Source: Chthonomonadaceae bacterium (lineage in GTDB: Bacteria > Armatimonadota > Chthonomonadetes > Chthonomonadales > Chthonomonadaceae). Taken from it: a stretch of DNA of 39,052 nt. How positions within the stretch are numbered: position 1 is the first letter of the stretch; the number at the start of each line of letters is the position of its first letter. Position numbers and translations under genes: made by a program. A model generated the notes under the pieces. The model saw only the letters and a program-made list of their open reading frames with translations, was not told the DNA's origin and made no database searches. Where the stretch lies: positions 26,002 to 65,053 of the forward strand of contig DAIDKH010000014.1 in the NCBI GenBank assembly GCA_027450145.1, given 5' to 3'. Below, one piece after another: positions 1-39,052 of the stretch.

Positions 1-95
1 CCCTCAACTATGTTCCGCTTCCACCAGGTCTTGTTAAAGAGGACATCGCGGCGATCAAATCCATATTAGGCGCGCAGTTGGCCAGCGGAGGCTAG
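1..95 (+). CDS. pstS: C-terminal end of phosphate-binding protein PstS (partial)
   Basis: This is the 3' end of a reading frame that enters from the left edge; the frame runs from base 3 to a TAG at 93-95. The last 30 residues include LNYVPLPPGL, which resembles the 'Y.PLP' C-terminal end common in PstS periplasmic phosphate-binding proteins. The stop lies 6 bp before the ATG of a fused PstC-PstA permease, the expected pstS-pstC-pstA order. Most of the protein is outside the window, so signal peptide and ligand residues cannot be checked. The call rests mainly on context and this short tail. Confidence 0.72.
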   Translation, partial: LNYVPLPPGLVKEDIAAIKSILGAQLASGG

Positions 96-101
96 GATTG
101 T

Positions 102-2180
102 ATGGCGGTGCCAACCACAAACAACGGTTCTGGCATTAATTCTCAAGGAACTCGCGGACGATCGTCGCGGGCTCTTCGCACAGACAGGATTTTCCGTTCC
201 GGCACTCTTATTGCTGCCGGAACGGCCCCTGTATTAATCGCCGCAATTGGCATTGCATTGATTCTGGCTTCCAAACGTAGCCTGGTTGCGAACGGTCTTG
301 GCTTTTTTATCGGCGAGAAGTGGAAACCTAATCCACCCACTGCGATGATGCACATTGGTAACATCTTTGGTGTTCTACCATTTGTGTATGGAACCATCCT
401 AACGTCCATCATCGCACTTGCGCTAGCCGTGCCGCTTGGGGTTGGCAGCGCAATATTTCTGGCAGAAATCGCGCCGCGCAAGATAAGCGTACCTCTGTCG
501 TTCTTTGTAGAGATGTTGGCGGCTGTTCCGTCAATTGTCTATGGATATTGGGGCCTTAGCTACCTTTGTCCAATTCTGGTAGGAGTCGAACAGTGGTTAA
601 CGGCTAATTTTGGTCATATTCCATTCTTCGCAACCACCATTGGTACCGGTACGGGGCAGGACTTTTTTGCCGCAGGCCTTGTTCTAACCCTCATGATACT
701 GCCGTTTATAACAGCAGTTTCCAGGGACGTTCTTCAAACCGTTCCCGTTTCACAAAGGGAAGCAGCTTTAGGTCTGGGCGCTACGCGTTGGGAGGCAATC
801 CGCACCGTGGTGTTGCGCTACGCGAGTAGTGGAATAATCGGCGCCGTTATGCTCGGCCTCGGTCGAGCACTGGGTGAAACCATGGCAGTTACCATGGTAA
901 TAGGTGGATCTGTTACAATTGGCCACCTTAAGAACCTGGCGAGCTTCTCCATATTTCGATCGGGTTACACCATGACATCGCTGCTCATGGATCAGTATCC
1001 TAGCCCTAATTCTAACTTGCACGCTTCAGCGCTTACACAGGTAGCGCTAACGCTATTCCTTATTACCGTCGTAGTCAATGCCATTGCCCGTGGCTTGGTA
1101 TGGCTAACAGCGATGCGGGCAGGAGGCGGCTCCGACGCATCCGTCAAGTTAAAGGCATTTGTGGCGTCGGCTGTTAAATTCGCATTATTGGCAGTTGTAC
1201 TTTTGGTATTCCTTTTACAACTGCTGAGCGATTTGCATACGCGTGGTGTACTGGGCCTGTTCGGTGGTGCAGAGATCGCGTTTTTTCTCGTGGTTGCAGT
1301 CTGGGCAGCCAGTAGGTTTCTCACCCGATCACAATGGCAACCACAATGGCGTCGTTTTGCAAGCTCGGCCGGCATTGCCGCGTGCGCGGTTTGCACACTC
1401 GTAGCCGTAGGTGCCCTAATTGGCCTGCTAACGTACGTGGTGCAGCACGGGATGCCAGCGCTAAATGCGGGGTTCTTCCACAAACCCGATCCTGATAATC
1501 CAGACAGCGGCGGTATGCTGCATGCTGTCGTGGGTACGGCGGAACTGGTGCTGATGGCGGCACTAGTGGGAATTCCCACGGGGATTTTGGGGGGCATTTA
1601 CCTGTCTGAATTTGGCAACGATCGAATTGGATTTGTCATACGCTTCTTTGCAGACCTTCTTAACGGTGTGCCGTCGATTGTCCTTGGGATTTTTGCGTAT
1701 GCGCTGATCGTTGTTACAACTACGGCTTACCAGGGTGTGGCAGGGGGTTTTGCTCTCGCCATAATGATGATCCCGACGGTTATGCGCACTACTGAGGAAC
1801 TCATGCGCCTCGTACCAGACGCACTCCGCGAGGGTTCCCTTGGTTTGGGTGCTACCAATGCGAGGACTGTATGGAAGGTGGTTCTACCATCGGCTCGAGG
1901 AGGCATTCTAACGGGCGCACTCCTCGCTGTTGCCAGGGTTTCAGGTGAGACCGCTCCGCTCATCATGGTGGGTTGCAGCAGTAACCTGTTTCACGTTGAT
2001 CCGCGGCATGCTCTCGCATCGCTGCCGGTGACCATCTACATCCTTCGTAACGCACCAAGCAATCTTGCGATCCAGCAATCATGGAGTGCCGCATTGGTAC
2101 TCGTGGCTTTAGTCCTGGTCGCCAGTCTCCTTGCTCGTGTTATATCCAATCGCAGCATCGCTGCCACGAGAAGTAGCTAA
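102..2180 (+). CDS. pstCA: Fused phosphate ABC transporter permease PstC-PstA
   Basis: A 692-residue inner-membrane protein that would form the whole channel of the high-affinity phosphate importer. The N-terminal half (about 30-340) is PstC-like, with the EAA-loop region (REAALGLGATRWEAI) and the signature LGRALGETMAVTMVIGG at about 253-269. The C-terminal half (about 415-690) is PstA-like, with REGSLGLGATNARTVWKVVL and ARVSGETAPLIMVG at about 610-623. PstC and PstA are normally separate proteins of about 300 residues each. Here no stop or start separates them, and the linker (about 350-405) holds two extra hydrophobic segments, which would keep both halves in the same orientation. It lies 6 bp after pstS and upstream of a BON lipoprotein and pstB. 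The family call is firm and the fusion is read directly from one open frame. Confidence 0.93.
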   Translation: MAVPTTNNGSGINSQGTRGRSSRALRTDRIFRSGTLIAAGTAPVLIAAIGIALILASKRSLVANGLGFFIGEKWKPNPPTAMMHIGNIFGVLPFVYGTILTSIIALALAVPLGVGSAIFLAEIAPRKISVPLSFFVEMLAAVPSIVYGYWGLSYLCPILVGVEQWLTANFGHIPFFATTIGTGTGQDFFAAGLVLTLMILPFITAVSRDVLQTVPVSQREAALGLGATRWEAIRTVVLRYASSGIIGAVMLGLGRALGETMAVTMVIGGSVTIGHLKNLASFSIFRSGYTMTSLLMDQYPSPNSNLHASALTQVALTLFLITVVVNAIARGLVWLTAMRAGGGSDASVKLKAFVASAVKFALLAVVLLVFLLQLLSDLHTRGVLGLFGGAEIAFFLVVAVWAASRFLTRSQWQPQWRRFASSAGIAACAVCTLVAVGALIGLLTYVVQHGMPALNAGFFHKPDPDNPDSGGMLHAVVGTAELVLMAALVGIPTGILGGIYLSEFGNDRIGFVIRFFADLLNGVPSIVLGIFAYALIVVTTTAYQGVAGGFALAIMMIPTVMRTTEELMRLVPDALREGSLGLGATNARTVWKVVLPSARGGILTGALLAVARVSGETAPLIMVGCSSNLFHVDPRHALASLPVTIYILRNAPSNLAIQQSWSAALVLVALVLVASLLARVISNRSIAATRSS

Positions 2181-2213
2181 TCAGCACACACAAACTGATT
2201 CGTACATACTATT

Positions 2214-2231
2214 ACCGGAAGTTCTTCCGGT
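2214..2231 (+). other. Intercistronic hairpin between pstCA and the BON lipoprotein
   Basis: Perfect inverted repeat ACCGGAA-GTTC-TTCCGGT: a 7-bp stem with a 4-nt loop (GTTC is itself closed by a G-C pair). It sits in the 77-bp gap between the pstCA stop and the next start codon. No T-run follows it, so it is not a typical intrinsic terminator. It could be an mRNA-stabilising or processing hairpin that sets different levels for the genes on either side. The structure is seen; the role is inferred. Confidence 0.6.
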
Positions 2232-2257
2232 CGCACTGATTGAAAGGTAAACTTACA

Positions 2258-2677
2258 ATGCATCGAGACAGTTCTAGGTTTGTAATTGCAGCCGCGGCTC
2301 TCCTTCTCTGCACTGGCTTTGCGGGGCTAAGTGGGTGCAATAGCAGTAGCAGCAACGGTGGTAGCAACTCCGGAACCACGTCATCTGCATCGGGCACGCC
2401 AACGGGCGGCGGTGTGGGCAACAATTCCGCAGACTCCGCAATCAACGCTGATGCAACCGCCGCGATATCTGCCGACACATCGCTTAAGGGCCAGTCTATT
2501 AAGCTAAGTACAACCGGTGCCCAGGTTACTTTAGACGGCACAGTCGCAACCGTAGCAGATAAGAATGCAGCGGAAAAGGACGTCGTTGGCGCCCTGTCCA
2601 AATACGCTAAGGTCAACGCTGGCGTGATCGATAATCTAATGGTAAAACAGGGAGCCACTGCTGGCAACGGCCAGTAG
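2258..2677 (+). CDS. Secreted lipoprotein with BON domain, embedded in the pst operon
   Basis: A 139-residue protein. The ATG at 2258 is preferred over an in-frame TTG at 2240 because GAAAGG lies 9 nt upstream of it. The N-terminus is a lipoprotein signal peptide: charged start, hydrophobic run ([14 protein letters not shown]) and lipobox LSGC, predicting a lipid-anchored Cys. A low-complexity Ser/Gly/Asn linker follows, then a folded region resembling a BON domain (bacterial OsmY and nodulation), with the pattern [18 protein letters not shown] ... [23 protein letters not shown] domains are found in envelope-stress and membrane- or carbohydrate-associated proteins. Its position between the Pst permease and PstB is unusual; it may be an envelope accessory factor of phosphate uptake or simply a co-regulated gene. 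Lipoprotein call strong, BON call good, role unknown. Confidence 0.8.
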
Positions 2678-2690
2678 GAGATCTAAATAC

Positions 2691-3545
2691 GTGGAGCAGC
2701 GCACGATCAGTATGCAACCAGGCGAGGCGGTATTGAGCAATTCAACTAGCACTCCCACAGCTCAGGTTGACGCAGCCAAATTGATGGCTCAGGTGCCCAG
2801 AATTGCCGTAAACCACCTGAATTGCTTTTACGGCAAAACTCAGGCAATTCAATCGGTGTCACTGGATATCTTGCCTAATCAGGTCACTGCGCTTATTGGG
2901 CCGTCTGGCTGCGGTAAGTCAACATTTCTGCGTACTCTTAACCGAATGAACGACAGAGTGGCTGGCTGGCGGGTTGAAGGAAGCGTCATGCTCGATGGGA
3001 CTGATGTCTACGCGCGAACGGTGGATGTAGTTCAGCTCCGTCGCAAGGTAGGTATGGTCTTCCAGCGACCAAACCCGTTCCCCATGTCGATTAGAGACAA
3101 TATTCTCTATGGTCCCAGATTGCACGGAGAGCGAACCAAATCTCGTCTTGACGATATTGTCGAGCGTACGCTTACACAGGCTGCCTTATGGGACGAAGTC
3201 AAAAACTCACTGAATAAGTCAGCCTTCGATCTTTCCGGTGGTCAACAGCAGCGCCTCTGTATAGCCCGCGTGCTTGCAGTAGAACCGGAAGTCATTCTTA
3301 TGGATGAGCCTTGCTCGGCGCTGGATCCCAACTCGACATTTCGTATAGAACAGCTGCTGGCGGAACTTGAGAGTCGATTTGCAATCGTCATAGTCACCCA
3401 CAACCTGCAACAGGCAGCACGTGTCTCGGAACGTACTGCCTTTTTCTTGAAAGGTGAGCTCATTGAGTGCAGCGATACAGCAGACCTCTTCTCCAACCCG
3501 CGCGATAAACGAACGGAAGACTACGTTCAGGGTCGATTTGGCTGA
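2691..3545 (+). CDS. pstB: Phosphate ABC transporter ATP-binding protein PstB
   Basis: A 284-residue ATPase that energises phosphate import with the PstCA channel. It starts at GTG 2691, with AGGAG about 10 nt upstream, 13 bp after the BON gene. Walker [10 protein letters not shown] is at about 70-78, signature LSGGQQQRL at about 181-189 and Walker [14 protein letters not shown] at about 201-213, followed by the switch His in VTHNLQQ. The PstB-typical NRMND and [11 protein letters not shown] stretches are present. About 35 non-conserved residues precede the ABC core, longer than in a typical PstB of about 250-260 residues; an alternative start further in is possible. It closes the operon, with a strong terminator 28 bp after the stop. 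No phoU follows. Confidence 0.96.
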
Positions 3546-3573
3546 TACTCTTTGAACGGATTTCTGAAAGTAG

Positions 3574-3611
3574 CGAAAGCAGCCTGGTCTACCAGGCTGC
3601 TTTCGTCTTTT
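3574..3611 (+). terminator. Rho-independent terminator of the pst operon
   Basis: Perfect 14-bp stem CGAAAGCAGCCTGG / CCAGGCTGCTTTCG with a TCTA loop, followed by TCTTTT on the plus strand. It lies between pstB and the convergent minus-strand hydrolase gene ending at 3641. The other strand has only a weak T-rich stretch after the stem, so it may also act partly on that gene. Confidence 0.93.
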
Positions 3612-3640
3612 CGTTGGCGCGCCCTCTGAACGGGACGAGG

Positions 3641-6600
3641 CTATTTTGCACTTTTTGCAACGGATGTGGGCAGCGGTATAGGCATCTTTCCCGCTTGCAG
3701 TAACCGAGTAAACGCCATATCGAGTGCATTGAATACCCCCGCCGGCCCATCAGGGTAATTGGGGCGGTAATACGGAAGGTAGACCTTCTGCCGAGTGGAT
3801 GGAGGCAAATGGACCAACAGATGTCCATATTTCAACACTGCACGCGTGGCCGGTCGAGCTGTTCCGTCCTCATTCAACAGTCCGAAATCGCTTCCCTCGT
3901 TGACCCGGTATCCGCCCGGATACCACCAGAAGAAGATACCGTCACCATCCATTCGAATTGTTGCCCGATAGATTACGGAGTAGTATTTGCCTTGTTCCTC
4001 TAATAACCGCCTAGAGTCTCGGCCAGAGCCTGTGTTCCACACAGACATTCCTGTTTCTGCCCAGATGACAGGCATATGAGGTGCAATTCCCCGTGCATAG
4101 CCTAGCTCAAATGGGATCGTCCGCTCGTTAGTAGGGTCACCCACGCGGCCATAACATTCGGGAGCCAGGAAATCCACTGCCCGGCTTAGACCTGCCAGTT
4201 GATATGGTAGTGATCCTCCCCAGCGATAACTACCGTCTCCGGCGCTAGCCATGCGAAAACTCACAAGGTGATTGGGATCCAACGCATGAAGCCGATGCAC
4301 AGATTCACCGAATGTTTGCTGGAGCCAAGTATCGAGGAATGCGCGGTAATCACCAACGAAGTGGGCAAAATTACCGTTGGCGGCCGTTAACTGATCGTCG
4401 GAGGGACCGGTAAGCTTACCGTCAAGCTTCGGAGGGCTATACCGCCATGCGATTTCAGCAGCCGAGACATTACCATACTTAGAGATCACCCATCGACGCC
4501 AGGCATTATCCAGTCTCAATCGATTTGTATAGTCGCCAAACGATGGCTCCCAGGAAATCTCATAGGCAAACACCGTATCGTTTTGCCTAAGGTCATAGTG
4601 AAGGATAATAGATTTGAAATTTGCCCATGACTTTCGTTCGGCCTCTGGCCGACCATCGGCTAAATAGTCTGCTACCCCGGGCCGCAAGCTGAGATTAACG
4701 TGTAGGCCGAGGTTACGACAACGCCATAGAAAATCTAGTAGGTTTTGGGCTGCGATGTCCCGCGTATAGATGAACGCGCTCACGGCATTAAAACCAAGGC
4801 GCTTTAAGCGAGCAAGGTCTCTCTGTACCACGCGAGCGTCATACGAACGCGCACTCATCCAGGACTCGAAATAGAGACCGTGAGAGGTACCAATGCCCGA
4901 GGAAGGCATATAATTGACCCCATTAATGCGCCACAAACTGTTTTTGTAGTAGAAGTGTCCAGTCGGTTTGGTTCGCACGAAGGCAGGGTGCACCGGTGGC
5001 AGCCACTCATGAACGGTCATTGTAGATCGATCGATTGGACGACCATCCACTAACAGAGTAGTGACTACCGAATCACCCTCATGAGGAAGGGTACCGCCAG
5101 GATGCCAGATAGCACTACAAGAAGCCGTGGAATGCGCATTTACCGATATCTGCCATGAATGTGCCCAAACTGGTTCGTGCCTTTTCTCAATCACAATCTT
5201 GACAGTAGCAGTTTCCGTCCTGCCATCGGCATTTCGACACCCTACTTTGGCGCCGACAACACATGCCTGGTTTTTGAACAGAGTGTAATACTCTGTGCCT
5301 GCCTCAACAAGAAACAGCCCCCTGCGCATGTGTGACAAAGTCTTAGTTATTAACCTTTGAACGGCTGGGATTTTGTAAAACCCACTGTTCGAGGGCGTGA
5401 ACACCAAACGCATCCCCATTGCAGAACCAACACTGCCGGGAATGATAAGTGCCGCAGGTACACCGCGCCATTCCCCAGTGCGGGCATCACGTGCAGTTAT
5501 GAGACCCATCTGGCGGTAAAGGCGGTCCTTCAAAAAGCCGTCAGCAGCTGGTCGTGGCTGGATTGCAAAGAGCGTATCCGCCGGAAACGTCTGAGAGAGC
5601 TCTACTCCCGCGCCAGTTTTACCAGGCACATGCTGAAGTAAAAGGCGTGAAGCGGTGTGTATTCTATAGAATTTGTACGAGGGGCTCAGGGCGGTTTGCG
5701 GCGAGAGCATATCTCCTTGAGATATAGAACTTCCGGTCGGTGCAGTACCCAGTTCTGCTATTTCAAAAGAGTGAGCGCCAGGCTCTGCCCCGGTGTGGCT
5801 GTATGCCAAACCAATGCTAATTCTGGTCGCTTGCTGCGGTAGAAATCCTGCGGCAATACGCGGACCCGGTACAGTCCATGGCTTAAACTGGGCGGGAACC
5901 AGTGTATACCGCTGCCAATGAGTGGTGAGCGGCACGACTGCAATCCAACGAGACCCGTCGTCGTCATCCCATTCTACTGCGAGTGAATTAGTAGTCTTGT
6001 CTCCTCGCGCTGTGAACACCGTTACCGTATTCCCGTTAGGGAAGGGATCCGATATTACAGGCGACTCAAAGGTGTCCCACCCTTGGAGGTTCGAGATGGA
6101 GGACCTTAGCACCTTAATCGAGTTCCCGCCCACCGACTCGGGCGTTACGGAGTTCGTTGTCGGATTGGATGGTGTGTTGGAGTTCCTGGTCCATTCCGAG
6201 ATGTCCATTTCCGATGAGGGGCGCAGAATAAGATGCTGTGGGGGAACGAACGCCTCGGCCCGTTGTAGTTCGGTCAATGTTTTCCAGGAGCCGTCCGCCG
6301 TCCTAAACATTGGCATGGTACCTACAGGCGTGCCTGCAGCAAAAACGCTTCCTCCAGCCTGCAGATAACGGGACACGACTCCTATTGCCGGTTGAGGCAG
6401 CCGGGTACAGTTGGGCAATACCAGTAATGCACAGTTAGCCGTGGTGGGATCTGATTCGTGCCGCAGCTCGGCCGGATTCCACATTCGTACCTTATAGCCC
6501 GCGCGCGCTAGCAGCGGAACAATTGCGGTCGTAATAGTACCGTTGTTGATTCCCGGCGCGGTTGATCCGCACACTACCGCAACATCTGCATACGAACCAG

Positions 6601-6655
6601 CCGGAATAACCAGTGCAGTCACTGCGAGTACTAACCTGAGCAATCTTCTAACCAT
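3641..6655 (-). CDS. Large secreted clan GH-A glycoside hydrolase-like protein (beta-galactosidase-like)
   Basis: A 1004-residue exported protein. The start is ATG 6655, with GAGAGG 7 nt upstream; an upstream in-frame codon at 6691 lacks a ribosome site. A signal peptide is clear (RLLRLVLAVTALVIPAG, cleavage near SYA-DV). The mature N-terminus (VAVVCGSTAPGINNG...) resembles a class-I glutamine-amidotransferase-like fold, as in the trimerisation domain of GH42 enzymes. A beta-rich segment (about 200-320) and an Ig-like segment (about 470-570) follow. The TIM-barrel part starts near WRINGVNYMPSSG and carries LGFNAVSAFIYTRD, a likely acid/base Glu in YEISWEPSF and a likely nucleophile Glu in VIWAETGMSVW. 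Substrate is unknown. It is probably third in an operon with the SDR and dioxygenase genes, 69 bp after the SDR stop. The GH family number is uncertain. Confidence 0.8.
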   Translation of the reverse strand: MVRRLLRLVLAVTALVIPAGSYADVAVVCGSTAPGINNGTITTAIVPLLARAGYKVRMWNPAELRHESDPTTANCALLVLPNCTRLPQPAIGVVSRYLQAGGSVFAAGTPVGTMPMFRTADGSWKTLTELQRAEAFVPPQHLILRPSSEMDISEWTRNSNTPSNPTTNSVTPESVGGNSIKVLRSSISNLQGWDTFESPVISDPFPNGNTVTVFTARGDKTTNSLAVEWDDDDGSRWIAVVPLTTHWQRYTLVPAQFKPWTVPGPRIAAGFLPQQATRISIGLAYSHTGAEPGAHSFEIAELGTAPTGSSISQGDMLSPQTALSPSYKFYRIHTASRLLLQHVPGKTGAGVELSQTFPADTLFAIQPRPAADGFLKDRLYRQMGLITARDARTGEWRGVPAALIIPGSVGSAMGMRLVFTPSNSGFYKIPAVQRLITKTLSHMRRGLFLVEAGTEYYTLFKNQACVVGAKVGCRNADGRTETATVKIVIEKRHEPVWAHSWQISVNAHSTASCSAIWHPGGTLPHEGDSVVTTLLVDGRPIDRSTMTVHEWLPPVHPAFVRTKPTGHFYYKNSLWRINGVNYMPSSGIGTSHGLYFESWMSARSYDARVVQRDLARLKRLGFNAVSAFIYTRDIAAQNLLDFLWRCRNLGLHVNLSLRPGVADYLADGRPEAERKSWANFKSIILHYDLRQNDTVFAYEISWEPSFGDYTNRLRLDNAWRRWVISKYGNVSAAEIAWRYSPPKLDGKLTGPSDDQLTAANGNFAHFVGDYRAFLDTWLQQTFGESVHRLHALDPNHLVSFRMASAGDGSYRWGGSLPYQLAGLSRAVDFLAPECYGRVGDPTNERTIPFELGYARGIAPHMPVIWAETGMSVWNTGSGRDSRRLLEEQGKYYSVIYRATIRMDGDGIFFWWYPGGYRVNEGSDFGLLNEDGTARPATRAVLKYGHLLVHLPPSTRQKVYLPYYRPNYPDGPAGVFNALDMAFTRLLQAGKMPIPLPTSVAKSAK

Positions 6656-6724
6656 GAAGGACGCCTCTCGTGGTGTTACAAAATCAATCACAAAAACTGC
6701 TGCGATTCCAGCGCAGGTACTAAT

Positions 6725-7492
6725 CTACAGTCTTCCACCGTTCACTCGAAGGTACTGCCCTGTTACGAACGAAGATAAGTCGCTGCAAAAGAAAAGTACC
6801 GTATTTGCAACGTCCCGGGAGGTTCCCAGCCGCCGCAAAGCAGTGGTATCGGCGATATGCCTCTGATTCTCAGTCCAAGAGTCGGGATCATCATTTGGAT
6901 CATAATCCACTTTAGAGGTATGCCCCGGACTAACCACGTTTACTCTTACATGTTTATCGGGACCAAGTTCTTGTGCCAGAACCATTGCCATATGATTAAC
7001 AGCCGCCTTGCTTGCCCCGTAGCTTCCAAGACCTGCCATTGGATCATGCCCAGCGCCAGACGATATAAACACAATGCTTGCACCATCGTTAAGATGAGGG
7101 GCACATGCCTTCACCACGTTGTACGCCCCGTGCACATTTACATCAAACGGATGTCGCCAGGCTAAATCCTCCATAGAGGTAATAGATCCACCAGCCCCTG
7201 CCGCAGCGTTCAAGACGAGTATATCCAGCCTTCCAAATCGGGTACAGAGTTCCGTTACTGCCACATCTACGCTGCGAGCATCGGTTATGTCTACTTGTAA
7301 AGCGCACGGTTGAGCAGCAGGATTAGCTCGCTCAATTTCGCGCATAGTGCGTTCAGCCTGGGAATCGTCACTTTTAAAGAGTGCTGCAACTCGAGCACCG
7401 GCTTCTGCCAATGTTAACGATATCCTTCGGCCGATACCGCGTGTACCGCCGGTTATCAATGCGGTCTTACCTGTAAGATCGATACCAATCAT
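6725..7492 (-). CDS. Short-chain dehydrogenase/reductase (FabG-like SDR)
   Basis: A 255-residue cytoplasmic NAD(P)-dependent oxidoreductase of classical SDR type. The Rossmann dinucleotide-binding motif is TGGTRGIG at about 13-20, the NAG-type motif appears as LNAAAG, and the catalytic Ser (IVFISSGAG) and Tyr-Lys pair (YGASK) are in place. The C-terminus (FFCSDLSSFVTGQYLRVNGG) is the usual SDR ending. The start is ATG 7492, only 3 bp after the stop of the dioxygenase-like gene, so the two are almost certainly cotranscribed. The SDR fold cannot define the substrate; the neighbours (a PhyH-type oxygenase and a secreted glycoside hydrolase) suggest a hydroxylated or sugar-derived small molecule. 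Confidence 0.92.
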   Translation of the reverse strand: MIGIDLTGKTALITGGTRGIGRRISLTLAEAGARVAALFKSDDSQAERTMREIERANPAAQPCALQVDITDARSVDVAVTELCTRFGRLDILVLNAAAGAGGSITSMEDLAWRHPFDVNVHGAYNVVKACAPHLNDGASIVFISSGAGHDPMAGLGSYGASKAAVNHMAMVLAQELGPDKHVRVNVVSPGHTSKVDYDPNDDPDSWTENQRHIADTTALRRLGTSRDVANTVLFFCSDLSSFVTGQYLRVNGGRL

Positions 7493-7495
7493 GGC

Positions 7496-8392
7496 TTAAA
7501 CCTTCCATCGCTCACGTGCATCGTTCATGGTAACTCCTGGCTTCTTGCCCCAGGCATAATGCCCAATTGGATGTTCTCCTATCCACCTTTCATCCGTAGG
7601 TTCATCACTGCGCTGAAACCGAACATCACATGACAAACGGAATCGATTACTAGTGTTAACTAGCGAACAGTGCATAGTGTACATACCAAACACGATAACG
7701 TCGCCGGCCGTAAACTCCGCAGTACACCATTGGCCACCATATTTCTCTGCAATTTCCAGCGGCTCGCTGGAGAACCAACCGTCCACGTTGTCGCGGTCGA
7801 CATCCATTCGGCCGTAAGTATCACGAATACGCTGGTAGGACTCTAACCTGTGGGACCCTACCAGGACAGCAAGCGGTCCAAGGTCATAACTTACATCTCC
7901 CAGGGGTATCCAGCACGTATACAGTTCCTGGGTTCCTCGTCCCATGTATACAATATCGTAATGAGCACCGGTAAAGCCGTTTGTTCCCACCACTCGCAAC
8001 CACTTGTAATCAAACGTGAGTGAGTCGTGCCCCAGAAATCCGCTAAAGAAGCCGAATAGTTCGGACGCTTCTACTACGCGTAGAACGGGCTGCGCATGCG
8101 ATACGTCTGTCCGCCCGCCGAGGAACGCGCCATGCGCACCGGTCTTGATTACTGCCTCGGATAGGGATACGGAGGTGTCGAGTTGGTCATTAGCGGCGAG
8201 GTTTTGAAGGAGGTGTATTCTCGCCGCCGCAATGTCGCCAGGATCTAGCAAGCCGCGCAGCAAGAGATAACCATCCGCGGCCATCCGTGAGCGTAGTTGC
8301 TCATTCTGTCCCAAAAAATCACTGCTGTCAGTCAACAGTCCCAACTGTTTGCTACCAACAGTAAGCCTTCTAGAACCGAGCAAAACTTCCAT
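7496..8392 (-). CDS. Phytanoyl-CoA dioxygenase (PhyH) family protein
   Basis: A 298-residue protein of the Fe(II)/2-oxoglutarate-dependent PhyH family. The likely iron ligands are the H-x-D of GAHYDIV and a distal His in MYTMHCSL; a downstream Arg (NTSNRFRLSCDVRFQR) fits the 2-oxoglutarate-binding Arg. The N-terminal ADGYLLLRGLLDPGDI and the GPLAVLVGSHRLESY stretch are typical of the family. The start is ATG 8392, preceded by GAGGATGG. It is the first gene of a probable three-gene operon with an SDR 3 bp downstream and a large hydrolase. Bacterial PhyH proteins hydroxylate very varied small molecules, so the substrate is open. Hydroxylation followed by SDR oxidation would be a coherent two-step reaction, but this is inference. 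Confidence 0.88.
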   Translation of the reverse strand: MEVLLGSRRLTVGSKQLGLLTDSSDFLGQNEQLRSRMAADGYLLLRGLLDPGDIAAARIHLLQNLAANDQLDTSVSLSEAVIKTGAHGAFLGGRTDVSHAQPVLRVVEASELFGFFSGFLGHDSLTFDYKWLRVVGTNGFTGAHYDIVYMGRGTQELYTCWIPLGDVSYDLGPLAVLVGSHRLESYQRIRDTYGRMDVDRDNVDGWFSSEPLEIAEKYGGQWCTAEFTAGDVIVFGMYTMHCSLVNTSNRFRLSCDVRFQRSDEPTDERWIGEHPIGHYAWGKKPGVTMNDARERWKV

Positions 8393-8519
8393 GGATCCAT
8401 CCTCACAAAGTATTAGGCATAAAATGCGTCGTAAACGTCGGTGTTTCCTGCATTGGCTTGCCTTGTGGGCATATTGGCGTCACACAGTTTGCAGCATCGT
8501 CGGTTTATCAACAATAGGG

Positions 8520-8562
8520 CCTTTAAAACAAAATGAGCGAGCCCTAAGAGAGGGGCTCGCTC
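8520..8562 (-). terminator. Rho-independent terminator of the chemotaxis operon
   Basis: Perfect 10-bp stem GAGCGAGCCC / GGGCTCGCTC (8535-8544 with 8553-8562) and an 8-nt loop. On the minus strand it is followed by ATTTTGTTTT. It sits 24 bp beyond the stop of the chemoreceptor gene and separates that operon from the PhyH operon. Confidence 0.88.
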
Positions 8563-8586
8563 GATACACACGTTCCTGATGGTCGC

Positions 8587-11091
8587 CTAGAACTCTTCAA
8601 ATCCATCGTCATCATGAGCTTTTGCAGGTGCAGCAGACCGTCTCGCTGGTGCGGTTGGTCTTGCAGCAGCCCGTGGCTGAGGTACGATTGTATGGCGCAC
8701 CGGTCGTGCAGGTGGTTCTGGTTGCGTGTTCATCTGAACCGCCTGCAGGAACGACGAGTCTACCTGGAAGGTAGCCACCTGGCCCTGGAGTTCTCTTGCC
8801 TGCTGGCTCATCGACTGGCTTGCAGCAGAGGCCTGTTCTACCAGCGCTGCATTCTGTTGAGTTATCTGATCCATCTGCATAATGGCTTTGTTAACCTGCT
8901 CTATGCCGGCTGCTTGCTCTTGGCTCGCTGCGGATATCTCTGCGATTATATCGGCTACCTTCTTCACAGCGCCTACAATTTCATCTAGAGTCTGTCCGCT
9001 CTGGTTTACCAGCGATGTGCCCTCCTGAACCTTCTGGCCGCTATCCTGCACCAGAGCTTTTATCTCTTTTGCGGCGGAGGCGCTCCTGCCGGCAAGGCTA
9101 CGAACCTCTGCCGCGACTACTGCAAAGCCGCGCCCCTGCTCTCCTACTCTCGCCGCTTCAACCGCTGCATTAAGTGCTAGTAAATTCGTCTGGAATGCAA
9201 TTTCATCGATCACCGAGATAATATCGGAAATTCGCTTGCTCGACCGATTAATCTCCTCCATCGACGTAACAGCATTGCCAACCACCAAACCGCCCTTTTC
9301 AGCGACCTCTTTGGCCTGTGCAGCCAGCTGGTTAGCCTGGCGTGCATTGTCCGCGTTCTGTTTCACAGTCGAGGTCATCTCTTCCATGCTAGAGGCCGTC
9401 TCCTCAAGGCTCGAAGCCTGTTCTTCGGTGCGCTGGGAAAGGTCATCCGTGCCTGTTGCCAGTTCCCCAGATGCCTGGACGATATTATCCGCTGCTGATC
9501 TCGTTTGTGCTACTAACTCGGAAAGATTCGAGATCATATTTGCAAACGCATTACCCAGCACATCACGCTCACTCTGTGGTGAAACTTTTACTGTAAGGTC
9601 GCCACCTGCAATACGATCTGCTGCTTCTGCCATCATGCCTAGCGATGCAGTCATTTCGTTAAAGGCCTCGGCAAGTTTACCCACGGCGTCCTGGCGCTCT
9701 ACAGGGATATTTTGCGACAAGTCACCGGCAGCTATGGCAAGCGCTGCAGCCTGCATCTCCTCAATTTTTGCCGATAGATACGCCTTTTCCTCGATCTCGG
9801 TCCGCTGCCTGGCTTCCTCTGCCAGCTTTGCTGTAATATCTTCCCACTCCGCGCTGTAGGCGATCGTATTACCGCTGTCGTCCTTCACCGCCTGTATCAC
9901 CAGGTGCAGGGTGATGGGCCCAATTTGAATCTGAGCATCGTGAGGGAAGAGCGCCTCGTTTTTTAGGATATTGCGCTGATGTTGAGGGTTCGCATGAAAG
10001 TCGTCAATCACCCGCCCCATTAAGTTGTCCACAGAAAAGCTTGCGCCATAAGCCTTCTTCAAATCTGGCTCGACCATTCGCAAAGTTTCGCGCGATTTTC
10101 GATTCATGTAGATCAGCTTAAGATCAGGATCCACCATCATGATGTTGGTATTGGCACTGTCTAAAGCGGCGGTCATCTGAGCTATTCTGTGCTCTTTGGC
10201 TATTTTCTCCGTAACCTCTTCCCACTCGGCACTGTAGGCGAGTACATCACCCTTGTCGTCTTTTACTGCCGAAACCACCAGGTGAAGTGTAAGAGGCCCA
10301 ATATTTATGTCTGCCTCGTGCGGGAATATGCCATCCTTGCGGAGCATTGTTCGCTGCTGGATTGGGTTCTTGTGAAAATCATCAATACACCGTCCCATAA
10401 GCTGGTCCGCACGGAAGGTTACACCGAATGCCTGCTTTAATTCTCCTTCAATAGACTTCAGCGTCTCTGTGGAACGGCGGTTCATGTAAATAAGCTTAAG
10501 GTCGTGATCCACCATCATCACATTGGTGTTGGCACCATCCAGAGCAGCGGTAAGACGCGCAATCTGTTTCTCGCGGGCGATCCTCTCGGTGATGCGCTCC
10601 CAGTCAACGATATAGCCTGTTAACTCACCATCATCGTCAAATATGCCTGCAATCTTCATGTCGCAGGTACAGGGTCCTGTGCGAATTACCCCAGTGTAGG
10701 GCAGATTACGAGGATCGGCAGCACGCCTAAATTCCATTGGCTCGTCGGTAAACAGGAAATCCAGGTTAGATCCTACCACTTCCTTCGCGTGAAAGCTCTT
10801 CCATGCGTCGTTCCAGTTATGTAGATTTGGTTCCATGAGTTCAAGCGTCGCTACGGACTTCGGGTTTGCGTACAGGATGTTGAACTCGGTGTCGCACAGC
10901 ATGATTCCACTTCGAGAATGTTCAAGTGCGTTCCCGGCCCAGGACATTGGGTCAAAAGTAGCCTGTGGTGCGTCGACTACTTCGAGTTTTGGCTGTCGTG
11001 CTCGTGTGCGTGCCGTAGGAGGGGCCGCAGGTTTGGGTGCAGCGCCGGAAGCGGCTGGCGCGTTGATTGCTTTTTTCTGTGGCAAAGCCAT
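8587..11091 (-). CDS. Soluble methyl-accepting chemotaxis protein with three PAS domains
   Basis: An 834-residue chemoreceptor. The ATG at 11091 is chosen because GAGGA lies 9 nt upstream; another ATG two codons earlier is only 3 nt from it. No signal peptide or membrane segment is visible, so it should be cytoplasmic. After an Ala/Pro-rich N-terminus come three tandem PAS-like domains (about 46-175, 180-305, 305-430), the last two near-duplicates. A HAMP-like segment ([16 protein letters not shown]) follows, then the MCP signalling domain with the hairpin tip [20 protein letters not shown] and [21 protein letters not shown]. The C-terminus ends DGFEEF, close to the aromatic pentapeptide tether used to bind CheR/CheB in other receptors. 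It is last in the chemotaxis operon, before a strong terminator. The ligand is unknown; PAS domains may bind haem, flavin or small molecules. Confidence 0.93.
9810..10570 (-). repeat. Tandem duplication of a PAS-domain unit inside the chemoreceptor
   Basis: Two adjacent units of about 125 codons encode nearly the same sequence. Matching blocks include [20 protein letters not shown] versus [32 protein letters not shown] versus [21 protein letters not shown] versus IGPITLHLV, and [15 protein letters not shown] versus [15 protein letters not shown]. Boundaries are approximate (second copy about 9810-10190, first about 10190-10570). A more divergent third PAS lies N-terminal to them. Confidence 0.8.
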
Positions 11092-11128
11092 TTTCATTTT
11101 CCTCGTGTTGTTACCTAATGTTGGCCAG

Positions 11129-11626
11129 TTAGGCGGCCATTGCCATGCCGGCGCTGTCACCCAGCAACACGGCGTCTATGTCTAACAGAATAATTAGTTT
11201 GTCACCGGTACGAGCCATGCCACGCAGCATGTTGCCCACAAGACCGTTTCCAAAGTCAGGCGGTGGTTGGATATCGGCAGATGGTATGTTCATTACTTCA
11301 GACACGCTGTCGACTATCATTCCCATCACTCTCTCTTGCACCACCACTACCACTATGCAGGTAAACTGGTCGTATTCCACCGGTTCAAGGTTGAATTTCC
11401 GACGTAAGTCTACAATTGGAACGATCGTTCCGCGTAGGTTCAATACGCCACGTACCTCATGAGGCGAATTTGGAATACGGGTCGTAGGCACGAATCCTTT
11501 GATTTCTTGCACCTTCAGGATATCTACGCCGTATTCTTCATCTCCTAGTGAGAATGTTAGATACTGCCCATTGTCTGCAGTGGAACCCGCCTGTATATTC
11601 ACAGGGTCTACCTGGTTACTATTCAT
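11129..11626 (-). CDS. cheW: Chemotaxis coupling protein CheW
   Basis: A 165-residue scaffold that links the CheA kinase to chemoreceptors. The start is ATG 11626, preceded by GGAGAAAAGAGCCG; a longer frame reaching 11689 has no better ribosome site and runs into the globin gene. The CheW fold is clear: [21 protein letters not shown], then [20 protein letters not shown] and VDLRRKF, the hallmark beta-barrel motifs. About 18 polar residues precede the core. It lies 25 bp after the globin stop and 37 bp before the receptor start, within the chemotaxis operon. It probably pairs with the CheA and the soluble receptor encoded beside it. Confidence 0.96.
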
Positions 11627-11651
11627 CGGCTCTTTTCTCCAGATTAATGCC

Positions 11652-12077
11652 TTAAGCCGCGTCTTTTGATTCGTGCGACGCTGCTTCAATCATGGTCGTA
11701 GCCAACACCTGGTAGGCGGCTAACCACGCATCACGCACCTCTGGGGTAAAATTGCGCCCCAGTCCCTGCTCCAGTGTCCATATCAGCGCCTGTCCCACAG
11801 CCGCATAATCCTCTGGTTTTACGCCATAGTCCACATGCTTTCGGCCAAGTGACTGCACGGCAGGCGCAATCTGCTCAATCTTGTTGAGCCCCCGCACAAC
11901 CATATTAAGGTGCTGCATAAGCTTCTTGCCCTGCCCCTGCATGTCACCACTAAACAGTGCCTTAAACTGGGGATTCTCGCTGAAGAGCCTGCCATAGAAC
12001 AGCTCTGCTGCTTGATCGGAGATTGGTATAACCTCATTAAAGCTATCTTGTACTAACCTAATCTGCTCGGGTGTCAT
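11652..12077 (-). CDS. Single-domain globin (flavohaemoglobin/Vitreoscilla type) within the chemotaxis operon
   Basis: A 141-residue haem-binding globin. The start is ATG 12077, preceded by GGAGG 7 nt upstream. Aligned by eye with Vitreoscilla haemoglobin, the proximal (F8) ligand is His81 in GRKHVDYGV. CD1 Phe is Phe42 (ALFSGD), B10 Tyr is Tyr28 (LFYGRLF) and E7 is Gln49 (GQGKKL). The Tyr-B10/Gln-E7 pair is typical of high-affinity bacterial globins. The C-terminal part (VGQALIWTLEQGLG, DAWLAAYQVLA) is also family-like. There is no reductase domain and no receptor fusion. It sits between cheA (23 bp away) and cheW (25 bp away), so it should be made with the chemotaxis complex. A role in oxygen or nitric-oxide sensing is attractive but inferred; detoxification or oxygen delivery remain possible. 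Confidence 0.92.
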   Translation of the reverse strand: MTPEQIRLVQDSFNEVIPISDQAAELFYGRLFSENPQFKALFSGDMQGQGKKLMQHLNMVVRGLNKIEQIAPAVQSLGRKHVDYGVKPEDYAAVGQALIWTLEQGLGRNFTPEVRDAWLAAYQVLATTMIEAASHESKDAA

Positions 12078-12100
12078 TAAGTGTCCTCCAATAAACAATT

Positions 12101-14155
12101 CTATGCTGCAGCTGTCATGATTGCCTGCGCAGGCATTACATTTCTGTACAGGCCCGGCACATCTATGATCAGTGCAACTCGTCCATCCCCTAAAATGGTG
12201 GCTCCTGCGATACCGTCCACCTTACGGTAATTACTCTCCAAACTCTTTATAACAACCTGGCTCTGGCCAATGAGCTCGTCTACCAGCAGGGCTATTTTGC
12301 GACCGTCGTTTTCTACGATAACCAGTAAGCCTCTGGTGGGCTCGCTCACGATCGGCTCGACACCAAAGAATTGGTAAAGACGCAATATGGGCAACACGTC
12401 GCCACGAACTAGAGCTACTTCCGTCTGCCCGGCTACAACGCGCACATCACCTTGTTTTGGTCGAATTGACTCGATGATACTGGTTAACGGTAGGATATAG
12501 ACCTCGTCACCCACGCGCAGCGAAAGCCCCTCCAGAATGGCCATCGTTAAAGGCAGGCGTATTCTAAAGCGAGACCCTTGGCCAGGCGTGGAACTGAGAG
12601 AAATAGCACCTCCCAGCCCTTGAACCGCCTGCTTCACAATATCCATTCCTACACCACGACCGCTTAAATCGGTTACCTTTGCAGCAGTAGAAAAGCCGGG
12701 ATGAAATATGTAGTTGTGTAACACGTCGTCTGGCGGCATAGGATCCGACTCCGAAATGAGTCCCCGATCAACAGCCTTGCGGTATATACGGTCCTTATCC
12801 AGACCCCGCCCGTCATCCGATACCTCGACGACGATATTTCCGCCTTCATGAAATGCATTGAGCGAAACTACACCGACTTCCGGTTTGCCGCACGCAACGC
12901 GCTCTTCTGGCGTTTCAAGGCCATGATCAATAGAATTTCGCACAAGATGGGTTAGAGGATCCGCTATCATCTCGATAACCGATTTGTCCAATTCGGTCTC
13001 TTCACCAGTCGTTTTTAGATCAATCTTCTTGTGGCACGTGGCAGCCAGATCTCTCACAAGCCGAGGAAACCGTCCGAAAGCGTGTTTAATGGGCAGCATT
13101 CTTACCGCCATCACTCGTTCCTGTAGCTCTCGAGAGGCTCGCTCCATAGCAGCTACTGCCTCCAAAAGCCTTGGTAAACTAGAAATCTCGAAGTGCTGAA
13201 CTACTTCGTTCAACATGGACTGGTTAATCACCAACTCACCAACGAGATTGATCAGCTTATCTATCTTGTCGGTGGAGACGCGCAGCGTATGGGTCTCCAT
13301 CTTTGCCGCCGCGGTGACAGTTGGCTCGGGAGCCGGAGATGTCACAATGGCCGCCGCAGCAACATCTGTCACAACTGCCTGCGCAACCGAAGCCACTTCA
13401 CACGCCACCTGTTGCGCAGCGTCACCCTGCCAATAGCCTGCTACAGCGGTCAGTGATACTTCGCAATCATCCGAAACAAACTCGAACGGTTCCAGCAGCT
13501 CAGACATGGGATGCTGAGAGGTGAACTCAACTTCCCAGGATACATAACATGCTTCCGGGTCGAAATTCGTAAGCGCAGGAATGTTTGAGGTGTCGCAGCG
13601 AACGTTGATCTCATCAACCATCTCGAACAGGTTCCGTAGCATGAGGATGGGGTCAGAGCCCTGTCGCAGTACATCTCGATTGGGTACGAATCGAAAAACA
13701 TACCGCTGCACCTCATCAGGAACAACCTGCTCAACAGGAGGCGAGGCAATTGTCGGCTTTTGCCCCTCCGAGTCCGCGATGGCTGCATCGATTCTTGCGA
13801 TGAGCGGATCCGAATTCGGCGCTGATGCGGCTTCGCCGCGGGCTACGGCCAGTAGGGACTTTAATTGATCTAATGACTCAAGCAATAACTGTGTAAGTTC
13901 ACTGGAGACGTGTGCTTGCCCGTTTCGAAGCCTGTCAAGCAGTGTTTCCAATCCATGAGTAAAATGGGCGATATCGGTGAAGCCAAATGTGGCACTGCCG
14001 CCCTTTATCGAGTGTGCACACCTAAATATTGTGTTTAGCAGCTCGCTATCGTTGGGGGCTTCCTCGAGGCGCAGTAATTGAGTTTCCAGCTCGGCCAACA
14101 GGTCGGCCGCCTCCTCGAAAAACGCCTGGTGAAAGATCGTCATGTCAAGGTTCAT
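12101..14155 (-). CDS. cheA: Chemotaxis histidine kinase CheA
   Basis: A 684-residue hybrid-free CheA. The N-terminal Hpt (P1) domain has the phospho-accepting His48 in CAHSIKGGS. A second region (about 160-245: DPILMLRNLFEMVDEI ... ACYVSWEVEF ... PFEFVSDDCEV) resembles the P2-like domain found in some CheA classes. Dimerisation segment P3 is at about 285-350 (THTLRVSTDKIDKLINLVGE). The ATPase P4 has the N-box HLVRNSIDHGLETPEER, the G1 box SDDGRGLD, and GFSTA with LSGRGVGMDIV. The C-terminal P5 is CheW-like. Its ATG overlaps the cheY stop by 4 bp (ATGA), implying translational coupling. It would phosphorylate the adjacent CheY. No receiver domain is fused. Confidence 0.97.
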   Translation of the reverse strand: MNLDMTIFHQAFFEEAADLLAELETQLLRLEEAPNDSELLNTIFRCAHSIKGGSATFGFTDIAHFTHGLETLLDRLRNGQAHVSSELTQLLLESLDQLKSLLAVARGEAASAPNSDPLIARIDAAIADSEGQKPTIASPPVEQVVPDEVQRYVFRFVPNRDVLRQGSDPILMLRNLFEMVDEINVRCDTSNIPALTNFDPEACYVSWEVEFTSQHPMSELLEPFEFVSDDCEVSLTAVAGYWQGDAAQQVACEVASVAQAVVTDVAAAAIVTSPAPEPTVTAAAKMETHTLRVSTDKIDKLINLVGELVINQSMLNEVVQHFEISSLPRLLEAVAAMERASRELQERVMAVRMLPIKHAFGRFPRLVRDLAATCHKKIDLKTTGEETELDKSVIEMIADPLTHLVRNSIDHGLETPEERVACGKPEVGVVSLNAFHEGGNIVVEVSDDGRGLDKDRIYRKAVDRGLISESDPMPPDDVLHNYIFHPGFSTAAKVTDLSGRGVGMDIVKQAVQGLGGAISLSSTPGQGSRFRIRLPLTMAILEGLSLRVGDEVYILPLTSIIESIRPKQGDVRVVAGQTEVALVRGDVLPILRLYQFFGVEPIVSEPTRGLLVIVENDGRKIALLVDELIGQSQVVIKSLESNYRKVDGIAGATILGDGRVALIIDVPGLYRNVMPAQAIMTAAA

Positions 14156-14529
14156 GCTGGTAGCACCTTGTCGATGACTTTAAGTAACTGTTCGGGGTGA
14201 AATGGCTTTACAATCCAACCGGTCGCACCAGCGGCCTTGCCCTCTGCTTTCCTGCTTTCCTGACTCTCGGTGGTAAGCATGAGAATAGGCGTAAATCGCA
14301 GCATAGCACGGGTCCTAACCTGTTTGATGAAGGTCAATCCATCCATTACAGGCATGTTCAGGTCGGTAATAATAAGATCTACCTTGCCACCTGGGGCGCC
14401 AGATAGCTTGTCGAGTGCCTCCTGGCCGTTTCCGCCCTCAATTACCGTGAATCCGGCTCCCTTTAGCGTGAACCCTACCATTTGTCGCATGGAACTCGAA
14501 TCGTCCACTATTAATGCTGTTTTACCCAC
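14152..14529 (-). CDS. cheY: CheY-like single-domain response regulator
   Basis: A 125-residue stand-alone receiver. All key positions are present: acidic pair Asp9/Asp10 (IVDDSSSMRQM), phospho-acceptor Asp56 (ITDLNMPVMDG), switch Thr86 (LMLTTES) and Lys108 (VKPFHPEQL). The SSSMRQM stretch is common in CheY proteins beside CheA. It overlaps cheA by 4 bp and lies 67 bp downstream of a STAS-domain gene. It is the likely phosphoryl target of the adjacent CheA. Whether it acts on a flagellar motor, twitching pili or another output cannot be told here, as no motility genes are in the window. Confidence 0.95.
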   Translation of the reverse strand: MGKTALIVDDSSSMRQMVGFTLKGAGFTVIEGGNGQEALDKLSGAPGGKVDLIITDLNMPVMDGLTFIKQVRTRAMLRFTPILMLTTESQESRKAEGKAAGATGWIVKPFHPEQLLKVIDKVLPA

Positions 14530-14596
14530 GAGTAGTTACCCCTCAGAATTTTTGCAGTTTTCAAACTGCTGCGTCCCCATACTGCATAAAAGCGAA

Positions 14597-14899
14597 TTAA
14601 ATATCGAACCCTATAAGGGCTGCTGTCTTGGCGCAGCTTTCGCTTAAACCCACCATCTCAATCCGGGTGCCACTAGATGTAGAGGCAGTAAGTAATCCGT
14701 GAATGATCTGCAACGCGGTAATGTCCATACGCTCTACAGCGGTCATATCCAGAACTAACTGTGTGGCCTTTGGCTGGCTTACAAGCTTTTGCGCGGCCTG
14801 CAGAAAGTGTTGCGCTTCAAAGATGTCTAGGACACCGGAGGCAGTGATCGTGCATTTGCCGCCACTCTTGCGAAAGATTACGTTTTTTACTGGCGTCAT
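14597..14899 (-). CDS. STAS-domain protein (anti-sigma-factor-antagonist-like), first gene of the chemotaxis operon
   Basis: A 100-residue single STAS domain related to SpoIIAA/RsbV. The start is ATG 14899, with GGAG about 9 nt upstream. The core runs KCTITASGVLDIFEAQHFL, then TQLVLDMTAVERMDITALQI and RIEMVGLSESCAKTAALIGF, matching the beta-alpha STAS pattern. At the place where SpoIIAA has MDSSGL (phospho-Ser58), this protein has MDITAL. The phosphosite is therefore Ile60, with Thr61 beside it, and regulation by Ser phosphorylation as in SpoIIAA looks doubtful. STAS proteins occur in several chemosensory operons. No partner anti-sigma kinase is nearby. Confidence 0.87.
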   Translation of the reverse strand: MTPVKNVIFRKSGGKCTITASGVLDIFEAQHFLQAAQKLVSQPKATQLVLDMTAVERMDITALQIIHGLLTASTSSGTRIEMVGLSESCAKTAALIGFDI

Positions 14900-15410
14900 A
14901 CTAATCGCTCCACAAGCAACGAATTTCTAAACTACTGGCACAATTATCGGTAATATCAAGTCATTCCTCAGGCAATTTAACGAGGAATTCTAACCGCCAA
15001 GGCAACTAAAAACATCTTAGGTTGTCGAACCGTACAAAAGTTCACCATTTTTCAAAATTTCAGCAAGCATCGATTGCACAATATAAGCAATTTGAATTAA
15101 TTAATTCTTGGCGGGGTTTTGATTTCCGCCGCCTCTGTTCGTGTCGTCAGGAGTTTGCACGTGGCCATTCCTTACCGAACAGTTCCCGTTAAGGCCGTAG
15201 TACTTCGAACAATGACTTAAGGATAAAATTTAGCCGGGCCACAGGCGTTGAGAACCTTAATGTGCTGAAAACTACAGTCTTCCGGCGGATAACTTATGGC
15301 CAAGCGAGCGGTTTTAAGCGTGTCGGATATCTTGAACGTTTGCAAAAAAACATGCCCGCTAATCCTTTTGGATACAGCGAGCATATTGGGACAAATGGCG
15401 ATAACTTGAT
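14900..15410. other. Intergenic region of about 510 bp upstream of the chemotaxis operon, no gene seen
   Basis: This A+T-richer stretch separates the start of the chemotaxis operon from the end of the DUF3472 gene, so it must hold the chemotaxis promoter and any terminator of the upstream gene. I could not find a convincing -35/-10 pair, sigma-54 or sigma-28 site. A GGCGG/CCGCC inverted repeat occurs near 15110-15140 but is weak. A short plus-strand frame from 15262 has no family resemblance and overlaps the DUF3472 gene. Confidence 0.5.
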
Positions 15411-16691
15411 CTACTTGGTCTGCGATACAGGCACAAGCGGAAGCATTTCAGAAGGTGGCACTCCGGATGCTTTTCGATTGAGCGGTTCCTGATAGTAGGA
15501 TGTTTCTGGCATAAAACCACCATTAATAAGATAGAACCGGTCACCAGTTACACCACTCCCCCTGTCCAACCTATCTTTCAATCCGTTGTTGGTGAAGGTA
15601 AAATGCGCAGTGGTGAGTTCTTGCCAAGGTGAATCTGTGGTGGTAATCCACTGGGGTCCAAATTCTGCCAGGCGCTCCTCGTACCCATTGCTGCCATTAA
15701 AATCCTCATTGAACGAGTACAGCCCGCGAAGGTAACCTCCATCGTGAGGTGCCTTGAAGCTGGCAATTAAGCCCCACTTTCCTCGTTCCGGGAAGAAGAA
15801 ATATCCACTGTACACGGTATATTCACCCTCTGGCTGGGCGGTCACCATGAACTTGTAAGTTTCATTTTTGTGCCAATGGTATACCAGGTGACTGTGAAGC
15901 CCTGTACCCTCATTGCCGAAACCACCTACAAACACGCCTTTGCCATGCGCGACCAGTGTAACGCGATTGGCTGCGGCAACCAGGCTGCGATGTATAGGTT
16001 CTGAGCCACTGTCCCACACAGAGAATATGATCCTCCGCTCCGTAGGGCTGTTTACCTGTATACCAAAATAGCCACGAGAGAAGCCACATGCCATGTAATA
16101 CGACCATAAGGGTGTTCGACGAACAGTCACCTCATTGTAGAAGCGGGTTATTTTGGAGCCGGGAGGGTACTGATACCACAGGTGAACCGACGGGCAGGCG
16201 CCATTAGGATTGGTACTAAAATGCGCTTCCCTTACGGCTGGACCAGACAACTGCAATGCCTGGGGATTACCAAATGTGGGTCCGCTACGTGATATTCCAG
16301 ATAGTTGGAACTGATATGCGCCTGGCGATGGGATTGAGTACGTTCCAAAATCGGCAGTTACCACATCCGCAGCGCCTCGGACTTTCACAGTGCGGCGCAC
16401 CCCTGCCACCTGCATCTGCAATGTAGAAGTCTGCCCCTCTGGCAGCGCAAGCGTGACGTTTACGTGCAGCTTGTCGGGCTGGCGTATTACGCCGTACCAT
16501 ACCACGTGCTGACGGCCGTTGTTCCACCCTACAATGCCCTGATCCTTGGATATCTGAATGCCTTCTGGGTCCGGCTGACTGAAAGCCGTGTAAGACGGGA
16601 CGCTAAGCGTGGCTTCCGCCGCCACGACAGATTGTGAGCTAATCATAATCGCTCCTACCGTCGCGAGTGCTGCAATATACCTAAGTTTCAA
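15411..16691 (-). CDS. Secreted DUF3472-domain protein
   Basis: A 426-residue exported protein with an N-terminal beta-rich part and a C-terminal DUF3472-like part; I believe the N-terminal part is DUF5077-like. Recognisable DUF3472 stretches are SVWDSGSEP, GFGNEGTGLHSHLVYHW, YSGYFFFPERGKWGLIASF and LRGLYSFNEDFNGSNGYEER. TTG 16691 is taken as the start: GGAGGTAA lies about 10 nt upstream, and it gives a clean signal peptide (KLRYIAALATVGAIMISSQS, cleavage near VVAAEA). The alternative ATG at 16742 overlaps the preceding stop (TAATG), has a poor ribosome site and adds 17 residues before the signal peptide. It is the last gene of the GntR-pseudopilin-lipoprotein operon. DUF3472 proteins often occur near carbohydrate-degradation genes; the activity is unknown. 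Confidence 0.83.
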   Translation of the reverse strand: MKLRYIAALATVGAIMISSQSVVAAEATLSVPSYTAFSQPDPEGIQISKDQGIVGWNNGRQHVVWYGVIRQPDKLHVNVTLALPEGQTSTLQMQVAGVRRTVKVRGAADVVTADFGTYSIPSPGAYQFQLSGISRSGPTFGNPQALQLSGPAVREAHFSTNPNGACPSVHLWYQYPPGSKITRFYNEVTVRRTPLWSYYMACGFSRGYFGIQVNSPTERRIIFSVWDSGSEPIHRSLVAAANRVTLVAHGKGVFVGGFGNEGTGLHSHLVYHWHKNETYKFMVTAQPEGEYTVYSGYFFFPERGKWGLIASFKAPHDGGYLRGLYSFNEDFNGSNGYEERLAEFGPQWITTTDSPWQELTTAHFTFTNNGLKDRLDRGSGVTGDRFYLINGGFMPETSYYQEPLNRKASGVPPSEMLPLVPVSQTK

Positions 16692-16741
16692 ACCACTATT
16701 ACCTCCGTGATTAATCACTGCGTTGCGTAACGAATACCACA

Positions 16742-16978
16742 TTATCTACCTGCCGAGGCGCGTGCTGGCACTGTTAAGCGTGGAACTCCTGGAGGCAATT
16801 GTGTAGATGGATGTGTAACCACACCTGGTGCAGCAGGAGGTACCCTGCTCTGCATCTGCCTTGCCAACGCAGGAGGAATAGCAGGAGCGCTGGGTGAGTG
16901 GTTGCAGCCGCAAACTGCACTCAGTGCGGCTGCAACCACAAAAAGGGTAAGCCTGCCGCACACCGTCGTTTTCATCAT
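16742..16978 (-). CDS. Small Pro-rich lipoprotein
   Basis: A 78-residue protein. The N-terminus is a lipoprotein-type signal (LTLFVVAAALSAVCGC) with a Cys that can be lipidated in VCGC-N; the -1 Gly fits, the -2 Cys is unusual. The mature part of about 53 residues is rich in Pro, Ala, Val and Arg, with no recognisable domain. AGGAG lies 4 nt before the first of two adjacent ATGs. It is placed between the pseudopilin gene (64 bp upstream) and the DUF3472 gene (immediately downstream). A similarly sized and placed Pro-rich membrane protein occurs at 35810-36031. Both contain a short RASA tetrapeptide near the C-terminus, which may be chance. Function unknown; an anchor or assembly partner of the pseudopilin or enzyme is a guess. 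Confidence 0.75.
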   Translation of the reverse strand: MMKTTVCGRLTLFVVAAALSAVCGCNHSPSAPAIPPALARQMQSRVPPAAPGVVTHPSTQLPPGVPRLTVPARASAGR

Positions 16979-17042
16979 GTTACTCCTACGTCGTTAAGCA
17001 GCTGCCACAAGATTCGCCCTGCAGCAGCTGCAGTTTCACGTT

Positions 17043-17867
<825 letters not shown>

Positions 17868-17882
17868 TCTTTACGACCTCCT

Positions 17883-17897
17883 GTTGTAGGATACAAC
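17883..17897. promoter_or_regulatory. Inverted repeat upstream of the pseudopilin gene
   Basis: GTTGTA-GGA-TACAAC, a perfect 6-bp inverted repeat with a 3-bp spacer. It lies just upstream of the pseudopilin ribosome site, in the 75-bp gap after the regulator gene. Its half-sites TGTA/TACA are shared with the larger palindrome at 19039-19056 but with a different spacing. It could be a secondary operator or a small mRNA hairpin; neither is shown. Confidence 0.4.
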
Positions 17898-17942
17898 GCA
17901 GAAAATGTCGCGCATCGCGCACTGCCAAGGCGCTTTTACAGC

Positions 17943-19022
17943 CTAGCGGCGGGGTGTGGTGCACGTATCACGCATCTTGAGTTGGGGCTGTACCACCCGC
18001 TCATCAGATGCATTCGGCAACCCGTCCATCATTGAAACGAGCATCTCAACCGCCAGCTCACCCAGTTCATACCTGGGGTGTTGTACAGTAGTAAGGGCTG
18101 GCTGGATACTTGTCGACTCCGATATGTCATCGTATCCACAGATCGACAACTCCTGTGGAACGTTAATACCCACCTGCTTACATCGTGCAAGTAGGTGCAT
18201 CGCCCGGTAATCAGAGGTGGCAAATATGGCTTCTGGCCGATTTGTCAGCCCCATCAGCTCGTCAAGCGCGTTCCAGTCTTCATCCTGTAATACGCCGTTT
18301 GTCCGCTTTACCAACGCTGGGTCCAATTCGATGCCCGCTTCCTTACAGGCGCGCACATATCCATCGAACCTTGGGCGCGACCATTCCGTGTCATTGCGGC
18401 CCACGTACGCTATACGCTTATGTCCCAATTGAACCAGATAGTTCGTTGCGACGTAAGCTCCCCGCTCCATGTCCACTCTAACAGAAGGGTAACCGGCGCC
18501 AGGCGCATTGACAAGAACACATGGGCTGCGTTGACTCTCCGCCAGTTGCAGGCCCTGCATGTACTCATTCCAAGACATCGCCAGGACGACGTACCCTGTG
18601 CTTGCATCTGCAGGTGGGACGTTATGAAACCCACTCATCGAAATCTGCTCGAGCCGACAGCCATGCTGTTTCGCCCCGCTCACAATACCCAGCATTATTT
18701 CCAACACCTCGTGGTATGTCTCGATGGCGCTGTACTGCCGTTCCACGTCAGCTACAAGCAGGGTCCTCACGGTATACTCGGTTAGCCGCTTGGTTACAAT
18801 CGTTCCGCGGCCCTTACCGCGCTTCTTCAGCACGAAACCCGCGTGGGCCAACTCGTCCAATGCTTTACGTACAGGAGCCTCGCTTACTCCGTACAGTTTA
18901 CAAAGGTCTGGCAGTGCTGGAATAGCCTCAAGATATCGAAATTCACCGGTGTTTATCTTCTGCAGAATGTCATCGTAAATTCGTTGGTGAAGCGTCTCCT
19001 TGCTAAGGTTGGCCAGCCTCAT
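17943..19022 (-). CDS. GntR-family regulator with LacI-type ligand-binding domain (AraR-like)
   Basis: A 359-residue transcription factor. The start ATG 19022 has AGAGG 8 nt upstream; codons further upstream to 19106 run through the promoter and are unlikely to be translated. Residues about 7-75 are a GntR winged helix-turn-helix (LHQRIYDDILQKINTGEF, YGVSEAPVRKALDELAHAGF, KRGKGRGTIV). From about 85 onward it has a periplasmic-binding-protein-like sugar-sensing domain of LacI type (NYLVQLGHKRIAYVGRN, EAIFATSDYRAMHLL, LSICGYDDISESTSIQPALT, TTVQHPRYELGELAVEML). This arrangement is that of AraR of Bacillus. It heads an operon with a pseudopilin, a lipoprotein and a DUF3472 protein and likely controls them in response to a sugar. 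A palindrome in its own promoter points to autoregulation. Confidence 0.92.
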   Translation of the reverse strand: MRLANLSKETLHQRIYDDILQKINTGEFRYLEAIPALPDLCKLYGVSEAPVRKALDELAHAGFVLKKRGKGRGTIVTKRLTEYTVRTLLVADVERQYSAIETYHEVLEIMLGIVSGAKQHGCRLEQISMSGFHNVPPADASTGYVVLAMSWNEYMQGLQLAESQRSPCVLVNAPGAGYPSVRVDMERGAYVATNYLVQLGHKRIAYVGRNDTEWSRPRFDGYVRACKEAGIELDPALVKRTNGVLQDEDWNALDELMGLTNRPEAIFATSDYRAMHLLARCKQVGINVPQELSICGYDDISESTSIQPALTTVQHPRYELGELAVEMLVSMMDGLPNASDERVVQPQLKMRDTCTTPRR

Positions 19023-19038
19023 TGCAATGCCTCTTTCA

Positions 19039-19056
19039 TAAAGTGTATACACTTTA
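19039..19056. promoter_or_regulatory. Putative operator: 18-bp perfect palindrome over the -10 box
   Basis: TAAAGTGTATACACTTTA is identical on both strands. It covers the -10 box and predicted start site of the regulator operon. Its length, AT-rich flanks and TGTATACA core suit a dimeric winged-helix regulator of the GntR family. The encoded protein is the obvious candidate, giving autorepression. Binding is inferred. Confidence 0.75.
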
Positions 19057-19079
19057 ACACAAACACTGTCCTGTGTCAA
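19051..19079 (-). promoter_or_regulatory. Sigma-70-type promoter of the GntR-regulator operon
   Basis: On the minus strand, TTGACA (19079-19074) and TAAAGT (19056-19051) are separated by exactly 17 bp. The -35 box is consensus and the -10 box matches 4 of 6. The predicted transcript starts about 20 nt before the regulator ATG. The -10 box is part of an 18-bp palindrome. Confidence 0.8.
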
Positions 19080-19400
19080 GCAATTTCTTTGACTAATATA
19101 TGCCAACTTACCAGCCAGTAGCTACACTGGCTGCCGTACGCCGACTGGCGATAAGCTTTTGACAGATTTACGGCCACAAGTGATATGGCAGCACCGGGCG
19201 GTCTTCGCATTAAACTCCTCTACCAATAAATTATGCTGGCTTTCAATAAAAACAGTGAACAACCACGGCTGTTTGCAGTCTGTTAAATCGCAGTTCGGTT
19301 ATAACCAAAACTTCCAAATCTGGTGAATTAATTGGACCGAGCTCGCAAATTACAATGTGGGATATTCGCCTTAGAAAAGGCCGTAGCAGGAGAAACGATT

Positions 19401-19751
19401 ATGCGATCAAATACCAAAAAAGTGCTTTCTCTCGTTTGTGTTACAGGCGCGGTCGGCGCACTGGTTTTTAGCTCTGTGGCGAGCAGCCATGCGCAGCAGA
19501 CCTTTGGTTACCGAGCGGGTGGGTCTGTGGTAGTCGCAAGCGCACCGAATTTACGGCGCGAGCATCATGAGTTCAAACGGCACGGCGAAAGGCACCCACG
19601 TATTGTCCACGCTATTCGCGCACTCAATGTGGCCATTAAAAATCTGAGGGCTGGAGATCACGACTTGCAGGGTTATCGAGTGAAGGCTCTGGAGAACGCC
19701 GAGGCCGCCCTTTCTAATGCTCGCATGGCTCTAAAGGCAGATTACAAGTAG
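19401..19751 (+). CDS. Small secreted helical protein of unknown function
   Basis: A 116-residue protein. The start is ATG 19401, with AGGAG 9 nt upstream; an in-frame start at 19332 has no such site. A signal peptide is clear (KKVLSLVCVTGAVGALVFSS, cleavage near SHA-QQ). The mature part has a basic His-rich stretch (RREHHEFKRHGERH) and then a predicted helical pair: PRIVHAIRALNVAIKNLRAG and GYRVKALENAEAALSNARMAL. The 'HP.I..AI..L..A...L' plus 'G.r..AL...d.A..' pattern recalls small exported proteins I have seen in Acidobacteria and Proteobacteria, none with a known role. It is one of the few plus-strand genes, stands alone, and ends in its own terminator. Confidence 0.8.
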   Translation: MRSNTKKVLSLVCVTGAVGALVFSSVASSHAQQTFGYRAGGSVVVASAPNLRREHHEFKRHGERHPRIVHAIRALNVAIKNLRAGDHDLQGYRVKALENAEAALSNARMALKADYK

Positions 19752-19778
19752 GCGCTGTTTTCACCTAGTCCGGTACCA

Positions 19779-19828
19779 TAAGAGCGAGAGTCACGTGCTA
19801 TGACGCTCGCTCTTAGTTATTTTGGTTT
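19779..19828 (+). terminator. Rho-independent terminator after the small secreted protein
   Basis: Long hairpin: TAAGAGCGAG (19779-19788) pairs with CTCGCTCTTA (19806-19815). An inner GTCA/TGAC pairing follows after a single mismatch, with a 7-nt loop. GTTATTTTGGTTT follows on the plus strand. It lies between convergent genes. Confidence 0.87.
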
Positions 19829-19839
19829 AGCGGCTACGT

Positions 19840-20637
19840 CTAGCCGGCCTCTTCTCTCGGTACATATTCACGAACAGAAAAGACTGCTAACGACGCCGTA
19901 AGAGAAACAACAATAACAGTTATCAGCACAGTCCAGGCAACAGTATGAGTAATCGTGTATGTAGAACTTGATGAAGCAAGCAGCAAACCCGCAGCGCCGT
20001 TTGGCTGAGCAGAAGTAGAGTCTAAATTATGCGGCGCCAGTATGTGAACATAACTCATTAACGACATCAGTTTGAAGTTTCCTGGCAACTGGGGTATTAG
20101 GCTCTCCCACAGAAAGCCATAGAGCAGGCCCACGACCAGAGGAACTAACGCTTTGCCCGTTAAAGCGGCTAGGAACAGAAATATACCGCTGTACGCCAGT
20201 GCGGCCACCGGCAATATGAGCAGATCCCTCCCCAGGTGAACCTCACCAAAATGGTGAACCCCAACGGTTACCAATGCTAAGCCAATAATAGCTATCCAAG
20301 CTGCAGAGGTCGCCATTAAAGAGGCCGCAAGAAATCTGGCAAGCAATATTCGCCACCGCGACACGGGCCGAGTGAGAAGATACACGATCGTGCGCTGTTC
20401 CAATTCCTGCGTTAACGCGCCTGTCGCGAATAACACGGCCAAAATCACCATGACAAATCCAAATACCATGGTGCCGGCGAGGTTATTGTAGACCCAAGTA
20501 CGGCTTTCAGGATGAAGATACCTGCAAATTACGAAGGCCAGAACTGGAACCAGCAGCGTGAATGCGCCAACCCAAAATAGCCGACGAGCTCTCACCAGGT
20601 CTCGTAATGCTGTCCTGAATAGCAACAGATCAATCAT
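19840..20637 (-). CDS. ABC-2 type transporter permease (second pair)
   Basis: A 265-residue integral membrane protein with about six hydrophobic segments. The first follows RARRLFWVGAFTLLVPVLAF. The segment ATGALTQELEQRTIVYLLTRPVSRWRILLARFL is typical of ABC-2 permeases related to the NosY/Ccm-like group, in which ELEQRT..YLLT(R/K)P precedes a membrane helix. The start ATG 20637 lies 11 bp after the stop of its ATPase partner. It is the last gene of a five-gene operon. Exported substrate unknown. Confidence 0.9.
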   Translation of the reverse strand: MIDLLLFRTALRDLVRARRLFWVGAFTLLVPVLAFVICRYLHPESRTWVYNNLAGTMVFGFVMVILAVLFATGALTQELEQRTIVYLLTRPVSRWRILLARFLAASLMATSAAWIAIIGLALVTVGVHHFGEVHLGRDLLILPVAALAYSGIFLFLAALTGKALVPLVVGLLYGFLWESLIPQLPGNFKLMSLMSYVHILAPHNLDSTSAQPNGAAGLLLASSSSTYTITHTVAWTVLITVIVVSLTASLAVFSVREYVPREEAG

Positions 20638-20648
20638 TATCGCCTACC

Positions 20649-21569
20649 TTAACTATGGACCAAATAGTTGAAAACGGCCTCCAGATTGTTATCAGGCGAA
20701 TGGAAGGCGGTAATCTCAAGGTCGTTGTGTTCCGCAATACCTGGCAAATCCGCGTAGAACCTGTCAGGATGGGGGGTCTCGATTTCTACGAGCCCCGCGT
20801 TAGCCCTGTCAATACGGACGCTTACAACGCTGTCCATTCCAGCGAGAGTCTGCGCAAGCTGTCTCGCTTTTCCGCACTCGAGCTGAACTTTATGAGGGTG
20901 CTTGTCTATAAGTGCCCTAATGGTGTAGATGTCACCTTGTGCAAGAAGTCGTCCTTTATGCAACAGGAGGATGTTGCGGGTAAGATGCTCGACCTCATGC
21001 AGGATGTGACTCGATATGACGATGCACTTGCCAGCAGCTGCATGTTCGATGAGAATATTGCCAATATCGCGCCTACCCACTGGGTCCAGGCCGTTAAGTG
21101 GCTCATCAAGGATCAATACCTCCGGATCGTGTACAATAGCCTGTGCTACTTTAACACGCTGGCGCATCCCCTTACTGTAACCACCCATCTTCCGATCTGC
21201 AGCAGCAGTTATGGCGACTTTTTCTAGTGCTGCGGCTACCCTAGAGTTACGTTCAGGGCCAGGAATTCCGGCAAGCGCAGCCATAAATGTCACAAATTGC
21301 CGGCCAGTCTGCTCCTCATAAGCACTTTCCAGCTCTGGAACGTAACCCAGGCGTTTATAGACGGCAGAGTTGGCGAAAGGTGCGAGGTTTAAAACCCGTA
21401 CATTACCGGTCGTGGTGCGTATCTGCCCCGTCACTAATTTGAGTAGCGTCGATTTTCCGGCGCCGTTTGGTCCCAAAAGCGCCGTGATGCCTTTACCAAC
21501 GCTGCAGGAAACGTCGTTAAGAGCAACTACCTGCCCGTACCAACGCGAAGCCCGCTCTAGAGTAATCAT
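20649..21569 (-). CDS. ABC transporter ATP-binding protein (second pair)
   Basis: A 306-residue cytoplasmic ATPase. Walker A GPNGAGKST is at 33-41, the signature is YSKGMRQRVKVAQA, and Walker B is VLILDEPLNGLDP with the switch His in ISSHILHEVEH. About 90 C-terminal residues follow the core, as in the CcmA/NosF-like ATPases that serve ABC-2 permeases. Its ATG overlaps the stop of the upstream permease by 4 bp, and the downstream permease follows by 11 bp, so the set is translated together. It probably energises the permease at 19840-20637, or a heteromeric exporter with both pairs. Confidence 0.95.
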   Translation of the reverse strand: MITLERASRWYGQVVALNDVSCSVGKGITALLGPNGAGKSTLLKLVTGQIRTTTGNVRVLNLAPFANSAVYKRLGYVPELESAYEEQTGRQFVTFMAALAGIPGPERNSRVAAALEKVAITAAADRKMGGYSKGMRQRVKVAQAIVHDPEVLILDEPLNGLDPVGRRDIGNILIEHAAAGKCIVISSHILHEVEHLTRNILLLHKGRLLAQGDIYTIRALIDKHPHKVQLECGKARQLAQTLAGMDSVVSVRIDRANAGLVEIETPHPDRFYADLPGIAEHNDLEITAFHSPDNNLEAVFNYLVHS

Positions 21570-22516
21570 CCCCGCACCACCTCCACAGCATGAATCTTTG
21601 CGCGCGCAGCTGCGATGGAAATAACTACCAGAACAGTAGCGACAGACAACGAGAAGCTGAGCGGAGGAGCGCCAACTGGCATCTCGCTAGAATATCCAAA
21701 CACCCGGTGCCTGAGAGTTACGTTAAAGGCACGCTGAGCAATGGCATCAATGATGCCAGGAATAGAGGCGTGTCGCACCATTAGGATGACGTGCGCCTGA
21801 TGAGCAAACATGGCCAGCGCGAGGATATTGGCAATAATACCGGTGACAATGTACAGACTAGCAAAAAGCGCGCCCGCGGTGAAAGACGACCGCGACCAGG
21901 CCGAAATTCCGGTCATTAAGGCACTCAAAACCACCGATGGCACAAGCGCAGCCAGACAAATCTGTAAGAGTAGCCAATGGGTACTGGCGAAGAACCCGCT
22001 GCTGGAATAGGCAGCCACCATAATCATGTACAAGATGAGTGACGGTATCACGGCAACGGCGAAAATGGTTAACATAAGCCCAACCCACTTACCTAACAGG
22101 TAATCGGTACGTGTGATTGGCTTAGAGAGATAAACCATGAGAGCGTTTACTCGTTGATCGCCTGCTATCGACCCAGCGCCCAGCAACATGCATATTCCCA
22201 TCAGGCAGTAGGCGTTTAGGTTACCGTTCATCGCACTAAAAAATGGCAGGACGTAATTCACGTGGCTCGGCGCTTTCATGAGCGTCGACACATTCTCCTC
22301 GAGATAAAACTGGAGCGCATGAAAGATATAACTAAGCACACAGACTGCCGACAACACCCAAAAGCCCTGTGATCGTCGGGCCTTTCTAATGGTGTACAAC
22401 GCGACAACCCACCACCTGACGGCCCTAGTTCGTAAGGGCCCGTTGTATGTGCGGTAGCTTAGATCTGCGATCGGTGAGGCAGTAGCCCCAACGGGTGGTG
22501 GTACGGGATTAGTCAC
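21566..22516 (-). CDS. ABC-2 type transporter permease (first pair)
   Basis: A 316-residue membrane protein with about six hydrophobic segments (for example AVCVLSYIFHALQFYL, GLMLTIFAVAVIPSLILYMI, SFTAGALFASLYIVTGIIANIL). It contains GDQRVNALMVYLSKPITRTDYLLGKWVG, the same positional motif as the companion permease. The start is GTG 22516, whose GTGA overlaps the stop of the ATPase before it by 4 bp. About 35 N-terminal residues precede the first basic/hydrophobic block. It is similar in plan but not close in sequence to the permease at 19840-20637. Confidence 0.9.
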   Translation of the reverse strand: MTNPVPPPVGATASPIADLSYRTYNGPLRTRAVRWWVVALYTIRKARRSQGFWVLSAVCVLSYIFHALQFYLEENVSTLMKAPSHVNYVLPFFSAMNGNLNAYCLMGICMLLGAGSIAGDQRVNALMVYLSKPITRTDYLLGKWVGLMLTIFAVAVIPSLILYMIMVAAYSSSGFFASTHWLLLQICLAALVPSVVLSALMTGISAWSRSSFTAGALFASLYIVTGIIANILALAMFAHQAHVILMVRHASIPGIIDAIAQRAFNVTLRHRVFGYSSEMPVGAPPLSFSLSVATVLVVISIAAARAKIHAVEVVRG

Positions 22517-23442
22517 GCTGCGTTCTCCTGATCTATAGCTGCAAGGAAGACATCCTCCATGGATCGCTGCACAGGGCGGAAACCGCGAAGCTGAGTATCG
22601 CTTTCTGCTGCTGCCTGGAACAATACAGTCGACTGACGTCCTTGTACGTTCTGCATATCAATATGTAAAATTGATCCCACGTCCTGCAGAATTCGAGCAC
22701 CTCTGGCTTCCATCGCCCTTGCAAAGGCCGGACAGGGCTCTCGAAGTTCAACCTCGACGTGATACCCTCCCACACTTCGCAAGGAGTCGATGTCCCCGCT
22801 CGTAGCAACCTTCCCACCCCGCATGACAATAGCGTAGTCGCACACGCGCTCGATATCCGGCATTAAGTGAGACGACACTATGACGCTGACACCCTTGCCA
22901 TGAGAGATATCTTTGATGAGTGCGAGCATTTCCTCACGGCCGCGTGGGTCTAGGCCATTTGTCGGTTCATCCAGAAGCAGCAGTCCCGGTCCATGCACTA
23001 GCGCCTGTGCAAGCTTGATGCGCTGCAACATTCCAGTACTGTATGTCTCCACTTGCCGATATCGCGCCTCCCCAAGGCCGCAATACTCAAGAACTTCGTG
23101 TGCACGCCCAATTGCAAGAGAAGCTGGCATTCCGGCAAGTTCCCCGGTGTATGCAACGTAAGTCACGGCATTGATGCCTGGTATGTGGCAGTCCAGTTCA
23201 GGCATCAGGCCCACTTTCTGACGTATCGCAAGGCCGCTAGTGGCAATATCCAGGCCAAGAACTTTGCCTGTGCCGCTTGCAGGGGGAACAAAGCCCAGTA
23301 GGCACTTAATCAGTGTAGTTTTGCCAGCTCCATTCGGTCCCAACAAGCCAACGCAGCCGTCGGGAATTTCAAACGTGACGTTGTCTACGGCAATCCGTGA
23401 ACCATACTTCACGGTTAGGTTATTTACGTTGATTGTTGACAT
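22513..23442 (-). CDS. ABC transporter ATP-binding protein (first pair)
   Basis: A 309-residue ATPase. The ATG at 23442 (MSTINVNNLTVKYGS) is preferred to the upstream frame start at 23469 because AAGG lies 6 nt before it and the usual ABC N-terminus begins there. Walker A is GPNGAGKTT, the signature YSTGMLQRIKLAQALVHGP and Walker B LLLLDEPTNGLDPRGREEM, with His in VSSHLMPDIERV. The C-terminal extension fits drug- or lipid-type ABC-2 exporters. It lies 51 bp downstream of the LarA-like gene and overlaps its permease partner by 4 bp. Confidence 0.95.
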   Translation of the reverse strand: MSTINVNNLTVKYGSRIAVDNVTFEIPDGCVGLLGPNGAGKTTLIKCLLGFVPPASGTGKVLGLDIATSGLAIRQKVGLMPELDCHIPGINAVTYVAYTGELAGMPASLAIGRAHEVLEYCGLGEARYRQVETYSTGMLQRIKLAQALVHGPGLLLLDEPTNGLDPRGREEMLALIKDISHGKGVSVIVSSHLMPDIERVCDYAIVMRGGKVATSGDIDSLRSVGGYHVEVELREPCPAFARAMEARGARILQDVGSILHIDMQNVQGRQSTVLFQAAAESDTQLRGFRPVQRSMEDVFLAAIDQENAA

Positions 23443-23493
23443 GGTAACCTTCGAGGTAATCAGCACCACTACGATCGTATCGTTAGGCCGGTT

Positions 23494-24819
23494 TCAGGGA
23501 TTTAGCGGCTTCGAACAGTCGATGACGTGGGCAGATTTCTCCAGCGACAGTTGACGATTTGCTTGAGCTTCCAAGAGAAGCGCAGCACTCACTTCCATAA
23601 CGGTAGTTCTAGCCGTATTGCGGATACGGACCATTCGAACATCTGCCGCATCCTTGCGTCCACACGTCGCGATTGCAGTACGCACGCACGAATCGGCATC
23701 GGGCAGTACAAGAGGCAGTCTCGCTCGAAGAACACCACCCTCGCCACTAGTTCGTGCGTTAATGAACGTAGCGCCAAAATCTGTTTTACCCACGAGCTTT
23801 TCCGTGGTGATGTCTGCAAGACCGACAGAGGAAGCGTTTCCGTGAGATTCGTCCGTCAGATCTAAGACTGCAACGACGCGCACCCGCGGACCGTCCCAAG
23901 CTGCTTCATCAAGCGACGGCATCTGCAGCCTCCCAATTACGTGTGTATCCATCCCCGTACCGCTGATGTTTTTGCCCATTTCATCGATAATCAGTACATC
24001 GATGTCTTTAAATGGAAGTGATGGCGCTAACAACCGCGCGCGCTGCAGAAGCGATACCTCGGGTTCTCGTCCAACGTAGGAGGCAGCCAGCCCGTGTACT
24101 TCGCAAGTGTAGCCTTCCGGGTTTTCAATGAGCGCAATACCGCCGAGTAACGGCAGATTGGCCGCTTGAAACCGAGCTACGCGCGGAAGCAGATCTGCAA
24201 GACCGGCTGCTCCATAGCGGTGAATAGCCTCAGCGCCAAAGCGCTTTCCCAGGCCTATTGCCGCCATCTTGCCGATACCACTCTCCAACACTCCAGAAAA
24301 ATCGGTATGTGGCTTGATCCTGTTGATTAGCAGGATTGCATCTGCCTTAAAGGCGTTCCTATCGCAATAGACGGGAAATCCCTCGTAGGGTCCGGCATCC
24401 ACGCCGCTCAAAGCACCGACCATCTCCACATCCATCGTCGCGCGTATGCTGCAACCTACGTTCTCTTCGGTAATGTGATAATCTCGCAGCAGGCTTGCCT
24501 GCCCCTCGGCAGTCGCCCCTCCATGGCTGCCCATCGCAGGAATTACGAACGGATTATAGCCCGCTTTGGCAAGCTCGCTAATCACGGTGCGCACAACGGT
24601 TAGCAGATTGTCGAGCCCGCGACTACCCACGCCTACTGCAATCTCTGCACCAGCCGGGAGAGACTTTTCTCGAAGCAGGTGCGAAACCGCAGCAGCCACT
24701 CGCTCTTCAACTTCGGTAGTGGAGAGTGAAGGCGCCTCATGGTGTTGGGTAACACGCCAAACCTCCGGTAGTGGTACATCCGGGTAGACGAATATGTCTG
24801 TTGGCAAATTCAATAGCAT
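23494..24819 (-). CDS. LarA-like (DUF2088, lactate-racemase-domain) protein
   Basis: A 441-residue cytoplasmic protein of the lactate-racemase-like superfamily. Diagnostic stretches are AVGVGSRGLDNLLTVVRTV, PFVIPAMGSHGGATAEGQ, ILLINRIKPHTDFSG, and LESGIGKMAAIGLGKRFGAE. LarA proper racemises lactate with a nickel-pincer cofactor, but the PAMGSHGGAT group is a divergent branch mostly of unknown activity. I cannot map the LarA catalytic His/Lys set with confidence, and no larB, larC or larE cofactor gene is in the window. The start is ATG 24819, with AAGGTGG about 10 nt upstream. It heads an operon with two ABC-2 transporter pairs, suggesting that it makes or modifies a 2-hydroxy-acid or sugar-acid linked to export. 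Confidence 0.82.
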   Translation of the reverse strand: MLLNLPTDIFVYPDVPLPEVWRVTQHHEAPSLSTTEVEERVAAAVSHLLREKSLPAGAEIAVGVGSRGLDNLLTVVRTVISELAKAGYNPFVIPAMGSHGGATAEGQASLLRDYHITEENVGCSIRATMDVEMVGALSGVDAGPYEGFPVYCDRNAFKADAILLINRIKPHTDFSGVLESGIGKMAAIGLGKRFGAEAIHRYGAAGLADLLPRVARFQAANLPLLGGIALIENPEGYTCEVHGLAASYVGREPEVSLLQRARLLAPSLPFKDIDVLIIDEMGKNISGTGMDTHVIGRLQMPSLDEAAWDGPRVRVVAVLDLTDESHGNASSVGLADITTEKLVGKTDFGATFINARTSGEGGVLRARLPLVLPDADSCVRTAIATCGRKDAADVRMVRIRNTARTTVMEVSAALLLEAQANRQLSLEKSAHVIDCSKPLNP

Positions 24820-25007
24820 AACGATATGGCCACCTTAGCTGGCGCACTACCGCCTGTTTGGCGATGCATGCGTCCATTCGAGTTTTTCTTCTACTACCAG
24901 GTAATACTACCACGATAAATGCTGCCACAGACTTTTGAAGGACAGCAGGCACGCCACCACAATAGTCGGCTATGGAAATACAGTTGGGACGACCTAAATC
25001 GTAAGCT

Positions 25008-26375
25008 CTAGTGAACCTCGCTCGGCAGAACAAGGACGAGCGGATGGTCACTTAATACAAGCTTCACCGTACGAACACTGGACAGAGTTTGTATAGGGGT
25101 TACGCCCACTGTTGAGTCATAAATGCGTACTCGCTTAGCGGTTTTCCCAAAGTGAATAGTAATATGATCTTGCCCTTGCAGTCGTTCGTCCCAAACCACC
25201 AGGCACATTTCACCATTCCGCTTTTCAAGAAGTAAATCGTGTACAGTAGCAGGTTGTCCAATGACGGAATACGCCAAGGACTCAGGTGGCCGGTTGCCAT
25301 CGGAGTCTGCAAGTATGGTGGTAAGGTTGTGCAGGTACGTTGCAGACAAGCGCGGCGTATAGTTCGGACGATAAAAGCCAAACTTCTGATTACCGGCCTC
25401 GTCTACCCTGTCGCGAAGCAAGTAAACGGCAGTGTAGCTCCAGCCGCGCTTAAACTGGTCTAGATACATGGAGAGCAGATTAAGTGCCTGAATTCTCGGC
25501 GTGACTGCGCCCCCTATTACGCAACCTGTCTCGGTAGTCACGCGTGGAAGTCTGTCAAGAGCACGACCTGAATAGCCGGCGTAATGGTGGGCCCAAGTCA
25601 GACCATACTCGCCATATAGTCCATCTACCTTGCACGCAGACGAGGGATCCGCCGCATTCCAGGTTTTATTGTCCTCTAACCCCGGCGAATTTGGGTGATA
25701 AATATAGTTGTGTACGTTGGCATCATCCGCAAATTCAGTGCCGGTTGGCAGAATACAGCCAGCACCGGGAGGTATCTTCAGGTACTGCAACCCCACATTT
25801 GGCGACTCCGCACCGCCTTCTGAGATCGACCATACCGGGTACTTCTTCAGTATTGGGTCTGCCTTCACGGCTTGGTAAAGGTCACGCTGAAAGTCGGCCA
25901 CGGGTAACCACGAATACTTACCGCCGCCTTGTTTGCCATTGTATGTAATCGCCCAGTTGTTCGGCTCGTTGGGGCCCTCAAATGCAAGTAATGCACCAGC
26001 AGTCGCAAGAGTCCGCGCTGTAGTCAGCAACTTCGTAAGTTCCGTGTTGCCGCTACCTGGAGACCAGCTAAACTTTACACCCGTGGCACGGTGCAGCGCA
26101 ATCAGGTCGGCCACGGAGACGTTGCCTTCAATACCAGATCTAAACCACCTAATGCCAAGGTACTTTGCACATTTTTCGGTTTGCTGGAGGTTCTCTCCGC
26201 GCGCTGCTATCGATGAGTTCACTCCCAAAGAGTTGAGAAATGCGGAGGCGGCTATTGGATGCGAGGCCCACGCCGACACTGGCACTACGCCTGTAAGTAC
26301 GAGAGACACTACCGCAGATTTGGGGATGTTTCGCATCAGTCTTCGGTTTCTCGCCCGCCGCTTTAATCTCATCAT
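25008..26375 (-). CDS. Secreted clan GH-A glycoside hydrolase-like protein
   Basis: A 455-residue exported protein. The start is ATG 26375 (GAGGG 5 nt upstream); the basic N-terminus leads into a signal peptide (SAVVSLVLTGVVPVSAWA). ATG 26336 is an alternative start giving a more usual signal. The TIM-barrel part contains LGIRWFRSGIEGN, a probable acid/base Glu in AFEGPNEPNNW and a probable nucleophile Glu in VTTETGCVIG, in the GH5/GH39-like arrangement. A small beta C-terminal domain (LVVWDERLQGQDHITIHFG ... LVLSDHPLVLVLP) is typical of such enzymes. It follows the WbsX-like gene by 86 bp and precedes the LarA operon by 188 bp. Substrate unknown. Confidence 0.83.
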   Translation of the reverse strand: MMRLKRRARNRRLMRNIPKSAVVSLVLTGVVPVSAWASHPIAASAFLNSLGVNSSIAARGENLQQTEKCAKYLGIRWFRSGIEGNVSVADLIALHRATGVKFSWSPGSGNTELTKLLTTARTLATAGALLAFEGPNEPNNWAITYNGKQGGGKYSWLPVADFQRDLYQAVKADPILKKYPVWSISEGGAESPNVGLQYLKIPPGAGCILPTGTEFADDANVHNYIYHPNSPGLEDNKTWNAADPSSACKVDGLYGEYGLTWAHHYAGYSGRALDRLPRVTTETGCVIGGAVTPRIQALNLLSMYLDQFKRGWSYTAVYLLRDRVDEAGNQKFGFYRPNYTPRLSATYLHNLTTILADSDGNRPPESLAYSVIGQPATVHDLLLEKRNGEMCLVVWDERLQGQDHITIHFGKTAKRVRIYDSTVGVTPIQTLSSVRTVKLVLSDHPLVLVLPSEVH

Positions 26376-26461
26376 AGTTTCCCTCGCTTCCTAACGTCCT
26401 GTCACTTGTAAGTAACTAACTTACTGCACCACCCATCTCTAACCGGTGTCTCTGCGTATCT

Positions 26462-27589
26462 TTAGTGCTCCTTCGCGCAATGCTGCGCCGTCCATGTGGC
26501 CAATGCCTTGCCGGTTGCATTGAGGTATGAATAAGCTTCACCGCGGGTAGGCACAATGTAACTGCCCTCCCCTAGCTCGTTCCATGCCTCCAAAAGGATT
26601 AGCGGTCTGTTAGAGATTGGCCTAACCCTCGGGGTCGTGAGCCACCAGTTCAGAGTGCTGGTTATCAGTCTGGCGACTTGCGCAGGAGATCGGCGATACC
26701 AGAAATCTGTTTCGTTCCATGGACGAGGGTCCCATCCAGTCATGACAACTGGAATGTATGGCAGCTTGCTACGATCTGCAAAACTGTTAAAAATGTCTAT
26801 ACTGCCCTTGGCGATTATTGAGTAGGGATTGCTGCCCTTTACTGTGCCGCTCATGCCTGGGTAATTGTAGCCTGTAAAACTTGAATAACCCTCTGTTGCC
26901 AGTTGGCCGATATCTGTCCAGCCGAATTGCGGACCAGGAAGCGCACAACATGCTACATAGACGCCGGGCAGCCCTGCCTGCAGAGCAGTTTGCTGGAGCG
27001 TATCCCACGCCTGCTTAACTCCTTGGCCCCCTTGCCACGTCTTCTCCATGTCACCTGCGCTAAACACAACCAACAGTGGTTTGCCGTTTATCCGTTCATA
27101 GTTCTTGTTCGTGAAATATTTTTTTACCCACGCGTTACATTGTGCTTGCCACTTCGCCTTCGGTATCGAAAATGGACCGTTATTCACGTACAACAATGCA
27201 AACTTCATGCCCAGTTTCTGCCTGTCGTGTACGAATAGATGGAGTGCGGAATTTAGCGTTTTATCGCTGGCATTTCCATCGCGACTTGTATCGTACCAAT
27301 CGAATACGAAGAAATTGATGTGCGCTCTGCGCGCCCACGCTACATGCTGATGAACACTTTTCGCTGAATTGTCATACCATCCGTTCAGCGGTTCTCTTGA
27401 GGCAAACGATCCCACTAGCCCATGCATGTGAAAATTGGCGGTTGTAGGGTCTGCCCAGCCATCAAAATAGTAAATTCCGACGCGCGGGGTTTGTATTTGC
27501 ATGTAGGGGGACGCTGCTCTGGTGATCAACGGAGAAATTAAAAACAAAATAGCTGCCGTACCTAGTACACGAACATCTTTTAAGTGCAT
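26462..27589 (-). CDS. Secreted GH99-like/WbsX-family protein
   Basis: A 375-residue exported protein with a signal peptide (VRVLGTAAILFLISPLITRA-AS). The mature part starts with VGIYYFDGWADP and contains HINFFVFDWYDTSRDG, GKPLLVVFSAGD and LILLEAWNELGEGSYIVPT. These match the GH99-like domain also called WbsX, found in polysaccharide-processing proteins; the NEWGEG-type motif appears here as NELGEG. GH99 enzymes are endo-alpha-mannosidases, but the specificity here is open. The start is ATG 27589, preceded by AAAGGTG. It is probably cotranscribed with the GH-A-like gene downstream. Confidence 0.87.
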   Translation of the reverse strand: MHLKDVRVLGTAAILFLISPLITRAASPYMQIQTPRVGIYYFDGWADPTTANFHMHGLVGSFASREPLNGWYDNSAKSVHQHVAWARRAHINFFVFDWYDTSRDGNASDKTLNSALHLFVHDRQKLGMKFALLYVNNGPFSIPKAKWQAQCNAWVKKYFTNKNYERINGKPLLVVFSAGDMEKTWQGGQGVKQAWDTLQQTALQAGLPGVYVACCALPGPQFGWTDIGQLATEGYSSFTGYNYPGMSGTVKGSNPYSIIAKGSIDIFNSFADRSKLPYIPVVMTGWDPRPWNETDFWYRRSPAQVARLITSTLNWWLTTPRVRPISNRPLILLEAWNELGEGSYIVPTRGEAYSYLNATGKALATWTAQHCAKEH

Positions 27590-27907
27590 GCATACACCTT
27601 TCCGGCATCACGTGGGTGCCTGCCAATTTTGGCTCACAGCATATTAGGCGATTAGCGCGGTTGTGCCTAACGGCAGTGCTTTGGCCCCCGTGCGTAATTT
27701 CCTGTTCAAATAGACCGGCTACTGCACAAATCCGCTATGTTCTTGACGCTGCACACGCAGCCACAGAATTGCTAGCAAAGTGCAAGTAATTGTTACTCAC
27801 AAACAAAGAAGTTGTAAAAATGGCAAAAGCGGATCGGCACGGGGTTTTGTTTCACACATGGGCTGCACCGCCGCGGGCGCAATCTGAGACGATGCCGAAG
27901 ACCATTC
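27590..27907. other. Intergenic region of about 320 bp between two minus-strand operons
   Basis: The stretch lies between the start of the WbsX-like gene and the end of the ten-gene sugar operon. Apart from the weak promoter candidate it contains no convincing gene, and I found no clear hairpin terminator for the long operon. A short plus-strand frame from about 27790 has no family resemblance and runs into the opposite-strand gene. Confidence 0.5.
27641..27669 (-). promoter_or_regulatory. Possible promoter of the WbsX-like operon
   Basis: On the minus strand, TAGGCA (27669-27664) and TAATAT (27646-27641) are separated by 17 bp; each matches the sigma-70 consensus at 4 of 6 positions. It lies about 50 bp upstream of the ATG at 27589. 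This is a weak call based on position and spacing only. Confidence 0.35.
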
Positions 27908-29068
27908 TCACGATTTGTCGGTTAGTGGATGCGACTCAGAGCACAGTCGGCAAATATGCCCCAACAGCGCAGTATTGCTTATCGCACCCAACAAGGAAGG
28001 GTTGTCGTAAAGCTTTTTAATCAGCTGGTTTAATATGGCGCCTCGTCTGCATCGCTTTGCAGCCATCGCCCACCAAATGATCCGTTCACAATTGTCTTCG
28101 TTGTTACTTTGTATTTGTCTAACGGACGGGTGCTCCACGTACAGGCTATCGAATAACGCACAGCGGTGTTTGGTCTTGCGCTGCCATGCAATGGCCATAA
28201 GGTTCGCCATGATATCCGGATACCATGCGGAAAGACCAGCAGTAATCGCTCTGTTAGGTGCCATTGCGACAGCATAGGCATTTTCCTGCGGTTGCCACAG
28301 GTATTTGCGCAACCCGAGCTCAACTCGCGCCGCCTTCACAGTAACGTCCTTGACGAGATGCGAGTGCCCAAGAACCGAGGCGATGTTCGCGGCAGCCCGT
28401 AAACCGGACAGGGTCTCCACATTGTCCATCGTGTACATTATTGGATAGGATGGTTTTGCGATTGTGAGGCCAAACTTCGTCGTGACCGACTCCACTGCCT
28501 TTAGAGCTCGCCGAACATACGTAATTTGCGTGGATAGCCAGTGTCTATCCCTGGTAACAAGGTATTCGCGCCATACTGCAGAAATGAATGTTGATGCATA
28601 TGAGTCCACGGAATCATGCGTATGTGCCGAAACCCGCGCACCAGAAACGCCTACGTAATCATCCACGACGCCGCGTTCGTTCATGTGAGTGTCATACCAA
28701 TTAATCCACCGCTTAATAGCGACACTGTATCGTTTATCGTGCGTCATGGCGTAGGCGTCAGCAAGACCAATTGCAGCGAGGTTTCCAAAATAGGGTTCAA
28801 CGCGTGATCCAAGCGGGCCGCGCACACCCATTGTGATGGCGCCATCAGGCGCCTGCCTTCTAAGAATCTCATTGGCAGCAATTGAGGTCAGCCGTGTTGA
28901 ACGTGCATCGTACACTGCCTGTGCCTCGCACGACTGATTTAGAACGGATAGTATCAGCACATAAACCAAAAGGTGGCTGCGTATTGGCTGCCTGGTGGAC
29001 CAGAAATCCCGGGTGAGCCTCCACAGCCGACATCGTCCAGATTGGGCTTTACCTGCTTCAGTCACCAT
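27908..29068 (-). CDS. Secreted six-hairpin (alpha/alpha barrel) glycosidase-like protein
   Basis: A 386-residue protein. The ATG at 29068 follows GAGGAGAACACGA and overlaps the DUF488 stop by 11 bp. About 33 basic residues precede a hydrophobic segment (SHLLVYVLILSVLNQSCEAQA) that may be a signal peptide or a single membrane anchor. The rest is helical, with repeated patterns typical of alpha/alpha toroids: YFGNLAAIGLADAYAMTHD, YSVAIKRWINWYDTHM, STFISAVWREYLVTRD, WYPDIMANLMAIAWQRK. No catalytic acid pair can be assigned by eye. It is the last gene of the LacI-controlled sugar operon and may remove or process an oligosaccharide outside the membrane. The precise family is not recognised. Confidence 0.7.
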   Translation of the reverse strand: MVTEAGKAQSGRCRLWRLTRDFWSTRQPIRSHLLVYVLILSVLNQSCEAQAVYDARSTRLTSIAANEILRRQAPDGAITMGVRGPLGSRVEPYFGNLAAIGLADAYAMTHDKRYSVAIKRWINWYDTHMNERGVVDDYVGVSGARVSAHTHDSVDSYASTFISAVWREYLVTRDRHWLSTQITYVRRALKAVESVTTKFGLTIAKPSYPIMYTMDNVETLSGLRAAANIASVLGHSHLVKDVTVKAARVELGLRKYLWQPQENAYAVAMAPNRAITAGLSAWYPDIMANLMAIAWQRKTKHRCALFDSLYVEHPSVRQIQSNNEDNCERIIWWAMAAKRCRRGAILNQLIKKLYDNPSLLGAISNTALLGHICRLCSESHPLTDKS

Positions 29069-29435
29069 TCGTGTTCTCCTCAACCAAAGTTTGTAGCAGG
29101 TACTGTTTCAACACAATTGCCTCGTTCATCTCCCTCGAGCGGGTTGCGAAAAGCAGGGTGATATCTCCCTGTTGCGCACAATCGCGCAACTTCGTCATCT
29201 GGGTGGTGTTGTTCGCAAGCTCTGCAATATACCGACCACGGAATTCGTCCCACCTTTCAGGTGAGTGGTCGAACCAAGCCCTAAGGGCAGTAGACGGTGC
29301 TATCTCCTTCAACCAAACAGTGGCTGCTACGGCAGCTTTGGTTAATCCTCGGGGCCACAATCGGTCAACGAGAATGCGTGTTCCATCGCCTGGTTCAACG
29401 GGATCGTAAACTCTCTTAAGTTGAATTCGTGGCAT
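29058..29435 (-). CDS. DUF488-family protein
   Basis: A 125-residue small cytoplasmic protein. ATG 29435 (AAGGG 7 nt upstream) gives the usual DUF488 N-terminus (IQLKRVYDPVEPGDGTRILV). The diagnostic VDRLWPRGLTK, LKEIAPSTALRAWFDHSPERW and F..RY stretches are present, and ITLLFATRSREMNEA is the usual C-terminal block. The biochemical role of the family is not established. It lies 25 bp after the oxidoreductase stop and overlaps the next gene by 11 bp, so it is embedded in the sugar operon, an unusual setting. A longer frame from 29504 has no better start. Confidence 0.92.
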   Translation of the reverse strand: MPRIQLKRVYDPVEPGDGTRILVDRLWPRGLTKAAVAATVWLKEIAPSTALRAWFDHSPERWDEFRGRYIAELANNTTQMTKLRDCAQQGDITLLFATRSREMNEAIVLKQYLLQTLVEENTNGD

Positions 29436-29460
29436 AGCAATCCCTTCCAGCCGTGCAGCT

Positions 29461-30312
29461 TTACTGCAGAGGAATCCACGTTCCGCCTTGAGCCAGCGAG
29501 TCATTTGCGCCTTTAAGTATCTTCACCGCCATAAGCGAGTCATTGAGAGTAAAGGGAGCAACCCCTACCCTAAAGAATTCGACCACATGTTGGATGAGGC
29601 GAATGTAGAAACCACTGTAATCTGTTACCACTGTGGCGACCGCACGACTATCGGCCCTTGCGATGAATCGCCAGGGTGCCAGTTCATATTCGTTAGCGCA
29701 TGTTCTAACGTCTACCACTGCTCGCCTGCCGTCGCGGTAGTCCATGGTTAATGTACGTGCGCCTTCGGTTCCCGTGTCAATCAGGCGCTGCGGGTTCGCA
29801 CCCATTAATGCCAGTGCGAGCGAGAGCGTGTGTATGCCATAACCTCGCCAACTGCCCATGCCGCATGTCAGCACATCATGTATGGGGCCGTTAGCTCGAA
29901 GCTCTGCAGCGAGTGCAAGTTCTTTAGCAAATGATAGTGCGGATGACGAAAAAACGGGAACGCTACAGCGCGTTGCAAGGTCTGCTATCCTCTCTGCATC
30001 TTCAACCTCAATAGCCAACATCTTATCGAAAAAGGTAGGAATCGCAGCGGGAAGTACCTGCTCCGCCAGGTTAAGATGACACTCCAGGTTGTCTGGTGCG
30101 AGAACCATGACACTGTCAGCCCAGCGAACCGCATCGTCTATTGACTTAAGCGGCCGTACGTCGTGCTGAGTACACCACTCCTTCGCAGCACCTTGCAGTT
30201 CCCAGCCACCCACCTCCACCTCGTAGGGTATCAGAGTCCTGTCACGAAGAATATTAATAAATGTGTTGGCATGAAAGTTGTCGAGATGATGGTCGATAAA
30301 CGCAATTTTCAA
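29461..30312 (-). CDS. Gfo/Idh/MocA-like oxidoreductase
   Basis: A 283-residue protein resembling NAD(P)-dependent sugar dehydrogenases of the Gfo/Idh/MocA group. The start is TTG 30312, with AAGGA 8 nt upstream, 11 bp after the permease stop; the frame further upstream only overlaps that permease gene. Family features are PTFFDKMLAIEVEDAERIAD (the usual 'DKPLA' site, with Met for Pro), GSWRGYGIHTLSLALALMGA and a C-terminal EFFRVGVAPFTLNDSLMAVKIL. The expected N-terminal GxGxxG nucleotide motif is not seen; the N-terminus reads LKIAFIDHHLDNFHANTF, as in some divergent members. Located in a sugar ABC-transporter operon, it likely oxidises the imported sugar or derivative. Confidence 0.8.
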   Translation of the reverse strand: MKIAFIDHHLDNFHANTFINILRDRTLIPYEVEVGGWELQGAAKEWCTQHDVRPLKSIDDAVRWADSVMVLAPDNLECHLNLAEQVLPAAIPTFFDKMLAIEVEDAERIADLATRCSVPVFSSSALSFAKELALAAELRANGPIHDVLTCGMGSWRGYGIHTLSLALALMGANPQRLIDTGTEGARTLTMDYRDGRRAVVDVRTCANEYELAPWRFIARADSRAVATVVTDYSGFYIRLIQHVVEFFRVGVAPFTLNDSLMAVKILKGANDSLAQGGTWIPLQ

Positions 30313-30323
30313 CGATTTGGTCC

Positions 30324-31196
30324 TTATCCCTTTATTCCTGTGAGGGTAACTCCCTCGATAAAAGTGCGCTGGGCTAGAAAAAAGATCACGATGATGGGCA
30401 GTGTCATCACCGTCGATGCTGCCATCAGCATCGCCCATTCGGCACCATGCTGACTTACAAATCTCTGCAGCCCCATTGATAGCGTGTAGGTACGCTCGTC
30501 GTTTAGGTAGAGTAGAGGACCGAGGAAGTCGTTCCATGATCCAATGAATGTAAACAGCCCAACAGTAACTAATGCAGGTTTTGCAAGAGGCAAAACGATT
30601 CGCCAATACACTGCAAATTCACCGCACCCGTCGATTCGAGCCGCTTCCGAAAGCTCGCGGGGAATGGTCATAAAAAACTGGCGCAATAGAAAAATATAGA
30701 AAGCGTTACCCATGAACGCAGGCGCTGTAAGCGGCAGTATGGTCCCAATCCAGCCGAGCCACTTGAAAATAGCGAAGGTAGGAATCATCGTGACTTGGCC
30801 CGGTAAGATCATCGAAACGATCAGCGTTGCAAACACAAGGTTGCGGCCTCGCCATGGTATGCGAGCGAGACTATAGGCAGCCAGTGAACAGGAAATAACG
30901 GTACCAACCACGGTGTACATACAGATCTTCACGGTATTCCACGTGTACAAAGCAAAAGGAATGTAATGAAGTGCTTTGGGATAGTTGCTCCATATTACAG
31001 GGTGTGGGATCCAAACAGGTGGCATTGCAAAGATTTGTGAGTCTGGCTTAAGCGCCGTGCTAACAAGCCAGTAAAATGGCAAAGCGAACAGTAGCCCAAT
31101 AGCAATGAGCACGAGGTGCGTCATGAGCAATCTAATAATACTGGCTGCAGTTATTCGCTTGCTGCCACCCCGAAAGGCTGCCGTATTAAGCGTCAT
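30324..31196 (-). CDS. Carbohydrate ABC transporter permease (MalG/UgpE-like)
   Basis: A 290-residue inner-membrane subunit of a CUT1-type sugar importer. It begins with an N-terminal hydrophobic segment (VLIAIGLLFALPFYWLVSTA) followed by ALKP, typical of MalG-like permeases. The EAA loop SEAARIDGCGEFAVYWRIVLPLAKPAL contacts the ATPase. SWNDFLGPLLYL near the C-terminus is also family-typical. The start ATG 31196 overlaps the stop of the first permease by 4 bp. No ATPase gene is in the operon, so a shared MsmX/MalK-type ATPase elsewhere is expected. Confidence 0.95.
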   Translation of the reverse strand: MTLNTAAFRGGSKRITAASIIRLLMTHLVLIAIGLLFALPFYWLVSTALKPDSQIFAMPPVWIPHPVIWSNYPKALHYIPFALYTWNTVKICMYTVVGTVISCSLAAYSLARIPWRGRNLVFATLIVSMILPGQVTMIPTFAIFKWLGWIGTILPLTAPAFMGNAFYIFLLRQFFMTIPRELSEAARIDGCGEFAVYWRIVLPLAKPALVTVGLFTFIGSWNDFLGPLLYLNDERTYTLSMGLQRFVSQHGAEWAMLMAASTVMTLPIIVIFFLAQRTFIEGVTLTGIKG

Positions 31197-32092
31197 GAGG
31201 ATTCACCAGCATAGTAAACCCACCGCGCAGAGGTGCGAAAGACTGCGATTGCACAAATTAAAGTAATCACAAAAAGAAACCATGCCATTGCCGATGCATA
31301 GCCCATCTCAAAGTCCTGGAAGGCTCGATTAAAGAGATGCAAAGCATAAAACATCGTGGCGTCCTGTGGTCCACCGTTTGTCATGACATAAGCCTGAGTG
31401 AAATATTGGAATGTTCCGATGAGGCCCATGATGAGGTTGAAAAGGATGACTGGCGATATAGACGGCACAGTGACATGACGGAACTTCGCCCAGGTACCCG
31501 CTCCATCCAATGACGCTGCCTCCAGAAGCGAAACTGGAACATCCTGCAACGATGCCAGATAGATGACCATACCACCACCAACGGCCCAAAGGCCCATTAA
31601 TATCAGCGCAGGTTTCGCCCAGGCCGGGTCAGACAACCAATCCGGCGGATTGGTCATGCCCAAACCTTTCAGCGAGGTATTGATTAGCCCTACTTGAGGG
31701 TTAAGCAGCCACATCCACAACACCGAGGATGCCACGACAGGTGTAATAGAAGGCAAAAAGTATATTGTTCGGTAGATAGCAATTCCGCGAATGCGCTGAT
31801 TCAGCAGGATGGCTATACCTAATGCCGCGGCAAGACTCACGGGCAGACCAAATACTGCCATGTATAGCGTGTTCCACAGCGACTTCCAAAACAGTGAATC
31901 CTGGGTCAGCATAATCCTATAATTTTCAAGGCCGATGAAGTGTGGTGGTGAAATCGCGTCGTAACTGCAAAAGCTGTAGTACAGCGACGCCAGCAGAGGA
32001 TAGGCCACGAAAGTGAGAAACCCCAAAATCCAAGGTGAGGCGAATAACACACCGTTTAAGGTATCGCGCTTCGACTTCATTGAGGTATTCAA
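31193..32092 (-). CDS. Carbohydrate ABC transporter permease (MalF/UgpA-like)
   Basis: A 299-residue inner-membrane subunit and partner of the adjacent MalG-like permease. It starts with LFASPWILGFLTFVAYPLLASLYYSF, the usual first membrane segment of UgpA/MalF-like proteins. The EAA loop is LLEAASLDGAGTWAKFRHVTVPSISPV. The closing segments NGGPQDATMFYALHLFNRAF and YASAMAWFLFVITLICAIAVF are typical. The ATG overlaps the stop of the binding-protein gene by 4 bp. Confidence 0.95.
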   Translation of the reverse strand: MNTSMKSKRDTLNGVLFASPWILGFLTFVAYPLLASLYYSFCSYDAISPPHFIGLENYRIMLTQDSLFWKSLWNTLYMAVFGLPVSLAAALGIAILLNQRIRGIAIYRTIYFLPSITPVVASSVLWMWLLNPQVGLINTSLKGLGMTNPPDWLSDPAWAKPALILMGLWAVGGGMVIYLASLQDVPVSLLEAASLDGAGTWAKFRHVTVPSISPVILFNLIMGLIGTFQYFTQAYVMTNGGPQDATMFYALHLFNRAFQDFEMGYASAMAWFLFVITLICAIAVFRTSARWVYYAGESS

Positions 32093-33444
32093 GGATGAAG
32101 TTCCTCCATTGTGCGACGAAGCTGACGCACGGACTCGTCCTGCAGCCTATTTAGTACTCGTACTGGATCCTCACCACCAAGCATGACGCTGTCTTCCGCT
32201 CTGCCAATGGCGGACTTTAGCATCGTCCAAGTAACTAATGGTGGCGGCCCGAATGCAGCCGGCCCCTGTTGGATTGGTATAGTGAATCGGAAAAGTGGGT
32301 CACTCTGAAACAGAGGGTCACGACTTACCGAGAGCAATGGAGGCACGTTCTTAATGGACCAGCAGAAGGTTTTTACCGCATCGTGACTGGTCATCCAGTT
32401 GAGAAACTCCCAGGCTTCATCGGGATGTTTGCAAGCTGCAGGAATAACAAAGATGCTCCCGTCTAAAGTGGTTGCCCGTTGTCGTCCACCTGCAGGGTAC
32501 GGAAGCGAAAACCAGCCCCATTTCAGTTGCGGTGCATACCTCTTCACGAAGGCACGCTCCCATTCCCCGGTAGACTCCATAGCTGTCTTTCCAACGTAGA
32601 ATGGCCCGTTAGGAGTGCTGCTACTACCAAATGTGGTTGAAAATGCCTGCATCTGACGCATGTTGTACTGTTGGGCATATGATGCCATCCACTTAAGTGC
32701 CGAGACATTCTGCGGAGAATTCGCAGTTATCGTGCCGGTTTGCTCATCATACCAGCTGCCTCCAAATGGATAGACCCACATGCTGAGGTCTGCTGGTCGG
32801 AACCCATACCGAATGAAGTTGCCACTTGAGTCGTAAGCCGTGCATTTCCTGGCCGCAGAGTCCAATTGCTCAATCGAGACCGGTGGATGGTCGGGGTCCA
32901 AACCGCATTCCTCAAATATGGCGCGGTTAAAGGCGATGAAGTTTGTACTGCTGGAAACTGTAAGGCCAAAAACCCTTCCGCCAATCGTTATCATACGGGC
33001 AATGCCGGGCATATACTCCTTTGTTACGTCGCGGTGAGACGATTTAAGGTAACTGTCTAGCGGTCGCAATACGTCACGCATAGCATAGGCCGCCAGTTCG
33101 TCGGCCCATACTGTTGACATTACATCGGGCGTGGATCCGCCTGCGAAGGCGATTCGAACCTTCTCATACCCCGAATTACCAAACTGAGACAGCATGACGA
33201 CTCGGATATGAGGATGCGTGCGGTTAAATTTTGCGACTAAGTTCCGCTGCACGTCGAGTTCGTGACCTGACCATCCGGTCCAGTAGACAATTTCAATTGG
33301 CCCGCGTCTCGACGACCGTCGGCAACCTGTAAGAGAAGCTGCTGCTAGTGATATAACTGCTCGGCGCGATACCTTCAATCTAGAGAGGCCATCGCTGCTC
33401 TTATTGTGGGCAACAGACTCAACGGACTTGCTTGTGTCTAGCAT
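32089..33444 (-). CDS. Sugar ABC transporter substrate-binding lipoprotein
   Basis: A 451-residue extracytoplasmic binding protein of the family 1 (MalE/UgpB-like) type. About 25 residues precede SRRAVISLAAASLTGC, a twin-arginine-like signal with lipobox LTGC, so it may be exported folded and lipid-anchored. The mature part starts IEIVYWTGWSG and has FNRTHPHIRVVMLSQFG, AGGSTPDVMSTVWADELAAYA and a C-terminal HPDEAWEFLNWMTS, all family-typical. It captures the sugar for the two permeases encoded next to it. The start is ATG 33444, 34 bp after the stop of the DUF4434-like gene. Confidence 0.94.
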   Translation of the reverse strand: MLDTSKSVESVAHNKSSDGLSRLKVSRRAVISLAAASLTGCRRSSRRGPIEIVYWTGWSGHELDVQRNLVAKFNRTHPHIRVVMLSQFGNSGYEKVRIAFAGGSTPDVMSTVWADELAAYAMRDVLRPLDSYLKSSHRDVTKEYMPGIARMITIGGRVFGLTVSSSTNFIAFNRAIFEECGLDPDHPPVSIEQLDSAARKCTAYDSSGNFIRYGFRPADLSMWVYPFGGSWYDEQTGTITANSPQNVSALKWMASYAQQYNMRQMQAFSTTFGSSSTPNGPFYVGKTAMESTGEWERAFVKRYAPQLKWGWFSLPYPAGGRQRATTLDGSIFVIPAACKHPDEAWEFLNWMTSHDAVKTFCWSIKNVPPLLSVSRDPLFQSDPLFRFTIPIQQGPAAFGPPPLVTWTMLKSAIGRAEDSVMLGGEDPVRVLNRLQDESVRQLRRTMEELHP

Positions 33445-33478
33445 TACGGTGACAGATTACCTTCCAAAATCATCTCAC

Positions 33479-35806
33479 CTAATGTACCTGCACTGCAACC
33501 GTCTGTCGTGTCAAGACGGCCGCCGGCATATCGTGGAACAGACGAACTGCTGGGTCATCGCTAAGCCGGTGGACAGTTACCCCGACGGTACCATTGTGCG
33601 GTAAATGCGCGGCCACCAATCGAACGATGTTGCCGTCCACCAGAACTCGTCGTACTTTGCCAGATGTGAGTGAATAGTGGCTAGGTGAAAGCGCATCTCG
33701 TACCAATAAGCCGCGATCAAACGTAAGTATGATGACGTTGCCCTGGGCACGAGCATCAGTGATCGTCGGCGGGTCCTCATAAATATATTTACCAATAGAG
33801 TACTCGTAGTAGATGGTGGCAGGAGCTCCCAACTTTCTAGATGCGGTCCTAAACGAATTTAGCCAGGCATTGCCCCTTCGGTCCTGCTTGCTCGAGCCAA
33901 TGTCTGCCTGGATAATTATGGGCAGATCGGGTCTCGCCGAGCGAATCGCATCGACGACTGGTTTGTACCCTAGTACATAATCCGCAGGCAGGTTTGGAAT
34001 CATCCAGTCCGGCCAATCTGCCTCCAGGCAAATAGCGTCTGGCCGCACATCCTTAGCAATCGCGCCAGGGTTCACGCCGTTCTCCTCCTCAATCTGCTTG
34101 AGGCCACCTGGTGACTTAAGTGCGAGTACCCAGACACATACTTTCTTGTCCGCACAAAACTTGCGTACACCACTTCTGCCATTGACCAGAGTATTCACAA
34201 AGCTGGTAACTGTGCGCTGCCTGAATGAAAGCCAGTCCTGCCATAACTCTTTGTTGTTGGTTGGCCAGTTTGGGGAGCGACGGTTTATTATGTTCGGCAG
34301 GGCGCTCTGCGTGGGGAACATCCTCTTAAAAGCACGTTTACATGATGAGCAAAAGCAGGCATACGATAGTCGGTCAATCCCGCCGTGACCAGTCCAGTAC
34401 GGCTCCATAATCATAACGCCTTGGAAGTCAAAGTGCTGTAAAACCGTGGTAATTTGGTGCTGTTTCCAGTGAACGTAGCCGGGATTATTCATGCAAAGAC
34501 GCGTAAATCCATCGTTCAGGGGGTGGCCCAGCAAATCGGCACGTGTAACCGCCTTCCAGGACTTCCAGGCTTTTGGCATACCAATAGTACTGTAGGTGCC
34601 ATTGCCAAAAGTGCCGTACCACACACCAAGGTGCTCGGCGTGAAACGCGGCAATAAGCGCGGCGTTTATGTGACTATCGGTAGTCACAACGTAATCAACA
34701 CAGGTATAGCCGTTTGCGCGAATCTCGCTGGCAATGGAGCGTGGAGAGCGATGTTGGTAGTACGATAGTCCGGGATCCACTTCCACCATGTTACCGTACA
34801 TAGGGTAGTATGGGCGATCTACAAAATCATCCAGATACTCGTGGTACAGCTTCGCTTGCGCAGCTCCTCTGTAAGGGCTGAAATAGTGGAAGAAATCGAA
34901 GGTCACGAAACGGGTTACATAGGGCATTTCCGCCGTCAACTGCCGTTTGATGCGTCGGATCGAGGCGGGAACCATACCACCCGAGGGCTTTACGGTAGTC
35001 TGAAATGCTTCCAAATCCGACCACATTTCCACCCCGGTATTGAGACAGGCGCTACGGAATGCGCGAAAATATGGCACTACATTCCCCGCGATGTCAACAT
35101 GCCAATTACGTGCTCCCACACCATCTTGCAGCATGAGAACATTTACACCAGAATGACTCAAAATGGTGGTGTAGACCGCAGTGATATCTTTCGGTGCTGC
35201 GTTATGGGCAAAGAACGGCGCAATACATACGGGCTTATCACCACTTAGTCGGTGGCATTCTGCGCTTACGGTCCGTAGGAATTGATTGAGTTGCTCTGCC
35301 TGCGTGCGTGAATACTTGCCATCCCACATCTCCTGAGGGATGTACCACCCTGCAAATGATGGATACTTACCATACTTTGCCCATATTCGTGCAGCCAGGG
35401 CGGAACACAACTTGGCCTGATCGCGCAGGTAGGCCGGATCACTCCATCGCATCCACCAAGCATCGTCAGTCGTCAGCCCAACAATTACCTGCATGTGATG
35501 TGAGGCGGCATATGACATTATGCAACTGGTGGGATCCGTTGCCTCTGGTTTATTCGCTATAAAAGAATCCGAATTGTTTTGTAGAAACTGCAGCACTACC
35601 AGGTTCATATGAGCACGGTGCATTGCAGCCAACTCGCTGTTCCACTGCTCCTGCGATAGTGACATCATTGAGGGCTGGTACTGAATAAAGCCCCCAGCCA
35701 GCTGTAATTCACCGCTGCCGGAAGAAGATGCTGCGGCAGGTAGGGTTACCATGACTAGCCCCGCGGTAAGCAGGGCTAGCATAAAAGAGATCAACGCCTT
35801 GCGCAT
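33479..35806 (-). CDS. Secreted two-barrel protein with DUF4434-like N-terminal domain
   Basis: A 775-residue exported protein with signal peptide (ALISFMLALLTAGLVMVTLP, cleavage near AAASS). Residues about 35-330 resemble DUF4434, a TIM-barrel glycoside-hydrolase-like domain: QLAGGFIQYQPSMMSLSQEQ, WNSELAAMHRAHMNLVVLQF, FAGWYIPQEMWDG. Residues about 340-690 look like a second barrel, with ANGYTCVDYVVTTDSHINAA, FQGVMIMEPYWTGHGG, a CFCSSCKRAFKRMFP cysteine cluster common in uncharacterised glycosidase-like proteins, and AICLEADWPDW. The last 80 residues form an Ig- or Big-like beta domain (LSPSHYSLTSGKVRRVLVDG). It lies 3 bp after the small Pro-rich gene and 34 bp before the sugar-binding lipoprotein. 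It probably acts on the polymer whose products the transporter imports. Specificity unknown. Confidence 0.82.
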   Translation of the reverse strand: MRKALISFMLALLTAGLVMVTLPAAASSSGSGELQLAGGFIQYQPSMMSLSQEQWNSELAAMHRAHMNLVVLQFLQNNSDSFIANKPEATDPTSCIMSYAASHHMQVIVGLTTDDAWWMRWSDPAYLRDQAKLCSALAARIWAKYGKYPSFAGWYIPQEMWDGKYSRTQAEQLNQFLRTVSAECHRLSGDKPVCIAPFFAHNAAPKDITAVYTTILSHSGVNVLMLQDGVGARNWHVDIAGNVVPYFRAFRSACLNTGVEMWSDLEAFQTTVKPSGGMVPASIRRIKRQLTAEMPYVTRFVTFDFFHYFSPYRGAAQAKLYHEYLDDFVDRPYYPMYGNMVEVDPGLSYYQHRSPRSIASEIRANGYTCVDYVVTTDSHINAALIAAFHAEHLGVWYGTFGNGTYSTIGMPKAWKSWKAVTRADLLGHPLNDGFTRLCMNNPGYVHWKQHQITTVLQHFDFQGVMIMEPYWTGHGGIDRLSYACFCSSCKRAFKRMFPTQSALPNIINRRSPNWPTNNKELWQDWLSFRQRTVTSFVNTLVNGRSGVRKFCADKKVCVWVLALKSPGGLKQIEEENGVNPGAIAKDVRPDAICLEADWPDWMIPNLPADYVLGYKPVVDAIRSARPDLPIIIQADIGSSKQDRRGNAWLNSFRTASRKLGAPATIYYEYSIGKYIYEDPPTITDARAQGNVIILTFDRGLLVRDALSPSHYSLTSGKVRRVLVDGNIVRLVAAHLPHNGTVGVTVHRLSDDPAVRLFHDMPAAVLTRQTVAVQVH

Positions 35807-35809
35807 GGC

Positions 35810-36031
35810 CTATTTAACGCCAGGCTGCACTGGAGGTGCGATGGACGCAGAGGCTCGCCCCATTGGCATAGGTCGACCAATCTGGCTAGGTGGCAGTTGT
35901 ATCGGTCCTCGCGGCATTGGCGGAGGTGTACGCTGTTGACCTGAACTAAACCTCCACATTACTAAGCCGACTGCCAAAACCACGACTACAACGAGAATGA
36001 CACCTGCTGCTGGCGAAATCTCCTTTTTCAT
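35810..36031 (-). CDS. Small Pro-rich membrane-anchored protein
   Basis: A 73-residue protein. A short basic N-terminus leads into one hydrophobic helix (GVILVVVVVLAVGLVMW) with no cleavage site, so it should be an inner-membrane anchor with the tail outside. The remaining 45 residues are rich in Pro, Arg, Gly and Gln (TPPPMPRGPIQLPPSQ) and probably unstructured. GGAG lies 9 nt before ATG 36031. It sits 28 bp after the pseudopilin gene and 3 bp before the two-barrel gene, the same place as the lipoprotein at 16742-16978. Function unknown; it could link the pseudopilin and the exported enzyme. Confidence 0.78.
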   Translation of the reverse strand: MKKEISPAAGVILVVVVVLAVGLVMWRFSSGQQRTPPPMPRGPIQLPPSQIGRPMPMGRASASIAPPVQPGVK

Positions 36032-36059
36032 GACTACGCACTCCTTTGGTCCTTAGCGC

Positions 36060-36824
36060 CTAGTTTTCCTGAGGATTGATACGCACACGATAGTATCCCC
36101 AGAATACTGGACTCTCTTTGGTAAGTGTTAACTTCGCAAACTTGGCATGCCCGTCCGCAAAGGTAAAGTTTGCGCCTCCAAAATGGCGTGGAACGCCGTA
36201 GAACCATGAAACCTGGTCGCTGCTGAGCCAATAGGTATGTTTGGTCCCGTCGCCGGCGTCCAGATAATAACCTATAAAGGTATTCCAAAGGTAGTCACCA
36301 TCAGAGTACATGCCAGTCTGCGCTGGCAGGTTGATGCCAGCCAGAGTAATGGGTCCACCAGTTAAAGCTCCCGCTAAAAGAAGCTCGTTAATTCCATAGC
36401 CGAGGTGGTAATCACCAAGGCTGTTCACGTTTGGCGACTTTTGGAACTGGGCAGGTTCAGTGGGTGAACCAATGAAACAGGTGTACATCCAGAAAGGGTA
36501 ACCGTCATAATCTGGATCCTTGAACAGCCCGGCACTTTTAACATATGGATAGAGCATATCTGGGTAGTAAAGCGCCGGAGTGTTCGGGTTATTATTGTAA
36601 CAGCCAGGATATGGCGCGTATAACAGTGTTTCGTCGTAATCCTGCGCGTACATCATGGTTGCTGTACCAATTTGCTGCAAATTGGATATGCAGGCGATAG
36701 CGCGCGCCCGCTCCCGCGCCTGCGCAAAGACAGGAAACAGAATTGCTGCAAGAATTGCGATAATTGCAATTACTACCAACAGTTCAATCAGGGTGAAGCC
36801 TCTAATCTCGTTTCGAGATGCCAT
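36060..36824 (-). CDS. DUF1559-type pseudopilin
   Basis: A 254-residue prepilin-like protein. The ATG at 36824 is chosen because GGAGG lies 7 nt upstream; a GTG one codon earlier is less likely. The leader MASRNEIRG is cut before [20 protein letters not shown], with Glu at +5, and [19 protein letters not shown] follows. The C-terminal [20 protein letters not shown] is the usual DUF1559-type ending. The first 60 residues are almost identical to the pseudopilin at 17043-17867, while the globular parts differ, which fits a shared assembly machine and different partners. It lies 57 bp downstream of the LacI regulator in a ten-gene operon. Confidence 0.94.
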
Positions 36825-36881
36825 CACTGATCCTCCCGTTTAGATAATGAACACACTTCGACTCCATATTGAGATCGAAAG

Positions 36882-37901
36882 TTAGACCGACCTTCCATTG
36901 GCCACGCGCTTCGCCAGCGGCGCGGATGACCCTCTCACTACCAGGCGCGGCGCCAATACGGTACTGGCAACCGGCTGGCCCTCTACCATGGCGATCAGCA
37001 GTTCCATCGCAGTTTCACCCTGGGATATTTGCGGTTGATGCACGGTGGTAAGTGGTGGGTTGATAAGCGGCGCCCACCGTAGGTCGTCGAACCCGACGAC
37101 AGAGATATCCTGCGGCACTCGCAACCCAATCTCCTGCAGAGCCTGAATGGCCCCCACAGCAATCACGTCGTCCGCGCAGAAAACAGCTGTAAAATCGCGC
37201 AATGCCTTTGCACGCCTTGTTACGGCAGCAAATGCGGCCTCACGGTCTACAGCTGCCGGCACGTTTATAGGTTCAAGCCTCACACCGAAATCCCTCGCGG
37301 CTTCGCGCGCGCCCTCTTCACGAAGCTGACTATGAACAAAATCATATCCAACATATAAAATGTGACGGTGCCCCAAAGAAGCCAAATGCTCTACTGCAAG
37401 CCTTCCGCCAAGGCGGTTATCTACTGCAACATACGTTTGCGGTCCACAAGCATCCGCCCGCAGCAGAAGTATTGGTATCTCCATCTTCTCAAGCCTATCG
37501 ATGCCCTGCTGCGAGATTGAATAACGAGTGCAAATCACGCCTTCTATACGGCGGTCCACAAGGCGGGATAGGTGCGCTTCCTCACTGGATCCTCCGAACC
37601 CGCTAGTGTTCAAAATGACGTCGAATCCTCGTTGGCTTGCTACGTTCTCAATTCCTTGGGCTATTTCTTCAAAAAACGAGTTGGTAAACCGGCCCAGGAC
37701 AGCCCCGACTAGATAGGTGCGCCCAGTGCTGATAGCACGCGCGGAGGCGTTAGGGCGATAGTTCACAGATCTAGCATATTCCTGAACCCGCTGTCGAGTT
37801 CGAGCATTCACTACCGGGGCATCGTTAAGTGCCAAGGAGACCGTGGAATACGACAGATCCAGGCTACGCGCTATGTCTTTTATAGTGATATGGTTTCGCA
37901 A
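36882..37901 (-). CDS. LacI-family transcriptional regulator
   Basis: A 339-residue sugar-responsive regulator. TTG 37901, with GGAG 9 nt upstream, is the likely start; another TTG at 37928 is possible and would add 9 residues. The helix-turn-helix is ITIKDIARSLDLSYSTVSLA and the hinge helix region is NYRPNASARAISTGRT. The effector domain is of periplasmic-binding-protein type (YLVGAVLGRFTNSFFEEI, LASLGHRHILYVGYD, DFTAVFCADDVIAVGAI, ISVVGFDDLRWAPLINPPLT). It heads the ten-gene sugar operon and has its own promoter with an AAACGTTT-centred near-palindrome at the start site, so autoregulation and control of the operon are likely. Confidence 0.94.
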   Translation of the reverse strand: MRNHITIKDIARSLDLSYSTVSLALNDAPVVNARTRQRVQEYARSVNYRPNASARAISTGRTYLVGAVLGRFTNSFFEEIAQGIENVASQRGFDVILNTSGFGGSSEEAHLSRLVDRRIEGVICTRYSISQQGIDRLEKMEIPILLLRADACGPQTYVAVDNRLGGRLAVEHLASLGHRHILYVGYDFVHSQLREEGAREAARDFGVRLEPINVPAAVDREAAFAAVTRRAKALRDFTAVFCADDVIAVGAIQALQEIGLRVPQDISVVGFDDLRWAPLINPPLTTVHQPQISQGETAMELLIAMVEGQPVASTVLAPRLVVRGSSAPLAKRVANGRSV

Positions 37902-37923
37902 GGTTTTGTACTCCAACTCAAAT

Positions 37924-37937
37924 TTCAAACGTTTTAA
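37924..37937. promoter_or_regulatory. Putative LacI-type operator at the operon start site
   Basis: TTAAAACGTTTGAA (minus strand) is an imperfect 14-bp palindrome with a central CG and a perfect AAACGTTT core. LacI-family operators are typically short palindromes with a central CG. It begins 2 bp after the -10 box, so binding would block initiation. No second copy was noticed in the window. Confidence 0.65.
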
Positions 37938-37939
37938 TG

Positions 37940-37968
37940 ATTGTACAGCATTTCGCTAAAAACGTCAA
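37940..37968 (-). promoter_or_regulatory. Sigma-70-type promoter of the LacI/sugar operon
   Basis: On the minus strand, TTGACG (37968-37963) and TACAAT (37945-37940) are separated by 17 bp; each matches the consensus at 5 of 6 positions. The start site is predicted near 37933, about 30 nt before the likely TTG start codon of the regulator. It should drive all ten genes down to 27908. Confidence 0.82.
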
Positions 37969-38210
37969 TAGGTTGAAAAATAAATTAACCATATTCATTT
38001 AGATTTAGCTAACACTAGCAAACTGAGTTTTTTTTCACGGCTTATTTCAATCTGTCTCGTCGATTAATGGGCGATGCTTTTATTGAGACACCGTCCTCAT
38101 GGCTGCCCGGGCAAGTCGTGAGTTATCACAGGCGGCCATACGCTAGTGCACAATTGATTTGCCGTCGTTACACGCAACCAGAACTTCAACCTGTTGCCCT
38201 AATCGACCGC

Positions 38211-38239
38211 TTGACATTAATCGCCCTGCAATCTATAAT
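38211..38239 (+). promoter_or_regulatory. Full-consensus sigma-70 promoter of the ATP-grasp gene
   Basis: TTGACA (38211-38216) and TATAAT (38234-38239), separated by exactly 17 bp: both hexamers match the consensus at all positions. The start site is predicted near 38246, giving a leader of about 100 nt before ATG 38350. Nothing else in the window matches as well. Confidence 0.9.
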
Positions 38240-38349
38240 GATGATAGATTCACGCCAAGGTACACACCTGGCAGCCGCTGGCAACGTAGCCACTGTGATA
38301 CGATATGAGCATTTCGGTGCTTCATTCCCGCAGGAGGTGCGTTCGTTCC

Positions 38350-39052
38350 ATGTCCCTCTTTCAAGGTTACCAACTCGATGGCTTTTATGACGAAATGTTC
38401 CTACCTAATGGGACACCTCGTCCGCACTACCGTAAGCTGTACAACCGTCTCAGCAGCCTGAGCCTTGCAGATTACAGAAATCGTTGTCGCCTGGCTGAAA
38501 GCACCCTAATTAACCAAGGTATTACATTCGCGGTATACGGTGACAGTCGCGGTGCAGAAAAGCCTTGGCCATTCGACCTTGTACCACGGATTATTCCTGC
38601 ACATGAGTGGTCGTTACTCGAAGCGGGCCTAACCCAACGCATTACTGCACTCAATCTCTTCCTACAAGACATATATCACGACCAACGGATCCTTAACGAT
38701 AAGGTAGTGCCGTATGACATTGTGCAAGGGGCGGCCCATTATCGACGAGAACTGTTGGGGACAGATCCACCTGGCGGCCTTTACGTTCACATTTGCGGAT
38801 CCGACCTCATTCGTGATGATAGAGGCGTCTACCGTGTGCTGGAGGATAACCTTCGTACCCCATCCGGTGTTTCTTATGTACTTGAGAACCGTAATATTCT
38901 TACCCGCGTTCTGCCACAGATGTTCACGGACCTATCCGTTCTACCTGTCGACCATTACACAACGAAACTTCTTGAGAACCTACGATCCATTGCCCCTACC
39001 GCCCGTGCTTCCGACCCTACTGTGGTACTTCTTACACCTGGTGTGTTTAACA
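38350..39052 (+). CDS. Circularly permuted ATP-grasp protein (partial, cut by window end)
   Basis: The frame opens at ATG 38350 and has no stop for 234 codons to the window edge. The upstream AGGAGG is 12 nt away, somewhat distant. The sequence is that of the DUF404/DUF407 (circularly permuted ATP-grasp type 2) family. Diagnostic stretches are FDLVPRIIPAHEWSLLEAGL, RITALNLFLQDIYHDQRIL, and VYRVLEDNLRTPSGVSYVLE. Members are often encoded with an alpha-E protein and a transglutaminase-like protein, and are thought to form an amide-ligase-type peptide-modification system. Those partners, if present, would lie to the right. It has a full-consensus promoter and is transcribed away from the sugar operon. 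Confidence 0.93.
   Translation, partial: MSLFQGYQLDGFYDEMFLPNGTPRPHYRKLYNRLSSLSLADYRNRCRLAESTLINQGITFAVYGDSRGAEKPWPFDLVPRIIPAHEWSLLEAGLTQRITALNLFLQDIYHDQRILNDKVVPYDIVQGAAHYRRELLGTDPPGGLYVHICGSDLIRDDRGVYRVLEDNLRTPSGVSYVLENRNILTRVLPQMFTDLSVLPVDHYTTKLLENLRSIAPTARASDPTVVLLTPGVFN

Follow-up and report, generated by a model that had tools for sequence, protein, structure and literature searches.

A perfect palindrome overlapping the promoter of a GntR-type regulator gene with a LacI-type sensor: a candidate operator ahead of a regulator-pseudopilin gene pair in a Chthonomonadaceae bacterium

In AraR of Bacillus subtilis, a GntR winged helix is fused to a LacI/GalR-type sensor. AraR operators are palindromic, and Arg-63, the equivalent of Arg-45 in FadR, makes the main base contact (PMC4494728). 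The same source gives the general form of GntR-family operators as NyGTNxACNy and that of HutC-type operators as NyGTMTAKACNy. Pseudopilin expansions are described from Armatimonadetes: Fimbriimonas carries 79 PulG (pseudopilin) genes, 65 of them with pfam07963, and its pili are ascribed to attachment (PMC4072686).

The locus described here lies on the minus strand of a 39,052-nucleotide stretch of DNA from a Chthonomonadaceae bacterium of the phylum Armatimonadota, referred to as the window, and comprises the following features:

19074..19079, minus strand: -35 box TTGACA, 6/6 in three orthologous loci and present also in the 50% orthologue
19051..19056, minus strand: -10 box TAAAGT, the first six minus-strand bases of the palindrome; box and 17-bp spacing are the same in G000 (the genome of origin), G011, G012, G008 and G015
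19039..19056, no strand: 18-bp perfect palindrome TAAAGTGTATACACTTTA, the proposed operator; unique, and conserved in three orthologous loci
19030..19036, minus strand: ribosome-binding site AAAGAGG, read from the sequence
17943..19022, minus strand: regulator of 359 aa with a GntR winged helix (PF00392, residues 12-71) and a LacI-type sensor (PF13377, residues 194-354), from domain matches
17877..17882, minus strand: ribosome-binding site AGGAGG of the pseudopilin gene, read from the sequence
17043..17867, minus strand: pseudopilin of 274 aa with a prepilin N-terminus (PF07963, TIGR02532), from domain matches
15411..16742, minus strand: DUF5077 + DUF3472 protein of 443 aa, from domain matches, its N-terminus signal-peptide-like by eye; gene order conserved in G011 and G008

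The site, its promoter and the regulator operon

The initial annotation had proposed an 18-bp perfect palindrome that begins at the -10 box and has bases in common with it. Both statements are correct: the two arms of TAAAGTGTATACACTTTA measure 9 bp each and join without a spacer, and TAAAGT (19056-19051) belongs to box and palindrome alike. The regulator gene follows at a distance of 16 nt, starting with ATG at 19022 behind AAAGAGG. Together with TTGACA (19079-19074), 17 bp away on the minus strand, TAAAGT scores 10/12 against the consensus, and TG precedes this second hexamer. The promoter had been called a consensus one, which is generous: the -35 box is perfect, whereas the -10 box agrees at only 4/6 positions. 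Promoter-like matches in a 5-kb scan stayed at chance level (4 found, 5.4 expected). The promoter owes its credibility to its conservation in orthologues.

The palindrome is the only match to itself at up to 3 mismatches, both in the window (none appeared in 100 shuffles) and in the 4.14-Mb draft genome G000 with its 168 contigs. AAAGTGTATACACTTT conforms to the GntR-family form NyGTNxACNy (PMC4494728). The presumed operator overlaps the -10 box of the regulator's own promoter, an arrangement expected where a regulator binds at its own core promoter and represses it. A 22-bp imperfect palindrome at 19112-19133 (CAGCCAGTGTAGCTACTGGCTG, minus strand) was also considered and was dropped, as it is conserved in neither G011 nor G008.

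The chimeric architecture of AraR is found in one 359-aa protein, with PF00392 at E 1.7e-13 and PF13377 at E 2.3e-36. To this extent the regulator can be called AraR-like, as had been suggested, but the likeness does not include specificity. In its recognition helix, SEAPVR stands in place of the Ser-Arg-His-Thr-x-Arg of AraR (register set by eye, with the motif and Table 1 in PMC4494728 as guides). At the position of the arginine that contacts G (Arg-45 of FadR, Arg-63 of AraR), all 7 of the 7 aligned orthologous sequences have Glu, Asp or Ser in the register set by eye. With the main base-contact arginine missing, the target of AraR cannot be transferred to this protein.

The order regulator, pseudopilin, DUF3472 gene on one strand, another point of the initial annotation, is present here and recurs in G011 and G008. 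The G008 pilin gene lies between the other two at L060 7738-8556, masked by an antisense frame in the mechanical ORF list; in G015 the regulator is followed by a pilin and then by the contig end. The regulator stop codon is 75 bp away from the pilin start, which has a strong ribosome site. Because 300 bp separate the pilin gene from the DUF3472 gene, a second promoter in this gap is possible; we infer that DUF3472 shares the transcript of the pseudopilin. A short GC-rich repeat, TGCGCGATGCGCGACATTTTC, lies between the regulator and pilin genes at 17901-17922 of the window; it is identical in G011 and absent in G012 and G008.

The pseudopilin matches TIGR02532 and PF07963, and reaches 21.6 bits against PF07596 (DUF1559), for which the cut-off is 23.3. 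TIGR04294 (H-X9-DG) matches a paralogue at 36060-36827 and gives no match for the pseudopilin at 17043..17867. A search with its predicted structure (mean pLDDT 63) returned no PDB match with E below 5. For DUF3472, the literature offers no useful functional account at the level of abstracts, and the solved relatives 4qhw and 8pmu bear no functional name.

Conservation of the site and search for further copies

A search of 291 genomes of the phylum found matches to the regulator with E no higher than 1e-45 in 7, counting G000; G008 is listed in the same family as G000. In G011, G012 and G008, whose regulators are 92, 82 and 64% identical, 18/18, 18/18 and 17/18 positions of the palindrome are retained, as are TTGACA (6/6) and the 17-bp spacing. 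The 17-bp spacer itself has only 8, 12 and 6 identical positions in these genomes, the 40 bp before the -35 box have 23, 16 and 10, and the 15 bp after the palindrome, ribosome site included, have 14, 12 and 5. Because promoter and palindrome are kept while the spacer and upstream DNA diverge, they stand out in these alignments as a clear phylogenetic footprint.

The footprint has its limits. The 50% orthologue in G015 keeps TTGACA-17-TAAAGTGTATA, that is, the promoter and the left half-site, and has lost the right half; at the 48% (G058) and 43% (G032) orthologues both promoter and palindrome are absent. The link between palindrome and regulator thus does not extend to all members of the family. 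The palindrome was found beside the orthologous regulator gene in four genomes. In G008, the ORFs beyond the far side of the promoter differ (ORF lists were compared by eye) and the site stays with the regulator, so it evidently goes with the regulator operon.

A wider carbohydrate regulon, also anticipated in the initial annotation, did not materialize, as the search of G000 at up to 3 mismatches produced no second site. A more permissive search used a 14-bp core with up to 2 mismatches and the reversed core as control. It yielded 13 places in G000, 9 in G011, 3 in G012, 10 in G008 and 21 in G015, compared with 7, 5, 7, 6 and 18 control places, respectively. The 13 places in G000 include the known site, and all 12 others were inspected. 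Nine lie inside called ORFs of at least 190 aa; among these are the only one-mismatch place (C23) and the place in C12, which is nevertheless located just upstream of a likelier start. The place in C20 falls within a doubtful 110-aa ORF, while C8:25647 and C13:60812 are intergenic. Gene context in the other genomes was established for six places (one in G008, two in G011, three in G015) and, through region L067, for one more in G015.

The sole lead to a regulon is a weak one: ATGTGCATACACTT at L184 1486-1499 (C12:49685 of G000), which differs from the core at 2 of 14 positions and lies some 70 bp ahead of the probable start of a gene that resembles a GH95 glycosidase gene (by eye). It is missing from the places found in G011. 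Another candidate, AAGAGTATACCCTT, occurs in G000, G011 and G008; it was rejected as a shared site, since the G000 and G011 copies fall within a gcvT-like gene (by eye) and the G008 copy is intergenic.

Other regulators and their pseudopilin neighbours

Perfect palindromes were scanned for in 268,111 bases of G000, a sample enriched for regulator loci. Four even ones of at least 18 bp were found, against 1.0 expected with uniform bases; three of them immediately precede a LacI/GntR-type regulator, and the fourth is located between a regulator of this kind and the gene that follows. When arms of at least 8 were sought in the 150 bp preceding each gene and in its first 90 nt, 5/32 regulators had a perfect palindrome (4/31 without the regulator at 17943..19022), compared with 1/172 other ORFs. 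Genes with less than 150 bp upstream were excluded from this count, which kept 32 of the 33 regulators, and the 172 include false ORFs, the calls being mechanical.

In a conservation test against orthologues, which 30 of the 33 regulators have, a palindrome was obtained for 15/33 and none for 18/33; it was matched in an orthologue at up to 1 mismatch for 10/33. Conserved perfect or near-perfect palindromes include TCAACTTAACCGGTTAAGTTGA (L074), TGACTAAGCGCTTAGTCA (L073), ACTATCACGTGATAGT (L089, not directly followed by a pilin) and ATGTTATCGATAACAT (L099). The position relative to the -10 box was compared at nine promoters chosen for a visible palindrome, namely those of eight of these 15 regulators and that of L081, read by eye; L078, L084_3, L085, L086, L092_3, L095 and L100_2 are outside this set. 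In eight of the nine, the palindrome overlaps the box or starts up to 4 nt after it, and in L073 it starts 13 nt after; by eye, the sites of L092_3 and L095 begin about 6 nt after the box. The eight palindromes other than TAAAGTGTATACACTTTA all stand beside LacI-type regulators, and six of them have a central CG, whereas TAAAGTGTATACACTTTA has the form GT...AC. Eight further regulators in G000 are GntR-type by eye, and none of them showed a conserved palindrome in the test against orthologues. Imperfect or other kinds of sites may precede them, as suggested by GTCTAGAC before L079.

Several individual loci deserve mention. At L074, which belongs to a regulator-pilin pair, the 22-bp perfect palindrome TCAACTTAACCGGTTAAGTTGA (2871-2892; C2 of G000) is placed 4 nt past the -10 box and is mostly kept in the 55% orthologue of G008. 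At L081 (3208-3227; C75), the 20-bp perfect palindrome TTGTTGTACCGGTACAACAA starts 4 nt after TTGACA-17-TAAAAT; it stands ahead of a 787-aa gene, with a LacI-type regulator on its other side. The paralogous regulators L089 and L091 have the core CTATCACGTGATAG in common, and another paralogous pair, L078 and L093, has the near-identical TGATAAAGTAACTTAATCA and TGATTAAGTAACTTAATCA with the palindrome TGATWAAGTAACTTAATCA. Such near-identical sites suggest cross-control, each member of a pair perhaps acting on the other. Upstream of 3065 in L076 (C8), a GntR-type paralogue (by eye) has the conserved TATGGTATAACATGGTCTA in place of a palindrome, perhaps reflecting recognition of a direct repeat.

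Regulators with a LacI-type sensor are closely associated with pseudopilin genes. In G000, 37 matches to Peripla_BP_3 and 68 to the prepilin N-terminal motif were counted. At 20 of the 37 regulators, a pilin in the same orientation starts no more than 500 bp downstream, whereas chance would give 0.17 (0.0045 each). For the seven other genomes the limit was 700 bp, combined with a motif search. At this limit pairing was seen at 17/30 loci in G011 and 12/21 in G008 (covering 30 of 34 and 21 of 21 matches), and at 4/6 in G007, 4/6 in G010, 5/6 in G044, 2/6 in G058 and 2/6 in G032, six loci each out of 19, 24, 13, 15 and 43 matches. L127, L160 and L173 are cut by contig ends and were placed by hand. 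All pairing counts come from Armatimonadota genomes. In 40 aligned regulator-adjacent pilins, the N-terminus is near-invariant. The window itself contains a second pair at 36060-37928, a LacI-type regulator followed by a pilin, with genes for a sugar ABC transporter and a DUF4434 protein adjoining; its promoter TTGACG...TACAAT is followed by TTAAAACGTTTGAA, conserved in G011. The Chthonomonas genome has been described as disorganised, many usually operonic genes being scattered (PMC4959169), which makes such tight pairing all the more notable. No description of a pairing between sugar-sensor regulators and pseudopilins was found in the literature, seen mostly at the level of listings.

Proposed circuit and comparison with known systems

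From the features of the DNA, we propose that TAAAGTGTATACACTTTA is very probably the private operator of the adjacent regulator and that the circuit is one of negative autoregulation. In the absence of ligand, a regulator dimer on the palindrome would cover the -10 box and the predicted transcription start, keeping RNA polymerase off. The start, expected about 7 bases past the -10 box, would fall inside the palindrome; with both elements there, binding of the dimer and of polymerase should be mutually exclusive. A ligand would then bind the LacI-type domain and cause the regulator to leave the DNA. The nature of this domain makes a sugar likely, most probably one released from a glycan. On the freed DNA, regulator and pseudopilin, and probably also the DUF3472 protein, would be made until the ligand is exhausted. 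Because the genome has one site, the regulator most likely represses its own operon alone. The footprint, the uniqueness of the site, its GntR-family form, the excess of palindromes at regulators and their positions near the -10 box speak for this proposal. Weighing against it are the half-site of G015 and the missing palindrome of G058 and G032, the lack of a conserved palindrome at the eight further GntR-type regulators, the absent base-contact arginine and the chance-level number of promoter-like matches.

The promoter might instead be controlled by some other, perhaps global, transcription factor to which the site belongs. The binding protein cannot be assigned from sequence alone, and the near-identical sites at two pairs of regulators (L089/L091 and L078/L093) indicate that cross-control happens or is possible. 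A global factor is nevertheless hard to reconcile with a single genomic copy at up to 3 mismatches; furthermore, the site accompanies the regulator gene in four genomes and its GT...AC form fits the GntR family (PMC4494728). We therefore regard this explanation as unlikely. Opposite regulation by the same protein is very improbable. Activation is the mode of some one-component regulators, but a protein bound over the -10 box and the predicted start should block polymerase, and a promoter of 10/12 looks strong unaided.

The palindrome could also be a conserved promoter or RNA element to which no protein binds. Its left part is the -10 box, and G015 keeps this part despite the loss of the right half. 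Yet the right half is superfluous for a -10 box and is still conserved in three other species. A hairpin is unlikely too, as transcription beginning some 7 nt past the -10 box would include only part of the palindrome. We give this possibility hardly any credence. Repression of the operon by its own regulator, which we infer from the geometry of the site, would be an ordinary mechanism of a known kind; the interest of the locus lies mainly in its being a clear member of a repeated regulator-pseudopilin cassette.

Tentatively, we imagine that Armatimonadota might repeat one such cassette, consisting of a one-component sugar sensor and a dedicated pseudopilin and closed by its own product through an operator at or just after its own -10 box. 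A dozen to twenty units per genome would switch displayed or secreted pilins according to the glycans met, while a few cassettes, which seem to share operators, would form small sub-networks. The two cassettes of the window also carry DUF3472 or sugar-transport genes. If true, the scheme would account for the dozens of pseudopilins encoded in Armatimonadota genomes, and their abundance becomes testable, as each pilin would follow the ligand of the neighbouring regulator. The context hints at a rule: direct coupling between LacI-type-sensor regulators and pseudopilin genes, in many cases accompanied by a core-promoter operator. TAAAGTGTATACACTTTA itself represents a testable candidate operator in a phylum whose regulation is sparsely documented.

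AraR acts from several operators, and its box differs in sequence from TAAAGTGTATACACTTTA. The sugar genes and multiple operators that characterize AraR function in B. subtilis have no counterpart at this locus: the targets of AraR are genes for arabinose and related sugars (PMC4494728), while in G000 there is a single site with pseudopilin and DUF3472 genes behind it. The orthologues also differ from AraR in having Glu, Asp or Ser in place of Arg-63. As for the pilins, the 68 matches in G000 resemble the PulG expansion of Fimbriimonas and have the same prepilin N-terminus; unlike in our proposal, a tie to sugar-sensor regulators goes unmentioned in the part of the Fimbriimonas account considered here (PMC4072686). 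Finally, the site is similar to HutC-type GntR operators in being an AT-flanked GT...AC palindrome, and differs from them in its core, GTGTATACAC, and in the LacI-type sensor of its regulator. A further resemblance to HutC-type sites is seen at the GntR-type paralogue L079 (by eye), where GTCTAGAC follows shortly after the -10 box and is conserved in G011.
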